DNA of 64,000 bases from contig NZ_JACXBS010000001.1 in NCBI RefSeq assembly GCF_014698015.1, positions 1 to 64,000 of the forward strand, in the 5' to 3' direction. The notes beneath the pieces are model-generated. The model was not told where the DNA came from and did not search any database. It saw only the letters and a program-made list of their open reading frames with translations. Every line of letters starts with the position of its first letter. Positions within the stretch are counted from its first letter, which is position 1. The stretch is from Kocuria sp. cx-455 (lineage in GTDB: Bacteria; Actinomycetota; Actinomycetes; Actinomycetales; Micrococcaceae). A program made the position numbers and the translations under genes. This document shows, one piece after another, positions 1 to 64,000 of this stretch.

Positions 1-2
1 AA

Positions 3-130
3 CGACGCAGGCACTCAGCCATCGGCCACATCAGCCCCGTCGAGTTCGAGATGCAACACTGTAACCAGACTGCGGATCTTCAACAAGCCGCACAACCCCG
101 TGTCCACCATCCGGGGTCAAGGCCACAGGA
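3..130 (+). mobile_element. C-terminal tail of an IS3-family transposase (OrfB-like), cut by window start
   Basis: Reading from base 3 gives RRRHSAIGHISPVEFE, the conserved C-terminal signature of IS3-type DDE transposases (RRRHS.lg..sP.efE). Only this tail is inside the window. The open frame runs on to about 272, beyond the usual end of such proteins, so its 3' end is either fused to flanking DNA or frameshifted. The GTGTCCACCATCCGGGGTCAAG segment near 100-120 resembles the right-end region of some IS3 elements, but no terminal repeat can be verified without the left end. The right boundary given here is approximate. This is insertion-sequence DNA at the edge of the MFS gene that follows. 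Confidence 0.6.
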
Positions 131-243
131 CGCTGAGCGACCAGTCCGTCCAGACAGCCCTCACCGCCCCGTACCCAAACCCCGTCAGTCCTTGCCCATC
201 CAGCACCATGACCGCCCGCCATCAACGCGACGACTCCAGGGGC

Positions 244-1680
244 TCACCCCCCGGCGCGGGTCTCACGGGTGAGGCCTGTGCCGTCGCCCATCCCCGGCGC
301 CCCACCCCACTCCCCCGCGGCCCGATCCTCGGCCGCCGCGCGGGCATACTCGGCGGAAACACGGCGGTACACAGGAGTAAGAAAGGCAAGGGCCGCAGCC
401 AGGATCATCAACGCGCCGGCGCACAGGAAGACGAGCGCGATTCCCCGGGCGGTGCCTTCTCCCAGCAGCGGTTCCAGGGCCGCGGCTCCGGCATTGCTGC
501 GGGCGTAGGGGATGATCCAGAACTCCGCCAGCGGCGCCACCACGAAGGCGGTGACGGGCGCGGCCGAGGACTCGAAGGCCATGGCGAACCCGAACACCCG
601 GCCCTGCCGGGCCAGGGGCACCACGCGCTGGATGACGGTCTGCTCGGCCGCCTCCACGGCGGGGAACAGCGCCATGTACAGCCAGATTCCGGCGATGTAC
701 AACCAGCCCCATTCCCGGATCGTGAACAGGGCACCCAGCAGACCCATGACCATCACCACCAGCAGCATGGTGCGCAAGGGGTTCTTGCCCAGCCCCACCT
801 TCCCGATCACCGCGCCGCCCACCATGAACCCGGTGGACGCGATGGCGAACAGGACACCCCACATCTCCACGGAGAACAGCTCCAGCCCGTAGGGATCCAT
901 CAGGGCAATGTAGGCGCCTCCGATGAAGTTGTTGAAGGTGCTGAAGAGAACCAGGGCGAACAGCCCGGACACCGCCATCACTGCACGCCAGGAACCGACC
1001 AGATCGAACCCGCCGTGGGCGTCCGACGGCGCCGGCGCGGCTTCCTCCGGCATCCTCACCGTGAGCAGGTGCCCTAAGGCCAGAGCGGTGAGTACCACGG
1101 CGATGACCACCGTGGCGCCCATCCCGAGCAGGCCAATGGACAGCCCCGAGAGCACCGAGGTGACCATGAACGCGATCCCCTGGACCATCCCCACCAGTCC
1201 GTTGGCGTTGGCGCGCCGGTCCGGTTCCACGAGGATGGTCACCGTGGTGGCCAGGGCGATGTTGCGCATGTTCTCCACCACGGCCCCGATGAGGGTCACG
1301 GCGGCGAACCCCCAGAACCACGGGCCGTCCAACCGAGCGACCTGGCCCTCCGGGGCGAGGACAAAGATCGCGCCGGCGAGCAAGAACATCACCAGGGTGA
1401 ACAGTCCGGCAAAGCGCATCACCACCAGCTTGCGGTACCGGTCCACCAGCGTGCCAAAGCTGATGGAACTCAGGGCGAGCAGCAGCATGTAGATCCCGCC
1501 CACCACCCCGGTGGCGATCACGTTGCGGGTCTCCAGGTAGATCCAGAACGTCAGGGCGAACCACAGGTAGCTCGTGGTCAGGTTGGCCACGGCCGTGTTC
1601 ACCAGGATGTTCACAAACGTGCGCCGCCGCGACAGTTCGGATCGCGCCTCAGAGGCCGGTGACGTTCGGTTCTCGGTCAC
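244..1680 (-). CDS. MFS transporter (12-TM type)
   Basis: About 478 residues with around twelve hydrophobic segments, beginning at NILVNTAVANLTTSYLW. The loop after TM2 carries a degenerate MFS motif A (FGTLVDRYRKLVVMR), so this is a major facilitator of unknown substrate. I chose the GTG at 1680 (VTENRTSP), which gives a short cytoplasmic N-terminus. Another GTG at 1737 is in frame but adds 19 low-complexity residues; neither has a clear ribosome site. The C-terminal 40 residues are charged and Gly/Ala-rich. Its 3' end is about 110 bases from the transposase tail. The gene stands alone on its strand with the spermidine-synthase-like gene 100 bases upstream. The substrate cannot be assigned. 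Confidence 0.85.
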   Translation of the reverse strand: MTENRTSPASEARSELSRRRTFVNILVNTAVANLTTSYLWFALTFWIYLETRNVIATGVVGGIYMLLLALSSISFGTLVDRYRKLVVMRFAGLFTLVMFLLAGAIFVLAPEGQVARLDGPWFWGFAAVTLIGAVVENMRNIALATTVTILVEPDRRANANGLVGMVQGIAFMVTSVLSGLSIGLLGMGATVVIAVVLTALALGHLLTVRMPEEAAPAPSDAHGGFDLVGSWRAVMAVSGLFALVLFSTFNNFIGGAYIALMDPYGLELFSVEMWGVLFAIASTGFMVGGAVIGKVGLGKNPLRTMLLVVMVMGLLGALFTIREWGWLYIAGIWLYMALFPAVEAAEQTVIQRVVPLARQGRVFGFAMAFESSAAPVTAFVVAPLAEFWIIPYARSNAGAAALEPLLGEGTARGIALVFLCAGALMILAAALAFLTPVYRRVSAEYARAAAEDRAAGEWGGAPGMGDGTGLTRETRAGG

Positions 1681-1782
1681 ACATTGAGCGTAGTTGAACT
1701 CGCAACCGCCGGACAGAGCCTCCCGCTGCAACAACACACGTGGACACGTTGCGTAGGCCCGGCGGGGCAGTGCGGACCTTGG

Positions 1783-2559
1783 TCACCGCGTCGCGATCAA
1801 CTCCCCCAGCCCCTCCCCGTCCAACACACCCGCCGGATGCGGTCCCGCGGCCTCGAACGACGCCGCCCATTCCCGCGGCAACCGCCGGCCGCCCACCAGA
1901 ACGAGATTCCCCGCATGTTCACGCGTGAGCAGCTGCCGGTCCGCCAGGCACCACACGTCCGCGAACACCGAACGCATCACCCGGGCCTGGTCCGCGAAGA
2001 AGGTGAGGCCTGCGTCATCGCCCACGTTGACCACCATGACCCCGCCCGGGGACAGCAGCTGCGCGGCCTCTTCGTAGAACGAGGCCTCCGTGAGGTGGGC
2101 GGGCGCAGCAACGCCGGTGAGGACGTCGAGCACCAGCACGTCCACGGTGCCCGGTGCGGCCACGTGCGGAAGGGCCGCGCGAGCGTCGTCGGCGACGATC
2201 CGCACGTCCGAGCCTGCCGGCAACGGCAGCGCCTCGAGCACGAAACCAGGCAGCTCCGGCGCCACCTCCACAGCTACCTGCGCGGACCCGGGCCGCGTGG
2301 CCGCAATGTAGCGAGCCAGGGTCAGGGCGCCCGCGCCCAGGTGCACCGCGGTGATCGGGGAGCCCGCCGGGGCCACCACGTCCACCACATTGCCGATTCG
2401 CCGCAGGTACTCGTAGAAGATCTCCTCCGGGTGCGCGAAGTTCACGTGCGACTGCTCCGCGCCGTCCAAGGACAGCACCCACCCGCCGGCCGTGAACTTG
2501 TCCGGAGCGATCTCCGCGTGCACTCCGGCCGCCTTGAGGTACCTACGCATACCGTTCAT
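1783..2559 (-). CDS. Spermidine-synthase-like SAM-dependent protein
   Basis: 258 residues with a Rossmann methyltransferase fold of the spermidine synthase (SpeE) superfamily: nucleotide loop AVHLGAGALTLARYIA, acidic strand-2 and strand-3 regions (VRIVADDARAAL, VDVLVLDVLTGV) and GGVMVVNVGDD in strand 5. Actinobacteria often carry such proteins without polyamine partners, so the real substrate is unknown. The ATG at 2559 is preferred over a longer reading from 2808, because the extension would overlap the neighbouring gene and has shadow-like composition; an ATG at 2550 is also possible. It lies 28 bases downstream of the DUF2945 gene. A diverged, inactivated paralogue lies at 46.5-47.3 kb on the same strand. 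Confidence 0.8.
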   Translation of the reverse strand: MNGMRRYLKAAGVHAEIAPDKFTAGGWVLSLDGAEQSHVNFAHPEEIFYEYLRRIGNVVDVVAPAGSPITAVHLGAGALTLARYIAATRPGSAQVAVEVAPELPGFVLEALPLPAGSDVRIVADDARAALPHVAAPGTVDVLVLDVLTGVAAPAHLTEASFYEEAAQLLSPGGVMVVNVGDDAGLTFFADQARVMRSVFADVWCLADRQLLTREHAGNLVLVGGRRLPREWAASFEAAGPHPAGVLDGEGLGELIATR

Positions 2560-2587
2560 GGAGCCGGAGAAGCCGGGGTCTCCCCGC

Positions 2588-3130
2588 TCACTCCCCGTCG
2601 ATCTGTTGGGACTCGGCCCAGTCCCGGCCGGGATCCCCACCCCACGCGTCCCACGCCACACGCCCCGGGGAGGGGTAACCGTCCTCGCCTCCCTTGAACC
2701 CTGCTGCGGAGCGGTCCACGTCATGACGCTTGAAGTACGCGCGCATCTTCTTGATGACCTCGTCATCCACGGTCTCGCCCTCGGCCAACTGGTGCGCGCG
2801 GTGCTCACCGGTGTTCGTGAAACCCTTGCCGGCCTTGCCCTCGTCGATCCATTTCACGGCGCGCTGGGCCGCCTCCTGCACTTTTTTGGGTGGGCGGTGA
2901 CCTGAGTCGTCATCCTTGTCACCGTCCGTGGCATCCGAGAGCGCAGACTCGTGATGGGCGGCCTGCGAGCCGGTCTTCTCGGATTCCACCACGTACACCG
3001 GATCGTCCTTGTCGGCCCGGAACGTCTGGTTCTTGAACTCTAAATCCTTGGTGTGTTTGGACTGCACGGTCCCGTACGTGGTGCCCTGCGCGGTGTTCCA
3101 TCCGACCCGGTCACCCTTGCTGAAAGCCAT
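2588..3130 (-). CDS. DUF2945 (hypervirulence-associated Tudor domain) protein
   Basis: 180 residues. Residues 1-60 (MAFSKGDRVGWNTAQGTTYG, then a VYVVESEKTG segment) match the small Tudor-like DUF2945 domain: KGD.V.W.t..G...G.V at the start and VESEKTG at the end. The C-terminal half (residues 90-175) is a separate helical, highly charged segment with KWIDEGKAGKGF and RAYFKRHDVDRSA that resembles short DNA- or stress-associated actinobacterial proteins. A long acidic linker joins the halves. Function is unknown, though DUF2945 proteins are often found with general stress genes. The ATG at 3130 is preceded by GAAAGGCGTTCAC, giving a plausible ribosome site. Confidence 0.8.
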   Translation of the reverse strand: MAFSKGDRVGWNTAQGTTYGTVQSKHTKDLEFKNQTFRADKDDPVYVVESEKTGSQAAHHESALSDATDGDKDDDSGHRPPKKVQEAAQRAVKWIDEGKAGKGFTNTGEHRAHQLAEGETVDDEVIKKMRAYFKRHDVDRSAAGFKGGEDGYPSPGRVAWDAWGGDPGRDWAESQQIDGE

Positions 3131-3318
3131 GTGAACGCCTTTCTCGTCATCGACCGCAGATCCTGTCGAGCCGGGGTTGCGTTCCGGCCTACCCCGTCCG
3201 CGGGCCTTCAGTAGACCACACGGGGCGACACTGCGTCACCGGCACGTACCCGCCGCCGACCCACCGATTTATGGTTCCCTATTCCCTTATAACGCCTCAC
3301 AAAACGTAATACGGAACC

Positions 3319-4602
3319 TTAAACCTCGCGGTGGCCATCAGGAGACCCCCGCGCCCACCCCGGCGCCCGCTCCGGCCGCGGCCCCACACCCACCGCGAGC
3401 GCCGGGAACACACTCAGCCAGGGCACGTGCTGGACGAGCATCACGAACCACATTGGCGGCCGCAGTTCCCGCCCGTTGATCGCGGGCATGATCAGCCGCG
3501 CGTGCAGGATCCGCTGCAGGCCCTGAACCACAATGGTGGGCATCATGCGTCGGCGCTGGATCCGGGCCAGCGCCCTCTGCTCGGACCGCCCGGACAACGT
3601 GCCGGCCAGCAACAACGGCGCCAACACACGCGCCGCAGCCACCGCATCCTGCACTGCAAGGTTGATGCCCACGCCACCCACCGGCGACATCGCGTGCGCG
3701 GCATCCCCGATGCACAGCACACCCGGGGCGTACCAGCGGCGCAGCCGGTCCACGCGCACGTCCAGGTGCTTCACGTCGGCCAGGGACTCGATCCCGGACA
3801 CCCCGTCCGCCGCCTCGGGGAACAGCGCCGCGGCGTCGCCCCGGAAGGCGTCGAGACCGCGGGCGCGCACGGCGTCGTCGGCGCCCTTGGGCCCGAGCTG
3901 CGCGACCTGGATGTAGCCGTCGCGGGGAATGCCAATGGCCACGCGCCCGCGGTCGGTGCGCGGCAGCAACGACTCGCCCGCGTGGCGGGCGGCGGGGAGG
4001 CGGTACCACCAGACGTCGAACGCCACGGGAATCTCACGCGCGGGCAGGCCCACGTCCTGGCGGATCACGGACCAGCGACCGTCGCACGCGATCGTGAGGT
4101 CGGCCAGCACGCGGCCGGGGCCATCCTGGGATTCCACGACGACGCCGCTCACCCGCCCGTTCTCGCGCACCACCCCGGTGACCTCGTGCTCGGTGAGCAG
4201 GGTGAAGGTGGGTTCGGCGGCGGCCGCCTCGGCCAGCAGACTGAGCAGATCCCACTGCGGGACCATCGCAATGTAGGGGTGGCGCACGGGCAGGCGCGAG
4301 AAGTCGACCATGCGCACGGAGGACCCGCCGGGAAGGGGCAGGTCCACGTGGGTGACCTTGGAGTGCGAGATGGCGTTGAAAGTCTCGAACAGCCCGAGGT
4401 CCTCCAGCAGGGCCAGGGTGGTGGGGTGCACGGTGTCACCGCGGAAGTCCCGGAGGAAGTCCTTGTGTTTTTCCAGCACGGTGACCGCCACGCCGGCTCG
4501 GGCGAGGAGCAGGCCGAGCACCAGGCCCGCCGGGCCACCGCCGACGATGGCGCAGGTGGTGCGTCGTGTAGTACCGGGCGACGGCTTCGGATCCTGAGAC
4601 AT
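3319..4602 (-). CDS. FAD-dependent aromatic-type monooxygenase (UbiH/PheA family)
   Basis: 427 residues. The N-terminal dinucleotide motif CAIVGGGPAGLVLGLLLARA and the downstream GD motif CIGDAAHAMSPVGGVGINLA are diagnostic of group A flavoprotein monooxygenases, with the DG-type segment ACDGRWSVIRQDVGL between them. Such enzymes hydroxylate aromatic or quinone substrates with NAD(P)H and O2; the substrate here is not evident. The ATG at 4602 lies one base after the stop of the BCCT gene and has GGAGG five bases upstream, so the gene is the last member of that operon. The two longer in-frame starts inside BCCT are less likely. Its place in a betaine operon is unusual, since no betaine step needs this enzyme class. 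Confidence 0.85.
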   Translation of the reverse strand: MSQDPKPSPGTTRRTTCAIVGGGPAGLVLGLLLARAGVAVTVLEKHKDFLRDFRGDTVHPTTLALLEDLGLFETFNAISHSKVTHVDLPLPGGSSVRMVDFSRLPVRHPYIAMVPQWDLLSLLAEAAAAEPTFTLLTEHEVTGVVRENGRVSGVVVESQDGPGRVLADLTIACDGRWSVIRQDVGLPAREIPVAFDVWWYRLPAARHAGESLLPRTDRGRVAIGIPRDGYIQVAQLGPKGADDAVRARGLDAFRGDAAALFPEAADGVSGIESLADVKHLDVRVDRLRRWYAPGVLCIGDAAHAMSPVGGVGINLAVQDAVAAARVLAPLLLAGTLSGRSEQRALARIQRRRMMPTIVVQGLQRILHARLIMPAINGRELRPPMWFVMLVQHVPWLSVFPALAVGVGPRPERAPGWARGSPDGHREV

Positions 4603-4603
4603 G

Positions 4604-6595
4604 TCAGCCTCCGTCGCGCGGCTCATCCCGTTCGCCATGCCGCCTGCGGCGCCGCGTCCCCCCGTGACCCTCGTGGGACTCGTAAATGGGCTGCCCCGCC
4701 GCCGTGGCGTCCACGGCCTGGATCTGCCCCGTGTCCGGGTCCGTGCTCTCCCGGGTGACCAGTGTGAACTTCTGGTGCCCGTAGTCGTTGACCGCGGAGC
4801 GGATCGCGCGGCGCATCACGGACTCGGACAGCCGCTGGCGCAGCCACATGGGGTCGGCCTGCAGGTCACGGGTCAGGGCGATGCAGAGCACGAACATCAC
4901 CAGCACGAACGGCAGCGCCGCCACAATGGTCATGCGCTGCAACCCGCCCAGCGCCTCGTCCGGGGTGTCACCACCGGCCAGGAGCATCACGGCCGCAACA
5001 CCTCCCATGAGCACGCCCCAGAAGATCACCACGGGCCGGGACGGTTCCAGGGTGCCCCGGGAACTCAGCGAACCCATGACGATCGAGGCGGAATCCGCAC
5101 CGGTGACAAAGAAGATGCCCGTCAGGATCATGGCCAACACGGCCAGGCCCGCGGTGAGCAACTGCGGTGCGTCGAGCGCGTTGAACATGTCGTAGAGGGC
5201 GCCGTCGAACGAAATGGTGGGAACGCCGTCGACCATGGTGGCAATACCGTCGTTGGGATCGGGGGTGCCGTCCGCGGTGTGCTGGATGTTGATGGCGGTG
5301 CCGCCGAAGACCGCGAACCACAGCAGGGACACCAGCGACGGGACCACCAGCACGCCGGTGACGAACTGCCGGATGGTGCGCCCGCGCGAGATGCGGGCAA
5401 TGAACATGCCCACGAAGGGCGTCCACGAGATCCACCAGGCCCAGTAGAAAATGGTCCACCCGGACAGCCACTCGCGCATGGCTTCGTCACCGACCGCCTC
5501 CGTGCGGGCGGCCATGTCCGGCAGTTGCTGGACGTACGAGCCGATCGCGGAGGGGATGAGGTTGAGGATGAACAGGGTGGGTCCCACCACGAAGATCACC
5601 ACGGCCATCAGCACTGCGAGCACCATGTTGGTGTTGGCCAAAAACTGGATACCGCGCTCGATCCCGGACACCGCCGAGGCCACAAAGCAGAACGTCAGCA
5701 CGGCAATGATTGCCACGAGCATGGGCGTGGCGACCTGGCCGATGAGCCCGTTGAACTGCAGGCCGCTGCCGATCTGCAACGCACCCAGGCCCAGTGAGGC
5801 CGCCGAGCCGAACAGCGTGGAGAAGATCGCCAGAATGTTGATGATCTTTCCACCCGCGCCGTCCACGGCACGTCGGCCGAAAAGCGAGACGAACGCCTCC
5901 GAGAGCAGATTCTTGCGGCCCATCCGGAACGTGCCGTACGCGACGGCGATACCGAGCACCGCGTACATTGCCCACGGGTGCAGCGTCCAGTGGAACAGCG
6001 AGGTGGCCATGGCCGTCTCGATCGCCTCGCTGGTCTGCCCGTCCACCGTGGCCGGGGGCGGGGAGATGTAGTGAAACAGCGGTTCGGCCACACCGTAGAA
6101 CATCAGGCCGATGCCCATGCCGCACGCGAACATCATGGAAATCCAGGACCCGGTGCGGAACTCGGGCTGCTCGCCGTCCTTGCCCAGCGGGATCGCGCCG
6201 AACCGGCCCAGCGCCAACCACAACACGAAAATCACGAAGAAGGACGAGCACAGCACAAAGATCCAGCCGGTGTTCTCCATGACCCAGTTCAGGGCCGTGG
6301 TCGAGATGCTCGACAGGCTCTCGGTGCCCACGAACCCCCACACCACGAACGTCACCACGATTGCGCCGGTCACGCCCAGGATCACCTTGTCGAGGCCCTC
6401 GAACCGGTCCCGGATCGGCCGACGACGCCGCTCCACCCCCTCTTTGAGTGCCGCCAGGATCTCCGCTTCGTTCTTCTCCGCGTGATGCAGCTCGGTGGGG
6501 TCATCCACGGGACTGGCCGCTGTCGGCTCCGTGCCCGGGCCTAGACCACCCGCGTCATCCGACGTGCCCGCACTCGAACGTTCACTGCTCATCAT
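4604..6595 (-). CDS. BCCT-family glycine betaine/choline transporter
   Basis: 663 residues, typical for the betaine/carnitine/choline transporter family. About twelve TM segments lie between residues 75 and 580. The family signature is visible around TM8 (FYWAWWISWTPFVGMFIARI followed by SRGRTIRQF), as is the early GMGIGLMFYGVAEPL motif in TM3. N-terminal (about 70) and C-terminal (about 80) extensions are hydrophilic; in BetP-like carriers such tails sense osmotic or ionic conditions. The start overlaps the stop of the Rieske oxygenase by 4 bases (ATGA), so the two are translationally coupled. The context argues that this carrier feeds betaine (or choline or carnitine) into the catabolic enzymes encoded beside it. 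Confidence 0.95.
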   Translation of the reverse strand: MMSSERSSAGTSDDAGGLGPGTEPTAASPVDDPTELHHAEKNEAEILAALKEGVERRRRPIRDRFEGLDKVILGVTGAIVVTFVVWGFVGTESLSSISTTALNWVMENTGWIFVLCSSFFVIFVLWLALGRFGAIPLGKDGEQPEFRTGSWISMMFACGMGIGLMFYGVAEPLFHYISPPPATVDGQTSEAIETAMATSLFHWTLHPWAMYAVLGIAVAYGTFRMGRKNLLSEAFVSLFGRRAVDGAGGKIINILAIFSTLFGSAASLGLGALQIGSGLQFNGLIGQVATPMLVAIIAVLTFCFVASAVSGIERGIQFLANTNMVLAVLMAVVIFVVGPTLFILNLIPSAIGSYVQQLPDMAARTEAVGDEAMREWLSGWTIFYWAWWISWTPFVGMFIARISRGRTIRQFVTGVLVVPSLVSLLWFAVFGGTAINIQHTADGTPDPNDGIATMVDGVPTISFDGALYDMFNALDAPQLLTAGLAVLAMILTGIFFVTGADSASIVMGSLSSRGTLEPSRPVVIFWGVLMGGVAAVMLLAGGDTPDEALGGLQRMTIVAALPFVLVMFVLCIALTRDLQADPMWLRQRLSESVMRRAIRSAVNDYGHQKFTLVTRESTDPDTGQIQAVDATAAGQPIYESHEGHGGTRRRRRHGERDEPRDGG

Positions 6596-7734
6596 GGTCC
6601 CTTCGACTCAGCTGCGCTGCCGACCTTGTCCATGACCCAGTCGTGGAAAACTCCGATGTGGTGCTCGCTGGGAACCAGGACCCCGCCCTTGGCGTAGATC
6701 CTAGACCCCATGGCGGGCTGACAACGCTCGCACGCGTCGAAATCTTGCTGGTTGACCCGGTGGAACAGTTCCACGGAGGCGGAGACGTCCTTGCCGGATT
6801 CCACGACCGAGGGCAGGTACAGCCAGTCGCACTCCACGATCGTGTGGTCCACGGCCAACGGGAACATGCGGTGGATGATCACGTGATCGGGTACCAAATT
6901 CACGAACACGGTGGGCTTAATGGTGATCGCGTAATAGCGCCGGTCGTGGTCCTCGTCGACCCCTGGAATCCGGTCCAGGCCTTCGGAGCCGTCCACCGTG
7001 AAGCCCTTGATGTCCTCCCCGAACTCCGCGCCGTGGCCCACGAAGTACTGGGCCGCCAGCCCGTCCGCGAATTCGGGCAGCACCTCGGTGAGCTCCGGGT
7101 GGATGGTGGCGCAGTGGTAGCACTCCATGAAGTTCTCGATGATGAGCTTCCAGTTGGCCTTCACGTCATAGGTGATCCGCCGCCCCAGGGAGAGATGGGC
7201 AATGTCATAGGCCTGGATGGACTCGGAGTCACCCAGCCGCTCCTCGATGGCACCCATGACGTCATCTTCAAACGATGGCGGTTCGTCCGCCAGGCACACC
7301 CACACGTACCCCAGGTACTCGCGTACGGGGATGGTCACCAGCCCGTACTCCTCGCGGCCGATGTCCGGCATTTTGGTGAGGTTGGGGGCGGCAATCAGCT
7401 TGCCGTCCAAGTCGTAGGTCCACGCGTGGTACGGGCACTGGAAGGACCGCTTGGCCTCACCGCTGTCCTCCGTGCACAGCTTGGCGCCTCGGTGGCGGCA
7501 CACGTTGTAGAAGGCGCGAATGCCGTGCTTGCGGTTCCGGGTGACGATGATGCTTTCCCGACCCACCTGCACGGTCCGGTACGCGCCGGGCTTATCGAGA
7601 TCCGCGGCTCGCGCGGCGCAGAACCACATCCGTTCGAAAATCTGCTCCTGTTCCGCTCGGAAGAAGTTCTGGTCGGTGTAGGTGCGGCCCGGCAACGTGG
7701 CAATGAGGCTTTCGGAAACAATGTTGGTGGACAC
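6592..7734 (-). CDS. Rieske non-heme iron oxygenase, likely glycine betaine demethylase (GbcA-like)
   Basis: 380 residues. The Rieske cluster ligands are C79-x-H81 (NVCRHRGAKLC) and C100-x-x-H103 (FQCPYHAWTYD). The catalytic iron site is NFMECYHCATIHPEL with H207 and H212, the form seen in betaine and carnitine demethylases of the RHO family. These enzymes use O2 and electrons from a reductase to N-demethylate glycine betaine to dimethylglycine with release of formaldehyde. The adjacent BCCT carrier, ferredoxin reductase and dimethylglycine dehydrogenase support betaine as the substrate; stachydrine or carnitine remain possible. It is the second gene of the minus-strand operon, 64 bases after the reductase stop. 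Confidence 0.88.
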   Translation of the reverse strand: MSTNIVSESLIATLPGRTYTDQNFFRAEQEQIFERMWFCAARAADLDKPGAYRTVQVGRESIIVTRNRKHGIRAFYNVCRHRGAKLCTEDSGEAKRSFQCPYHAWTYDLDGKLIAAPNLTKMPDIGREEYGLVTIPVREYLGYVWVCLADEPPSFEDDVMGAIEERLGDSESIQAYDIAHLSLGRRITYDVKANWKLIIENFMECYHCATIHPELTEVLPEFADGLAAQYFVGHGAEFGEDIKGFTVDGSEGLDRIPGVDEDHDRRYYAITIKPTVFVNLVPDHVIIHRMFPLAVDHTIVECDWLYLPSVVESGKDVSASVELFHRVNQQDFDACERCQPAMGSRIYAKGGVLVPSEHHIGVFHDWVMDKVGSAAESKGP

Positions 7735-7798
7735 GGGGCCCTCCTTGCAGAACTACTTCACACGCGGGAAGTGGGGATCGGGTGTCGGTTGCTGTGGT

Positions 7799-8989
7799 TC
7801 AGGCGATCAAGCGTTGTTCGGCCGAGGCCACCGCCAGCTTGGCCAAGAACTTGCGCCAGCGGGTGAACTGTTTCGGCTGGTTCCGGCCCAGAACGGCCAC
7901 GGGATCATCGCCGGCGTAATAGACGGCCAGGAAACTCTCCTCGCCGGGCCCGCCGTGCTCGTACATCACCCGATCCGAACCGGTCACGTCCCCCACGAAC
8001 TGCAGGCGCGCGCCGTACTGGCAGGACCAGAAGTAGGGCTGCTCCACGGGCAAGTGCGCGTCCTCATGTTCGAGCAACGCGCCCACCGCGATGGCCGGAC
8101 GGCCCAGCGCACCGGCCCAGTGCTCGACGCGCCGGTGCTGCCCGGTGCGGGGGTCCAGCCACGCCGCGCAATCGCCCACGGCCACGACCCCGGGCACGGA
8201 GGTGCGCCCGGCGGCGTCGCAGACCACGCCATTGCCGACGTCGATCCCCGAACCTTCCAGCCAGGCCACGTTGGGTTGGGCTCCAATGCCGACCACCACG
8301 AGGTCTGCCGGGAGCACGCGACCGTCGGCCAGGCGCACGTGGGTGACGGAGCTGTCCTCCGTGTTGAAGCCGTCGATCTCGACCCCGCACAGCAGTTCCA
8401 CGCCGGCCTGTTCGTGCAGCCGTGCCACCACGGAACCCATTTCGGCGCCGAGCGGCCCGCACAGCGGGGTGACCGACTTCTCCAATACCGTGACCTGCAG
8501 GCCCAGTGAGTGCGCCGTGGACGCGACCTCCGCGCCGATGAATCCGGCGCCCAGAACCACCAGCTGACCGCCGCGTTCCACGAGAGCCCGCAGTTTGCGT
8601 GCGTCCTCGAGCGTGCGCAGGGTCAGCACGTTGTCGAGGCCCGTGAGCTCCGGCAGTTGTCGTGCGGAGGCGCCGGTGGCGATGACCAAGAGATCGGCGT
8701 GGACCGTGCGCCCGTCCGCGAGCGCGATCTCACGAGCGACGGGGTCGAACGAGACGGCGCGCACGCCGAGCAGCCATTCGGCGTCGAGCTGCTCCCCGTC
8801 GATTTCCAACGTCAGGTCCGCCGCCTGGAACTGGCCGCTGAGAAATTCTTTGGAGAGCGGCGGGCGGTCGTAGGGGCGTTCCGGATCATCACCGATGATG
8901 ACCAGGCGGCCCGTGAATCCTTGACGGCGGGCGGCTCGGGCGGCGGACAGGCCGGCGAGCGAAGCGCCGACGATGACGAGGGATTCCAT
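7799..8989 (-). CDS. FAD/NADH ferredoxin reductase (BphA4/ThcD type) for the Rieske system
   Basis: 396 residues with the two nucleotide-binding folds of pyridine nucleotide-disulfide-like ferredoxin reductases: FAD site LVIVGASLAGLSAARAARR at the N-terminus and NAD site LVVLGAGFIGAEVASTA near residue 150, plus VVAVGDCAAW near residue 270 for the flavin pyrophosphate. The C-terminal reductase domain (about 310-390) is present. It would pass electrons from NADH to a small Rieske ferredoxin and then to the oxygenase. The ATG at 8989 follows AAAGGGG at good spacing. It is the first gene of the operon and is transcribed from the divergent region shared with the ferredoxin gene. Confidence 0.9.
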   Translation of the reverse strand: MESLVIVGASLAGLSAARAARRQGFTGRLVIIGDDPERPYDRPPLSKEFLSGQFQAADLTLEIDGEQLDAEWLLGVRAVSFDPVAREIALADGRTVHADLLVIATGASARQLPELTGLDNVLTLRTLEDARKLRALVERGGQLVVLGAGFIGAEVASTAHSLGLQVTVLEKSVTPLCGPLGAEMGSVVARLHEQAGVELLCGVEIDGFNTEDSSVTHVRLADGRVLPADLVVVGIGAQPNVAWLEGSGIDVGNGVVCDAAGRTSVPGVVAVGDCAAWLDPRTGQHRRVEHWAGALGRPAIAVGALLEHEDAHLPVEQPYFWSCQYGARLQFVGDVTGSDRVMYEHGGPGEESFLAVYYAGDDPVAVLGRNQPKQFTRWRKFLAKLAVASAEQRLIA

Positions 8990-9067
8990 GGTGGACCCCT
9001 TTCGACTAGCTGGTCGGGACCTCGGAACTGCACCGGCGGGACGCCCGAGACTCAGGTTCCTCATGAC

Positions 9068-9078
9068 GCGTATTACGC
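9068..9078. promoter_or_regulatory. Candidate operator copy 1 (GCGTA-T-TACGC)
   Basis: A perfect inverted repeat of GCGTA around one base. The same core recurs at 9247-9257 in the same intergenic region. It lies about 80 bases upstream of the reductase start codon, where it could control the minus-strand operon. An IclR-type dimer is the natural candidate to bind it. This is inference from repetition and position only. Confidence 0.5.
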
Positions 9079-9246
9079 AACGCACTGCGTCATGCGATTA
9101 AGTGTGAAGCGGGTCACGAAATGGTGTCAAGGGGTGTGGAGCATCCGTTACACGGTGTTCACATCACGGCTGTTTCCCATGTCCCAAGCTGTATTTTCAC
9201 CGGCCCAGCCCCCTTGACACTGCCCGAAAGCGGCTCGGAAAATGTT

Positions 9247-9257
9247 GCGTATTACGA
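9247..9257. promoter_or_regulatory. Candidate operator copy 2 (GCGTATTACGA)
   Basis: Shares GCGTATTACG with copy 1 and is preceded by TT (TTGCGTATTACGAC). It starts 4 bases after the proposed -10 box of the ferredoxin promoter, overlapping the expected transcription start, a position typical for repressor binding. Confidence 0.5.
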
Positions 9258-9336
9258 CATGAGTTGCGCCCCTCGAGATTTTTCTCACCGATTGTTCGAG
9301 GCCCCTCATCCAGGACCCAGTGAAAGAACCGCGCCC

Positions 9337-9687
9337 ATGCACAAGGTCTGCCCCCTTTCCGATCTCGAACCCGGAGACGCCGTCCGCGTCGAGACGACCC
9401 CGCCCATTGCGGTGTTCCACACCGAGGAGGGCGAGCTGTACGCCCTTGATGACACCTGCACCCATCAGGACGCTTCCCTGGCCGACGGCTGGGTCGAGGG
9501 GTGCGAAGTGGAATGCCCACTGCACGCGTCCAAGTTCGACCTGCGCACGGGTCAGGTGGACGCGCCCCCTGCCAAGTTGCCCGTGCGGGCGCACCGGGTG
9601 GCGGTGGTCGACGGCGTCATCATGGTCGAGGAATCCAATGAGCGCCCCAACCTGCCGCCCGGTCTCACGGTGGACGGTCACGCATAA
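9337..9687 (+). CDS. Rieske [2Fe-2S] ferredoxin
   Basis: 116 residues. The Rieske ligands are C41-T-H43 and C60-PL-H63 (DTCTHQDASLADG and VECPLHASKFDL), the pattern of the BphA3-type ferredoxins that shuttle electrons from a FAD reductase to a Rieske oxygenase. The ATG at 9337 precedes MHKVCPLSDL, the usual start of this family; an upstream in-frame extension is non-homologous leader. It is divergent from the reductase and oxygenase genes and only 6 bases from the IclR regulator downstream, so the plus-strand pair probably forms an operon. With the reductase and oxygenase it completes a three-component system. Confidence 0.92.
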   Translation: MHKVCPLSDLEPGDAVRVETTPPIAVFHTEEGELYALDDTCTHQDASLADGWVEGCEVECPLHASKFDLRTGQVDAPPAKLPVRAHRVAVVDGVIMVEESNERPNLPPGLTVDGHA

Positions 9688-9693
9688 AATACG

Positions 9694-10539
9694 ATGACGG
9701 GCATGGCCTCCCCCGAAAAATCGTCACCCCAGCCGCCCTCCGCGCCGGAGGACACAGCGGCCGGCGAGGGCGTGACCCCGGGGGGCGTCCAGTCCGTGGA
9801 CCGGGCCATTACCGTCCTGGAACTGCTGGGGCGATTGGGCAGTGCGAGTGTCGGCCAGGTGGCCGAAGAGCTCGGGGTCCACAAATCCACGGCGTCCCGG
9901 CTGATCAGCGCGCTGGAATCACGCGATCTGGTCATGGCCAATCACGAGTGGGGCAAGTACGAACTGGGGTTCGGGATCCTGCGCCTGGCCCACGCCATCC
10001 CGGCACGCTTGAGTCTGGTCGCGGAGGCCCAGGGCGAGATCCGGCGCCTTGCCGACGAGTACCGCGAGACCGTCAATCTTGCCGTTCTACGGGAGGGCGT
10101 TGCGGTCAACGTGGCCCAGGAAATCGGGCCCACGTCGCTCGGCACCCACGACTGGATCGGCAGCCTCACGCCCCTGCACGCCACCTCGAGCGGCAAGGTG
10201 CTGCTCGCGGCGCTCACGTCCGCGGAGCGCGCCGAACTGATCAAGAAAGTGCGCCTGACGTCCTATACCGCGCGCACGATCACCTCGCGCCGGCAGCTCG
10301 AACGGCAATTGCTCGACGTCGCGGCGCAGGACTACGCAATCGTCCTGGAAGAACTCGAAATCGGCATCAATGCCATTGCCGTTCCCGTGCGCGACCACCT
10401 GGGCACGGTGGTTGCCGCGGTCAGCATCTCCGGCCCTGCCTTCCGGTTCACCGAGGACACCATGGTGGCCATGAGCGAGGATCTCAAGGCCTCGGGACTG
10501 ACCATCAGCCGCCGCCTGGGCTACGACCCGCGGGGCTGA
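9694..10539 (+). CDS. IclR-family transcriptional regulator
   Basis: 281 residues: a low-complexity N-terminal 30, then the winged helix-turn-helix of the IclR family (SVDRAITVLELLGRLGSASV with the recognition helix in HKSTASRLISALESRD), then the effector domain with LTPLHATSSGKVLLAALT and VPVRDHLGTVVAAVSISGP. IclR proteins respond to small metabolites and often control neighbouring catabolic genes. Here it follows the Rieske ferredoxin by 6 bases and faces purU convergently. It is the obvious regulator of the demethylase genes, possibly through the repeated GCGTATTACG sites at 9068 and 9247. Confidence 0.92.
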   Translation: MTGMASPEKSSPQPPSAPEDTAAGEGVTPGGVQSVDRAITVLELLGRLGSASVGQVAEELGVHKSTASRLISALESRDLVMANHEWGKYELGFGILRLAHAIPARLSLVAEAQGEIRRLADEYRETVNLAVLREGVAVNVAQEIGPTSLGTHDWIGSLTPLHATSSGKVLLAALTSAERAELIKKVRLTSYTARTITSRRQLERQLLDVAAQDYAIVLEELEIGINAIAVPVRDHLGTVVAAVSISGPAFRFTEDTMVAMSEDLKASGLTISRRLGYDPRG

Positions 10540-10545
10540 CCGGAC

Positions 10546-11457
10546 TCATCCCGCTCGGCGCAGCACCACGGTCTTGGGGCCCTGCAGGATCACCCTGCCT
10601 TCGCAGTGCCACTTCACGGCATCGGACAGCGCCTTGCATTCGGTGTCCCGGCCGGCGGCCACCAGATCCTCGGGGCCGAACGTGTGGTCCACCGGCACGG
10701 TTTGCTGGGCAATGATCGGGCCCTCGTCGAGTTCGGCATTGACATAGTGCGCGGTCGCCCCCACGGTTTTGACCCCGCGTTCGTAGGCCTGGTGATAGGG
10801 CTTGGCCCCCTTGAAACTGGGCAGGAACGAATGGTGGATGTTGATCACCCGCCCGGACATCCGCGTGGCCAGCGAATCGCTGAGCACCTGCATGTATCGG
10901 GCCAGAACCACCAGGTCCACCTCGAAACGATCCACCAGGTCCAGCAGGCGGGCCTCGGCCTCGGACTTGGTGTCCGAGGTGACGGGCACGTGGTAGAACG
11001 GGATGCCGTGCCACTCCACCAGCCGCTGGTGATCCAGGTGGTTGGACACCACCGCCACGATGTCCACAGGCAATTCTTCGGTGCGGCTGCGGTAAAGCAG
11101 GTCATTGAGGCAGTGGCCGAACTTGGAGACCATCACCAGCACCCGCCGCTTGGCCCCGTGCACGTTGAGTTGCCAGTTCATCCCGAACCGTTGCGCCACC
11201 GGTTCCAGATCCGCGTACAGCGCATCCCGGTCCAGGGTCTCTCCGGCCGCCGGGGCCACGTGGACGCGCATGAAGAAGTGCCCCCGACGCCGATCGTCGA
11301 ACTGCGTGAGTTCCACGATGTTGCACCCGTGATCCAGGAGCACCCCGCTCACCGCGTGCACGATCCCCAGGGTCTCGGGGCATTCTAGGGTGAGCACCAA
11401 TTCCGGCGACGCCGCGCTGGGCGCGTTGGCTTCTACGGTTTCTCTCGGCGCGCTCAT
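10546..11457 (-). CDS. purU: Formyltetrahydrofolate deformylase (PurU)
   Basis: 303 residues: an N-terminal ACT domain (about 20-95, LVLTLECPETLGIVHAVSG) and a C-terminal formyltransferase-fold hydrolase domain with INIHHSFLPSFKGAKPY and VGATAHYVNAELDEGPII, which include the catalytic Asn/His/Asp set. It hydrolyses 10-formyl-tetrahydrofolate to formate and tetrahydrofolate. PurU genes recur beside sarcosine/dimethylglycine oxidation genes because folate-bound one-carbon units pile up during demethylation. The next gene upstream on the strand is the dimethylglycine dehydrogenase, ending 40 bases before this start, so the two are probably co-transcribed. The stop is 6 bases from the end of the convergent IclR gene. 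Confidence 0.95.
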   Translation of the reverse strand: MSAPRETVEANAPSAASPELVLTLECPETLGIVHAVSGVLLDHGCNIVELTQFDDRRRGHFFMRVHVAPAAGETLDRDALYADLEPVAQRFGMNWQLNVHGAKRRVLVMVSKFGHCLNDLLYRSRTEELPVDIVAVVSNHLDHQRLVEWHGIPFYHVPVTSDTKSEAEARLLDLVDRFEVDLVVLARYMQVLSDSLATRMSGRVINIHHSFLPSFKGAKPYHQAYERGVKTVGATAHYVNAELDEGPIIAQQTVPVDHTFGPEDLVAAGRDTECKALSDAVKWHCEGRVILQGPKTVVLRRAG

Positions 11458-11497
11458 CGCGCCACCTCCTGGGATACGAAGTCGGTCATGGTGTCCA

Positions 11498-14119
<2,622 letters not shown>

Positions 14120-14161
14120 TCACCCGTCAAGGGTGCACTGAAAATCACTGTGGGAGGCCCA

Positions 14162-14845
14162 GTGGACGTGAGGATTTTCGGGGCGGAGCAATCGGCACCC
14201 AAACGATCGTCGCTGGCCGACACGGCCTACGAGGCGCTCCGCCAACAATTACTCACCCTTGACATCCGTCCCGGCGACCCATTGAACGACGCCGCTCTGG
14301 CCGAAAACCTGGGCATGGGCCGGACACCGGTGCGCGAGGCCCTGAAGCGACTCGAGGTCGACAAGCTGGTGGTGAGTTACCCCAAGCGCGGGACGTTTGC
14401 CACGCGGGTGGAGATCACCGATCTGGTCTACGTCTCGGAAATCAGGATGCAGCTGGAGCCCATGGCGGCTTCTCGAGCCGCGCGCGTGGCCACTGCGGCT
14501 ACGCGCGCGGAGCTGGCGGGCATTCAAGAACAGCTCCGCGGCTTCGACATCGAGCACGCCAGCGTCACGGACATCCTGACGTGCGACTCCATGGTGCACC
14601 GAGCCGTGTACCGGGCCGCGGGCAATCCGTATCTCGAAGACACCCTGATCCGCTACAACAACCTGGCCACCCGCATCTGGTGCATGGTGATCGACCGGTT
14701 GCCGCGGCTCGCCGAGCACGTCCAGGAGCACATTCAGTTGCTGCAGGAAATCATTGACGGTGACGCGGACCGGGCTTCCGCGTTGGCGCGCCACCACGTG
14801 GAAGGGTTCGAAGCCGCCGTTCGTTCGGCGTTGTTCGCCGCATGA
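14162..14845 (+). CDS. GntR-family (FadR/FCD subgroup) regulator
   Basis: 227 residues. The winged helix (residues 15-80) includes LADTAYEALRQQLLTLDIRPG and the recognition segment AENLGMGRTPVREALKRLE. The all-helical FCD effector domain (about 95-220) has the metal-site histidines expected of the subgroup (DSMVHRAVYRAAGN near 140, and a later HHVEGF). The GTG at 14162 follows GGGAGG with a 5-6 base spacer; upstream in-frame sequence is antisense to the dehydrogenase and is not used. It is divergent from the dimethylglycine dehydrogenase and probably controls that gene together with purU. Confidence 0.9.
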   Translation: MDVRIFGAEQSAPKRSSLADTAYEALRQQLLTLDIRPGDPLNDAALAENLGMGRTPVREALKRLEVDKLVVSYPKRGTFATRVEITDLVYVSEIRMQLEPMAASRAARVATAATRAELAGIQEQLRGFDIEHASVTDILTCDSMVHRAVYRAAGNPYLEDTLIRYNNLATRIWCMVIDRLPRLAEHVQEHIQLLQEIIDGDADRASALARHHVEGFEAAVRSALFAA

Positions 14846-14977
14846 TTCCCGTCACGTGCTGTCACTAACCAGCACTTCCCCTAAGTTTGCTTACTGAATC
14901 CCCGTCAAAGGCGTAGCGTGAGAGAACCCTCCCCGCTAGACCGTTAGCTCACCCGAACAGCATTGGAGATTCACACC

Positions 14978-15214
14978 ATGATCATGAAGACCCTTCACGA
15001 TGCCGGCATCCGTTCCGAGTACGCCTACGCGGCCGGCATGGGTTCCATTGCCCTGTCCTTTGTTTCGTGGGGACTCTCGCGTGTCAAGAAAACCGACTCC
15101 AAGGCCCAATCGGACCGCTGGGGTATTTTCGTGGGCCACTGGGCCCCTACCTTTATGACCGTGGGCCTGGCCTTGGCGCAGTACGAAGACACCCTAACGA
15201 CCAAGAAGAAGTAA
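14978..15214 (+). CDS. Small membrane protein, unknown function
   Basis: 78 residues with two weakly hydrophobic segments (YAAGMGSIALSFVSWGL and WAPTFMTVGLALAQYED) joined by a basic loop (SRVKKTDSKAQSDRWG), ending in KKK. The ATG at 14978 is preceded by TTGGAG at 8-9 bases. Similar small proteins with a GIFVGhWAPTF core occur in Micrococcaceae as conserved hypotheticals, as far as I recall. A strong hairpin terminator follows at 15234-15269, so it is a monocistronic unit. Whether it relates to betaine use is unknown. Confidence 0.7.
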   Translation: MIMKTLHDAGIRSEYAYAAGMGSIALSFVSWGLSRVKKTDSKAQSDRWGIFVGHWAPTFMTVGLALAQYEDTLTTKKK

Positions 15215-15233
15215 CACCGATTCACCCACTCGG

Positions 15234-15269
15234 CGAACCGCTCCGCGTTGCTACACGCGGGGCGGTTCG
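15234..15269 (+). terminator. Rho-independent terminator after the small membrane protein gene
   Basis: Arms CGAACCGCTCCGCG (15234-15247) and CGCGGGGCGGTTCG (15256-15269) pair with one mismatch around an 8-base loop and are followed by TTCTTC. Confidence 0.75.
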
Positions 15270-15347
15270 TTCTTCGGTAAGTGGCTACGCGCCTCGTACC
15301 TGCGTCGCAGCGCGGAATTGTGCTGGTTGTCGGCGGGGTGCTGTTGA

Positions 15348-17291
15348 TCAAGCCGGGGGCGGCGACAGCACGTCGTACGCTGCGTCCAAGAACTCTTTGG
15401 CCAGCGGCGCGCCCGTGACCGAGCCGTAGTCGCCGTCCTCCACGAACACGGAGAACGCGAGGTCGCCCTGCGCCACGATGACCCACGAGTGCGTCCGTGG
15501 GAATCCACCTCGGTCAGGGTCGGGTTGACCGAACTCTGCAGTGCCGGTCTTACCCAGCACGTCTCCTCCCGGATGATTGTTTAGTTGCTCCAGATGGCCC
15601 TCGGTGACCACGGCGCGCATCAGCTCTTTCAACTGCGCGGCCTCTTGTTCGGTCAATGTTGTCGGCAGCTCCCGAGCCGGTTTCTCTTCGGGCACCAACT
15701 GTGGGCACACGCAACGCCCCCGCACCACACTGGCCGCAAAAACGGCCATGGCCAGCGGTGACGTTTGTATTCTGCCCTGACCGATCATCGACGCCGCATG
15801 TTCGGTCCCCGCTTCGTCATGGGGAATATTGCCGGAATATGCAGAGATGCCGAGATCCCAGTCCGCGCCTATGCCGAGAGCCTCTCCCGCGGATGCCAGG
15901 TCGCTTTGGCTCACGGAATCGTGCTTGTCGATCAACGCGGTGTTGCAACTCTGCGCGATCGCCTCCCGAAGCGATATGTCACCCAGGTGGTCCGGTAGAT
16001 ATGTGCCGGCGTTCTTGAACGTCTGGCCGTCCACGGTAATGGATTCGGAACACTGCACGGCCGAGTCGGGTGACGCGCCGTGACGCAGCAACGCAAGCGA
16101 CGTCGCAATCTTGAATGTGGACCCCGGCGCGTACTGACCCACCGTGGCGGTGGGATATGAATTGTCGTCGGGCCCGGAAGCCACCGCCAAAATGTCGCCC
16201 GTTGAAGGCCGCACCGCAACAATCGCGCTGGGACTCCCCGTGTCCTTGATGATTCCCTCGGCAGCTTTCTGCACATCGACATCAAGTGTCGTCGTCAAAG
16301 GACTCTTTGCCGAGGCCTTCTGCTCCCACAGCGGCCCCGCGAAGACCGGTGGCGCAGAGCCGTCCAGTTCTCGGATCGTCACTCGCAACGACGGCGCCGC
16401 GCGAAGTTTTTCGTCGAAGGCCTCCTGTAGCCCTCCCGCGCCGATCCACTCGACATCCTTGATCTCGTCGCCTCTGTTCTCGACGTCTTCTGCGGTGGGG
16501 TGGCGCACTGACCCCAGCACAGCGCCCGCGAAGCCCCGCTGCAGAGACAGCGGCATGATGTTGGTCAGAACCTCGTAGCCGGTAATGGTTTTCAGCGCGG
16601 CCGCGTCCAACTCGAGGAAGTCCGACCGCCGTAGCGTGAGAGCATCAACGAACGCTTGGGGGCCGTACGCTGCGACTTTCTCCTGGTAGTCCTTCGGGTC
16701 GATGTCGAGCACTGCGGCGAGCTTGCGGGCGGACGCCGCGGCCTGGTCATCGGTGAGGCCCTGCTTATTGATCCCGGGCAGGTGCACTTGCTGGTCGGAG
16801 ACCAGTGCGGCGCCGTTCCGGTCAAGTATCTGCGCGCGTTCACCCGGGATGGTGGCCAGAACGAGCCCCTGCCCCTCCTCGAGGCCAGGGTGCAGAATTG
16901 AGTCCTCCCACCGCACCCGCCATTGACCGTCAACCTTCTCCAGCTGCGCCTGGGTTTCATAGGTCCACGTCTGCTCGGGATCGGTGGACGGCCAGGTGAA
17001 ACCGAGGCGGGCGGTGGCCGCGCCATCGCGTTCATCGATCCCCCGCACTTCCACGGCCGGGCGCTGCGACCCTTTCATTCGTTCTGCGAGGAACGATTGA
17101 GTATCCGAGGGCGGGGACACCAGGGGCACCCCGGCAACATCTCCTTGCTGCAGGGACGTTGCAAGCCGCCCCGCAACGTCCCGGGGGCTCTCTGAACGGG
17201 CCCCGGAACAAGAGGTCAGCATCCCGGCTGACACGCTCGCCAACCCCAGTCCGGACCAGGTGAGGAAAGTGCGACGGTTGGTGGATCTCAT
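15348..17291 (-). CDS. Penicillin-binding protein with NTF2-like domain (MecA_N type), probable Tat lipoprotein
   Basis: 647 residues. The N-terminus combines a twin-arginine motif (NRRTFLTW, R6-R7) with a lipobox ending at C28 (GMLTSC), so a Tat-exported lipoprotein is likely. An NTF2-like MecA_N domain (about 34-145) and a dimerisation domain precede the transpeptidase domain, whose active-site motifs are S391-TFK394, S448-C-N450 and K581-T-G583. It cross-links peptidoglycan, and the overall plan resembles low-affinity class B PBPs of Gram-positives. It is transcribed away from a LysR regulator and a beta-lactamase-like gene across a 75-base gap, the layout of an inducible beta-lactam response. 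Confidence 0.92.
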   Translation of the reverse strand: MRSTNRRTFLTWSGLGLASVSAGMLTSCSGARSESPRDVAGRLATSLQQGDVAGVPLVSPPSDTQSFLAERMKGSQRPAVEVRGIDERDGAATARLGFTWPSTDPEQTWTYETQAQLEKVDGQWRVRWEDSILHPGLEEGQGLVLATIPGERAQILDRNGAALVSDQQVHLPGINKQGLTDDQAAASARKLAAVLDIDPKDYQEKVAAYGPQAFVDALTLRRSDFLELDAAALKTITGYEVLTNIMPLSLQRGFAGAVLGSVRHPTAEDVENRGDEIKDVEWIGAGGLQEAFDEKLRAAPSLRVTIRELDGSAPPVFAGPLWEQKASAKSPLTTTLDVDVQKAAEGIIKDTGSPSAIVAVRPSTGDILAVASGPDDNSYPTATVGQYAPGSTFKIATSLALLRHGASPDSAVQCSESITVDGQTFKNAGTYLPDHLGDISLREAIAQSCNTALIDKHDSVSQSDLASAGEALGIGADWDLGISAYSGNIPHDEAGTEHAASMIGQGRIQTSPLAMAVFAASVVRGRCVCPQLVPEEKPARELPTTLTEQEAAQLKELMRAVVTEGHLEQLNNHPGGDVLGKTGTAEFGQPDPDRGGFPRTHSWVIVAQGDLAFSVFVEDGDYGSVTGAPLAKEFLDAAYDVLSPPPA

Positions 17292-17366
17292 GCTTTGAAC
17301 CTAGGAGCCGCAGTTGCCATAGGTCCAATATGATGAGAACCCAAAGTCCATAAGCAGAGGATTATC
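17292..17366. promoter_or_regulatory. Divergent promoter region PBP / LysR
   Basis: A 75-base gap between the start codons of the PBP and LysR genes. It contains two related segments, AGGTCCAATA and AAGTCCATAA, about 25 bases apart, which could be LysR contact sites. The motif evidence is weak; the assignment rests mainly on the divergent layout, since LysR proteins usually bind between themselves and their target. Confidence 0.4.
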
Positions 17367-18209
17367 ATGGCGGTCAATGTGACACGTCTGGCCACCTGTT
17401 TCGTGGCCGTGAGTGAATATCTGCATTTCGGTCGCGCCGCGGAGTATCTCGGAATGAGCCAGCCTGCCCTCTCGCAAGCCATCCGGCAGCTTGAAAGCCT
17501 GCTGGGATGCCAACTATTCATCCGATCCGGCTCCGGAGTGGCTCTTTCCCGAGATGGCGAGACGGCCCTGATGCAAGCTCGCACTCTCATCAGGGCCGAG
17601 CAGGATTTCCTGGCCACCCGCGATCGGGCGGTGCCCTTGCTGGGGATCGCTCACGAGGTGCCCCAGGGGCTAGCTCTCGCCCTGATTCAACGGCTGCAGC
17701 CGGTCACGGCCGTGCGCCTCTCCAGCGCCCAGTGTGTGGCGGACGTACGTTCGGGAGCGCTGGCCGCCGGCGTCGTCATCACCCCGGCCCTGCTCACCGG
17801 TGTGAAGCCGCTGGTTGGCGCAGCGGCGCAGGTGATGCTGTGGACAACTCAGCACGACGGTGCCATCACCACCGCCGCGCAGTTGCGCTCGGCGGCGGGG
17901 ACCGAACTTGCCGTCTCACCGCGGCGCTGGAACACGGCCGTCTCGCATGAAGTTCAGGACAGTATGCGGCGCGCCGGGGCCACCGCAGCCCTCACCGAGG
18001 TCGAGAACGATGTGGCCGCGTTCAACGTCATCGCCCGTGGCGGGTGCATACTCAACCTAGGCCGCGAAGTTCCCGGATGTAGAAGCCGGCGCATTGATGC
18101 CGCCCTGCTGCGGATCGGATTTCAACTCATTGTTCAGCCCACCATCCGGGACGACGCCGGGTGGGCGGAGGCCTTCACAGTGGTGTTCAACCATCTGGAT
18201 CGCCCATGA
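17367..18209 (+). CDS. LysR-family transcriptional regulator
   Basis: 280 residues. The N-terminal LysR winged helix is clear (ATCFVAVSEYLHFGRAAEYL, then MSQPALSQAIRQLESLLGCQLF). The effector-binding half is short and diverged, with LLGIAHEVPQGLALALIQRL at the start of subdomain 1. The ATG at 17367 gives the normal start. The stop overlaps the start of the beta-lactamase-like gene (ATGA at 18206-18209), so the two are made together. With the divergent PBP gene this resembles AmpR-type control of beta-lactam genes, though LysR proteins near other hydrolases are also common. The inducer is unknown. Confidence 0.9.
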   Translation: MAVNVTRLATCFVAVSEYLHFGRAAEYLGMSQPALSQAIRQLESLLGCQLFIRSGSGVALSRDGETALMQARTLIRAEQDFLATRDRAVPLLGIAHEVPQGLALALIQRLQPVTAVRLSSAQCVADVRSGALAAGVVITPALLTGVKPLVGAAAQVMLWTTQHDGAITTAAQLRSAAGTELAVSPRRWNTAVSHEVQDSMRRAGATAALTEVENDVAAFNVIARGGCILNLGREVPGCRSRRIDAALLRIGFQLIVQPTIRDDAGWAEAFTVVFNHLDRP

Positions 18210-19099
18210 CCTGGCTTGGGGACTCACTGGAACAGATCGCCGACGACGCCGCCGTCGAGTTCACCGTCAGCGCCCGTCACCTGGGTACCGGCGCCAGGTT
18301 CGACGTGCGCGCCGACGTCCCTTGGACTGCGGGATCGACGTACAAGCCCATCCTGGCGGCGGCCTGGCTGGAAGCGGTCGCGGAAGGGATAGCGGATCCA
18401 CACCGCCGGGTTCTGATCGATGAGCAGACCCGCCGAGACGGGCCCACGGGACTCTCGCTCACCGATGATCCGGTGGAACTCAGCTACCGGGATCTGGTGC
18501 GGTCCATGCTGATCGTCTCGGACAACACGGCAGCCCACTGGATCTGGTCCGATCTTGGGGCCGAGTACATACAGGTGAAACTGAAGACCTGGGGAGCCGA
18601 TGTCACGAGCATCGTCGACACCGGGGAGCAGAACTTCTCCCGCGTGGAACTGGGCACCGGCGACGATCTCTGGCCCAGTGAATTAGAAGTTTTCACCTCG
18701 GAGAAGACCGACCTGCAGCTTTTCAGCGTTACCTCCGCCTCCGATCTGCGCATCATCCTGGAGCGACTGTGGACCAATCAACTCGCCACTCCGGAACTCT
18801 GCTCCTGGTTGCGGAGCGTCCTGGGGCAGCAACTTTTTCGCCATCGGCTGGCAAGCGGGTTCGACTACGACGGCGTGGAAGTTGCGGGCAAGACCGGCAC
18901 GTGGGGGCCGTACCGCCATGAAGCGGGAGCGGTCACCCACCCCGGGGAGCCTCCGGTGGTCATCAGCGTCATGACTCGCTCCGCACGCGCCGCCCAGCAG
19001 CAGCCCCTCGCCCATGCTGCCGTGGGCCACATCGCAGCGGCGATCGTCCAGGCAATGAGGCAAGGGTGGACAGGGGAAGGTCCCGGGTCCCCAGGCTGA
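18206..19099 (+). CDS. Class A beta-lactamase-like serine hydrolase without signal peptide
   Basis: 297 residues with the three serine beta-lactamase/PBP motifs in order and spacing: S44-T-Y-K47 (AGSTYKPIL), S105-D-N107 (VSDNTAAHW) and K229-T-G231 (VAGKTGTWG). The class A ExxLN deacylation motif is not apparent; VELGTGDDLW around E148 stands near that position, so fast beta-lactam hydrolysis is doubtful. There is no signal peptide or lipobox, and the start is fixed by the 4-base overlap with the LysR gene, so the protein is predicted cytoplasmic. That is odd for a beta-lactamase and suggests another acyl-enzyme reaction or an internal sensor role. Terminal residues are Gly/Pro-rich. Confidence 0.85.
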   Translation: MTWLGDSLEQIADDAAVEFTVSARHLGTGARFDVRADVPWTAGSTYKPILAAAWLEAVAEGIADPHRRVLIDEQTRRDGPTGLSLTDDPVELSYRDLVRSMLIVSDNTAAHWIWSDLGAEYIQVKLKTWGADVTSIVDTGEQNFSRVELGTGDDLWPSELEVFTSEKTDLQLFSVTSASDLRIILERLWTNQLATPELCSWLRSVLGQQLFRHRLASGFDYDGVEVAGKTGTWGPYRHEAGAVTHPGEPPVVISVMTRSARAAQQQPLAHAAVGHIAAAIVQAMRQGWTGEGPGSPG

Positions 19100-19160
19100 G
19101 ACTTGACCGGCCCACGCCCGTTCGGTCAGGGCTAAGCGGAGAAGGATTCGTAGGCCTCTA

Positions 19161-19541
19161 TCAGTACTGCCCCGTCGCCTGGTTTGCCCGACACGTGGAC
19201 ATCGGCACCTGCCCGAACTCCGCACGCGGGATCGGCTCGCGACACAATCGAGCCGTCCGATTCATATCCCAGTCCACGTATACATACCAGCCATCAGCCT
19301 CTTCGGACACCGATCTGACCACCCCCACGGCGCACACCTCCTGTCGCTTGGACAGGTAGGTCCACATCAGATCCCCGGATCGCATATTGCGGTATCCGCT
19401 CCGCAGACACCACCGATCCGCCCGCTGCGAGCGCCCGATGGCTTCCCACACGGCAGTGGCGTCAGCACGGGTCAGCCAGTCCGCCGGTTGGAACTCCAGG
19501 TGCGCCGCCGGGTTGATCGGCAGCAACCAGTGCACGCTCAC
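19161..19541 (-). CDS. EVE/PUA-like conserved hypothetical protein
   Basis: 126 residues. HWLLPINPAAHLEF at the start, a central GDLMWTYLSKRQEVCAVGVV and YVYVDWD resemble the EVE/PUA-like fold that binds modified bases or nucleic acids; this is a fold-level guess. Its start overlaps the stop of the epimerase gene by 4 bases, so the two form a coupled pair. A truncated paralogue of the central and C-terminal part lies at 47.3-47.5 kb, where the segment YLSNRQEVCAGGVVRAV aligns directly. No function can be assigned from sequence. Confidence 0.65.
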   Translation of the reverse strand: MSVHWLLPINPAAHLEFQPADWLTRADATAVWEAIGRSQRADRWCLRSGYRNMRSGDLMWTYLSKRQEVCAVGVVRSVSEEADGWYVYVDWDMNRTARLCREPIPRAEFGQVPMSTCRANQATGQY

Positions 19542-20377
19542 GTGGATTCCTCGGTCGACAGCAGCGCAGCATACCCCTCACGGTAGGTCGGGTAGCGCAG
19601 CTCCCCCACGAACTTCTGCATGAGAGAACTGTCCAGCACCTTGCCGCGCGGTGCGGTATCAATGGGCGATGAACTGTCCGGGGGCACGGGTACATCCAAC
19701 AACCCGGCAATATGCGCGGCCACGTCCCCCAGTACCGCGGGCTCGGTATCCACGGCATGCATCAGCGCGGGCGGCTCGGGAGATTCCAGCACGGTGTGCA
19801 GGACAGTCACCAGATCGTCCCGGTGGATCCGATTGGTCATCCGATTGTGGGCCAGCGCCTCACCGCAGCGCACGCGATCAATCAGCGACGTGCGTCCCGG
19901 ACCGTAGATCCCCGCCGGTCGCACGATGATCACGCCGGGGAACAATTGGGCCGCCAACTCCTCGGCCGCAAGCAATACGCGGGCGGTGTCCCGCGCAGGA
20001 GACGGTGGGGTCGCTTCCGTGACAACCTCTCCGTCACCACCGCCCAGCACCCCGGTCGAGGACACCAACACCACGCGCTGAGGCGCACTCCCACCGGAAC
20101 GCAGCGCTCGATGCAGTCCCCGCAGTGCACCCAGATAGGTACGTTCATAGGCAGCAACGTCACGCCCGTCCGCGGTCAACGTGATGACCACGGCATCAGC
20201 CGGTGGCAGCGCGGCGGTTCCAGGGTTTGCCAGGTCCAAAGCGACGGGTGAGATCTCCTCGGGAAGCCGGCCGGGGCGGCGTCGTACCCCCGTGGCGTGC
20301 CAACCGTGCTCCACAAGGCGCCGTCCCAGGGCCGTGCCCACATCACCGCAACCGGCCAGAAGTACGTGGTGAGTCAT
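19538..20377 (-). CDS. NAD-dependent epimerase/dehydratase family protein
   Basis: 279 residues of extended SDR type. The N-terminal nucleotide motif is unusual, HVLLAGCGDVGTALGRRLVE (GxGxxG kept as GCGDVG). VVLVSSTGVLGGGDGEVV carries the catalytic Ser/Thr region and GVIIVRPAGIYGPGR the usual post-active-site strand; NRMTNRIHRDDLVTVL is the conserved IHxxDL segment. The YxxxK tyrosine is not obvious, as in the YeeZ-like subgroup, so catalytic activity is uncertain. It is translationally coupled to the EVE-like gene. A remnant of a second copy lies directly against the end of dnaB at 49.9-50.05 kb. Confidence 0.85.
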   Translation of the reverse strand: MTHHVLLAGCGDVGTALGRRLVEHGWHATGVRRRPGRLPEEISPVALDLANPGTAALPPADAVVITLTADGRDVAAYERTYLGALRGLHRALRSGGSAPQRVVLVSSTGVLGGGDGEVVTEATPPSPARDTARVLLAAEELAAQLFPGVIIVRPAGIYGPGRTSLIDRVRCGEALAHNRMTNRIHRDDLVTVLHTVLESPEPPALMHAVDTEPAVLGDVAAHIAGLLDVPVPPDSSSPIDTAPRGKVLDSSLMQKFVGELRYPTYREGYAALLSTEEST

Positions 20378-20440
20378 GGGTCGAGCCTTTCATCCGGTGC
20401 CGGGGAGCGCCTGCCCGTCATCGCAGACATGGTCGAACGG

Positions 20441-20887
20441 TCAGCGGTCGTTGCCGAAAGCCTGCGCGATGGCTGCGAGCTGCGCCATCAGCAGGTGGTA
20501 GTCCTGCCCCTGCACGGGGAACCGAGCGGCAATCGTTTCGGGAACTTTTTGGGCGAGCGCACGGAGATCGCGACCGGCATCGGTGAGCCCGATCAGACGA
20601 CGTCGTTCGTCGTGTTCATCGCGGCGCCGCACCACCAGGCCGCGCTGTTCGAGCCGGCGCAGCACGGGAGTGAGCGTGCCGCTGTCCAGGCCGAGGAGGT
20701 CGCCGAGCTGGCCGACGCCCAGCGGATGGTCCGTCTGCCACAACGCGAGCATGGCCAGGTACTGCGGGTATGTCAGGCCCAGCCGGTCCAGCTCGGTCTT
20801 GTAGGCGCGCACCACGGCATGACTGGCACGGTACAGGGCGAAGCACAGCTGGTTGTCGAGATCCAGCGGAGAAGTCGAGGCGGTCAC
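20441..20887 (-). CDS. ohrR: OhrR-type MarR regulator
   Basis: 148 residues. LDNQLCFALYRASHAVVRAY at the N-terminus carries the reactive Cys conserved in OhrR peroxide sensors, and LDSGTLTPVLRRLEQRGLVVRRR is the MarR DNA-reading winged helix. OhrR represses ohr until organic peroxides oxidise the Cys. It faces the ohr gene across 82 bases that contain a perfect inverted repeat at 20910-20932. Assignment is strong from sequence and pairing. Confidence 0.93.
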   Translation of the reverse strand: MTASTSPLDLDNQLCFALYRASHAVVRAYKTELDRLGLTYPQYLAMLALWQTDHPLGVGQLGDLLGLDSGTLTPVLRRLEQRGLVVRRRDEHDERRRLIGLTDAGRDLRALAQKVPETIAARFPVQGQDYHLLMAQLAAIAQAFGNDR

Positions 20888-20909
20888 ACCTGAATCTTAG
20901 CAATAACGC

Positions 20910-20932
20910 TGGACACATTTAGATTGTGTCCA
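20910..20932. promoter_or_regulatory. Candidate OhrR operator
   Basis: Perfect 8-base inverted repeat TGGACACA-TTTAGAT-TGTGTCCA between ohrR and ohr. The second arm is followed by AATATAGTTGTGTCG, so RNA polymerase and repressor sites probably overlap. Binding by OhrR is inferred from location. Confidence 0.7.
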
Positions 20933-20969
20933 ATATAGTTGTGTCGCTATCACACACGAAGGAGACACC

Positions 20970-21389
20970 ATGGAACCGATCTACACCGCAGAGGCCCTGA
21001 GCACCGGCGACGGCCGTTCCGGTCACGTCCGCACCAGCGACGACACCATTTCCATTGATCTGGCCCCGCCCCAGGAAATGGGTGGCAGCGGTAACGGCAG
21101 CAATCCCGAGCAACTTTTCGCCGCCGGTTACGCCGCGTGCTTCCACTCGGCCTTGCAGTTGGTGGCCAAGTCCGCGAAGAAGGACCTGGGCGATTCCGCC
21201 GTGGGAGCCCAGGTGTCCATCGGCAAGGAGGGCGAGGGCTTCGGCCTCTCGGTGATCCTCGAAGCCGTCATCCCGAATTTGCCCGAAGACGAGGCCCGCG
21301 AGCTGGTCGAGCAGGCCCACCAGGTATGCCCCTACTCCCGCGCGACCCGAGGCAACATTGAGGTCGAGCTGCGCGTCACCGACGAGTAA
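20970..21389 (+). CDS. ohr: Organic hydroperoxide resistance protein
   Basis: 139 residues, the usual length of Ohr/OsmC. The two catalytic cysteines stand in AAGYAACFHSALQLVA and VCPYSRATRGN. Ohr reduces organic hydroperoxides with a dithiol (lipoyl) donor. The ATG at 20970 follows GAAGGAG at good spacing. It is divergent from ohrR, with the operator described at 20910-20932 in between. Confidence 0.95.
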   Translation: MEPIYTAEALSTGDGRSGHVRTSDDTISIDLAPPQEMGGSGNGSNPEQLFAAGYAACFHSALQLVAKSAKKDLGDSAVGAQVSIGKEGEGFGLSVILEAVIPNLPEDEARELVEQAHQVCPYSRATRGNIEVELRVTDE

Positions 21390-21390
21390 G

Positions 21391-21717
21391 CCTCTCGTTC
21401 CGAGCTGGGCGGCGCGGTCTCGTTCCGAGCGAGCACGCGCCGCCCGACGACGCTCCCGGACGATCAACCGAGTCGTCTTGAGCAGCTTCATACTGTTCGC
21501 GGGCATCGCGCACCTGACCTTTGACCGCGAGGAGTTCCAGGCACAAGTTCCCTCGTGGCTACCCATTGACCCCGACCCGGTGGTGCTCGGCTCCGGCGTG
21601 GTCGAAATTGCCCTGGGCGCCGCGTTGAACGCGGCCGCGCTGTGGTCCGCTGGGCTCCCAAGACGCCCCGCGCCGCACACACGCTCCATCGGCGCACGTG
21701 ACACATATGCTTTCTAA
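21391..21717 (+). pseudogene. Truncated DoxX-like membrane protein
   Basis: The frame contains VVLSSFILFAGIAHLTF, then EEFQAQVPSWLPIDPDPVVL and GVVEIALGAALNAAALW, which match the first half of small DoxX-like membrane proteins (family members are usually about 130-150 residues with four TM segments). After LWSAGLPRR the homology stops and the frame ends after 20 unrelated residues; the last two TM helices are missing. At the 5' end only a TTG without ribosome site is near the expected start. It follows ohr directly, so it may be co-transcribed, but it is most likely a relic. Confidence 0.5.
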
Positions 21718-21765
21718 ACGGGACGTGTGACTTCCCATCCCGCCCATTATGGAAAGCAGGCCCGC

Positions 21766-22023
21766 ATGTCAGACATCAACCCGCAGAACCAGCGTCCTGA
21801 CCGTGAGCGGATGGCCGCTGCAACCAATGAGGATTCGGGGTACAGCATCGAGGGAGATACTCCGCCCGCTGAGGGTCTGAGCGTGGGGGACACCAATAAC
21901 GAGCTGGATGTCGACCGCCCCGGTGACCGTTCCAAAGGAAAAATCACGGTGGCCGTGCTGGCCGTTCTCGTGGCCGTGTTCCTGATCCTCGCGATCATTG
22001 GTCGCGTGGTCGGGTTCATGTAA
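21766..22023 (+). CDS. Small tail-anchored membrane protein (DUF6480-like)
   Basis: 85 residues: a hydrophilic N-terminal 60 containing TPPAEGLSVGDTNNEL, then one TM helix (ITVAVLAVLVAVFLILAII) and a short tail. The TPPAEG motif followed by a single C-terminal helix resembles DUF6480 proteins of actinobacteria. The ATG at 21766 has GGAAAGC about 9 bases upstream. It converges on the gene at 22044. Function is unknown. Confidence 0.65.
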   Translation: MSDINPQNQRPDRERMAAATNEDSGYSIEGDTPPAEGLSVGDTNNELDVDRPGDRSKGKITVAVLAVLVAVFLILAIIGRVVGFM

Positions 22024-22043
22024 TCCACTGCCGCCTGCCGGGA

Positions 22044-22808
22044 TCAGAATCCTTGCGCCTGAATGATCGCGATCTTCTGCCACACCTTGCGGGCCATGTC
22101 GGAGGTGAGGGTTTCAATGCCCTCCACGGCGTCGAGTACGTCACCGTCCGTGGTGTCCTCGGCGAAGAGCGCGGCCGTCTTCCCGACGAGCGAGAGCATC
22201 TCCGTGCAGTAGTCGAAGTAGTGGGCGAGCTGTTCCCGGGTGAGGTCCAGCCCGCCGTCGGCCCGAGAACCACGCTGGAGCCGCTCCGGCACTTTGGTGA
22301 GCTGGTGCATATCAATCACGTGCGCCAATGAGCGCAGGCGGTGCACCAGGCGCAGCACGCGGGCGCGTTCCAGTCGTTCGGGGATCGCCACCAGGAAGAA
22401 AATGGCAATGCCCGCGAACACCAGGTTGTTGACCACGGTTTCCAGCAGCGGGAGCCAGTCCACCGGGCCCAGCGAATCCGGTGTCTGCCAGATACTGACG
22501 GCGGCAAGCACAATTGCGCCACCGAAAATCGCGAGCACCGCGATGATTCCCAGGCGGGAGAGCAACCGGGCGAGCCGAATGCGACGTCGACTGATGCCTC
22601 CCCCGCTGGTGACTTCATCGACGAGTCCCAGCAGTTCTCCGCACACCTCCCACAGGCCACGGTCCGGAAAGCGCGAATACACCCGTTTCTGTAGGGCCGC
22701 CGTGGATTCGCGGACGGCGGTGCTGTCCAGGTGTTGGTAGCGGGACCCGGCGGGAGGAGCGTCGTCGTGATCGTCGGGCCGGGCGGGGAGTTCAACGGGA
22801 TAGTGCAC
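22044..22808 (-). CDS. Two-TM membrane protein, unknown function
   Basis: 254 residues. Two TM segments (LGIIAVLAIFGGAIVLAAV and VNNLVFAGIAIFFLVAI) sit in the middle, with helical cytosolic regions on both sides; the C-terminal half (LEDxTDGDVLDAVEGIETL-like) is acidic and helical. The GTG at 22808 (VHYPVELPARP) is chosen because a longer reading would start inside the terminator hairpin at 22836-22870; no good ribosome site is seen for either, so the start is uncertain. No family is recognised. Confidence 0.65.
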   Translation of the reverse strand: MHYPVELPARPDDHDDAPPAGSRYQHLDSTAVRESTAALQKRVYSRFPDRGLWEVCGELLGLVDEVTSGGGISRRRIRLARLLSRLGIIAVLAIFGGAIVLAAVSIWQTPDSLGPVDWLPLLETVVNNLVFAGIAIFFLVAIPERLERARVLRLVHRLRSLAHVIDMHQLTKVPERLQRGSRADGGLDLTREQLAHYFDYCTEMLSLVGKTAALFAEDTTDGDVLDAVEGIETLTSDMARKVWQKIAIIQAQGF

Positions 22809-22835
22809 CCATAGAGGGTACGGGACGGGACAGAC

Positions 22836-22870
22836 GGAGGGCCGCCGATTCTCCCGATCGGCGGCCCTCC
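22836..22870 (-). terminator. Terminator of the DUF805 gene
   Basis: Perfect 14-base stem GGAGGGCCGCCGAT / ATCGGCGGCCCTCC around a 7-base loop, directly after the DUF805 stop at 22876 and before the next gene on the strand. There is no long U-tract, so termination may be partial. Confidence 0.7.
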
Positions 22871-22875
22871 TCACT

Positions 22876-23478
22876 TCACGACGTGCTGACTCCCCGGTCG
22901 AACCGCGCTCCGGCGGGGTTCGGCGGCAGCACGTAGAAGACCAACAGAATGATCGGCCCGAGAAACGGAATCAGAGACAGCAAGTACAGGAAACCGGACA
23001 TGTTCACGTCGTGCAGTCGCCGCACGGCGAGCGCGATGCCCGGAATGATGTGGGCCAATACGAACACGAGGAGCAAGAGCGACAGGAAGATCCCCAACCC
23101 GTTGGGCTCACTTCTCGCGGAGTACGAGTAGGACGTGGCGGATGTGACCGTATTGCTGCTCATCACCTCGCTGCCGACCGTGCTGATGAGCACCGTGAAC
23201 AGGATGTAGATCAAAAACATGAAAAGCGCGATCCACCAGTATTCGGAGCGGCTGGCCCGCCCGGAGAACTGGGCGTACTTCTTGTAGAACCGTTTGATGG
23301 CTTGGCCGGGTCCCACGGGAACGCCCGGCTGGGAGCCAGGTTGCCGGTAGCCGCCCTGGTCGTCACCGGGTGCGCGGCCGGGCCGATACTGATCGGCGGC
23401 CGGATAAGCGTCGTACCGTTGGTAGTTGCCTGGTTGCGAGTCTCCCTGCTGGGAGGCATCAGAGTTGGGGGTGGTCAT
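22876..23478 (-). CDS. DUF805 membrane protein
   Basis: 200 residues. A disordered Gly/Gln/Pro/Asp-rich N-terminus (1-65) precedes the DUF805 domain with its signature KRFYKKYAQFSGRASRSEYW, several TM helices and a final SLIPFLGPIILLVFYVLPP. DUF805 proteins are inner membrane proteins of unknown role, sometimes linked to phage or stress functions. The ATG at 23478 stands alone, divergent from the sulfatase gene 246 bases away, and the gene ends in a strong hairpin. Confidence 0.85.
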   Translation of the reverse strand: MTTPNSDASQQGDSQPGNYQRYDAYPAADQYRPGRAPGDDQGGYRQPGSQPGVPVGPGQAIKRFYKKYAQFSGRASRSEYWWIALFMFLIYILFTVLISTVGSEVMSSNTVTSATSYSYSARSEPNGLGIFLSLLLLVFVLAHIIPGIALAVRRLHDVNMSGFLYLLSLIPFLGPIILLVFYVLPPNPAGARFDRGVSTS

Positions 23479-23724
23479 GGTATGCCCTTCACACGTGCGA
23501 ATGATGTGTTTACATACACTAACCCGTGAGTAGCCGCCGTTCCGTTAGCTCGCGAGAGTCCTTTCCGAGCCTCCCGACCCGGTTTCGCCGGTAATTCCAA
23601 GCAATCAACCCCCGCCTTAACCCAGGGGAACGGGTAGGTTAACGGTAGTCGTTTTCAGGTGCCCGGTACGGGCGGATCCACGGATGCTCGGCAATGGGCT
23701 GGGCATCGCACGCGAGGAGTTCTC

Positions 23725-25275
23725 ATGGTCACCCGGACCCTCCCTGCAATCCGCCGGTTTGGCGTGATCCTGGGGTACCTCCTGGTGTACGTGTTGATCT
23801 GGGCCGGTCTCGCCATGCTCATTGCCGCGATCGGCATCCGATACTACTTCGGCAAAATCTCCTTCGGGCAGATGCGCCTCAACATTGTCACCTTGGAAAC
23901 CGACGGCGGCGGTGGTTCCCTGGTCTGGATGGGCATTCTGGGCATCGGTGTACTACCCCTGGTCATCACCGTCGGCATTGCGGTGTGGCAGTATTTCCGG
24001 CGCCGCAAGCGCCGTCGGCTGGGGTGCGACACCCGGCCCCACGGCAAGAAATGGGCCATGCGCGGGATCTCGACCGCCCTGGTGGCCGCGGTTGCGGCGG
24101 GCGGGACCACGGCGTTCGCCTCCACCGTGGGTATCGGTGACTACATCCGTTCGGCCAGTTCGCCGTACAACATGGGCGATTACTACGCGCAACCCACGGT
24201 CACCAGCGCGGACGCCAAGCGCAATCTGGTGACGATCTACTTGGAGTCCGGTGAGCAGACCCTCGCGAATGACGAGCACTTCGAGAAGGACGCGTTCGCT
24301 CCCCTCAAGGACGTGACGCGACCCGAGGACGGCTGGCAGAGCATCGAGGACTTCAACCAGTACGAGGGCGGCGGCTGGACCATGTCCGGGCTGGTTTCCA
24401 CGCAGTGCGGTGTACCGCTCAAGGGCGTGGGGGCGTCGGTGGACAGCGGTTCCCCCGACCAACTCGTCGGCAGCATGAACAGCTACCTGGGTGGCCTCAC
24501 CTGCCTGGGCGACATCCTGGCCGAGCAGGGTTACACCAACGTGTTCCTGGGCGGCGCCAACCCGTCCTTTGCGGCCAAGGGCACCTTCCTGGCGAACCAC
24601 GGGTACACCAAGGATCTGGGCCTCGATGACTGGCGCGCCGCCGGGGAACCCGAGGAGAGCTTCCGCAGTGACTGGGGCCTGAGCGATCAGCGCCTCATGG
24701 CCAACGCCAAGAACGAGATCGATCAGCTGTACGCCACGTCGGTGCAGACGGGCCAGCCGTTCAACCTGTCCATGCTCACCCTGGACACCCACGAACCGGT
24801 GCACATTTACGATTACTGCACCGTGGACACCGACAGCGAAGTGACCTCCGCGTTCTTCTGCTCCATGACCCAGGTGGCGGACTTCGTGGAATATATGGAC
24901 CAGATGGGATATCTCGAGGACACCTCCGTGGTGATCATGGGTGACCACCTCAAGCACATGAGCGCCGGCGACGCCTTCCACGAGCAGCTGGGTGGGAACA
25001 CCAACCGCACGATCTTCAACCGGATCTGGGTTCCGGGTGAGACGGGCACCCCCGAGACCCGCTCCGGCGCCGATCAGCTCAACATGTTCCCCACCCTGCT
25101 CGAGGCCGCCGGGCTGACCCTGGAGAATCGCGAGGCCGGGTTGGGCGTTTCCGCGTTCACCTCTGACATCCCCGGCAGTTCCGCGCAGAGCTTCGAGCCG
25201 GATCCGTACAAGGACCTCTTGGAATCCCGGTCGGAGAAGTTTTACTCCGGGGCTTGGGCCAGCACCGCACCGTAA
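23725..25275 (+). CDS. LTA-synthase/phosphoglycerol-transferase-like membrane sulfatase-fold enzyme
   Basis: 516 residues. Three N-terminal TM segments (about 12-35, 65-85 and 110-130) precede an extracellular alkaline-phosphatase-superfamily domain: LVTIYLESGEQT at its start (metal Glu), MSGLVSTQCGVPL with the nucleophile Thr position of LtaS-like enzymes, TNVFLGGANPSF, TLDTHEPVHIY and VVIMGDHLKHMSA with metal-binding Asp/His. Enzymes of this type transfer glycerol-phosphate groups to glycolipid or polysaccharide on the outer face. The ATG at 23725 follows GAGGAG. It is monocistronic and convergent with recQ. The exact acceptor is unknown. Confidence 0.85.
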   Translation: MVTRTLPAIRRFGVILGYLLVYVLIWAGLAMLIAAIGIRYYFGKISFGQMRLNIVTLETDGGGGSLVWMGILGIGVLPLVITVGIAVWQYFRRRKRRRLGCDTRPHGKKWAMRGISTALVAAVAAGGTTAFASTVGIGDYIRSASSPYNMGDYYAQPTVTSADAKRNLVTIYLESGEQTLANDEHFEKDAFAPLKDVTRPEDGWQSIEDFNQYEGGGWTMSGLVSTQCGVPLKGVGASVDSGSPDQLVGSMNSYLGGLTCLGDILAEQGYTNVFLGGANPSFAAKGTFLANHGYTKDLGLDDWRAAGEPEESFRSDWGLSDQRLMANAKNEIDQLYATSVQTGQPFNLSMLTLDTHEPVHIYDYCTVDTDSEVTSAFFCSMTQVADFVEYMDQMGYLEDTSVVIMGDHLKHMSAGDAFHEQLGGNTNRTIFNRIWVPGETGTPETRSGADQLNMFPTLLEAAGLTLENREAGLGVSAFTSDIPGSSAQSFEPDPYKDLLESRSEKFYSGAWASTAP

Positions 25276-25321
25276 CTTGGGCAGCGCCTGACCTAACGAC
25301 GACCCCGCGTGCGCGCGTTGC

Positions 25322-27190
25322 TCACGCGTGCGCGCCGAGCGCCTCCAGCACCGCGTCCCCGTACTCCGCGAGCTTCTTCACGCCCACGCCGCTCACGGCG
25401 CCCAATGCTCGCACACTCGTGGGCTTCGCCTCCACGATGCCCACGAGCGTTGCATCCGAGAACACCATGTAGGGCGGAATCTGCTTCTCCTTGGCGACCG
25501 ACGTGCGCCATGACCGCAGGGTCTCGAAGACTTCGCGGTCCGCCGTCCCCAAACCCTCGGCGGCCGAAGCGCGGGCGCCCCCGGCGGAGCGAGGAGCGCG
25601 CCCGCGAACCGACGACGTCGGCGCCCTGTCGACCGCCAAGTCCAGAGTGACGTCGCCGCGCAACACGGGACCGGCGTTCGGACCGGGGACGAGCACGCCG
25701 TAGTCACCCACGGCCTCCACGATCCCGCGCGCGAGCAGCTGCCGCAGCACCGAACGCCATTCACGCTCGGTCAGCTCCGTGCCGATCCCCCACACGCTCA
25801 ACTCGTGGTGGCGTGATTCCACGGAACGCTCGTTCTCACGGCCGAGCAGCACGTCGAAGACCTTGCCCGAGCCGAATTGCTGACTGCGCTCGCGCTGCAA
25901 TCGGATGAGCGTGGAGAGCAGCTTCTGCGCGGGCACCGTCGCATCCCACATCTTTGGCGGTTTCAGGCACGTATCGCAGTTGCCGCACGGCTCGGACTCC
26001 TGGCCGAAATAGCGCAGCAGTTGCACGCGCCGGCACGAGACGGTCTCGCACAGGGCGAGCATCGCATCCAGGTGCGAGCGCGCATTGCGCATGTGCAGTT
26101 CGCTGCCCTCGCCGCGGTCGATCAGGCGGCGCTGGTTGACGACGTCGCCCAGACCGTAGGCCAGCCACGCGGTCGACGGGAGCCCGTCGCGTCCCGCGCG
26201 GCCCGTCTCCTGGTAGTAACCCTCGATGCTCTTGGGCAGGTCCAGGTGCGCCACGAAGCGCACGTCCGGTTTGTCGATGCCCATGCCGAACGCAATGGTT
26301 GCAATGATCACGATCCCCTCTTCGCGGAGAAACCGTTCCTGGTGGTCGTGCCGCACTGATGCGTCCAAACCCGCGTGATAGGGCAGCGCCGCGATCCCGT
26401 GCTTCTCCAGCCACTCAGCGGTGGTTTCCACGCTCTTGCGGGAGAGGCAATAGACGATGCCTGCGTCGCCGTCGTGTTCGGTGGTGATGAATTTCAGCAG
26501 CTGGTCGCGGCCGCGGTCCTTGGGCTCGATCCGGTACTGGATATTGGGGCGGTCGAAGTCGGAGACGAAATGGACGGCGTTCTCCATGCGCAGACGCTCG
26601 GTGATTTCGCGATGCGTGCTGCGGGTGGCCGTGGCGGTCAGCGCAATCCGAGGGACATGGGGGAACGCGTCCGCAAGCACGGAGAGGCCCAGATAGTCGG
26701 GGCGGAAATCGTGGCCCCACTGGGCAACACAGTGCGCCTCGTCAATGGCGAAGAGTGCGATCCGGGCCCGGCGGAGCAGGTCCAGGGTGCGCGGCAGGAT
26801 CAGTCGTTCGGGTGCCATGTAGAGCAGATCGATGTCGCCGGCGAGCAGTTGTTGTTCCACCGCTTGAGCCTGCTGGAAATCCAGGGAGGAGTTCAGGAAG
26901 GCCGCTCGAATTCCCACTGCCTCAAGTGCTGCCACCTGGTCCGACATGAGCGCGATCAGAGGCGAGACCACGATCCCGGTGCCCTCCCGGAGGATCGAAG
27001 GGATCTGATAGCACAGCGATTTCCCGCCGCCGGTGGGCATGAGGACCACCGCATCTGCCCCGCTCATCACCTGATCGATGATGGCGGCCTGTTCACCGCG
27101 GAACTCGTCGTAGCCGAAGACGTCGGAGAGGACGCTCAGGGGTGTGGGTGCGGCGTCGACGGTCTGCATAGCGGTGTGGTGGTCCTGCAT
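25322..27190 (-). CDS. recQ: ATP-dependent DNA helicase RecQ
   Basis: 622 residues. Walker A is [15 protein letters not shown], the DEAH box is [20 protein letters not shown], and motif VI is [15 protein letters not shown]. The zinc-binding element ([12 protein letters not shown], then [11 protein letters not shown]), a winged-helix RQC region (about 410-510) and a C-terminal HRDC domain (about 545-620) follow, the full RecQ plan. It unwinds forked and recombination DNA 3' to 5'. The ATG at 27190 has GGAGA just upstream; a GTG nine bases further up and an ATG at 27169 are alternatives. It is convergent with the LTA-synthase-like gene. Confidence 0.95.
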
Positions 27191-27237
27191 GGTCTCCACA
27201 CTATGTCCGGTTCCGGATGCAGAAAGACCCGAGCCAA

Positions 27238-28797
27238 TCAGTCCTCACGCGGGGGCGCCGTTTGAACCTCCGACACCGGGGGCAGATCCATGATGACCGT
27301 GGTTCCTTCTCCCTCGACCGAGCGCAGCTCCACGGTCCCGCCGTGCTGCTCCACAATCGTGCGCACGATCACGAGCCCTAGTCCCGTACCGGGGATCTGC
27401 TGATCCGCGGCGTTCGAGGCACGGGTGAAACTGGTGAACAACAAATCGATGTCCTGAGCTGGGATTCCCATCCCCGTGTCCTCGCACGTCAATCGCGCCC
27501 CGTTGCCGTCGGGTGTCCGGGAGAGGGAGAGGGTCACTGTGCCACCCGGCGGGGTGAACTTCACGGCATTGCCCACCACGTTGGTGATGGCACGTTCCAA
27601 TCGGTCCCTGTCCCCCAGCGCCGGCCAGGTTCCCGCAAGTTCCTCCGTGAGGGTCACCTGACCCCTCGTGGCCTGCGGCACGAGATTGGTCATCACCCGG
27701 GAGGCGCAGTCGGCGAGGTCCAGCTCGCGGTAGTGCCTCGAGCGACCGTCTTGCTCTTGGTCCAGCTTGATGATCAGCAGCAGGTCCTCGATGAGCACTT
27801 GCAACCGGTTGGTATTGCGCTGGACCACGTTCAGCACACGATCTTGCTCCGGAGTGATCTTCCCGAAGTCCCCGTCCTGCAGCATTTCCACGTAACCGCT
27901 GATGGAGGTGAGCGGGGTGCGCAGCTCGTGGTTCGTGGTGGATACGAACATGGATTTCTGCCGGTTCAGCTCGTGCAGTTGCTCGACCGTCCGCTCGCGC
28001 TGAGTGACCACCTCCCTGGCCTCCTTAACCGCCTCGTTGAAGGTCTCCGCGAGGTGGATGAGTTCCACGGCACCCCGCGAGGTGTCCGCAACGGCGTCGG
28101 CTTCCCCATGTCTTTGTCGAGCCACGGTGCGCTGCAGATTGCGCAGGGGAGCGGCCAAGAGCTGGTCCACCCGGCGCAACGCCACGAGGATCACGGCCGA
28201 GGACACCAGCGCGGCCGCGAGCAACGCTATATTGGCCACCCTCATGGACCGGTTCAGTTCCGTCCTGCTCTGCGTCCGCAACTCCACCGCGGTGTCACTG
28301 AGACTGCCCAGCTCGGTCAGAGCCTCATCCATGGCCGCCGCGGTCTGCTCCAGGTTGATTGTCGACCGCGGGGAGGAACCATCCGGCCTGCGTGTCAGGA
28401 CCAGCCATTCATCCACGGCCTGGTTCATGCGTTGGATCTGGGACAGGCGCCCTGCCGCGACGGTCTCGAGCCGCTCCTGCGCATCGGTCAGGTCAGCGGT
28501 CGCCCGCACGTAATCCTGCGCGAAGTTCTCATCCTGGCTGATGACGTACCCCCGCGCGGCGGTCTGGGCGCGCAGTAGGGCCCCTTGCATTTCGTGGGTC
28601 GCGTCCACGAGGGGCGTAATGGTGCTCCGGGTCGTCTCCACGTGCTCCCGCACCGATGCCAGTCCCCACGCGGCCGTGGACCCCGTGATCAACAGTGCCA
28701 CGAACCACAGGACCACCATCCGCTGCAGGATGACGCGTACTCTACGGTGGCTCGCACTACCCAACCGTGCGCGCATGCGCTGAACCCGGGAACTCAC
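27238..28797 (-). CDS. CHASE3-HAMP sensor histidine kinase
   Basis: 519 residues. TM1 (about 28-47), an extracytoplasmic CHASE3-like helical domain (about 50-185, with [17 protein letters not shown]), TM2 (about 189-207), HAMP, then HisKA with the phospho-accepting H290 ([20 protein letters not shown]) and an HATPase_c domain with [21 protein letters not shown] and [10 protein letters not shown]. The start is the GTG at 28797, which overlaps the glycosyltransferase stop (GTGA). It is the last gene of the RR-HEAT-GT2-HK operon and presumably phosphorylates the response regulator encoded first. Confidence 0.9.
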
Positions 28798-30239
28798 GAG
28801 TCCACCTCGGTGAACCCCGAGCGGGTCATGGTCCCCCACTTTTGCTGGCGTCCCGTCAGTGCGGCGAACCAGCCCTCCAGACGCCACCACGCGGTGAGTT
28901 GACGATATCCCGCGTTCTCGAGCACGGCGGCTATCAGGGTGATCCCCAGATCCCGCCAGCGAGGGTACTTGTGGTAGCTCAGTTCCTCCACGGTCACGGC
29001 CGCCAGGGTCACAATGATGGCGTAGGCGTAAGCCACGAACATGAAGAGCAGGAAGTACTGCCATGACACGAGCCCCAGGGCGAACCCGAGGACAATGAGC
29101 GCCAATCCGGCGAGCTCCAACAGCGGGGCGATCAGCTCGAAGATCCAGTAGTAGGGCACCGCCATGAGGCCCAGTCGACCGTAGCGGGGATTGAACAGCA
29201 TGCCCCGGTAGGCCCACAGCGTCTCCCACAGGCCTCGATGCCACCGTGACCGTTGTCTGCGCAGCACGGGAGCGGTGTCGGGCACCTCGGTCCAACAAAT
29301 GGGCTCGGTCAAGAATGTGACCCGGTAGGGCTTACGCTGCCGCCGAAAGGTCTTGTGTAACCGCATGACCAGCTCGAAATCCTCACCGATGCTCTTGGTG
29401 TCGAAGCCACCCACCGAGATCAGCGCGTCACGGCGGAACACGCCGAAGGCCCCGCTGATCAACAGGAGCGCATTGATACGGGACCATCCGGCCCGTCCCA
29501 GGTGAAAAGCACGCAGGTATTCCAAGACCTGGATGTCCGCAAGCGGCTTTCCGGGCATCCGAACATCCAGCACGCGTCCGCCCTTCACCCGGCACCCGTT
29601 GGCGGCGCGGATGACCCCTCCCGCGGCCACGGTGGTGATCGGGTCCTCAATGAACGGCCGGGCCACCGCGAGCAGCGCCCCGGGGTCCAGGATGGAGTCC
29701 GAATCGACGAACAGCACGAGGTCCTCGCGGGCCAGGTTCACGCCCGCGTTGACCGAATCACTACGGCCCGAGTTGGCCTTACGCACCACCGTGAGCCGGG
29801 TCCGCCCGTCGCGGGGCACGTGAATACTCGTGGGCGCTTCCAGAACTGCCACGTCCTGGGGCATCCGGCGTGACACCGGGACCAGGTCGAAGGCTTTGCG
29901 CAGCACCTCGAAGCCGTTGTCGGTGCTGCCGTCGTCCACCACAATGACCTCGTGGTGCGGGTGTTGCAGGGACAAGAACGATTCCACGGCCACGCGGATC
30001 CCCATCTCCTCGTTATGCATGGCCGTCACCACGCTGATTCCCGGCATCGTCCGGGACCGCATGAGTTCCTCCCGACCGGCGAACGGGACCCGCCGCCGAT
30101 GCGACACGAAGTCCACGGTCGCAAGCACGATCATCGCCAGGTAGGAGGTGTTGATCAGCAGGAAGTACACGAGAACGGGCCACGCGACGAACGCGAGCAC
30201 GGCCGCAACGGCGGCGCGCAAGAACTCAATCCAGTCCAC
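28794..30239 (-). CDS. Processive family 2 glycosyltransferase (PgaC/BcsA-like)
   Basis: 481 residues. An N-terminal TM pair precedes a GT-A domain with EVIVVDDGSTDNGFEVL, the acceptor/metal motif LFVDSDSILDPG, GEDFELVMRL (catalytic-base region) and the processive-enzyme motif QRSRWHRG; three or more TM helices follow. This is the plan of membrane synthases that make and extrude beta-linked polysaccharides such as poly-N-acetylglucosamine or cellulose. The GTG at 30239 (VDWIEF) follows AGGAG at 8 bases, overlapping the HEAT gene by 14 bases. Its position between a HEAT protein and a histidine kinase suggests signal-gated polysaccharide production. The sugar is not predictable. Confidence 0.88.
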   Translation of the reverse strand: MDWIEFLRAAVAAVLAFVAWPVLVYFLLINTSYLAMIVLATVDFVSHRRRVPFAGREELMRSRTMPGISVVTAMHNEEMGIRVAVESFLSLQHPHHEVIVVDDGSTDNGFEVLRKAFDLVPVSRRMPQDVAVLEAPTSIHVPRDGRTRLTVVRKANSGRSDSVNAGVNLAREDLVLFVDSDSILDPGALLAVARPFIEDPITTVAAGGVIRAANGCRVKGGRVLDVRMPGKPLADIQVLEYLRAFHLGRAGWSRINALLLISGAFGVFRRDALISVGGFDTKSIGEDFELVMRLHKTFRRQRKPYRVTFLTEPICWTEVPDTAPVLRRQRSRWHRGLWETLWAYRGMLFNPRYGRLGLMAVPYYWIFELIAPLLELAGLALIVLGFALGLVSWQYFLLFMFVAYAYAIIVTLAAVTVEELSYHKYPRWRDLGITLIAAVLENAGYRQLTAWWRLEGWFAALTGRQQKWGTMTRSGFTEVDS

Positions 30240-31323
30240 GGGTGGCACTCCTCATGGCGACTAGTTGCAGTGCGTAGGTGGCGGGCAGCTCGGCGGGACC
30301 CGGTGCATCGGCAAATGTCCGCAGCCGCTCGCGGCCCCTCGGCCCCAGCTCGGCGAGGGCCACGGCCGCGCGTTCGGACAGTCTCGGACGGGTGTCCGCA
30401 ACGAGCGGAGCCAACGCGTCCACCGAGGAGGGCAGCCCGATTTCTTCGAGGGCGTCCACGGCAGCGAGCGCCACCGTCTCGTCCGAGTGCTGCGCGAAGC
30501 GGGACAGCATGGGCAGATCGAACGACCCCCCGATCTCGCCGAGTGCTTCCACGAGCGCCGCGAGGGTCCGGGGGTCCTCCTCCACGGCGAGCCGTTTCCG
30601 AACCACCGGGGCCGCTCGCGGTAAGGGGCGGGTGCCGATCACCGTGGCCGCGACGTGGCGCACGGAAGGTTGCGGGTGCGCCGTCGCCTCCGCGACCACG
30701 GGGGCCACGGCGTCGTCGAACGCGCACAGGGACTCCACGGCCACCCAGCTGGGCAGCCCGCGCGGACGACGTCGTGGGGCCACCGCGCGCATCACGGGCC
30801 GGGCGGCCTTGCTGTCGCCGAGCAGTGTGAGGGCGCGCGCTGCGGCGACCACCACGTCCATGGACCGGTCCTGGAGCAGGGGCACGATCTTGGAACCCGA
30901 TTCGCGCTCCCGCATCAACCCGAGGATCCAGGCCGAGTACGCGCGCCGGATCGATCGCTTGGAGGCCAACCCCCGCAGCGCCCAGTCCGCCCGACCGTGC
31001 GCGCGCAGTACCCGGGCCAAGGCCCGGGCCGGTTCCCCCTTGACCTTGGAAAGCATGGTGGAGACCGTACGGTCGACCACGCGTACGCGCCGGTGGGTCA
31101 CCGTGGTCAACCGGCCCAAGGCGGAGGAGTCATCGTCCTCCCCCGAGGCCACCGCGAGCATGGCGGGTCTCAGTTCATCGAGGACCTGGCGTTCCCGGCG
31201 TTCGCGCCATAGCCGCCCGGCCCGCGAGCCGAGGGTCACGGCGAGCAGAAAAATCGCGGCCCACACCAGGACCCACAACACCACGGTCAACAGCTGCGGG
31301 GCCACCAGGGTGGGGGATACCAC
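30226..31323 (-). CDS. Membrane-anchored HEAT-repeat protein
   Basis: 365 residues: one N-terminal TM helix (LLTVVLWVLVWAAIFLLAVTL), a basic stretch, then about seven helical HEAT-like repeats (for example VVAAARALTLLGDS, TLAALVEALGEIGGS, TVALAAVDALEEIGLPS, LSERAAVALAELGPRGR). Such scaffolds bind partner proteins; PBS-lyase-type HEAT repeats occur in signalling assemblies. It stands 7 bases after the response regulator and overlaps the glycosyltransferase, so it may link the phosphorelay to the synthase. No enzyme motif is seen. Confidence 0.85.
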   Translation of the reverse strand: MVSPTLVAPQLLTVVLWVLVWAAIFLLAVTLGSRAGRLWRERRERQVLDELRPAMLAVASGEDDDSSALGRLTTVTHRRVRVVDRTVSTMLSKVKGEPARALARVLRAHGRADWALRGLASKRSIRRAYSAWILGLMRERESGSKIVPLLQDRSMDVVVAAARALTLLGDSKAARPVMRAVAPRRRPRGLPSWVAVESLCAFDDAVAPVVAEATAHPQPSVRHVAATVIGTRPLPRAAPVVRKRLAVEEDPRTLAALVEALGEIGGSFDLPMLSRFAQHSDETVALAAVDALEEIGLPSSVDALAPLVADTRPRLSERAAVALAELGPRGRERLRTFADAPGPAELPATYALQLVAMRSATRGLD

Positions 31324-31330
31324 GTATGCC

Positions 31331-31714
31331 TCACCGCCCCCGGCCGAGCAGGGTGTTGACCCGGTGCAGCAACTCTCGCGGACTGAAGGGCTTGGTCACG
31401 TACTCGTCAGCGCCGGTGTTGTAACCGTCGTCCACGTCCGTGTCCCGGGCGCGTGCGGTCAGCAGGAGCACCTTGACCGGCTCGAGTCGTTGCTCGGCCC
31501 GGATCTGACGCAAGACATCCAATCCGCTGAGTCCCGGCATCATGACGTCCAGCACCACCAGGTCCGGTGTGGTGTCCTTGAGTACCTCGAGGGCCGCATT
31601 GCCGTCCGCCACGGCTCGAACATTGAAACCGGCCTGTTCAAGTTTGAAGACCACGAGGTCCCGAATATCGGGGTCGTCGTCCGCCACGAGAACTGAATGT
31701 TGGGCAGGGGTCAC
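31331..31714 (-). CDS. Single-domain response regulator (CheY-like)
   Basis: 127 residues, only a receiver domain: acidic pocket D12-D13, phospho-accepting D56 (LVVLDVMMPGLSG), TAR switch residue and conserved Lys in EYVTKPFSP. There is no output domain, so it must act by protein contact, plausibly with the HEAT protein or glycosyltransferase encoded next. The GTG at 31714 follows GGAGTTCCCTC. Its upstream region contains two G9 tracts (31733-31741 and 31756-31764). It is the first gene of a four-gene operon. Confidence 0.92.
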   Translation of the reverse strand: MTPAQHSVLVADDDPDIRDLVVFKLEQAGFNVRAVADGNAALEVLKDTTPDLVVLDVMMPGLSGLDVLRQIRAEQRLEPVKVLLLTARARDTDVDDGYNTGADEYVTKPFSPRELLHRVNTLLGRGR

Positions 31715-32036
31715 GAGGGAACTCCGTGTGGTGGGGGGGGGTGAGTACGCTCCGCGGGGGGGGGTGCGGATGAGGAGCTACCACCAAGAATATGCGAGTT
31801 CATAGAAAATACCGGGATTGCCCGCTTTCATGCCGCGGGCCCTGGCTGTTCTCGGGTTCTCCCGGACGCCGTCGGTGGCCTAGGACGAGCACGCGGGCCC
31901 CACCGGCTCAGCCCTCAGCCTGAGGTGAGGAAAAAGCAGCACCGCGGTCTCAGGGGAGGCAAGTGCACGGATTCCGCGGCGAAACGGCATCTTCCTCACA
32001 TGAGACTTCCGCGCTGCAGAATCCCGACTCAACCCG
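31715..32036. promoter_or_regulatory. Intergenic region with two G9 tracts upstream of the response-regulator operon
   Basis: The 322-base gap has no convincing gene. The notable content is two homopolymers of nine G on the plus strand (31733-31741 and 31756-31764) separated by 14 bases, 19-50 bases upstream of the response-regulator start. The promoter of the operon must lie here or just above. Tracts of this length are slippage-prone, so operon expression may vary. No clear terminator for the ThrE-like gene upstream was found. Confidence 0.55.
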
Positions 32037-33386
32037 TCACTGCGTGAACGGCTTGGAGAAGATCGGGACCATGATGTCGCGGAAATTCTCCTCGTCGGCC
32101 ATCTCCTTGCGGAACACACGACCTGGGTACTTGTGGGTGAACTGCTTGCGGCGGCTGGCCCACAGAGCCTCGGAGGCGAGGTATTGACCCAGGATGCCCC
32201 CCATGGACAGGCAGAACGCGGTGATGGCGGCGTCCAACAGCGATTTGTTGGCGCCATCCATACCGAAAATCGTGCCCAGCACACCCTGGTACACCAGCAT
32301 TCCGGGGAACAGCGGCAAGAGCACGACCATCAGTGAGGCGTTGGACGCCATATTGAGTGCGCGCGTGAGGACCACGCACACGGCCCCGGCCACAACTGAT
32401 GCGATCAAGATCGCCCCGAAGGAACTGATACCGGCGGTGGTCAGGGACAGCATGAGAAGAGTCACCAGACCGCCGAACAGACCAAGGGCGCCGAGCTTCC
32501 AACCGCGTCCTCCGGAGGCGAGCGCAAAGCCGGCCGACACCAGAACGGCACCGAGCACTGACAGCCCCCAGCGGGTGTCGTCCATCTCGAGGTGTTCGAT
32601 GAAGTTCATGTCCTCACCGAAGATCGGCTGCATCAAATGGATACCCAGAGTCACACCGGCGACCAGGCCGGCGGTGCTGGTGACCACGTCCAAGATGCGG
32701 CCGGAGGCAGAGAGATACCATCCGGTGATGACATCGTGCACCGCGCCGTAAGCGGCGATACCTGCCAACCACGCAGCCAGGGAGGCCACGATGCAGACCG
32801 CGGGCTGCGACGTCGAAAAGAAGAGGCCTGAGACGCATGCGCCCATGACCGCGGTGAAGCCACCCGCCGCGAGACTGAAAATCGAGGGCGCCTGAGTGCG
32901 CACGACCAGCGCGTAGACCGCGTACACCGCAGCGGCAATAAGGGCGGCGCTGATAGTCGTGACCAGCCCGCCGCCCAGAATGAGGGAGAACCCGATACCG
33001 AACATCGCGAAGCCAGTGGCCGTCAGGCGATGCCCGATGACACGCGATTTCGCCGTGACTTCTTCCATCTCTCTGATGGCCTCTTCAATGGAGAGCTCAT
33101 TCATCACGAAGGCTTCGAGTACCTCACCGGTCTCGGTGCGCAGGCCAATGTCCAGCGTGCCCGGTTCGGATTCGAGGATGCGGGTGCTGGGAGCGTCGTC
33201 GGGCTCTTCCTGGTGACTGATGGTGACCTGACCCAAACTGACACTCACGGTGACGTTGGGCATCTCGGTCTTTTGGAAGATCGACAGGAGGGACTTGGTG
33301 GTACTGGCCGATCCCGAACCGCTCCGGATCAGAGCATCCGCGATCAGAAAGGCCAACTTATAAGCGGCCTGTTCAGTGGAGAGCAT
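32037..33386 (-). CDS. ThrE-type threonine/serine exporter family protein
   Basis: 449 residues. A hydrophilic N-terminal domain (1-130; VSVSLGQVTISHQ, ending EEVTAKSR) precedes about ten TM helices, the architecture of fused ThrE carriers. Typical segments are ALIAAAVYAVYALVVRTQAP and LPLFPGMLVYQGVL. ThrE exports threonine and serine by proton antiport. The ATG at 33386 is used; a GTG three codons earlier is possible. It is divergent from the FemABX-like gene. Substrate range is inferred from the family. Confidence 0.9.
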   Translation of the reverse strand: MLSTEQAAYKLAFLIADALIRSGSGSASTTKSLLSIFQKTEMPNVTVSVSLGQVTISHQEEPDDAPSTRILESEPGTLDIGLRTETGEVLEAFVMNELSIEEAIREMEEVTAKSRVIGHRLTATGFAMFGIGFSLILGGGLVTTISAALIAAAVYAVYALVVRTQAPSIFSLAAGGFTAVMGACVSGLFFSTSQPAVCIVASLAAWLAGIAAYGAVHDVITGWYLSASGRILDVVTSTAGLVAGVTLGIHLMQPIFGEDMNFIEHLEMDDTRWGLSVLGAVLVSAGFALASGGRGWKLGALGLFGGLVTLLMLSLTTAGISSFGAILIASVVAGAVCVVLTRALNMASNASLMVVLLPLFPGMLVYQGVLGTIFGMDGANKSLLDAAITAFCLSMGGILGQYLASEALWASRRKQFTHKYPGRVFRKEMADEENFRDIMVPIFSKPFTQ

Positions 33387-33605
33387 GACGGTCACCCTAA
33401 CGTCACTTCACAGATGCCGCCAATGACGTTAGAAACGGAACAACACACCTGATCAGACCCGGGTGCCCCTGTCGACTCGCACCGGGCGACTGTAGTCTGT
33501 GCAAATGCGGATAATAAGAAAATCTGAGGACCTCCGGGACACCTCCCCCCAGAACGCATCACCGATCGCCGCGACCTGGCCCCTACTAGCGGAAAGCCCC
33601 GCACT

Positions 33606-34556
33606 GTGATTCTCGCTCCGCTTCAAGGGACCACGTGGCGCCGGGTCCAGGAGGCCGAAGGTCGCCGTGTACTGCCCGGCAAGGGAGAAGGATGGATGGC
33701 ACAGGCCATCGTGGAGGAGCGGCGCGTCGGCCGCTACCTGTACTGTCCCTACGGTCCGGTGGCTCGAGACGACGCATCCTTCGACGCCGCACTGCACTGG
33801 CTGTTCACCCAGGCTCGAGAAACCGGATCGTGGTTCTTGCGCGTGGAACCACCCAGCCCGTCGGGCTGGTTACGGCAAGCGACCGACAAGGAGATCTTCC
33901 GGCGCCGAACGGCCCTGCAACGCCGAGGCTTCCGACGAGCGGCTCGCGCGCTGCAGCCACTCCGCACCCGGTGTCTGGACCTGACGGTGGACGAGCCGGA
34001 ACTGCTGGGAGCCATGACCGGCACCAACCGCACCCTCCACCGCAGTACGGCAAAACGTGGCCTGACAATTGAGGCCAGTCACGACCCGGGTGACATCCAC
34101 CATTTGATCAGTCTGCTGGCCTCGACCGCGCAGCGTCAGGACTTCAGGTCCCGTGACTCCACACATCTCAAGACCCTGGCCGAGACCGCACTCCCCACCG
34201 GCGCCGGCACCCTCTTTCTCGCCCGTCAGGATGACCACGTGCTCAGCGCGAACCTGGTGATCGATGACGGCGGTGTTCGAATGTTCCTCCACGGTGCATC
34301 CGATCCCGCGTACCGCAAATTGCGAGCACAACAATCGCTCACGGTCGCGGCCGTTCTGGACGGTCGGGAACGCAGACTCGAGGCGGCCGATCTGTTCGGA
34401 ATCGCGCCCAATGACGATCCCGAACACCCGTGGGCAGGGTTCACCAAGTTCAAAGCATCGTTCGGCGGTCATGTCCTGGAACATCTGGGGGCCTGGGACC
34501 TACCCGTTCGACCCGCCGCGTACCATGCACTGCGGGCTGTGCAGAGGCTCCGGTGA
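33606..34556 (+). CDS. FemABX-family aminoacyltransferase / GNAT-like protein
   Basis: 316 residues of double-GNAT type. RCLDLTVDEPELLGAMTGTN, then RTLHRSTAKRGLTIE and DGGVRMFLHGASDPAYRKLR, LTVAAVLDGRERRLEAADLF and a final GFTKFKASFGGHVLEHLGAWD are characteristic of the Fem family that adds amino acids to the peptidoglycan bridge from aminoacyl-tRNA. Kocuria- and Micrococcus-type cell walls carry such bridges, so cross-bridge synthesis is plausible. The GTG at 33606 has GGAAAG upstream. It converges on the DUF3995 gene. Confidence 0.8.
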   Translation: MILAPLQGTTWRRVQEAEGRRVLPGKGEGWMAQAIVEERRVGRYLYCPYGPVARDDASFDAALHWLFTQARETGSWFLRVEPPSPSGWLRQATDKEIFRRRTALQRRGFRRAARALQPLRTRCLDLTVDEPELLGAMTGTNRTLHRSTAKRGLTIEASHDPGDIHHLISLLASTAQRQDFRSRDSTHLKTLAETALPTGAGTLFLARQDDHVLSANLVIDDGGVRMFLHGASDPAYRKLRAQQSLTVAAVLDGRERRLEAADLFGIAPNDDPEHPWAGFTKFKASFGGHVLEHLGAWDLPVRPAAYHALRAVQRLR

Positions 34557-34583
34557 GCACCGCGTGATCAGGCGTGATGTGGG

Positions 34584-35126
34584 TTACCGGCTGTGCGGTC
34601 TTCGGCGCTTCATGTCACTTTGAGTGTTCTCACCTCGGGGCGTGGGACGCGGCCTGCGGTGCAAACGGTGAGGCAAGGTCCGCGAGCGCAGCAGCGCCGT
34701 GATCAGCGCTGCTCCCCAGAGCAGAAACAGCGGATCCCACAGCCACGCGTGTCCGATCATGCCCGTTCGGTCATAGTCGCTGTCAGGCATGATCAGCCCC
34801 GCCAGGACGAGGTTGGCGGTCACGGTGTTGATCCCGCCCCATGCCACCAGCACGACGGACCCGGCCCACGAGACACCGCGCACCGCGCGTTGCGAAGGCC
34901 CCGGCCAGTCCTGGGCGAACCAGGGCAACCACGCCGCCAGGAGCTTGACCACCCCGACGAGCAGCAGGACCCAGAGGCTGTCCCGTAACGTGGACACCAG
35001 GTCCCGCCCCACGGTGTCCAACAGCCAGGTGCCCCCGAGGCCCCAGTAGAGGCTTGCGAGTGCGTGCAGGGTGCCGGCCAGCGCGGCGATGCCGAACCAG
35101 ATCCTGCCCGCCGGTGTCGTCGCCAT
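34584..35126 (-). CDS. DUF3995 membrane protein
   Basis: 180 residues with four TM helices. ALAGTLHALASLYWGLGGTW and LLDTVGRDLV in the first half match the DUF3995 signature (H..aslYW.lGG.wlldTVG). The start at ATG 35126 is chosen because upstream in-frame sequence (up to 35453) overlaps the dps terminator and lacks family similarity. The C-terminus is basic and Pro/Arg-rich. Function is unknown. Confidence 0.75.
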   Translation of the reverse strand: MATTPAGRIWFGIAALAGTLHALASLYWGLGGTWLLDTVGRDLVSTLRDSLWVLLLVGVVKLLAAWLPWFAQDWPGPSQRAVRGVSWAGSVVLVAWGGINTVTANLVLAGLIMPDSDYDRTGMIGHAWLWDPLFLLWGAALITALLRSRTLPHRLHRRPRPTPRGENTQSDMKRRRPHSR

Positions 35127-35343
35127 CCGGCCAAGCCTACGGGAATGTGGGCGGCGCACCAGGGCCGTGGGAGATCCCGCCCCCCACCCTGGTACCCGGG
35201 GCATCGTCACCGCGCCGATAAGGGCGTCGAATACGGCGCTGCCGATGACCCGGTGGACAGCGGTGTGGGCCCGGCCCGGGGGCGCCAGCACCAGGCCGGT
35301 GCGGACAATCGGAGCATCCCTTCTCCTCTGCTCCCGGACGGCA

Positions 35344-35373
35344 GAACGCCCCCATCGTGCGGTGGGGGCGTTC
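35344..35373 (-). terminator. Terminator of dps
   Basis: 11-base perfect stem GAACGCCCCCA / TGGGGGCGTTC with an 8-base loop, 31 bases downstream of the dps stop codon on the minus strand. Confidence 0.75.
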
Positions 35374-35404
35374 ACCCGGCTCGCCGGGTGGCGGAAGCCG
35401 GGGA

Positions 35405-35941
35405 CTACTTGTTCTTGTCGGAGGGCCGTCGGGTCTCGGCGCTGATGAACCACGACTGCTGCTCGAGCTTCTCGAGGTACTCGTGGAGCAGGTCCGCGCT
35501 GGTCGGGTCGTCCTCGTCGACCGCGTCGTGGACCTCACGCATGGTCCCGGTGCAGGCCTCGATCGAGGAGACGATGTAGTCGATCGCGTCAGTGCTCAGC
35601 ATCTCTCCCTGCGGGAGCTCCGGCAAGGAGGTCTGCGCGGCCACGACACTCGGGCGTCCGTCCGGGGTCGCGTGCAGCGCGCGCAGCCGCTCGGCGAACG
35701 TGTCCGCTCCCTCGCGGGCGATCGTGACGATCTCATCCAGGTTCAGGTGCAGGTCGCGGAAGTTCGGTCCCACGATGTTCCAGTGGGCCTGCTTGCCCAC
35801 CAGGTGCAAGGCGATCATGTCCACCACGACCTTTTGCAGGTTTTCACGCAGGGATTTGGGTGCCTCGAAGCCCCTCTCCGCGTTCTCTTCGCGGGTCTTG
35901 GTCTCTCCGGCGGGCTCCGGCACGGTCACGGTCTCGGCCAT
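35405..35941 (-). CDS. dps: Dps-family DNA-binding ferritin-like protein
   Basis: 178 residues. The ferroxidase signature is HLVGKQAHWNIVGPNFRDLH followed by LNLDEIVTIAREGADTFAER, matching Dps (KxxHWNv.G..F..lH...de...). A 30-residue Glu/Thr-rich N-terminal tail may take part in DNA binding or assembly. Dps dodecamers store iron and shield DNA in starvation or peroxide stress. The ATG at 35941 follows AGGGAGAACACG. It is monocistronic with its own terminator. Confidence 0.93.
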   Translation of the reverse strand: MAETVTVPEPAGETKTREENAERGFEAPKSLRENLQKVVVDMIALHLVGKQAHWNIVGPNFRDLHLNLDEIVTIAREGADTFAERLRALHATPDGRPSVVAAQTSLPELPQGEMLSTDAIDYIVSSIEACTGTMREVHDAVDEDDPTSADLLHEYLEKLEQQSWFISAETRRPSDKNK

Positions 35942-36373
35942 CGTGTTCTCCCTTTGTTCGATGGTCGCCGCCGGGGACGGAGCGCGTGGTCGGCGCCCGC
36001 CCATTCTCCTCGGGCCGACCAGCCGTGGCACGCCCGCCGTTCCCGGCGGCCGGAATACTCACATTTCTCACTACAACTCCACCCGCGGGGCGGTCACAAC
36101 TCTCTTATGCTAGGAGCGCACGCGGCGCCCCGCCCCGGGGGCGGGGCCGCGGTGGGCATGAGCCCGCTGTGGCCGGTGAGGTTCTCCAGCCCGGGCGAGG
36201 GCCAGCAATCACCAGGATGAGCAACAGGCAGCCCGCAAGGTGGGCGAGGATCGCGGCCGATCCGGCGGGTTGTCAGGGGCCGGTAGCCCTGCGAGAGGTC
36301 CTGTCAGGCCTCGGTAACCCGGTGAGGACCGGGAATCGGTGCTCCTGGATCGGGGTCGTGCGCAGGGCCCGCA
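35942..36373. other. Gene-free stretch upstream of dps
   Basis: 432 bases between the dps start and the end of the CocE-like gene. No protein with family-like sequence is visible. It contains a GC-only palindrome (36127-36147, GCCCCGCCCC-G-GGGGCGGGGC) that could extrude or block transcription, and presumably the dps promoter near CACAACTCTCTTATGCTAGG (36091-36112). Nothing else was recognised. Confidence 0.4.
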
Positions 36374-38422
36374 TCAGGAGGCGGTGCGCGGGATCGTGTT
36401 CTCCCAGGTCCTCGTGAAGAACTCCTCCTGCCCGTCCCGGCACGTGACCGTCGACTCGGTGTAGAAGTTCTGCGCGTCGCACCGGATCCGGGTGATCGCC
36501 TCCAGGGAGGCCTCCCACCCGCTGTCCGGGCGGGCCAGCCGCACGTTCCACACCGCCTCCGTGCGGGCCGAAAGGGGATCGCCGGAGATCCAGTAGCGCT
36601 CCACGGCGTCCTCGTCGTAGTGCAACCCGTCCGGGTAAACTCTCGTTCCGCCGTAGGCCGGGTCCACCTGGATGACGGTCTCCCTGGCTGCGACGTCCCT
36701 GCTGATCAGCCGTTCCGGCCTGCTCACCCCGGCGCGGCCGGCCTCGGGGTAGTGCACGTCCAAGCCCTCCGGCTGCACCGGCGGGTCGAAGCGCACCGCC
36801 GCGTCCGCCTCCGCACCGGCGGTGTCGACGGCGCGCCGGGGCAGCACCAGCGCACTGGCGTCCAGGTCGATGCGCAGCCCCTCGTCCTCGGGCTGGGGCC
36901 AGATCCACGGCCAGTACGCCGTGGTCACGGCCACGCGCAGCGTGTGCCCGGCGGGGAACCGGTACCCGATCCCCGTCATGGCCACGTCCACGTCCACCCA
37001 CTCCCCCGCCGGGAACGGGACCGTGGACTCCCGGCCCTCCCGAGCGGAGAGATTGAGGTTACCCCGGGTGACCAGGGTGGAGGAGCCGTCCGGCGCGACG
37101 TCCAGCAACCGGACGTAGACCTGCCCGCGGGTCGCCTCGGTGGTGACCCGCAGCCGGGCGCGGGCGTTGCCCAGGATCTCGAGGTCCTCGGTGAGCGGGT
37201 GGTCGAAGAACACCCCGCGGGCGTCCTCCGCGCGCTGGTCCACCGGTAGGTCGGCGTCGTTGCCGAACGGGAAGTAACGGCCGGCGTCCTGACCGGTGTG
37301 CTGCGGGGACTTCACGTACACCGAGCCGTCGGCCAGCCCCGCCGTGGGACCCAGGTGAGACTCGTCGAGCACCACCGGGTGTTCGGTGACCTGTGGGGAG
37401 GGCCACCGCGCTTCCGCGACCCACCGGCCGGGCACCTCGTCGTACACGGAGGAGGGACGGATGCTGTCGGTGATCCAGGTGCGCAGCAGGGGGGTGTCCA
37501 TCACATCGTTGGGCTCGTCCTTGAGCCAGCGGTCGAACCAGCGCAGGGTCTCACCCAGGAAGTCGATGTGGGGGCCGGGGCGCAGGTCCCGGTCCGGATA
37601 CTGGTGGGCCCAGGGCCCGATGATCCCGCGAACGTTCTTGCCCAGGGCCGAGAGGTGCTGCACGAGCCGCAGCACGGTGTCCCGGTACGGGTCGAACCAG
37701 CCGCCCACCGCCAGGACCGCGGTGTTGATGCGGGAGTAGTCCTCGCACACCGAACCGAATTTCCAGAACTCGTCCCGGGTCTGGTGGCGCAGCCACTCGT
37801 CCAGGTAGGGCTCCATGCCGTTCAGCCGGTGCTCCCACTGCTCGCGCCACTTCTCGCCCCACACCCTGGGGTCCGGCGGGCGGGACTCGAAAGCCAGCAT
37901 GGTGGCGGCCCACGCGTGCATGTCCACCCCGAGCAGGGAGCCACCCATGTAGTGCACGTCGTTGTCGTAGCGGTCATCGGCGGAGCAAGTGGTCACGATC
38001 GCCTTCAGCGCCTCCGGCTGCCGGGAGGACAGCTGCAGGGAGTTGAACCCGCCCCAGCTGATCCCGAACATCCCCACGGACCCGGTGCACCAGTCCTGGG
38101 CGGCGAGCCACTCGACGACCTCCACGCCGTCGGCCTGCTCCGCCTCGTCGTACTCGTCCCCGGGCACGCCCTCGGAGCCTCCGTGACCGCGGATGTCCAC
38201 GCGCACGGAGGCGTAGCCGTGACCCGCGTAGTAGGGGTGGCGCTCGTGGTCCCGCGGTGCGGTCCAGTCCCCGTGCCGGTAGGGCAGGTACTCCAGGACG
38301 GCGGGAACCGGTTGGTCGGTGACGGGCCGCCAGATCTTGGCCCACAGCCGGGTGCCGTCGGACAGGGGGATCCACTGTTCCACGATCCTCGTCTCGAACG
38401 GGAAGTCCTTGATGATCTCCAC
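36374..38422 (-). CDS. CocE/NonD-family serine hydrolase (X-Pro dipeptidyl-peptidase-like)
   Basis: 682 residues, the usual CocE/XaPepDPase length. The alpha/beta hydrolase part has the oxyanion region VLEYLPYRHGDWTA, SVRVDIRGHGGSEG and the nucleophile elbow GISWGGFNSLQ; the conserved Asp/His follow in AVGGWFDPYRDTV and IIGPWAHQY. The C-terminal jelly-roll domain (about 370-590) is present. Members hydrolyse acyl-peptide, X-Pro or ester substrates. The GTG at 38422 follows GAGGAGAGCGACC. It lies downstream of a POT peptide carrier on the same strand, so a role in using imported peptides is reasonable. No signal peptide is seen. Confidence 0.88.
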   Translation of the reverse strand: MEIIKDFPFETRIVEQWIPLSDGTRLWAKIWRPVTDQPVPAVLEYLPYRHGDWTAPRDHERHPYYAGHGYASVRVDIRGHGGSEGVPGDEYDEAEQADGVEVVEWLAAQDWCTGSVGMFGISWGGFNSLQLSSRQPEALKAIVTTCSADDRYDNDVHYMGGSLLGVDMHAWAATMLAFESRPPDPRVWGEKWREQWEHRLNGMEPYLDEWLRHQTRDEFWKFGSVCEDYSRINTAVLAVGGWFDPYRDTVLRLVQHLSALGKNVRGIIGPWAHQYPDRDLRPGPHIDFLGETLRWFDRWLKDEPNDVMDTPLLRTWITDSIRPSSVYDEVPGRWVAEARWPSPQVTEHPVVLDESHLGPTAGLADGSVYVKSPQHTGQDAGRYFPFGNDADLPVDQRAEDARGVFFDHPLTEDLEILGNARARLRVTTEATRGQVYVRLLDVAPDGSSTLVTRGNLNLSAREGRESTVPFPAGEWVDVDVAMTGIGYRFPAGHTLRVAVTTAYWPWIWPQPEDEGLRIDLDASALVLPRRAVDTAGAEADAAVRFDPPVQPEGLDVHYPEAGRAGVSRPERLISRDVAARETVIQVDPAYGGTRVYPDGLHYDEDAVERYWISGDPLSARTEAVWNVRLARPDSGWEASLEAITRIRCDAQNFYTESTVTCRDGQEEFFTRTWENTIPRTAS

Positions 38423-38549
38423 GGTCGCTCTCCTCAGGGGGTCGAAATGGGACGCCGTGCCGCACGATGTCACGGCATTCGCGGCGAACTGTCATTCCCA
38501 CCGTAACGCGGGTGCCCGCCGGGGCCCGGGCAGGGATGACGGGCGCCGG

Positions 38550-40058
38550 TCAGGCCACAGAGTGCATCCTGCGCCTCAACCACGGGGTCAGGGCGATCAG
38601 CAGCACTCCGTACCCGGCCACCACCAAGCCCTGGATGCCGTAGTACACCGCCATGTTCTCGTAGCTGAAGAGTTTCACCAGCTGCGCCTGCAACCCCTGG
38701 GACAGGGCCATGGCCGCGAACCACATGGCCATTGTCTGGGAAGCGAACGCGCGGGGTGCAAGTTTGGTGGTGGCGGACATCCCCGAGGTCTGCAGGACGA
38801 GGTCGCCCAGGCCCAGGAACACGTAGCACGCCACGAGCCAGGCGCTCGAGAGCAGTGCGGTCCCTGGTGACACCATGGCCCCCAGTGCGACCACGAGGAA
38901 CGCCACGCCGCCGAGCACGGCGCCGAGCCCCACCTTGGCCGCCACGTGCGGTTGCCGCCGGCCCAGCCGTACCCACAACCATGCCAGGACGGGTCCCATG
39001 ACGATCTCCACGATCGCCGTGAGAGAGATGTACCAGGTGGAGGGGTACGCGAGACCGAGGAACGTGTTGTCGGTACGCTCCAGCGCCACGAAGTTCAAGG
39101 TGTTGCCGGTCTGGAAGTACGTGAGGTTGTAGGCCACCAGGGCGATCAGCAGGAGCACGAAGGGGAAGAGGTTACGCCGTTCCACGTCCGTGACCTTGGG
39201 GGAACGGTGCATCCAGAGCAGGTACACCACGGGCACCACCATGGTGATCCCCGTGACCACGTTCACCAGGTTCGCGAGCGCCTCCGCCGATACCACGGCG
39301 AACACCACCCCGACGGCCACGGCGGCGGCCACCACGCCGACAGTGCCCCAGAACTTGGCGTTCGGGCGAAAGGCCTCCCGGATCAGCACGGCGCGCTCAC
39401 GCCCGGCAAGGTTCTTGCTGCCCGCCACGTACTGCGCGATACCCAGGATCATGCCCACGGCCGCCGCCGCGAACCCGTAGTGCCACGAGTACGTCTGTCC
39501 CAGGAAACCGGCGACCAACGGCCCCAGGAAGGCACCGATGTTGATGCCGGCGTAGTAGATGGAGAACCCGGCGTCCCGGCGTTGATCCCCGATCTCGTAG
39601 AGTTCTCCCACCTTGGTGGCCACGTTGGGTTTCAGCAGGCCGGTCCCGGCGATGATCAGCGCGAGTCCGATCCACGTGGTGGTCTCCGCCGGGATCCCCA
39701 TGCTGATGTGGCCGGCGGCGATGATGATCGCCCCCCACAGCACGGCCCGTTGCGTGCCGGTCACACGGTCCGCGATCCACGCACCGGCGATCGCCACCAG
39801 GTAGACGAGAGCCCCGTAGGCGGCGACCACCGAAGACGCCGTGGCGGAGTCGTAGCCCAGTCCGCCGTCGGCGATCGAGTCCGCGAAGTACAGCGCCAGG
39901 ATCGCCTGGAACCCGAGGTAGGAGAACCGTTCCCACACCTCCAGGTTGAACAGAGTGAACAGGCCGCGCGGGTGGTGGAACACCTCCCGCTCCCGGGCCC
40001 GCCGGTCCTGAACGCGTGCGGCGCCTGTGGCGGTCTTGGGCAGTGGATCCGTCGTCAT
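38550..40058 (-). CDS. POT-family proton-dependent oligopeptide transporter
   Basis: 502 residues with about 14 TM helices. TM1 has the E-x-x-E-R motif in NLEVWERFSYLGFQAILALY, and the PTR2 signature is seen in FSIYYAGINIGAFLGPLVAG. POT carriers import di- and tripeptides with protons. The N-terminal tail is charged. The CocE-type peptidase lies 127 bases downstream on the same strand, suggesting a peptide use pair. Confidence 0.93.
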   Translation of the reverse strand: MTTDPLPKTATGAARVQDRRAREREVFHHPRGLFTLFNLEVWERFSYLGFQAILALYFADSIADGGLGYDSATASSVVAAYGALVYLVAIAGAWIADRVTGTQRAVLWGAIIIAAGHISMGIPAETTTWIGLALIIAGTGLLKPNVATKVGELYEIGDQRRDAGFSIYYAGINIGAFLGPLVAGFLGQTYSWHYGFAAAAVGMILGIAQYVAGSKNLAGRERAVLIREAFRPNAKFWGTVGVVAAAVAVGVVFAVVSAEALANLVNVVTGITMVVPVVYLLWMHRSPKVTDVERRNLFPFVLLLIALVAYNLTYFQTGNTLNFVALERTDNTFLGLAYPSTWYISLTAIVEIVMGPVLAWLWVRLGRRQPHVAAKVGLGAVLGGVAFLVVALGAMVSPGTALLSSAWLVACYVFLGLGDLVLQTSGMSATTKLAPRAFASQTMAMWFAAMALSQGLQAQLVKLFSYENMAVYYGIQGLVVAGYGVLLIALTPWLRRRMHSVA

Positions 40059-40211
40059 GCGTCCATTCTCGGCCCGTCGGCCGTAATGTCCATTTCTCCG
40101 ACGCCCCGGCGTGTGGCACGGTTCCGGTCGCCTGGGATCCTCATCGCCCCCCGAGTTCGCAGCTCGGTCCCGGACGGCTCCCGATTAGCCGGTCGGACGA
40201 CGCGGGGCTCG

Positions 40212-41832
40212 TCAGGACCGCTGCCGCAGCTGCCGCCGGGAGGGAGCGCGATGGCGGGGACCCGTGGTCCGGGACGCGGGCCTCCGCACCGCGGAGGAAT
40301 CCTCGACGGGGGCCCCGGACGGGCGGACGGGGACGGGACCCGGGGCGGTATCGGATTCCCGGCAGGCCTCCAGGTCCGCGACCGCGGCGGGCGTGGCGAC
40401 CTCCACGGACGCGGTGGCCTCACCGACGCGTCCTTCCCGCGGGATCAGCAGGACGATACCCATGCCCGCGAGCGCCGCCAGCGCGCCGATGAAGAAGCAC
40501 AGCTGGAACGCGGCCCCGGTGGGCACCGGATCCGCACCCGCCCCCAGTTCCTGCGTGTTGCTGGTGAGCACCAGGGCCATGACGGCCCCGGCAACGGTGG
40601 TGCCCACCGAGCGCATGAGGCTGTTGAGTCCCACCCCCGCGGAGGCCTCCTCCTCGTGGACGTTGCGCAGGATCAGGGTGGGCATCGCGGCGTAACCGAT
40701 ACCCACGCCCGCGCTGGCCACGCAGGACGCGACCATGAGCTGCCACGGCGCGTTGATCATGAACACCGCGATCACGTAGCCGCCGGCCAGTACGCCGGCC
40801 CCCCACTGCCAGGGTGATGCGGCCACCGAGGGCGTTGAGCAACCGGGAGGAGATCGGGGTGAACAGCATCATCACCAGACCGCCCGGGGCCATCCACAGC
40901 CCGGCCTGCAGGATGCTTTGACCCAGGCCGTGGCCGGTGGCCGTGGGCAGTTCCAGCAGCTGCGGGACCACCACGGACTGGGCCATCATGCCGAAGCCGA
41001 TGAGTACCGCGGCGATGTCGGTGAACAGCACCGGGGCGCGGGCTGTGGTCCTGAGATCCACGAGTGGCTCGTCCCGGCCGAGTTCGTACCATCCCCACAG
41101 CAGCAGGACGACAGCCCCGCCCACGAGCATGACCAGGGTCAGGGGCGAGCCCCAGCCCCACTCGTTGCCCTTGGAGAAGCCCACGAGCACGCCGAGCAGG
41201 CCCACGGCCAGCCCCACAATGCCCACCACGTCCAGCTTCCCGGGGTGGGCGTCCTGCAGGTCAGGGACCACCGTGAGGCTCAGGACCATGACCACGGCGC
41301 CCAGTGCGGCGGAGACCCAGAAGAGGTTGTGCCAGTCCGAGACCTGCGCGATCCAGGCCGCCAGCGGCAGACCGAGCGCGCCGCCCACCCCGAGGGTCGC
41401 GCTGACGCCGGCCACCGCGGTGTTGCTCAGGTGCACCGGCACCACCTGCCGGACCGCGCTGATGGCCACCGGAATGTACCCCATGGCGAAACCCTGCAGG
41501 ACACGCCCCGTGAGCATGAGCGTCACGGAGGGGGCGAGCGCGCACAGCACGGAACCCAGCAGCAGCATGGCGGCCGTCCCTACCAACACGGGCTTCTTGC
41601 CGTGGATGTCGGCCAACCGCCCGCCCACGGCCACCCCCGCCGAGAGCAGGGTCGCGGTGAGCACCCACGAAGCCGTGCTGGGGCTCGTGGCCAGCAGGTG
41701 CGGCAGGGAGCCCTGGATCGGAATGACCAGGCTCTGCATCAGGGCAGCGCTGAGTCCACCGAAGCACAGCACCGAGAAGATGGCGGCGGACCGGCCGGGG
41801 AACGGTGCAGTGGAAGGGGTGGATGACTTCAT
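40212..41832 (-). pseudogene. EmrB/QacA-type drug-efflux MFS gene with a frameshift
   Basis: From ATG 41832 the frame encodes a 14-TM drug:H+ antiporter (GGRLADIHGKKPVLVGTAAM, GRVLQGFAMGYIPVAISAVR) up to ALGGRITLAVG. There it shifts at a run of six C (40799-40804; G6 on the coding strand). The rest continues in another frame as GAGVLAGGYVIAVFMIN and LRNVHEEEASAGVGLNSLMR to the stop at 40212. Removing one G restores AVGAGVLAGG and a full protein of about 540 residues. It could be a real mutation, slippage or a sequencing error. It faces the MarR regulator at 41903, which presumably represses it. Confidence 0.75.
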
Positions 41833-41859
41833 GGGGCGGGTAAACTACTATCGAAGACT

Positions 41860-41874
41860 TATGTATGCTACATA
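41860..41874. promoter_or_regulatory. Candidate MarR operator
   Basis: Perfect inverted repeat TATGTA-TGC-TACATA midway between the efflux gene (start 41832) and the MarR gene (start 41903), in an AT-rich patch of otherwise GC-rich DNA. Confidence 0.6.
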
Positions 41875-41902
41875 CCCAACAGATCGGCGTAAAGTCGTAG
41901 CC

Positions 41903-42397
41903 ATGGAGACTTCGGCCACTCCCTCGGACCCCCTGCGCCACGTGCCCGACGCCGCGCAGCGCCAGGACGCGTGGCTGCTCGACCAGCTCCTGCGCCTGGA
42001 CGTGCACCGCCGGGCCGTGGACCACCGCAGCACGCTGGGCACTGCGGACAGCCGGCTGCTGTGGCTGCTCTCCGACGGCAGGGCCCGCACCCTGCGCGAG
42101 ATCGCCCAGGACCTGCGACTGGAGCAGTCCACCGTGAACCGGCAGGCCAATGCTGCACTCGCGGCGGGGCTGGTGGCGCGCCGGAAGGGCGAGGGTTCGG
42201 CCGGGATGGTCTTCAACCCCACCCCGGAGGGCAAACAGGCCCTGGACGACGCCACGGACTTCGCCCTCGACTGCTGCACCCGCGGTCTCCAGGTCCTGGA
42301 ACCGGAGGAGAGGCAGCGGTTCCTGGGGATGCTCCGGCGCTTCATCGCCGCCTACGGCATTGCCGCGCACGCCGATTCCGGGGCCGGTGGCGGCTGA
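41903..42397 (+). CDS. MarR-family transcriptional regulator
   Basis: 164 residues. The winged helix is visible in ARTLREIAQDLRLEQSTVNR and AALAAGLVARRKGEGSAGM, with the beta wing after it. Helices before and after form the MarR dimer interface. The ATG at 41903 (METSATPSD) is the first good start after the candidate operator at 41860. It is divergent from the frameshifted EmrB-like efflux gene, the usual arrangement of MarR repressors with drug pumps. The ligand is unknown. Confidence 0.88.
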   Translation: METSATPSDPLRHVPDAAQRQDAWLLDQLLRLDVHRRAVDHRSTLGTADSRLLWLLSDGRARTLREIAQDLRLEQSTVNRQANAALAAGLVARRKGEGSAGMVFNPTPEGKQALDDATDFALDCCTRGLQVLEPEERQRFLGMLRRFIAAYGIAAHADSGAGGG

Positions 42398-42521
42398 TCA
42401 CCCCGCGCCGCCGGGTGGACAGCCACCGGGTCTTGTTCCCCCGCATCGATCATCACTAGCCTGAGTATTTCCAGTACCTGCATTTTCGCAATACGACAGC
42501 AAGCAGAAATCAGGGGTTCCC

Positions 42522-43186
42522 ATGCGTAAGAGTGCCACAGCAACCGTCTTCCTCCTGGTCGCGCTCGCGCTGGGGGGGGTTGCTCCAGTACCGATCCGGG
42601 CGGTGGAGACCAAGGAGCCGGTGAGAGCCCCGAGGTCAACGCCACGATGGCCCCGGACCAGTCTCCGGGCATGCAGACCCCCGCGGCGGCCGCTGAGACC
42701 TATTCGGCGACGATGCCGGGAACGGAGAACCCCTCGGCCTCCGGCAGCGCGGACGCCAGCGGGCCCATCGATCTGTCGAATCACGAGTTCCCCGTAAGCT
42801 GGCAGGACGCACTGCAGAAGGCTCAGGACAAGTTCGACGGCGACGTCAGCAAGATCGAGCTGCTCTCCGACCAGCAGAAGTACGCGATGCAAGTGGACGC
42901 AAACTCTGGAGACGTCGCCAACGAGAAGACCGACGACTTCGACGGCGACAAGGTCGGGACCGAGCGGCAGCAGAAGCGCATCGATATGGACAGCGTGGTG
43001 TCCCTGGACGAGGCGATGGACGCCGCCAAGGGCGCACAGGACGGGCCGATCAACAAGTGGAAGCTGGAGGGCAAGGAGTCCGGCCCGCAGTACGAGTTCG
43101 ACATCGACAAGTCGGACAACCCGCAGGACGGCGACTACAAGGTGCAGGTGGACGCCAAGACCGGGAAGGTCACCCAGCAGGGCTGA
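42522..43186 (+). pseudogene. PepSY-domain lipoprotein with frameshift in the signal peptide
   Basis: ATG 42522 starts a signal peptide (MRKSATATVFLLVALALGG). The frame breaks at a run of eight G (42572-42579). In the next frame the sequence goes on as GCSSTDPGGGDQGAGESP, which supplies the missing lipobox Cys, and then two PepSY-like repeats to 43186 (KYAMQVDANSGDVANEK and YKVQVDAKTGKVTQQ). Six or nine G would join the parts (LALGGC or LALGGGC). PepSY lipoproteins are thought to inhibit peptidases or sense envelope state. It is either phase-variable, a pseudogene or a sequencing error. A terminator follows at 43245-43271. Confidence 0.7.
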
Positions 43187-43244
43187 CCGACCCCGGCGCC
43201 CGCCCGTCGATCGTTCGGGAGCTGCCGGGTGGGCGCCGCCGTCG

Positions 43245-43271
43245 GCGCGCCGGTGAGACCCACCGGCGCGC
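43245..43271 (+). terminator. Terminator after the PepSY lipoprotein gene
   Basis: Perfect 11-base stem GCGCGCCGGTG / CACCGGCGCGC with a 5-base loop, followed by GTTACTTTTGG. Confidence 0.7.
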
Positions 43272-43379
43272 GTTACTTTTGGTGCTGCACGCACCCGCTT
43301 CCCTCGGCAGAAAGACCGTGATAACCGCAGGGCCCGCCACTCGGCCTCCAATTCCTCCACCGCACCCCACGCCACCCGG

Positions 43380-43689
43380 GCTCCCGAAAAGGGCGGCACG
43401 GGACAGCGGCGGGGCGATGGCGCACCCGATCCCCAGCGGTGGAAGATCCTGGCGGTGTTGCTCGTGGCCATCTTCATGTCCCTGGTGGGCGTGAGCATCC
43501 TCGACGTGGGGTTGCCCTCCATCCAGACCGGCCTGGGTGCCAGTCAGTCCCAACTGCAGTGGATCCTCTCCGGCTACGCGCTGACGTTCGGGGTGGTCCT
43601 CGTGGCCGCGGGCCGGCCCGTGGGCGTTGTACGGGCTGCTGTTCACCATCGTCCTGGCGATCGTGGGCCGGGTCATCGGCATGTTCTGA
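43380..43689 (+). pseudogene. Chimeric remnant: N-terminus of an MFS transporter joined to another gene's 3' end
   Basis: One frame encodes a hydrophilic lead-in and the first helix of a drug-type MFS protein (RWKILAVLLVAIFMSLVGVS, then ILDVGLPSIQTGLG and QLQWILSGYALTFGVVLVAAGR). At about 43620 the similarity stops. A different frame then reads LYGLLFTIVLAIVGRVIGMF and stops at 43689, which looks like the last helix of an unrelated membrane protein. No start codon with ribosome site is evident. This is a deletion scar between two genes. Confidence 0.6.
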
Positions 43690-43732
43690 CCCGCCACCCT
43701 GCCCACCCCGGGCGGGCCGGACACGGCGGCGC

Positions 43733-45136
43733 TCAGGCCGCGGCGTCATCCCGGGCGGCCCGCCGCCGTCGTGCCACCAGCACCACCGCGCCCAGCACCG
43801 CCCACGCGACACCCACCAGCAGGGCCACCCGGGTGGAGTTCGCCAAGACCGCCAGCAGCACGAACGCCCCGAGCACCGGCACCACCACATGCCGGGCCAC
43901 GGATACCCGGCCGCCGCGGCGTCGGATCGCGAAGTAGGCGATCACCGAGGCATGGACCAGCACGAAACCGGTCAGCGCGCCCACGTCCACCAGCGAGACC
44001 ACCAGATCCAGCCCGTCCCCCCGCGTGGCCGCCCAGCCGGCGACGAGCACGTTACCGAGCGCGGCCACGAGCACCCCCGTCAGCGGTGCCCCGGTACGCG
44101 CCGAGACGCGGGAGAAGAACGCGGGCAGGGCACCGGACCGACCCATGTCCAGCATGATGCGGGATGCCGCCGCCTGCCCCACGAGCGCGGAGAACACCGC
44201 GCCCACGGCCTTGGCCAGAGCCAGCAGCCAGTACAGCACCCCGGAGATCTCGGACTGCACCATGGCGTAGTAGGCACTGCCCTGCAGGGACGGGTCCGCC
44301 TGCAGTTCGGCGGTGGACAGCGGGCTGAGCAGAGCACCCACGTAGGTCTGGGCCATGAACAGGATCCCCACCACCACCAGGCACACGAGCGTGGCCCGCC
44401 CGATCACAGCGCTGCCGCCGCGGGTTTCCTCCGCGAAGGTGGCCAGGGCGTCGAAGCCCAGGTAGGACAGCACCGCCACGGCCACCGCCCCGAGCAGCAG
44501 GTGCCACGAGAGCCCGGCCGCGCCGCCCGTAAAGGGTTCGAGCCAGCCGCGCACCGGGCCGTGCAGGGCCAGTACGCGGGCCCCGGCCGCCAGGACGGCC
44601 AGCAGTACGAGGGTCTCCACGATCACCACCACCATGGAGATCCTGGCGGTGACCCGCACCCCGGCGATGTTCAGGCCCGTGGTGACCACCACCGCCACGA
44701 TCACGAACGCCCACACCGGCACGGCGGGGAACAGCGAGTTCAGGGCGATCCCGGAGAACAGGTACGCCACCGAGGGGATCAACAGGTAGTCCAGCAGCAC
44801 CATCCACCCGGCCATGTGCCCGGCGCGCGGGCCGATGGCCACCTGCGCGTAGGCGAACACGCTGCCGGCGCGCGGCACCGCACGGGACATCAGCGCGTAG
44901 CTGGAGGCGGTGAGCGCCATCGCCAGGGTGGCCACCAGGTACACCAGGGGCACGACGCCGCCGGACTTCGCGTCCAGCGCCCCGAACACCCCCACCGCGG
45001 CGGCCGGGCCGATGAACACGAGCCCGTAGGCCACCAGCTGGAGGAAGGTGACCTCGCGGCGCAGCCCCCGAGGGTGCGTTCCCGGAGACTGCCGGGCGGG
45101 GTGGTCGGAGCCCACGGGCTTTTCGGATGATGACAT
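43733..45136 (-). CDS. APC-superfamily amino acid permease
   Basis: 467 residues with 12 TM helices. The family signature around TM1 is LQLVAYGLVFIGPAAAVGVF, and TM6 includes YLGFDALATFAEETRGGSA with the conserved G-x-D/E-x-x-x-x-x-x-E-E. These permeases import amino acids by proton symport or exchange. The ATG at 45136 is chosen because longer in-frame sequence overlaps the divergent threonine aldolase. The pairing with threonine aldolase across 66 bases suggests threonine, glycine or a related substrate, which is inference. Confidence 0.9.
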   Translation of the reverse strand: MSSSEKPVGSDHPARQSPGTHPRGLRREVTFLQLVAYGLVFIGPAAAVGVFGALDAKSGGVVPLVYLVATLAMALTASSYALMSRAVPRAGSVFAYAQVAIGPRAGHMAGWMVLLDYLLIPSVAYLFSGIALNSLFPAVPVWAFVIVAVVVTTGLNIAGVRVTARISMVVVIVETLVLLAVLAAGARVLALHGPVRGWLEPFTGGAAGLSWHLLLGAVAVAVLSYLGFDALATFAEETRGGSAVIGRATLVCLVVVGILFMAQTYVGALLSPLSTAELQADPSLQGSAYYAMVQSEISGVLYWLLALAKAVGAVFSALVGQAAASRIMLDMGRSGALPAFFSRVSARTGAPLTGVLVAALGNVLVAGWAATRGDGLDLVVSLVDVGALTGFVLVHASVIAYFAIRRRGGRVSVARHVVVPVLGAFVLLAVLANSTRVALLVGVAWAVLGAVVLVARRRRAARDDAAA

Positions 45137-45202
45137 GGCGGCAAGCCTAAGACAGCGGCGGAACCCTGTCGCCCCGGCCGGGCCCGGCGGTACCGTGACG
45201 CC

Positions 45203-46273
45203 ATGACCGCGCACAGCCACGGACCTTTGCTGCCCAACTTCGCCTCCGACAACGCCGCCGGGATCCACCCCGACGTCCTCGCCGCCATCACCGCGGCCAA
45301 CGAGGGCCACCACCCCGCCTACGGGCACGACCCCTACACGGAAAAACTGCGGCAGCGGACGCGGGAGGTCTTCGGCGAGCACGCCGTCGTCCACCCCGTG
45401 CTCAACGGCACCGGCGCCAATGTGACGGCGCTGCAGACCATGCTGCCGCGCTGGGGCGCGGTGATCACCGCGGCCTCCGCGCACATCAACACCGACGAGG
45501 GCGGGGCGCCCGAGCGCACCGGCGGCATCAAACTGCTGCCCGTCCCCACCGCGGATGGCAAGCTCACCCCCGAGCTGATCGACCGGGAGGCGTGGGGCTG
45601 GGGGAACGTGCACCGCACTCAGCCGGCGGTCGTGTCCATCACGCAGGTCACCGAGCTCGGCACGGTCTACTCCCTCGACGAGGTCCGCGCGCTCGCCGAT
45701 CACATCCACGACCGCGGGATGCTGCTGCATATGGACGGCGCGCGGATCTGCAACGCCGCGGCAGCCCTCGGCGTCACCCTGCGGGAGGCGACCACCGATG
45801 TCGGCGTGGACGTGCTCAGCTACGGCGGCACCAAGAACGGGGCCATGCTCGCCGAGGCCGTGATCGTGCTGAACCCCGACGCCGCACCGGGCCTCGACTA
45901 TGCCCGCAAGTACCTCATGCAGCTGGCCTCGAAAATGCGCTTCCTCTCCGCGCAGCTGACCGCGCTACTCACCGACGATCTCGGGATCCGCAACGCCCGG
46001 GCCGCCAACGCCATGGCGGCCCGGCTGCGCGAGGCAGTGGCGGCTGGCATGGCGGACGGTTCGATCCGCGGCGTCGGGTTCAATCAGCCGACGCGGGCCA
46101 ACAGCCTGTTTGTCACCCTGCCCGCCGGTGCGGCCGAGCGGCTGCGCGAGCGGTTCCGGTTCTACGACTGGGATGCCGCTCACCGGCAGGTGCGGTGGAT
46201 GTGCAGTTTCGACACCACCCGGCAGGAGGTGGACGAGTTCGTGGCGGAGATCGCCAGGGTCACGTCCGGCTGA
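45203..46273 (+). CDS. ltaE: Low-specificity L-threonine aldolase
   Basis: 356 residues of the PLP fold-type I beta-eliminating lyase group. K211 in LSYGGTKNGAM is the PLP lysine and D178 in LLHMDGARICNAA pairs with the cofactor nitrogen; ASDNAAGIHPDVLAAI is the usual start. It cleaves threonine (and beta-hydroxy amino acids) to glycine and aldehyde. It is divergent from an APC permease and followed by pseudogene debris. The gene appears intact. Confidence 0.92.
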   Translation: MTAHSHGPLLPNFASDNAAGIHPDVLAAITAANEGHHPAYGHDPYTEKLRQRTREVFGEHAVVHPVLNGTGANVTALQTMLPRWGAVITAASAHINTDEGGAPERTGGIKLLPVPTADGKLTPELIDREAWGWGNVHRTQPAVVSITQVTELGTVYSLDEVRALADHIHDRGMLLHMDGARICNAAAALGVTLREATTDVGVDVLSYGGTKNGAMLAEAVIVLNPDAAPGLDYARKYLMQLASKMRFLSAQLTALLTDDLGIRNARAANAMAARLREAVAAGMADGSIRGVGFNQPTRANSLFVTLPAGAAERLRERFRFYDWDAAHRQVRWMCSFDTTRQEVDEFVAEIARVTSG

Positions 46274-46330
46274 TACTCCTCCGAGCACCCCTGCTACGGT
46301 TGCGTCACAGCCCACACGAGAGGCTTCTTC

Positions 46331-46531
46331 GTGCCTGAGACGACGACGTCCCAGACCACTTCCCGGAACACCTGCGCGGTGGTCAACCCCGCCACCGGGG
46401 AACTCGTCGAGGAAGCGGAGGGCGCCTACGGGCCGCTGTCCTCCCGGACGGCCGCCGAGGGTGCCGAGATGCCGTTCGGCGGCGTCAAGCGTTCCGGGTT
46501 CGGCCGGGAACTCGGGCCGCGAACTGGACCG
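46331..46531 (+). pseudogene. Aldehyde dehydrogenase remnant with an internal deletion
   Basis: A GTG start gives CAVVNPATGELVEE, the usual N-terminal segment of NAD-dependent (succinate-semialdehyde type) dehydrogenases. Some 30 residues later comes MPFGGVKRSGFGRELG, which is the extreme C-terminal segment of the same family. The roughly 400 residues between, including the catalytic Cys and Glu, are missing. After that the frame runs into the antisense spermidine-synthase-like debris. This is clearly a deleted gene. Confidence 0.75.
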
Positions 46532-47285
46532 CGCGACCAACTCCGTCAGGCCCTGCGCAGCCAGCACGCCGGCCGGGTGCGGGCCGGCGGCCGCGAAGTA
46601 CGCCGCCCACTCCCGCGGCAGGGGGTCGCGCCCGCCCACCAGCACCAGGTTGCCCGCGTTCCGGCCCGCGAGGCACCACACGTCCGCGGAGACAGCCCGC
46701 ATCGCCCGGGCCTGGTCCGCGAGGAACGCGAGCCCCGGGTCGTCGCCCACGTTGACCACCATCACCCCGCCCGGCGCCAGCAGCGGGGCGGCCTCCTCGT
46801 AGAAGGCCACCTTCGCGAGGTGGGCGGGGCGAGCCGCGGCCGGTGAAGACGTCGAGCACCATCGCGACCACGGTGCTCGGAGCGGCGACACGGGGCAGTG
46901 CCGCGCGGGCGTCGTCGACGACGATCCGCATTCGCGCCCCGTCGGCAGCGGTAGCGCCTCGAGGACAAGACTGGGCAACTCTTCCTCCCGCTCGACGGTG
47001 ACCTGCCCGGAACCGGGGCGGGTCACCGCGATACAGCGGGCCAGGGTCATAGCCCCCGTCCCCAGGTGCACCGCGGTGATCGGGACGCCCGGGCGGAGCC
47101 ACGACGTCCACGACGTCGCCGATCCGCCGCAGGTACTCGTGGAAGATCTCCTCCGGGTGCGCGAGGTTCACGTGCGGCTACTCGGCCCCGTCCAGGCGCG
47201 GCACCCGGCCGCACTCGACGAACCGGTCCGGAACCATCTCGGCGTCCACTCCGGCCGTCTCCAGGTACCTGCGCATGCACCTCAT
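46525..47285 (-). pseudogene. Degraded paralogue of the spermidine-synthase-like protein
   Basis: Pieces align along the whole intact protein of 1783-2559: MRRYLETAGVDAEMVPDRF (start), HVNLAHPEEIFHEYLRRIGD, MHLGTGAMTLARCIAVTRPG, AFYEEAAPLLAPGGVMVVN and LPREWAAYFAAAGPHPAGVL. They lie in different frames. A TAG replaces the Gln of AEQSHVN, and at least three frameshifts separate the blocks. It was once a full gene on the same strand as its paralogue. DNA identity is moderate by eye, so it is an old second copy rather than a recent duplication. Confidence 0.85.
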
Positions 47286-47289
47286 CCTC

Positions 47290-47602
47290 CCGGTCTCTTC
47301 GTGCCAAGGAGAGTGTTGGCCGTCAGGGTTTCGTGACGTCTCGACAGCACCGCGGTGGCGTCGTTGGCATGGCAGACAGACACCGGTACACGGCCGAATT
47401 CCCAGCGGAAAACGGGGTTCCGGCACAGCTGCCCCGTCCGTGCGGCGTCCCGGTCGATGTGCACGAACCACGCGCCGTCCTCATGCACCACGGCCCGCAC
47501 GACGCCGCCGGCGCACACCTCCTGCCGATTGGACAGGTACGCTCCGCTCACCCCCTGCTGTTGCGGATCATCGAACACCGCATGGTAGCTCTCGCCGTAC
47601 AT
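47290..47602 (-). pseudogene. N-terminally truncated paralogue of the EVE-like protein
   Basis: The frame from 47602 begins with unrelated residues and then reads AYLSNRQEVCAGGVVRAV, GAWFVHIDRDAARTGQLCRN and WEFGRVPVSVCHANDATAVL, which align with residues about 60-125 of the EVE-like protein at 19161-19541. The first half of the domain (the WLLPINPAAHLEF part) is absent. It abuts the ruined spermidine-synthase-like gene on the same strand. Confidence 0.75.
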
Positions 47603-47624
47603 CGGGGCGTGGAGCGAGCCGCCC

Positions 47625-48971
47625 TCACACCCGCCCGGCCAGCACGTGCCCGTCCCGCCCGGCGACCAGACCCGTCACCAGCTGGAGCACCAGCACGATC
47701 CCGAAGACCAGGATCGGCACTTCCCAGCCGTCCGTGAGGCTGTGCAGGGCGCCGATCCCCAGGGGCCCCAGGCCCGCGATGACGTATCCCCAGCCCTGGG
47801 CCATGGTGGAGAGGTGCCCGGTGTGGTGAACATCCGGGGAGCGCCACACGATGAAGCTCAGCCCCAGGCTGATCGAGGCCCCCTGCCCCAGCCCGATCAG
47901 CGTCATCCACACGTAGGCGCCCTGCACCGGCGCCAGCAGCAGGCCCAGGAATCCTCCGGCGGTCACCAGCACGGTCAGCACCACGGCCAGGCCGGCCCGC
48001 CGGAGGCGCTGGGCGAGCATCGGGGCCAGCAGCGCCGTCGCGATCGCGGGGAACTGGGAGAAGGACAGCAACCACCCAGCGGTGTGCTCGTCCATCCCGC
48101 TGTCCCGCAGGATCGTGGGGATCCACGTGATGGCGGTGTAGTAGCTCATGGACTGGAATCCCATGAACAGGGTCACACCCCACGCGAGCCTATCCTTCAT
48201 GAGCCGGCGAAAGGTCGGCTCCCGGCGTTCGAGGACCTCGGCCACGGCCTCGCGCACCGGCTGCCGGCCGCTGGACCAGCGCAGCTGCGGCAGCCAGAGC
48301 AGGAAGGCGGCCAGGGCGGGCAGCGCCCCCGTGGCCAACGCCAGCCGCCACGATCCGGTGGCCGCGGCCACCGGGGCGGTGACACCGGACGCCGCGGCGG
48401 CGCCGACGAACAGCGCCGTGGAGTACAGGCCCATCATCAGCCCCGCGCGGTGAGCGAAGTCCTGCTTGATGATCGTGGGCATCACCACGTTGCCGATGGC
48501 GATGGTCATCCCCACCAGCACGGTGCCCCCGAACAGCGCGACGGCGTGGACCTCCAGCCGCAGGGCGATCCCCGCGGCCATCACGAACATGGTCATGCCC
48601 AGCAGCCGGTGCATGCCCCAGCGCTTCTGCAGCCCGGGCGTGAGGAACGCGAAGACCCCGAAGGCGAACACCGGGATCGCGGTCAGCAGGCTGGTCACCG
48701 TGCCGGAGAAGCCCATGTCCGCCCTGATCTCGGCGATCACCGGCCCCACGGCGGCCACCCCCACACGCAGGTTGAACGCGATCAGCAGCAGCCCGGCCGC
48801 GAGCAGCAGGGGCCGGTCCGCGGGTGTGCGGGGGCCCCGTCCGCGCGACGGGACGACGGGCGCGGGGGTCTCGGGCGCGGGCGTCGTGGCCGCCGGGTCC
48901 ACGGGCAGCGAGGACGCGGCCCCGGGCCCCTCGGGCGTCACGGCTGGAACGGAACCGGTGGACACGAACAC
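47625..48971 (-). CDS. CynX/NimT-family MFS transporter
   Basis: 448 residues, 12 TM helices. LLLIAFNLRVGVAAVGPVIA (with the ...NLR... motif), GTVTSLLTAIPVFAFGVFAF and WGVTLFMGFQSMSYYTAITW are typical of the cyanate/2-nitroimidazole porter subfamily. The GTG at 48971 (VFVSTGSVP) follows GAGGAG at 5 bases; a 50-residue Pro/Ala-rich N-tail precedes TM1. It is divergent from an AraC regulator, the same layout as nimT-nimR of Escherichia coli. Both intact genes sit between fragments of the old EVE-epimerase pair. Substrate is not known. Confidence 0.88.
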   Translation of the reverse strand: MFVSTGSVPAVTPEGPGAASSLPVDPAATTPAPETPAPVVPSRGRGPRTPADRPLLLAAGLLLIAFNLRVGVAAVGPVIAEIRADMGFSGTVTSLLTAIPVFAFGVFAFLTPGLQKRWGMHRLLGMTMFVMAAGIALRLEVHAVALFGGTVLVGMTIAIGNVVMPTIIKQDFAHRAGLMMGLYSTALFVGAAAASGVTAPVAAATGSWRLALATGALPALAAFLLWLPQLRWSSGRQPVREAVAEVLERREPTFRRLMKDRLAWGVTLFMGFQSMSYYTAITWIPTILRDSGMDEHTAGWLLSFSQFPAIATALLAPMLAQRLRRAGLAVVLTVLVTAGGFLGLLLAPVQGAYVWMTLIGLGQGASISLGLSFIVWRSPDVHHTGHLSTMAQGWGYVIAGLGPLGIGALHSLTDGWEVPILVFGIVLVLQLVTGLVAGRDGHVLAGRV

Positions 48972-49076
48972 GGAACTCCTCGGGTGGTGGGGTGCGGCGG
49001 CCGGTCCGGTCGCGCGCAGGAACTGGGCCAGTACATCCTGGATCGTCGTGTCCCGCGACCGGTAATATGCCATGTT

Positions 49077-49904
49077 GTGTCGGAAAACCGCCAGATCGGC
49101 TCTTTTGAGGACCCGTACTCTCCCGAGGGGACGGACAAGCAGGTCCACCGCTTCAACCACCGTCACCTGACCCCGCTGCATTCCCACCACCGCGGTCACC
49201 TGGTCTACCCCGTCACCGGTGTGCTCTCCCTGACCACGGTTCAGGGGTCCTGGATCGCCCCGGCCAACCGCATCGCGTGGGTCCCGGCCGGCGCCGTGCA
49301 TCAGCACCGGGCGCACGGCGCAGTGGACATGCGCCTGGTGTATCTGGACCCGAACCCGGCCGAGCAGTTGCCCGAGCACCCGGCGGTGCTGCTCATGACC
49401 CCGCTGGCCCGCGAGGCGGTCCTGGCGTTGACCGGCGGCGCCGCGGGCGAGGACACGAGCCGCGGACCGGAGCGGCGCGCGCGGTTGCGGCAGGTACTGC
49501 TCGACGAGCTCGGCCCGAGCCCCGAGCAACCCTTACATCTTCCCTTGCCCCGGGACCCGCGGCTACGGCAGGTCGCGGCGCTGCTCGCCGAAGATCTCTC
49601 CCGCCCGGTCACCCTGGAGCAGATCGGGCGCCGGATCGGTGTGGGGGAGCGGACACTGAGCCGGCTGTGCAGAGAGGAACTGGGCATGGGCTACCGGCAG
49701 TGGCGCAGCCAGTACCGGTTGCACCGGGCCATGGTCCTGCTCGCCGAAGGCCGTCCGGTGCTGCGCACCGGCGCGGAATGCGGCTGGTCCACCGCGAGCA
49801 CGTTCAGCGACGCCTTCAAGCGGCTCGTAGGGAAAACGCCCGGCGAGTACCGCCGCCTGGCGGCCGGGCAGGGCGCAGGAGATTCCGTCCTGGCGCCGCG
49901 GTGA
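49077..49904 (+). CDS. AraC-family regulator (NimR-like)
   Basis: 275 residues: N-terminal cupin-type domain with HRFNHRHLTPLHSHHRGHL and VTGVLSLTT, C-terminal double helix-turn-helix (about 165-265) with LEQIGRRIGVGERTLSRLCR and CGWSTASTFSDAFKRLVGKT. The GTG at 49077 gives VSENRQIGSF; no strong ribosome site is seen, so the start is approximate. It is divergent from the CynX/NimT-like MFS gene and probably its repressor, as NimR is for NimT. Confidence 0.88.
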   Translation: MSENRQIGSFEDPYSPEGTDKQVHRFNHRHLTPLHSHHRGHLVYPVTGVLSLTTVQGSWIAPANRIAWVPAGAVHQHRAHGAVDMRLVYLDPNPAEQLPEHPAVLLMTPLAREAVLALTGGAAGEDTSRGPERRARLRQVLLDELGPSPEQPLHLPLPRDPRLRQVAALLAEDLSRPVTLEQIGRRIGVGERTLSRLCREELGMGYRQWRSQYRLHRAMVLLAEGRPVLRTGAECGWSTASTFSDAFKRLVGKTPGEYRRLAAGQGAGDSVLAPR

Positions 49905-50050
49905 CCGCGGCACGGCGAGCACGGCGTGCCGCGGGTGCTGCACCTCCGGCACGGCCCGCAGCACGGTGACCAGGTCGTCCCGGTGAATCCAGTTGGTCAT
50001 CCGGCGGTGCGCGAGAGTCTCTCCGCGAAGCACCCGCTGGATCAGCGACG
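49905..50050 (-). pseudogene. Epimerase paralogue fragment abutting dnaB
   Basis: The minus strand reads RVLRGETLAHRRMTNWIHRD, then DLVTVLRAVPEVQHPRHAVL, matching DRVRCGEALAHNRMTNRIHRDDLVTVL and the following LESPEPPALMHAV of the intact epimerase at 19538-20377. Only about 48 codons remain. The left edge meets the AraC gene and the right edge, at ATCAGCGACGT, meets the dnaB stop. It is the other half of the duplicate EVE-epimerase pair. Confidence 0.85.
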
Positions 50051-52444
50051 TCAGAACCCCTCCAACGCCATGTTCGCGAACCGGGAGTAGTGACCCTGGA
50101 ACGCCACCACGATGGTCTTGGTGGGGCCGTTACGATGCTTCGCCACGATCACGTCTGCCTCACCGGCACGCGGTGACTCCTTGTCGTACACGTCCTCGCG
50201 GTGCAGCAGGATGACCATATCCGCGTCCTGTTCAATCGAGTTGTGGACGGTCACGCCGTTGGCCACGAAATTGTGGGCGCCAACCACGGTGGCATCGAAG
50301 ACTTCCTCCACGCCGTCATCCTCGATGGACACAATGCGATCCCAATACAGATCGTTCATCGCCATCATGTCCAGGTCGTGGGTATCGAGGGCGGAGACGA
50401 CTTCCTCCAGCCGCGATTGGGGCGGTCGGGTCATCGTTGCTGTGCCGCCACCAGCCACAGCGGATACGGAGGAATCGCCGGACACCGCTACGCGGTTTTC
50501 CAGAAGACTCCGGACCTCGTCCCACGCGTTGTACATCCCGCCGGAGCCAGGAGCAGCTTTCTCGGCCTTCTTAGCTCGCAAAGCAGCGCGCAGCTGCGCC
50601 GCAGCCACCGCGGATCCACCGTTCACAGGGATCTGCTCCAGGAACATCAGCTGATCCTCAAACTCGTCAATCGACACGACAGAACCAGCAGAGACACCGT
50701 CAGCAGAAGAAACGGTCCCCACGATTCCAAACCGCAACAACAGGCGGGCCACGGCGTCGGCAGCCTCGCGCGACGTCGTTGCCAAAGACATCTCACCGCA
50801 CTCACCGGAACCCGCATCCGAAACCGATCCGAAACGGGACCATACTGAGCCGAGTAGCAACCGCACCTGCTCCTTGGGAAGCGCGAATACGGACGCTGGC
50901 ACGGACGAGAGCCCGGCCAACTGAGCGCCCAGTGCGGACACCTCAGCGTCACTCATGGACACAGAAGAAGCGGGCGCCCCCACATGCCGCGGGATCCCCA
51001 CACGATCCCCCACACCCAGGTCGCCCAGAGCCCGCCAGCCCGCGTACGTGAAGAACTTGTGGTTCGCCGTCGCCCGCACTTCGCGCCCGGAGGCAAGGCC
51101 TAACCGGAAGACAGGCTTCACACCGGTGGAGAACACATGCGTCATCGGACGCTGCACGTAGCGCAGATCGTCCGCGAGCGCCCACACGGGCACATCCTTC
51201 TCGCCCGACTCGTACAGCTCACGCATGGTCGTCTCCGCGCCCGTGTCCGCGCGCAAAATCCGAGTGTCGCCGGTCAGGCAACCCGATTCACGCAGATCAC
51301 TCACCTGCGGCTTCTTATCCGTGCGTTGCTCGGAACCACGGTTGAGCTGGGACAGCGCGATGACCGGGACTTCGAGCTCCTTGGCCAGCAGCTTGAGCGC
51401 GCGGGAGAACTCGGAGACCTCTTGCTGACGGGACTCGACCTTCTTGCCGGAACTCATGAGCTGCAGGTAGTCGAGCACCACGAGCTTCAGATCGTGCTTC
51501 TGCTTCAGGCGCCGGCACTTTGCGCGGATCTCCATGAGCGACATGTTCGGCGAATCATCGATGAACAGCGGCGCCGAGTCCATCTTGCCCATGATCTGCG
51601 CGATCTTGGCCCACTGCTCGTCCTGCAGTGTGCCGGCGCGCAGGTCCTGCATCTGCAGGGTGCCCTCGGCGGCCAGCAGACGCATGGCGATCTCGTTGCG
51701 GCTCATTTCGAGCGAGAAGATCACGGACGTCATGTTGTGCTTGATGGACGCGGAGCGTGCGATGTCCAGCGCGAACGTGGACTTACCCATGGCCGGGCGC
51801 GCCGCGATCACGATCATCTGGCCACCCTGGAAACCGTGGGTCAGCTCGTCCAGTTCAATGAACCCGGTGGGCACACCCTGCATGCCCTCGCGGTTACCGG
51901 CGGCCTCGATCTCATCGACCGCGGCCTCCATGACCTCGCTGAGCACCACGTAGTCCTCGGACGTGCGCCGCTCCGCCACCTGATAGATCTCACCCTGGGC
52001 CTCGTTGACGATGTCATCGACCTCGCCGTCCTGCGAGTACCCCAGCTGCGCGATCTTGGTACCAGCCTCCACCAACCGCCGCAACACCGCACGCTCACGC
52101 ACGATCTCCGCATAGAATCCCGCGTTCGCCGCGGTCGGCACGGACGCGATCAGCGAGTGCAGGTACGCCACACCACCGATGCGTTCGATCTCACCGCGCT
52201 TGGTGAGCTCGTCGCCCACGGTGATCGCATCGGCGGGTTCGCCGCGCCCGTACAGGGAGATCACGGCGTCGTAAATGGATTCGTGCGCCGGCTTGTAAAA
52301 ATCCACGCCGCGCAGCACTTCCACCACGTCCGCAATGGCGTCCTTGGAGAGCAGCATGCCGCCCAGCACCGACTGCTCCGCCACGTTGTCGTGCGGCAGC
52401 GAGCGGCCGTACTCCTCGCGCGATCCGGACGTGTATTCCGACAC
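50051..52444 (-). CDS. dnaB: Replicative DNA helicase DnaB with an intein
   Basis: 797 residues before splicing, about 450 after. The N-terminal domain (AEQSVLGGMLLSKDAIADVV) and RecA-like ATPase (Walker A ARPAMGKSTFALDIA, Walker B LVVLDYLQLM) are typical DnaB. After VSDLRESG (residue 388) an intein of 347 residues begins at C389 and ends at N735; the host protein resumes at S736 (SIEQDADMVILLHRED) and ends FQGHYSRFANMALEGF. DnaB unwinds the fork in 5' to 3' direction. Splicing is needed for function, since the insert lies between motif H4-type elements. The gene is divergent from the CNNM pair. Confidence 0.97.
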   Translation of the reverse strand: MSEYTSGSREEYGRSLPHDNVAEQSVLGGMLLSKDAIADVVEVLRGVDFYKPAHESIYDAVISLYGRGEPADAITVGDELTKRGEIERIGGVAYLHSLIASVPTAANAGFYAEIVRERAVLRRLVEAGTKIAQLGYSQDGEVDDIVNEAQGEIYQVAERRTSEDYVVLSEVMEAAVDEIEAAGNREGMQGVPTGFIELDELTHGFQGGQMIVIAARPAMGKSTFALDIARSASIKHNMTSVIFSLEMSRNEIAMRLLAAEGTLQMQDLRAGTLQDEQWAKIAQIMGKMDSAPLFIDDSPNMSLMEIRAKCRRLKQKHDLKLVVLDYLQLMSSGKKVESRQQEVSEFSRALKLLAKELEVPVIALSQLNRGSEQRTDKKPQVSDLRESGCLTGDTRILRADTGAETTMRELYESGEKDVPVWALADDLRYVQRPMTHVFSTGVKPVFRLGLASGREVRATANHKFFTYAGWRALGDLGVGDRVGIPRHVGAPASSVSMSDAEVSALGAQLAGLSSVPASVFALPKEQVRLLLGSVWSRFGSVSDAGSGECGEMSLATTSREAADAVARLLLRFGIVGTVSSADGVSAGSVVSIDEFEDQLMFLEQIPVNGGSAVAAAQLRAALRAKKAEKAAPGSGGMYNAWDEVRSLLENRVAVSGDSSVSAVAGGGTATMTRPPQSRLEEVVSALDTHDLDMMAMNDLYWDRIVSIEDDGVEEVFDATVVGAHNFVANGVTVHNSIEQDADMVILLHREDVYDKESPRAGEADVIVAKHRNGPTKTIVVAFQGHYSRFANMALEGF
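50240..51280 (-). other. Intein in DnaB at the RESG/SIEQDAD site, with decayed homing endonuclease
   Basis: 347 residues, from C389 (CLTGDTRILRAD, block A) to H734-N735 (GVTVHN, block G); the +1 residue is S736. Block B is REVRATANHKFFTYAGWRAL with the TxxH, and block F is VFDATVVGAHNFVANG. All splicing residues are present. The middle keeps LAGLIDADG-endonuclease-like pieces: LGAQLAGLSSVPASV, FALPKEQVRLLLGSVWSRFG and TSREAADAVARLLLRFGI. The acidic catalytic residues are lost (LxGxLxGDG-type first motif reduced, second motif reads SRFGSVS where TDGSIS-like sequence is expected). It can probably splice but not home. Confidence 0.92.
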
Positions 52445-52694
52445 CCTGACTCACTTCCATTCCTCGAAGACTGCGCTCCATTGTCGCACCGTGCGAGGAC
52501 ATGGATAACACGCATTCGCCAAGGGGGACTACGACGCCGCTCGCCCCCTGGAAACTCCCGGGTTCCGCCTGTAGATTTGTCCCGTTTTATACCTCGCGGC
52601 GCACCGAGCGCGGCCTTCATTAAGATACGGAGATCATGAGCGCCCCTAGCGACGCCCCCTGCAAAAGACCCGGTTTTCTGAGTTGTAGCCAGGG

Positions 52695-54134
52695 GTGGTG
52701 GAGCTAGTGGAAGTCGTCTCCGTCATCATCGGAGTTGTGCTGATTGCAGCGTGCGGTGCCTTTGTGGCCGCCGAGTTCTCCCTCATCACCGTCAATCGCA
52801 ATGACGTAGAGGCCGCCGCCAAGACCGGCGACCGCCGCTCCCAGGGTGTGCTGAAGGGTATGAAGACCCTGTCCACCCAGCTCTCCGGAGCTCAGCTGGG
52901 CATCACGGTGACCAACCTGGGTATTGGCTTCCTCGCGGAACCGGCCATTGCCGCCTTGATCACGGGCCCGCTCACCGATGCCGGTCTGTCACCGGTCGCG
53001 GCCCGTTCCACCTCCATCACGCTGGCGCTGGTACTGGCCACCGGCCTGACCATGATCTTCGGCGAACTGGTACCCAAGAACCTTGCCATTGCCAAGCCGC
53101 TGGCCACCGCTAAGGCGGTGGTCGGCTTCCAGCGCGGCTTCACCAAGGTGCTGGGTTGGCCCATCCGCCTGTTCAACAACAACGCCAACACGATCGTGCG
53201 CGCGGTGGGCGTGGAACCACAGGAGGAACTGGCCTCAACACGCTCCCCGGAGGAACTCGCCGGACTGGTCCGTCACTCCGCCAATCAGGGCGCGCTGGCC
53301 TCCCAGACCGCGGAACTCGTGGAGCGTTCGTTCGCGTTCGGTGACCGCCGCGCGCATGACGTAATGACCCCGCGCGGTCAAATGGTCACCCTGTCCCCGA
53401 ACAACACCGTGCGGGATCTGCTGCGGGAGTCCAAGGCCACGGGCTTCTCCCGCTTCCCCGTGCTCCACGAGGACAAGGAACACGTTCTGGGCCAGGTGCA
53501 CGTGCGCCAGGCCCTGGCCGTGCCCTACGTCCAGCGTGAGTCCGTGACCGTGGAGGACATCATGGGCGAGGCGCGATTTGTCCCGGACACCGTGGAGCTC
53601 GATGACCTCATGGACGTGCTGCGCACCGGTGCCCTGCAGATGACGCTGCTCGTGGACGAGTTCGGCGATATCGCCGGGCTGGTCACCCTGGAGGACCTCG
53701 TGGAGGAACTCGTGGGTGAGGTGCGCGACGAGCACGACCCCCAGGACGAGCCTCACGCCGAACAGCACGACGACGTCTGGACCTTCGCCGCCGCCCTGCG
53801 CCCGGACGAGGCCAGTGAGCACCTGGGTGTCACGGTCCCCGAACACGAGGACTACGAGACCTTGGCCGGGCTCATCACCCTGGATTTGGGCCGCCTGGCC
53901 GAGGTGGGAGACACCGTCACGGTCGCATCCGATCCGGACCCCGGTGAGGAACCCCGGCTCATCACGTTCGAGGTGACCGGCCTGGACGAACACCGCATCA
54001 CCGAGCTGACCGCTCGCGTGCGCGAGCTGCCGTCCGAGGATGAGACCGAGCGCGAGAACCGGGAGCACCACGCGAAGGCCACGGACCGCCCCGAAGCCGC
54101 CAGCGGCGTCGTCGAGCAGGAGGAGAACCGATGA
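52695..54134 (+). CDS. CNNM/CorC-type membrane protein with CBS pair (first copy)
   Basis: 479 residues: DUF21/CNNM membrane domain (about 1-190, with AEFSLITVNRNDVEA and MIFGELVPKNLAIAKPL), two CBS domains (about 215-340; DDVMTPRGQMVTLSPN-like start and LVDEFGDIAGLVTLEDLVEE) and a C-terminal CorC_HlyC domain (about 355-445). These are called hemolysin-like but act in Mg2+/Co2+ transport or its control. The start is uncertain among GTG at 52695, 52698 and 52707 next to AGGGG. The stop overlaps the next gene by 4 bases. A Glu-rich tail ends the protein. Confidence 0.9.
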   Translation: MVELVEVVSVIIGVVLIAACGAFVAAEFSLITVNRNDVEAAAKTGDRRSQGVLKGMKTLSTQLSGAQLGITVTNLGIGFLAEPAIAALITGPLTDAGLSPVAARSTSITLALVLATGLTMIFGELVPKNLAIAKPLATAKAVVGFQRGFTKVLGWPIRLFNNNANTIVRAVGVEPQEELASTRSPEELAGLVRHSANQGALASQTAELVERSFAFGDRRAHDVMTPRGQMVTLSPNNTVRDLLRESKATGFSRFPVLHEDKEHVLGQVHVRQALAVPYVQRESVTVEDIMGEARFVPDTVELDDLMDVLRTGALQMTLLVDEFGDIAGLVTLEDLVEELVGEVRDEHDPQDEPHAEQHDDVWTFAAALRPDEASEHLGVTVPEHEDYETLAGLITLDLGRLAEVGDTVTVASDPDPGEEPRLITFEVTGLDEHRITELTARVRELPSEDETERENREHHAKATDRPEAASGVVEQEENR

Positions 54135-55177
54135 GTGACTTCGCCGGACTGCTGTTCACCGTGGTGCTACTGGCGGGCAACGCATTTTTCGTGGGCGCGG
54201 AGTTCGCCCTGATCTCCGCCCGCCGCACCGTGATCGAACCCAGGGCACTCGAGGGTAAATGGGCCGCCAAGGTCACCCTCAAGGCCATGGAGAACGTCTC
54301 GCTCATGATGGCCGGCGCGCAGCTGGGCATCACCATCTGCACCCTGGCGCTGGGCGCCATCAGCGAACCGGCCATCGCGCACCTGCTCGAGGTCCCGTTC
54401 GCCGCGCTCGGGGTGCCCGAGGCCGTGCAGCACCCGATTGCGTTCGCGATCGCGCTGGCCCTGGTGACCTATCTGCACGTGGTGGTCGGCGAGATGGTCC
54501 CGAAGAACATTGCGCTGGCCACCCCCGAGCGCAGCGCCCTGGTGCTGGGACCCATGCTGACGGGGGTGGTGACCGTGCTGCGGCCGCTGCTGTGGCTCAT
54601 GAACGGGATCTCCAATGGCATTCTGCGCCTGATGCGGGTGCAACCCAAGGACGAGGTCACCTCGGTCTTCACCCGCAACGAGGTGGCCGCCCTGGTCGCC
54701 GAATCACGCCACGGCGGGCTGCTCGAAGCCAACGACGAGCGCCTGCTGCTGGGCGCCCTGACCTTCGAGGAACGCAGCGTCAACGGCATTCTGATCCCCA
54801 TGAGCGAGGTGACGTGCCTGCCCTCGGGCGTGACCACGGCCCAGGCGGAGATCATCGCCGCAGACAGTTACTCGCGCTTCCCGATGCTCGCCCGAGACGG
54901 CTCGCTGGCCGGTTACGTTCATATCAAGGACCTGATCGAAGAGGACGACGCCGCTCGCGACCTTCCCATCCAGGCCTCCCAGGTGCGCGCGCTGCCCCGC
55001 ATTGGCGCTGATATGCCGCTGCGGCAGGCGCTGACCATCATGCAGAATTCGGGTGCCCACCTGGGCGCTGTGACCTCACCGGACGGCCGGGTGGAGGGCA
55101 TCGTGACGCTGGAGGACATGCTTGAGGAACTCGTGGGGCAGATCCGCGACGACAGCCGCATGATTCGGGAGGCTTAA
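54131..55177 (+). CDS. CNNM/CorC-type membrane protein with CBS pair (second copy)
   Basis: 348 residues: CNNM domain with GAEFALISARRTVIEPRALE and VVVGEMVPKNIALATPERSA, then two CBS domains (about 205-330, ending LGAVTSPDGRVEGIVTLEDM). Unlike the first copy it lacks the C-terminal CorC_HlyC domain. ATGA overlap with the preceding gene shows coupled translation, and the two may form a heteromer. Tandem long and short copies of this family are common in actinobacteria. Confidence 0.92.
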   Translation: MSDFAGLLFTVVLLAGNAFFVGAEFALISARRTVIEPRALEGKWAAKVTLKAMENVSLMMAGAQLGITICTLALGAISEPAIAHLLEVPFAALGVPEAVQHPIAFAIALALVTYLHVVVGEMVPKNIALATPERSALVLGPMLTGVVTVLRPLLWLMNGISNGILRLMRVQPKDEVTSVFTRNEVAALVAESRHGGLLEANDERLLLGALTFEERSVNGILIPMSEVTCLPSGVTTAQAEIIAADSYSRFPMLARDGSLAGYVHIKDLIEEDDAARDLPIQASQVRALPRIGADMPLRQALTIMQNSGAHLGAVTSPDGRVEGIVTLEDMLEELVGQIRDDSRMIREA

Positions 55178-55187
55178 TGACACACGC

Positions 55188-55273
55188 TGTCCACGGGTTG
55201 TGGAAAACCTGTGGACAGTGTGTGGAACACGCCGCGTAACTTGTGCACGGGTTGTGGGCGGCGCTGTGGATAA
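55188..55273. other. Cluster of DnaA-box-like 9-mers
   Basis: In 86 bases: TGTGGAAAA (55199-55207) and TGTGGATAA (55265-55273) both match the reverse of the DnaA-box consensus TTWTNCACA exactly; TGTGGACAG (55210-55218) and TGTGGAACA (55221-55229) differ at two and one positions; TGTCCACGG (55188) and TTGTGCACG (55241) are weaker. All close matches have the same orientation. This gap lies between the CNNM pair and a small membrane protein gene, not beside dnaA, so it would be an auxiliary DnaA-binding site. Confidence 0.55.
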
Positions 55274-55585
55274 CTAGAGCGCGACGGCCATCAACCCAAG
55301 CCATAGCAAGGGTGAGAACAGCAGCGACAGTACCAACAACATGATGAATCTCCCCCTGAGCAGGGGAAAAGCAACCAGCCCGGCAATGGCCAATATCGCC
55401 GCAGTAATGGATGCTACGACGCTGATGACCAACCCGACCACCAGTACCACCACGGTCCCCTGGGGATCCAGGGAATTGCCCAGGGAAAAACTTCCGGCGA
55501 AGGCGGCCACGGTCAGGCCAAGGCAGCCCAGCCCAACCCAGTAAAGCCGGGACCCGCTGAGTCCCCTGTGTGCCTTGATCTCCAT
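55274..55585 (-). CDS. Small membrane protein, unknown function
   Basis: 103 residues with three to four TM helices (YWVGLGCLGLTVAAFAG, GTVVVLVVGLVISVVASI, ILAIAGLVAFPLL, MLLVLSLLFSPLLWLGLMAV). No family recognised. The stop codon directly adjoins the DnaA-box-like 9-mer at 55265-55273. Codon use looks coding, and the ATG at 55585 (MEIKAHRGL) is reasonable, but no strong ribosome site is seen. It stands downstream of the rplI operon terminator on the same strand. Confidence 0.6.
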   Translation of the reverse strand: MEIKAHRGLSGSRLYWVGLGCLGLTVAAFAGSFSLGNSLDPQGTVVVLVVGLVISVVASITAAILAIAGLVAFPLLRGRFIMLLVLSLLFSPLLWLGLMAVAL

Positions 55586-55676
55586 ATGAAAATCGTTGCA
55601 CGTAACCCCCTGGGACGGCCGACCGTGACACGTGGGAAAGTCATCGGTGCCGCCCGGGCCGTGGAACCGCAGAGAA

Positions 55677-55707
55677 AAATCCCGCAGGTCAGTGACCTAC
55701 GGGATTT
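55677..55707 (-). terminator. Rho-independent terminator of the rpsF-ssb-rpsR-rplI operon
   Basis: 15-base arms AAATCCCGTAGGTCA and TGACCTGCGGGATTT (minus-strand reading) with one mismatch and a one-base centre, followed by TTCTCT and joined U-run (ATTTTTC). It lies 50 bases after the rplI stop. Confidence 0.85.
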
Positions 55708-55756
55708 GTCTCCATCACATTCTGGGGACATTGTGCGAAATGCCCAGGGGATGAAA

Positions 55757-56206
55757 TCAGGCGGGGACAACCTCGAACTCGACGTTCGCGTTGACCTCTT
55801 CGTGCAGCCGAACCACGGCCTGATACATGCCGGTGGTCTTGATGCGCTGGGTGAGCTCGACACGACGCTTGTCGATGGAGCCCAGACCCGAGGCCTCAAC
55901 GGCCTTGGCGATGTCGTCAGCGCGCACCGTGCCGAACAAGCGGCCCTCGGCACCGGACTTGACCGGAACGGTCAAGGTGGTGGAGGTCAGCTTGGCAGCC
56001 AGAGCCTGTGCGTCCTCCAGGGATGCCAGGTCACGAGCGGCACGTGCGTTCTTGATGGATTCGATCTGCTTTTCAGCGCCACGGCTCCAGGGGGTTGCAA
56101 AACCGCGCGGGAAGAGGAAGTTACGGGCGTAGCCGTTCTTCACGTCAACCACGTCACCGGCTGAACCCAGCCCGGAAACTTCGTGGGTCAGAATGATCTT
56201 TGCCAT
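55757..56206 (-). CDS. rplI: 50S ribosomal protein L9
   Basis: 149 residues, normal L9 length. Begins [20 protein letters not shown] with the conserved [16 protein letters not shown] of the rRNA-binding N-domain, a long central helix (about 45-75) and the C-terminal RNA-binding domain (about 80-149). It is the last gene of the rpsF-ssb-rpsR-rplI operon and ends 50 bases before the terminator. It binds 23S rRNA at the base of L1. Confidence 0.98.
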
Positions 56207-56226
56207 AGATTCTCAGTCCTCTCAGA

Positions 56227-56463
56227 TCAGCGGCCGGCGCCGGAGTAGGGCAGCAAAGCAACTTCACGAGCGTTCTTGATCGCCAAAGCAATCTTGCGCT
56301 GCTCCTGAACGGACACGCCGGTCACGCGGCGTGCACGGATCTTGCCGCGGTCGGAGATGAACTTGCGAAGCAGAGCGACGTCTTTGTAATCGATCTCGGT
56401 GACGCCTGCCGCCTTGAGCGGGTTCTGCTTTGGTTTCGGCTTGCGAATTTCAGCCTTGGCCAT
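56227..56463 (-). CDS. rpsR: 30S ribosomal protein S18
   Basis: 78 residues, standard S18: [20 protein letters not shown] followed by [20 protein letters not shown] and ending [11 protein letters not shown]. There is no zinc-type Cys cluster, so it is the C- form of S18. It partners S6 on the small-subunit platform. It lies 20 bases before rplI and 65 after ssb. Confidence 0.98.
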
Positions 56464-56528
56464 CGTGGTGCTCCTTTTCGGATGCGGAGCCCGCAGGCGA
56501 ACCTGCGGGATGGGGTGAATAAGTGTGT

Positions 56529-57203
56529 TTAGAAGGGGGGCTCGTCTTCGGAATCAGTACCCCAGTCGTAATTACCACCGGAGGATTGACCCCAAGGATC
56601 GTTGCCCTGTTGCGGACGCTGCTGCGGGCCACCGCCGCGGTTGGCACCGGGGTTACCCCCGCCAAAACCGCCTTGCTGGTTGCCGCCGCCGGAACCGGCG
56701 AAGTTGCCGCCCTGGTTTCCACCAAAGCCGCCCTGCTGGCCGCCGCCGTATCCGGAGTCTCCCCCGAATCCGCCACCGCCGCCGGTGTTACCGAAGTTCT
56801 GGTTGCCGCCGTAGGAGTTGCCTCCCTGACCACCACCGCGCGAGTTCCGGTTGACCTTGGCGGTTGCGTACCGCATGGAAGGGCCGATCTCGTCGACTTC
56901 CAGCTCTTGGCTGGTGCGTCGCTCCCCTTCCTTGGTCTCGTAAGAGCGTGCTTTGAGCCGACCTTGAACGATCACGCGAGTGCCCTTGGTCAGGGACTCG
57001 GCCACGTTCTCCGCCGCCTCACGCCACACCGAGCAGCGCAAGAACAGGGTCTCCTGATCTTTCCACTCATTGGACTGCCGATCGAAGGCCCGCGGGGTGG
57101 ACGCAATCGTGAAATTGGCCACCGCGGCTCCGGACGGAGTGAAGCGCAGTTCGGGGTCGGCGGTCAGATTGCCGATCACTGTAATGACGGTATCGCCAGC
57201 CAT
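56529..57203 (-). CDS. ssb: Single-stranded DNA-binding protein
   Basis: 224 residues. The OB fold (1-110) starts [20 protein letters not shown] and includes [21 protein letters not shown] long disordered Gly/Gln/Asn-rich linker (about 118-210) with repeated GGxGG blocks follows, and the acidic tip is DSEDEPPF, which recruits repair and replication partners. It sits in the conserved ribosomal protein operon. Confidence 0.97.
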
Positions 57204-57327
57204 GTGAACCTCCGGTATCTGTGGACGCTGGATGCGAGACGTTGTGGGTTTTGAAGCATCTCACGGTTAACCCGTACGGGCCGTGTGTGAGGCACCCTGT
57301 GCAGCCCTGGTGGACCGCACAGTCAAC

Positions 57328-57633
57328 TCACTTGGCTTCGATCTTCTGTTCTTCAGGACGGATGATCTTGGTGCGCATCACGGCTTCGTTCAGGCCCAGG
57401 ACACGGTCCAGTTCCTGAGCGGTGTGCGGCTCAGCGGTGAAGTTCACAACGGCGTAGATGCCTTCGGCCTTCTTCTGGATCTCGTAGGCCAAGCGACGAC
57501 GGCCCCAGATGTCGACGTTGTCGACGGTGCCGTTCTCCTTGGTGACGACCTCGAGGAACTTCTTGAGGGTCGGCTCAACGGCGCGCTCCTCGACCTCGGG
57601 GTTGAGGATCACCATCAATTCGTATTCACGCAT
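57328..57633 (-). CDS. rpsF: 30S ribosomal protein S6
   Basis: 101 residues, standard S6: [20 protein letters not shown], then [20 protein letters not shown] and [11 protein letters not shown]. The ATG at 57633 follows GAAGGAGGTGGG, a near-perfect ribosome site, so the longer reading to 57729 is rejected. First gene of the operon; ssb follows after 124 bases. In several bacteria S6-S18 regulates its own leader RNA; no such structure was demonstrated here. Confidence 0.98.
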
Positions 57634-57760
57634 GTAAAGAACCCACCTCCTTCGGGCTAAGCGGCTGCGGTCCTTCCGCAGCAGGAGGTTCTGTGCGTTT
57701 GTCGGTACCGATCGCGTATCGAACGGCACACAGACTTACCGAGTTTACTACAACTGCGGC

Positions 57761-58159
57761 TCAGTAGCCATTGACGCGGCGGGCCAGCCGCGCATTGAGC
57801 TGGGCGACCCGCAGCGGAATGAGGAACAGGTCAATGATCATGAGCAGTCCCCAGAAGCCCAGGATGAACCACCCGATGATGATCGGGGTGGTGAACCATC
57901 CAAGCGCCCACAGCAGGATGTAAAAGATCCCCTGGAAAGGCTGCTGCAGATAGAACTTGTGCACGCCCAACCACCCCAGGAAGAACCACAGCACATAGGA
58001 CAACAGTGCGGACTTGCCGCCCACCACGTTGACCACGGCCGGGCCCTGGAGGGGTTGACCCCACTGGGACTGCCCGGGGTGGTGCTGAAAACCACCGGCG
58101 CGGGCGCCGTCGCGCGGGGACAGCGGTTGAGGTGTGTAGTATTCCGGCTCTTGGGCCAC
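57761..58159 (-). CDS. TM2-domain membrane protein
   Basis: 132 residues. A Pro/Gln-rich N-terminus (VAQEPEYYTPQPLSPRDGAR) precedes the TM2 domain: KSALLSYVLWFFLGWLGVHK FYL with the G-HKFYL signature, then LLWALGWFTTPIIIGW and FWGLLMIIDLFLIP. TM2 proteins are small two-helix membrane proteins of unknown role. The GTG at 58159 follows GGGAG at 5-6 bases. It lies 28 bases after the convergent orientation-matched gene downstream at 58188, so the two may be co-transcribed. Confidence 0.88.
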   Translation of the reverse strand: MAQEPEYYTPQPLSPRDGARAGGFQHHPGQSQWGQPLQGPAVVNVVGGKSALLSYVLWFFLGWLGVHKFYLQQPFQGIFYILLWALGWFTTPIIIGWFILGFWGLLMIIDLFLIPLRVAQLNARLARRVNGY

Positions 58160-58187
58160 GATGACTCCCTCTTCGACTGATTCAAGT

Positions 58188-59321
58188 TTACGAGTCGTCG
58201 AACGCACGCTCGGTATCGGTCAGCGCTCGGCGCAATTGCACGTCCGTGGTGATGTCGTTGCCGGTGGAGCGAGCGGTGACGTCCAGACCGAATTCCACGC
58301 GCTCGGTCTTGGCGCGTCCGTCGTCGCGGTACGTCACCTTGGCCACGGCCGGGCGGTAGCGCTGCGCATGGAACTCCAGCGGATCCGTGTCATCGGGTTG
58401 CAGAACCAGGGCCGGCCGGGCTTCCAGCTCCCATTCCACATTGGTCACCCCGTCCGGCAGGGCGTCGGGTTGCGCGCTTTCCGAGTCCGACGCCGCTCCC
58501 TCCGCCCATGCGCTGGGCGCCGGGCACTTTTCGAGGTCCAGGCGAAGCCCACCTTCGCAGTCACCGAACACCGCGGTGATCTCGCGGTCCACGGTCTCCC
58601 ACATGCGCGGGGAGGGCCCGAATGTGAGTGCCATGGACACGGGCCGCGGATCCCCAATGTCTATACCTCCAGCGGCATTCTTGCGGGCCGCCAGGTACGA
58701 GTCCTCTGGGAAACCCACGTCGTAACTACCGGGGAGGCCTGCGAACTGCCACGTGCGGGCGGGCCCGTCGTCCGTGGCGCGCAACGCGGCGGCGGTTGGC
58801 CGTACCGACTGGCCGTTCACGGACAGGGCATCCACCTTCGCGGGCAGCTTCACCTCGACCGTTTGGTCGTCCAGGTCGTTGAGCCGCCACGTGTCGTTGA
58901 GGAAACCGGACGTGACCAGCTTGTCCACCGTGTAGGTCAGGCGGTGGGTCAGTCCGTCACCGGTGCGAACATTCACCTCGACGTCAGCCTGGGTTCCGTG
59001 CTGGGAGACCGACACGATCTCATGGGCCACCGGACGGTCGTGCGAATTGTGGTACACGGAGTTGGGCAGGATCTGCACGGTGGGATCACTGCTGGTAATG
59101 CTCAGCGGGGCCAAGACCTGCCGCGCACTGCCCCGCTCCAATTGCTCGAGGTAGTTCTCGACAGCGTACTGGGGTTCGCGTGCGACCAGGAAGAAGTTGA
59201 TCACGGTGCTCCACAACACAACCACCACGACCACTCCCGCCAAGATCAACAACAAGGGCTTGCTCAGCGATCGCAACGAGGGCGGTTGCCAACGGGCCAC
59301 TGCAGACTTGGTGTTCTCCAT
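58188..59321 (-). CDS. Single-pass membrane protein with large extracytoplasmic domain, unknown function
   Basis: 377 residues. A cytosolic 25, one TM helix (LLLILAGVVVVVVLWSTVI), then a long soluble region of beta-rich character (VEVNVRTGDGLTHRLTYTV, VEVKLPAKVDALSVNGQSV, YDVGFPEDSYLAARKN) with two cysteines (GDCEGGL and EKCPAPS). No family was recognised. The ATG at 59321 follows AAGGATC; upstream ATGs give a longer low-quality N-terminus. It stands between TM2-protein and mannosyltransferase-like genes on the same strand, an envelope-related group. Confidence 0.75.
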   Translation of the reverse strand: MENTKSAVARWQPPSLRSLSKPLLLILAGVVVVVVLWSTVINFFLVAREPQYAVENYLEQLERGSARQVLAPLSITSSDPTVQILPNSVYHNSHDRPVAHEIVSVSQHGTQADVEVNVRTGDGLTHRLTYTVDKLVTSGFLNDTWRLNDLDDQTVEVKLPAKVDALSVNGQSVRPTAAALRATDDGPARTWQFAGLPGSYDVGFPEDSYLAARKNAAGGIDIGDPRPVSMALTFGPSPRMWETVDREITAVFGDCEGGLRLDLEKCPAPSAWAEGAASDSESAQPDALPDGVTNVEWELEARPALVLQPDDTDPLEFHAQRYRPAVAKVTYRDDGRAKTERVEFGLDVTARSTGNDITTDVQLRRALTDTERAFDDS

Positions 59322-59383
59322 GATCCTTGTCCGAGAAGCAGGAGTGGGTGGGTTCAGCTCATGGTCTCGTGAGCGGGGCCGCA

Positions 59384-60646
59384 TCATTTTAGAGCGGACA
59401 CCCCGAGTGCCATCGCCTTGCGGCCGCGGAACATGTCGATCACCACGGCCACCACGAAGTAGATCAGGAACAAGTAGCGGATGACCGCCAGAATGTCCTG
59501 GGGCGCCCACCCGAATTGCTCGACCCACGGCAGGGTGGGCCAGGCGGCGGCGGGGAGCACCACCGTGGCCCAGTAGAGCACCTCGACCACTTGCCACAGA
59601 CCGAATTCGATCCAGTTACGGCGGCACAGGATCACCAAGGGCACCAACCACAGCACGTAGTTGAGCGAGTAGTCCTTGGCCAGCAGCACCCACAGGGCCA
59701 GCAGCAAGAACATCACCTGCACCACGGACGGTTCGCGGCGGCTCAGCAGAGAGACCAGCAGCACGAACACCAGGCCCAGCACCATGGTCAGGAGCACGTA
59801 CTGGCCCACGCTGCCGCCGTCCAGGGCCAGCCCGGTGCGCGGTTCAATGTTGGTGTTCCACACATTCCAGAACGAGGACTGCTCCGTGGTGGAACCCACA
59901 ATGTTGTCGAACTGTGCCCGCCATTGATCCCACGCCGTGAGCATGTATGTGCCGTTGATCAGAATCCACGCAATGGCGGCGCAAATGAACGCGCTGATGA
60001 AGTCCTTGATGAACCGGTGGCGCGCGGCCATGATGAGGATGGCCAGCAGGACCACCACGGGGAAGAACGCCACGGACGCACCGAAGCCCACCATGAATCC
60101 CGCGAGCGCCGGGTTGCCGCGCACGTAGCCCAGCAGGGCGAGCATCATGAAGAGCACGGCCCACAAGTCCCAGGTCTGGAAGCCCACGAGCACCACCACG
60201 GGTGACAGGGCCATGACCAGCGCATCCGATGTGCGTGAACCACTCAGCGAGGACACCACGGCCACAATGGCCAGCCAGACCAGGGCCAGCAGTACGAGCG
60301 AGAGGTCCAGGTAGATGCCCTGGTCCACGTCGATGCCCAGCAGGGAGGAGAGGTTGGAGGCGAACCACCCGATGATCGTGGTGATCATGCCCACCAGGAC
60401 CGGCTGATCCCCGGTCGGCCCGCCGGTGAAGAAGCCGCTGGCCACGTCTGTGGAGCGAACACCCAGATCGCCGGTGCCGATCACCGTGACACACAGTTCG
60501 GGGACGTCCTCCGCGAGGTTCCAGTCGGGCACCCGGCACGGCACACGCAACAGATACGCCATCATGACCGTGTAGAGGCCCAGACCGAGCAGCAGCAGGC
60601 CGGAGTTTTTGCCGCCGCCGCGCTTCTTGGCGCCTTCCATGCTCAT
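59384..60646 (-). CDS. GT87-like polyprenyl-phosphate-dependent glycosyltransferase
   Basis: 420 residues, about ten TM helices. The first extracytoplasmic loop holds acidic residues (DWNLAEDVPELC) and the region around GFQTWDLWAVLFMMLALLGY; LINGTYMLTAWDQWRAQF is a large loop; RRNWIEFGLW marks the end. These features match DUF2029/GT87 mannosyltransferases that use a lipid-linked sugar and GT-C fold, although the precise acidic catalytic site cannot be fixed by eye. It is upstream of the single-pass protein gene. A second ATG two codons in is possible. Confidence 0.75.
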   Translation of the reverse strand: MSMEGAKKRGGGKNSGLLLLGLGLYTVMMAYLLRVPCRVPDWNLAEDVPELCVTVIGTGDLGVRSTDVASGFFTGGPTGDQPVLVGMITTIIGWFASNLSSLLGIDVDQGIYLDLSLVLLALVWLAIVAVVSSLSGSRTSDALVMALSPVVVLVGFQTWDLWAVLFMMLALLGYVRGNPALAGFMVGFGASVAFFPVVVLLAILIMAARHRFIKDFISAFICAAIAWILINGTYMLTAWDQWRAQFDNIVGSTTEQSSFWNVWNTNIEPRTGLALDGGSVGQYVLLTMVLGLVFVLLVSLLSRREPSVVQVMFLLLALWVLLAKDYSLNYVLWLVPLVILCRRNWIEFGLWQVVEVLYWATVVLPAAAWPTLPWVEQFGWAPQDILAVIRYLFLIYFVVAVVIDMFRGRKAMALGVSALK

Positions 60647-60832
60647 GCACGTACTCCTCCGGTGGACACAGGGACGGCATCAGTCTTCCATGGCCCCGCC
60701 CCGTTCGCCGCTCGTGGCGCGATCCACTCCCACAATTTACGACGCCGCTCGCGCACGGGTCCGGGACCGGTGCGGGCCCGCAGACTTCACGTCACCCACC
60801 GTGCGCGTGCGCCCGCCCGGTGGGCCGCGCCG

Positions 60833-62257
60833 TCAGGCCGTGCCGATGCCTTTGGAGCGGGCCCACTCGATGAGCCGTTCGCGCGCCACATCCTCACCCA
60901 CTGCGCCTTGGTCCAAGCGCATCTCGAGCAGGAACTTGTATGCCCTGCCCACCTCGGGACCGGGGCCGATCCCCAGGGTGTCCATGATCTGCTGGCCGTC
61001 CAGCTCCGGCCGCACGGCCTCGAGCTGTTCTTGTTCGCGCAGCTCGGCAATGCGCCGTTCGAGGTCGTCGTAAGCGGTGGCCAGGCGCGCGGATTTGCGT
61101 TTGTTGCGGGTGGTCACGTCCGAGCGCGTGAGGCGATGCAATCGCTCCAGCTGGTCACCGGCATCGCGGACGTAGCGGCGCACTGCTGAGTCCGTCCAGC
61201 CCGCATCCCCATATCCGTAGAAACGCATATGCAGCTCGACCAGACGGGTGACCTTCTTAATGGTGTCGTTGTCGAAGCGCAGCGCCTTCATTCGTTTGCG
61301 GGTCAGCTTGGCACCGACCACTTCGTGATGTCGGAAGCTCACGGCGCCGTTCGGTTCGAAGCGGCGGGTGGCCGGCTTACCCACGTCATGCATGAGCGCG
61401 GCGAAACGCAGGGCGAAGTCCGGAGCCGGGACCGGGCCGTCCGCATCGGTTTCTTTCTCCGCCGCCTGCTCCATCACCGTCAAGGAATGCTGGTAGACGT
61501 CTTTGTGGTGGTGGGCCTCATCGGTTTCCAACTTGAGCGCGGGCACCTCGGGGAGCACGATCTCCGCAAGACCGGTATCCGTCATGAGTTCTATGCCTCG
61601 GCGGGGATATGAACCGCACACCAGCTTGACCAGTTCTTCGCGCACGCGTTCGGCGGAGACGATCTCAATGCGCTGCGCCATGGCCGTCATGGCCTCCCGG
61701 ACGGGCTCGGCCACGTTCAACCCCAACTGTGAACTGAAGCGCGCCGCCCGCATCATGCGCAGGGGGTCGTCCGTGAAGGAGTCCTCGGGGGTGCCCGGGG
61801 TGCGCAGCACACCGGCATGCAGGTCCTTGATGCCGCCGAACGGATCCACGAGGTCGAGGTCCGGCAGCCGCAGGGCCATGGCGTTGACGGTGAAATCGCG
61901 GCGTCGTAAATCTTCGGTGAGGTTTTCACCGAAGGCGACCACCGGCTTACGTGAATCGGGATCGTAGGCCTCTGCGCGATACGTGGTGACCTCGAGCTGC
62001 AGACCCGCCTTGCGCATCCCGATGGTTCCGAAGTCCCGACCGATCTCCCAGTGCGCGTCCGCCCAGTTCTTAATGACCGCGAGGGTCTGCTCCGGGGTGG
62101 CGTTGGTGGTGAAATCCAGGTCCAGGGCGTCCCGGTTCAGGAAGAGATCACGCACGGGCCCGCCCACCAGGGACAACTCGTATCCGGCGTCGGCAAAGAG
62201 CCGCCCCAGTTCGAAGGAAACGGGGTGGAGAGAGGAGGTATCGAACAGCTGCGTCAT
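60833..62257 (-). CDS. cca: CCA tRNA nucleotidyltransferase
   Basis: 474 residues. The class II nucleotidyltransferase head contains ELSLVGGPVRDLFLNRD and the metal pair DLDFTTNATPEQ; ENLTEDLRRRDFTVNAMAL and DDPLRMMRAARFSSQLG are the CCA-enzyme motifs C and D (RRD and DxxRxxRA). An HD domain with LMHDVGKPATRRF follows. This combination of class II head plus HD is typical for actinobacterial PcnA/Cca. It adds or repairs the 3' CCA of tRNA. The ATG at 62257 (MTQLFDTSSLHP) is used. It is divergent from the Nudix gene, 93 bases apart. Confidence 0.95.
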   Translation of the reverse strand: MTQLFDTSSLHPVSFELGRLFADAGYELSLVGGPVRDLFLNRDALDLDFTTNATPEQTLAVIKNWADAHWEIGRDFGTIGMRKAGLQLEVTTYRAEAYDPDSRKPVVAFGENLTEDLRRRDFTVNAMALRLPDLDLVDPFGGIKDLHAGVLRTPGTPEDSFTDDPLRMMRAARFSSQLGLNVAEPVREAMTAMAQRIEIVSAERVREELVKLVCGSYPRRGIELMTDTGLAEIVLPEVPALKLETDEAHHHKDVYQHSLTVMEQAAEKETDADGPVPAPDFALRFAALMHDVGKPATRRFEPNGAVSFRHHEVVGAKLTRKRMKALRFDNDTIKKVTRLVELHMRFYGYGDAGWTDSAVRRYVRDAGDQLERLHRLTRSDVTTRNKRKSARLATAYDDLERRIAELREQEQLEAVRPELDGQQIMDTLGIGPGPEVGRAYKFLLEMRLDQGAVGEDVARERLIEWARSKGIGTA

Positions 62258-62350
62258 GATGGCCGTAATTGTCTCATTTCTTCCGCCCCTGCCTGGCCTG
62301 CGGATTCCCGGGTCAGGGAGTGTTCGGGGAATGTGGCTAAGGTAGGAGTC

Positions 62351-62851
62351 ATGGCTTTTCCCGTCCCTAGCGCACCCAAGAGGCGACCGAACCAACCGGT
62401 CTCCGCGCTGCCCACGGTGGAAGAAGTCTCGGCCGGCGGCATTGTGGTGAACCTTCAGGAACCCACTCATCCGGTGGCCATCATTGCTCGCATCAATCGC
62501 GGTGGCCGCCTGGAATGGTGCCTGCCCAAGGGCCACCCCGAAGGTAATGAGACCAATCAGGAAGCTGCTGTCCGTGAGATCGAGGAAGAAACCGGCATCA
62601 TGGGCCGCGTCCTCTCCCCCCTGGGCAGTATCGACTACTGGTTCACGGTTTCCGGGCACCGAGTTCACAAGACCGTTCATCACTTCTTGTTGGAAGCCAC
62701 CGGCGGTTTCCTGACCACGGAGAACGATCCCGACCACGAGGCCGTTGACGTCGCCTGGTCCGGGATCGACGATCTTGACCGCAAGCTGTCCTTCCCCAAC
62801 GAGCGGCGCATTGCTGACATCGCTCGGGAGTACATCATTCATCAGTTGTAA
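62351..62851 (+). CDS. Nudix hydrolase
   Basis: 166 residues. The Nudix box GHPEGNETNQEAAVREIEEE TGI fits GX5EX7REUXEEXGU with conserved Glu residues. VEEVSAGGIVVNLQEPTHP and SIDYWFTVSGHRVHKTVHH suit the group that hydrolyses diadenosine polyphosphates or 8-oxo nucleotides. The ATG at 62351 follows GGAG. It stands 64 bases upstream of murJ on the same strand, as in many actinobacteria near oriC. Confidence 0.93.
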   Translation: MAFPVPSAPKRRPNQPVSALPTVEEVSAGGIVVNLQEPTHPVAIIARINRGGRLEWCLPKGHPEGNETNQEAAVREIEEETGIMGRVLSPLGSIDYWFTVSGHRVHKTVHHFLLEATGGFLTTENDPDHEAVDVAWSGIDDLDRKLSFPNERRIADIAREYIIHQL

Positions 62852-62857
62852 TCGCGC

Positions 62858-62876
62858 CCGCGGATCGGTTCCGCGG
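62858..62876 (+). terminator. Weak hairpin between the Nudix gene and murJ
   Basis: 7-base stem CCGCGGA / TCCGCGG with a 5-base loop and no U-tract. It may only attenuate transcription into murJ. Confidence 0.35.
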
Positions 62877-62915
62877 TGCCTGCCGTTGCAATCCCCGTGC
62901 AGGAAGGCCTGTTTC

Positions 62916-64000
62916 ATGGAGAGATCCGGCGCGCGTTCCAGCGCCATCATGGCGTCCGGAACCCTGGTCTCCCGGGTTCTCGGTTTCGCCAAGGCCTTGC
63001 TGATCACGGTGGCCATCGGCTCGCTGACCACCATGGCGGACGTCTTCGAACTCGCCAACAACCTGCCCAACCTGATCTACGTACTGATCGCCGGCGGCGT
63101 GTTCAATGCCGTGCTGGTTCCGCAGATCATCAAGGCCTCCAAGAACCCGGATGCGGGCGCGGACTACATTTCCCGACTGATCACCCTGGCCGTGCTCGCA
63201 CTGCTCGGTGTCACGGCGGTGGTGCTCGCGTGTGCGATCCCGATCATCCGCATCATGGGCCCCGGGTGGTCCGAGGGCCAGCTGGCCATGGCCATGACAT
63301 TCGCCCTGCTCACCTTCCCCCAAATTTTCTTCTACGGCCTCTACACCGTGGTGGGTCAGGTGCTCAACGCCAAGGGTGCCTTCGGTGCGTACATGTGGGC
63401 GCCGGTGTTGAACAACATCATTGCAATTGCCGGCCTGTTGGTGTTCATTTACCAGTTCGGTCCGTTCGCGCGCACACACCACACCCTGGAGAATTGGACC
63501 GCGGCCCAGACGTTCTGGCTCGTGGGAATGTCCACGGTGGGCGTGATCGCTCAGGCGCTCATTCTCTTCTGGCCGCTCAAGCGCCTGGGCCTGGGGCTGC
63601 GCCCCAAGTTCGGCTGGCGCGGCATTGGTCTGTCCACCGCCGCCAAGCTGGGCGGGTGGACACTGGCCACCGGCATCATTGCCAACCTCGCGTTCCTGGC
63701 CCTGACCCGTACCGCCGCGATCCCCACCGGCGCCCGTGACGTGGGCCCGCCCGGCGGGGTCCCGGAACAGATCGCCGGTGTCACCGCGCTCAACCAGGCC
63801 TCTCTGCTCTACTCACTGCCCCACGGGGTGATCGGCCTGTCCATCGCCACGGTCCTGTTCAACCGCATGGCCGCCGCCGCGGACGCCAAGGACCGCGACA
63901 GCCTGGTCTCCTCGTTGTCCTCCAGCATGCGCATCACGAGCGTGGCCACGGTCTTCTGCATGGTCGCGCTCATCGTGTACGCGGGCCCGCTCGGCATGAT
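62916..64000 (+). CDS. murJ: Lipid II flippase MurJ, cut by the window end
   Basis: At least 361 residues of a MATE/MOP-type protein with many TM helices. Signature parts: IMASGTLVSRVLGFAKALLI, DVFELANNLPNLIYVLIAGG, then VFNAVLVPQIIKA and TFPQIFFYGLYTVVGQVLNA. It flips lipid II across the membrane for peptidoglycan synthesis. The ATG at 62916 follows AGGAAGG. Actinobacterial MurJ proteins often carry a C-terminal pseudokinase-like extension, which would be outside this window. Confidence 0.93.
   Translation, partial: MERSGARSSAIMASGTLVSRVLGFAKALLITVAIGSLTTMADVFELANNLPNLIYVLIAGGVFNAVLVPQIIKASKNPDAGADYISRLITLAVLALLGVTAVVLACAIPIIRIMGPGWSEGQLAMAMTFALLTFPQIFFYGLYTVVGQVLNAKGAFGAYMWAPVLNNIIAIAGLLVFIYQFGPFARTHHTLENWTAAQTFWLVGMSTVGVIAQALILFWPLKRLGLGLRPKFGWRGIGLSTAAKLGGWTLATGIIANLAFLALTRTAAIPTGARDVGPPGGVPEQIAGVTALNQASLLYSLPHGVIGLSIATVLFNRMAAAADAKDRDSLVSSLSSSMRITSVATVFCMVALIVYAGPLGM

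Follow-up and report, generated by a model that had tools for sequence, protein, structure and literature searches.

The analyzed stretch of Kocuria sp. cx-455 DNA (64 kb in its full length, hereafter the window) carries four closely linked genes on its minus strand, encoding in this order a lone receiver (RR), a HEAT-repeat protein (HEAT), a family 2 glycosyltransferase synthase (GT) and a CHASE3 histidine kinase (HK). The initial annotation had described this set, and all four open reading frames (ORFs) were found where it had placed them, with the spacings it had claimed. The features of the locus are as follows.

31331..31714, minus strand: RR, stand-alone PhoB-type receiver, 127 aa (PF00072, 106.6 bits; no output domain)
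30226..31323, minus strand: HEAT, HEAT-repeat protein with a predicted membrane anchor, 365 aa (PF13646, 72.3 bits); proposed dedicated synthase partner
28794..30239, minus strand: GT, GT2 synthase with predicted transmembrane helices, 481 aa, or 484 aa if the start is 30248 (PF00535 and PF13632)
27238..28797, minus strand: HK, CHASE3 sensor histidine kinase, 519 aa (PF05227 [CHASE3], 34.2 bits, cut-off 28; PF00512 [HisKA]; PF02518 [HATPase_c])
31733-31741 and 31756-31764, minus strand: a pair of G tracts of 9 bases each (read as C on the coding strand), homopolymer runs in the operon leader
31787..31792, minus strand: putative -10 element of the operon, TATTCT, identified by eye

HEAT starts 7 bases past the RR stop, and GT and HK overlap by GTGA. 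The overlap between HEAT and GT is 14 bases if GT starts at 30239, as in its 481-aa Kocuria homologues, and 23 bases with the start at 30248. The HK frame extends upstream to 686 aa in the ORF list, but the GTG at 28797 is the plausible start. The window has only three homopolymer runs of 7 or more bases, and the G tracts of the leader account for two of them. A putative TATTCT/TACTCT-like element was also seen by eye 5' of RR in the compared Kocuria sequences.

The two-component pair, the HEAT protein and the synthase

The receiver had been described as lacking a DNA-binding output, and indeed no output domain was found. Residues D13, D56 and K108 are invariant in 40 of 40 aligned receivers, and H290 of HK is invariant in 27 of 27 aligned kinases, together with residues 291-293 and 295-298 (T294 being nearly so). 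The pair thus possesses the phospho-accepting His and Asp and the intact active-site residues of an orthodox two-component system, and HK presumably transfers phosphate to RR. The best solved-structure match of RR was the PhoB receiver (1.8e-26). Two residues, E114 and R118, which we take to lie at the PhoB dimer face, do not vary among the 40 receivers. In the alignment to PhoB, V94 does not keep R91, presumably the partner in one dimer salt bridge.

Such a receiver could be a phosphate-responsive assembly or localization factor which, together with HEAT, recruits or dimerizes the synthase at particular membrane sites and leaves its catalytic rate unchanged. The invariance of E114 and R118 would suit this role, as would the nature of HEAT/alphaRep solenoids as binding scaffolds, whereas the departure at V94 argues against it. 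In the available text of PMC12802240, EpsW of Myxococcus xanthus is likewise proposed to favor the EpsZ dimer. Overall, we consider a pure assembly factor quite unlikely.

Processive GT2 enzymes are characterized by the motifs D, DxD, ED and Q(Q/R)xRW. Of 39 aligned proteins, 36 to 39 keep the GT residues D106, D182, D184, E289-D290 and Q332-R-x-R-W336. Structure models were made for HEAT and GT, as single proteins, and in fold comparison the GT model matched hyaluronan, chitin and cellulose synthases. The alignment, the hydrophobic segments, the model and the folds thus agree with the earlier assignment of GT to the processive type, with its catalytic motifs and C-terminal membrane helices, and we infer that GT is processive and exports its product. 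The sole hydrophobic segment of HEAT comprises residues 1-36, and HEAT is presumably a subunit of the synthase.

More precise assignments of GT were rejected, since it reached 112.1 bits against the poly-N-acetylglucosamine (PNAG) synthase model TIGR03937 (PgaC/IcaA; cut-off, 422.3) and 40.9 bits against the cellulose synthase model CelA (cut-off, 699.1), and no PilZ domain is found in GT. Scores this far under the NCBIfam cut-offs could also indicate that GT is a membrane GT2 making a short glycan or glycolipid, stabilized by HEAT, and not a polymer exporter. The Q-R-x-R-W motif and the hyaluronan-synthase-like model speak against this, as do the TPR-YaiO outer-membrane partner in Mesorhizobium and the glmS and nucleotidyltransferase genes beside the module in Halosolutus (see below), and we regard it as very improbable. 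That the polymer is made from N-acetylglucosamine is a guess.

Conservation of the gene set

The possibility had been raised that the four genes occur together only in this genome. This is not the case, because the neighborhood search showed the gene set to be widely conserved. The HEAT search matched 38 other genomes; the fetched loci do not include four of these (G047, G051, G075 and G283) or two second places. RR and GT flank HEAT in all 40 relatives (loci chosen by their HEAT match), and with the window all three genes are present in 41/41 order-level loci, one GT being split. In each of the 41, RR is co-oriented with HEAT and lies no more than 1.9 kb upstream of it; in 21 of 40 loci the two genes share 4 bases. 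With starts chosen automatically, 38 of 40 loci have a HEAT-GT spacing between -23 and +98 bases; in one outlier, L052, the GT start resisted trimming, and in the other, L047, GT is split. A co-oriented HK was found close by in 29 of the 40 HEAT-selected relatives, and, counting the window, 30 of 41 loci have one at a distance of up to 7 kb; in L047 it sits past an insertion, and 10 of the 41 loci had no co-oriented HK nearby. None of the ORFs found in the 40 fetched loci strongly matched RR together with HEAT, or HEAT together with GT. The profiles exclude members outside set length limits, and the alignments (A1-A4) are chosen subsets of 42, 39, 40 and 27 rows.

Selection by GT gave a similar picture. 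Among the 29 loci with the best GT matches other than the window's, one of which (L083) also belongs to the HEAT-selected set, HEAT is directly upstream in 28, the exception (L089) having no sequence there. In a further 20 GT-selected loci, overlapping the 29, HEAT was recognized by profile in 19, and four (L118, L120, L126 and L127) had no nearby RR. In five same-phylum loci (L117, L119, L121, L123 and L124), the closest lone RR is encoded on the other strand. As a control, no HEAT, RR or HK profile match was found beside any of 14 Kocuria GT2 paralog genes in the fetched stretches, some of these being short or cut off close to the end of a contig (L175, L182). Since RR, HEAT and GT recur in 40/40 loci and these 14 paralog genes lack such neighbors, the linkage is not due to chance. 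The linkage of HEAT and GT is near-obligate and that of RR very frequent. The claim that the four genes form one unit needs correcting here: HEAT and GT are the steadiest core, some loci outside the order have no RR, and HK varies most.

ORF clustering of the 41 loci merged RR, HEAT and HK into one cluster, with GT as a second. A third cluster found in all 41 loci contains no module genes; its representative is on the strand opposite the module, and these are shadow ORFs. Beyond these, no ORF cluster was common to more than 15 of the 41 loci. RecQ (25322-27199, 38 bases downstream of HK) and ThrE (32037-33395) were dropped as module parts for want of such a shared cluster. The Rho- and PrfA-like neighbors seen in some relatives were rejected as functional partners, being housekeeping surroundings; they are best read as a sign that the site was inherited vertically there. 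Kocuria probably got the module by horizontal acquisition.

The RR-HEAT-GT arrangement also occurs in haloarchaea and alphaproteobacteria, and HEAT-GT without a receiver in Deinococcus, Bacillales and Bacteroides. Among plasmid records, 11 of 56 matching ones were opened (H1 and H4-H13); H2 and H3 are from the same species as H1, H14-H40 (identity of 31.4% or less) were taken as paralogs and left unopened, and 16 more of the 56 lie beyond these. GT adjoins HEAT in 10 of the 11 opened loci and RR is upstream in seven, the four without a nearby RR being those of Deinococcus, Paenibacillus, Planococcus and Bacteroides. In Haloarcula, the order RR-HEAT-GT-HK is the same as in the window. In Halosolutus, glmS and a nucleotidyltransferase gene adjoin the module. 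In Mesorhizobium (L132), a gene for a protein with TPR repeats and a YaiO barrel (PF19413, 26.6 bits; cut-off, 23.9) lies between RR and HEAT, which is the layout of synthase-dependent polysaccharide export; a TPR and outer-membrane barrel protein would be expected of diderm members and not of the actinobacterial operon of the window. Emticicia has YaiO by annotation, and the annotations of the Erythrobacter, Devosia and Bacteroides stretches that were opened showed none.

An N-terminal hydrophobic helix is present in 8 of the 11 plasmid HEAT proteins. The juxtamembrane profile of HEAT matched two haloarchaeal proteins weakly and none of the other nine; it failed as proof of cross-phylum orthology, and it missed several same-phylum proteins too. 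The homology of HEAT to proteins of other phyla is thus suggested by position, by this helix and by generic repeat similarity.

This distribution bears on whether HEAT-GT could be a constitutive polysaccharide synthase, with RR and HK forming a conventional phosphorelay that signals elsewhere (for example, by passing phosphate to another regulator) and exerts only indirect control. The looser linkage of RR and HK compared to that of HEAT and GT and the PhoB-like receiver are in line with this, and the Hpt gene nearby in Mesorhizobium and Devosia fits multistep relays. Nevertheless, we find it unlikely, given the placement of RR in the order-level loci and its recurrence in haloarchaea and alphaproteobacteria; an RR-HEAT linkage this steady is hard to explain without functional contact.

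Proposed control of the synthase and relation to known systems

Neither a GGDEF nor a PilZ match was found in this genome. The proposal that the module involves no c-di-GMP step held for this genome and for 15 of the 23 genomes with an opened module that were searched for GGDEF (E <= 1e-3 in one search and 1e-10 in another), but not for the whole family: some distant relatives have GGDEF genes as neighbors, and an RR-GGDEF gene (L121) and a GGDEF-EAL gene (L129) lie near the same GT.

We lean, if only slightly, toward the operon being a synthase-dependent exopolysaccharide module in which a kinase/receiver phosphorelay switches the synthase post-translationally through HEAT, free of c-di-GMP in this genome. 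GT would build the polymer from a nucleotide sugar on the cytoplasmic side, threading the chain through its own membrane channel. HEAT would be a dedicated synthase subunit whose single N-terminal helix sits in the membrane and whose solenoid lies in the cytoplasm. The CHASE3 kinase would sense an extracytoplasmic cue and phosphorylate the lone receiver, which may then contact the HEAT solenoid, or GT through HEAT, and thereby change synthase activity or assembly. RR and HEAT would thus stand where PilZ or other c-di-GMP-binding parts act in cellulose or PNAG systems. Some loci have no nearby RR (4/11 plasmid and 4/20 GT-selected loci), and HEAT must therefore act without the receiver too. More tentatively, and with somewhat less confidence, the module may represent a widespread and ancient synthase class whose GT2 polymerase is gated directly, via a HEAT subunit, by a phosphorylated single-domain receiver, as the phosphorelay counterpart of c-di-GMP/PilZ control, also in GGDEF-free genomes.

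The open PMC literature yielded no account of such a module, whether HEAT-GT2 or RR-HEAT-GT (titles and abstract starts among the matches listed, without subscription papers and preprints); the HEAT mentions in the available text of PMC10434189 and PMC12419801 are unrelated to it. The closest demonstrated precedent is EpsW-EpsZ of M. xanthus, in which phosphorylated EpsW acts on EpsZ after translation (available text of PMC12802240). As in our module, a lone receiver is encoded with a sugar-transferring enzyme. However, EpsZ belongs to the large monotopic phosphoglycosyl transferases and initiates a Wzx/Wzy pathway, while the linked enzyme here is a GT2 with a HEAT partner, and that text describes no HEAT adaptor. 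According to the same source, c-di-GMP frequently has a part in those forms of post-translational control that have been described for synthase-dependent polysaccharides. If our proposal is true, the receiver-HEAT-synthase unit would be a second control mode common to actinobacteria, alphaproteobacteria and haloarchaea, and would offer a quick matrix-production switch to GGDEF-free bacteria such as Kocuria. Proteins that now carry no more than the annotation "HEAT repeat domain-containing protein" or "glycosyltransferase family 2" would also gain a function.

NfrB-NfrA of Escherichia coli is similar in combining a GT for a secreted polysaccharide, an outer-membrane partner and local regulation, but NfrB is a c-di-GMP-binding protein activated by DgcJ (available text of PMC8669469), whereas the genome of the window gave no GGDEF match. 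BcsA cellulose synthase and hyaluronan synthase share the model fold and catalytic motifs of GT, although identity in the hyaluronan/cellulose synthase matches is 14-18% and no PilZ match was found in the genome. The best NCBIfam resemblance of GT is to the PgaABCD/IcaA systems, its score lying under the cut-off as given above. PgaD-type partners respond to c-di-GMP; in their place the module has HEAT and RR, and the four-gene operon of the window is without a deacetylase. PgaA is a TPR-plus-barrel protein, and the diderm module relative in Mesorhizobium encodes a protein of this kind.

The four-gene operon and its leader

The initial annotation had described an operon of a lone receiver (RR), a membrane-anchored HEAT-repeat protein (HEAT), a GT2 synthase (GT) and a CHASE3 histidine kinase (HK). 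All four genes were found in the window with the expected Pfam domains, ordered RR, HEAT, GT, HK from high to low coordinates.

Features of the operon and its leader
31733-31741 and 31756-31764: leader, two 9-base G runs with 14 bases between them
31714-31331, minus strand: RR, 127-aa receiver (Response_reg, 106.6 bits)
31323-30226, minus strand: HEAT protein, 365 aa (HEAT_2, 72.3 bits)
Start 30239 or 30248, stop 28794, minus strand: GT2 protein (Glycos_transf_2, 68.2 bits; Glyco_trans_2_3, 67.9 bits)
28797-27238, minus strand: kinase, 519 aa (CHASE3, 34.2 bits; HisKA, 69.1 bits; HATPase_c, 103.2 bits)

Seven bases separate RR from HEAT. With the GT start at 30239, which is the start in the 481-aa Kocuria homologues, the annotated 14-base overlap of HEAT and GT was reproduced; with 30248 it becomes 23 bases. 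Among the four proteins, HEAT has one hydrophobic segment (N-terminal), the kinase two such regions and GT several, and the receiver has none.

Only three homopolymer runs of at least 7 occur in the 64-kb window, and the leader G runs account for two of them. Six Kocuria relatives were compared, and none has a G or C run of at least 8 at this site. The leader runs might allow the operon to phase-vary; they may also be an assembly error.

Conservation of the gene set

A search with the HEAT protein gave matches in 14 of 59 near relatives, including none of the 10 other genomes sampled from the family. Counting the window's genome, 7 of 27 Kocuria genomes and, across the order, 39 of 297 had a match. 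Forty regions, 6 of them from Kocuria and the rest from 34 of the 38 other order-level genomes with a HEAT match, were retrieved and compared with the window. The gene set extends beyond the window's genome: in 41/41 loci, HEAT was preceded within 1.9 kb by a co-oriented RR and followed by a GT match, split in one Kocuria locus (L047). A co-oriented HK was found within 7 kb in 30 loci; the L047 kinase sits past an insertion. In the remaining 10 loci, seven of them from families f14 and f15, kinase-like genes lay on the opposite strand within 7 kb. When ORFs were clustered, RR, HEAT and HK fell into one merged cluster and GT into another, each present in all 41 loci. A third cluster of that frequency held no module gene and, among the members inspected, contained opposite-strand shadow ORFs; the next most frequent reached 15 loci. 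With automatically picked starts, 38 of 40 loci had a HEAT-GT spacing between -23 and +98 bases, and RR-HEAT spacing was -4 in 21 of 40. Judged from these neighborhoods, RR-HEAT-GT-HK is a conserved module.

Because these loci had been picked by HEAT, GT was used as a second starting point, and across the phylum 59 of 396 genomes matched it at E <= 1e-40. HEAT lay directly upstream of GT in 28 of the 29 best GT loci (short flanks), the exception (L089) running to a contig edge. Among 20 longer-flank loci, from genomes partly shared with that set, HEAT was found by profile in 19; in L129 the HEAT position was occupied by a 344-aa ORF that has no profile match and a hydrophobic stretch at its N terminus. 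An RR-match ORF, on either strand, lay within about 3.3 kb upstream of GT in 16 of the 20, and none was found there in L118, L120, L126 and L127. As a control, 14 stretches around Kocuria GT2 paralogs (two of them short) gave no HEAT, RR or HK profile match.

A tblastn search with GT matched 56 plasmid records, 11 of which were opened. HEAT adjoins GT in 10 of these (nine by annotation, Paenibacillus by profile), and a hypothetical protein takes its place in Emticicia. RR lies upstream in seven (Mesorhizobium, Haloarcula, Salinirubellus, Halosolutus, Emticicia, Erythrobacter and Devosia) and was not found upstream in the opened loci of Deinococcus, Paenibacillus, Planococcus and Bacteroides. 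The Haloarcula plasmid carries all four genes in the order of the window. Its receiver shares 45% identity with that of the window, whereas the HEAT proteins resemble one another far less. Since, in addition, a HEAT juxtamembrane profile did not carry over across phyla, HEAT proteins outside the phylum are taken as orthologs from their position, architecture and similarity of repeats.

Between RR and HEAT, Mesorhizobium has a gene whose product carries TPR repeats ahead of a YaiO barrel (PF19413, 26.6 bits; cut-off, 23.9), which we take to be the layout of the export part in synthase-dependent systems, e.g., PgaA and BcsC. By annotation, TPR genes occupy this place in Erythrobacter and Devosia, and the Mesorhizobium and Devosia loci contain an Hpt gene. 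A sugar-phosphate nucleotidyltransferase gene and glmS just downstream in Halosolutus give a weak hint of an amino-sugar polymer.

Proposed control of the synthase, and c-di-GMP

Gene linkage, domain integrity and the absence of hits for the usual second-messenger domains best support a synthase-dependent polysaccharide machine whose activity would be set by a phosphorelay via protein contact, with phosphotransfer, contact and polymer all being predictions. The initial interpretation is partly supported: it fits well in gene anatomy and for the window's genome, but direct receiver-HEAT-synthase contact is a proposal.

The absence of a c-di-GMP step, as initially annotated, agrees with the window's genome, where neither GGDEF nor PilZ was matched; GGDEF was unmatched in all 27 Kocuria genomes examined. 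Since 15 of the 23 tested genomes with an opened module were GGDEF-free (seven from Kocuria, including the split-GT genome, plus G052 and seven of the 11 in a further set), the module occurs without c-di-GMP synthesis. The other eight had from 1 to at least 51 GGDEF matches. The claim does not extend to the whole family: in the same phylum, Pfam identified an RR-GGDEF gene (L121:6504-7451) and a GGDEF-EAL gene (L129:7012-9051) adjoining a GT of this kind. Around a stable HEAT-GT core, the regulator seems to have been swapped.

Also in this phylum, a gene adjoining such a GT (L124:12918-13859) resembles the L121 RR-GGDEF at its N terminus. In two related loci, L121 (10664-12889) and L124 (6789-9116), GT is followed by a 741- to 775-aa protein that lacks a Pfam match and has, by eye, a hydrophobic stretch at its N terminus.

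The published precedent is EpsW of Myxococcus, for which passages of PMC12802240 describe a lone phospho-receiver acting on EpsZ and thereby switching on exopolysaccharide synthesis post-translationally. However, that target is a phosphoglycosyl transferase rather than a GT2, and those passages describe no HEAT partner, unlike the window module. NfrB of Escherichia coli (PMC8669469) illustrates a c-di-GMP-dependent counterpart that works with a local partner. The module would be a variant of synthase-dependent polysaccharide systems whose regulatory arrangement, as RR-HEAT-GT or HEAT-GT2, we did not find described in the open PMC literature, by titles and abstract starts among the matches listed.

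History and genomic setting

In a GT tree of 50 rows, the five Kocuria rows nested in family f17, beside L048 and L049 (support 100/99 at this fork, 95/89 at the next outer fork and 87/25 at the fork uniting all f17 rows). This nesting, and the other sampled family genomes having no HEAT match, suggests that the module entered Kocuria by a single horizontal transfer and was then retained patchily. In Kocuria genome G025 (L047:2768-8301), GT is split by an insertion between two 331-aa integrase-core genes that, by eye, are nearly identical and enclose a TetR-like gene. The insertion is probably a composite transposon and, as GT is split, the module is probably dispensable there.

A Rho-like gene stands beside the module in nine loci (L048-L052, L055, L058, L059 and L068; Pfam-confirmed in L068). 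On the module's opposite flank, L051, L052 and L059 show by eye a PrfA-like gene, and genes resembling threonine synthase (PALP match in L059) lie further upstream. This setting looks like an old, vertically kept site. Near the operon in the window lie a membrane sulfatase-fold gene (23659-25275), whose product is possibly, as a guess, LtaS/phosphoglycerol-transferase-like, and a FemAB-family gene (33606-34556); we regard both as other cell-envelope genes, outside the conserved module.
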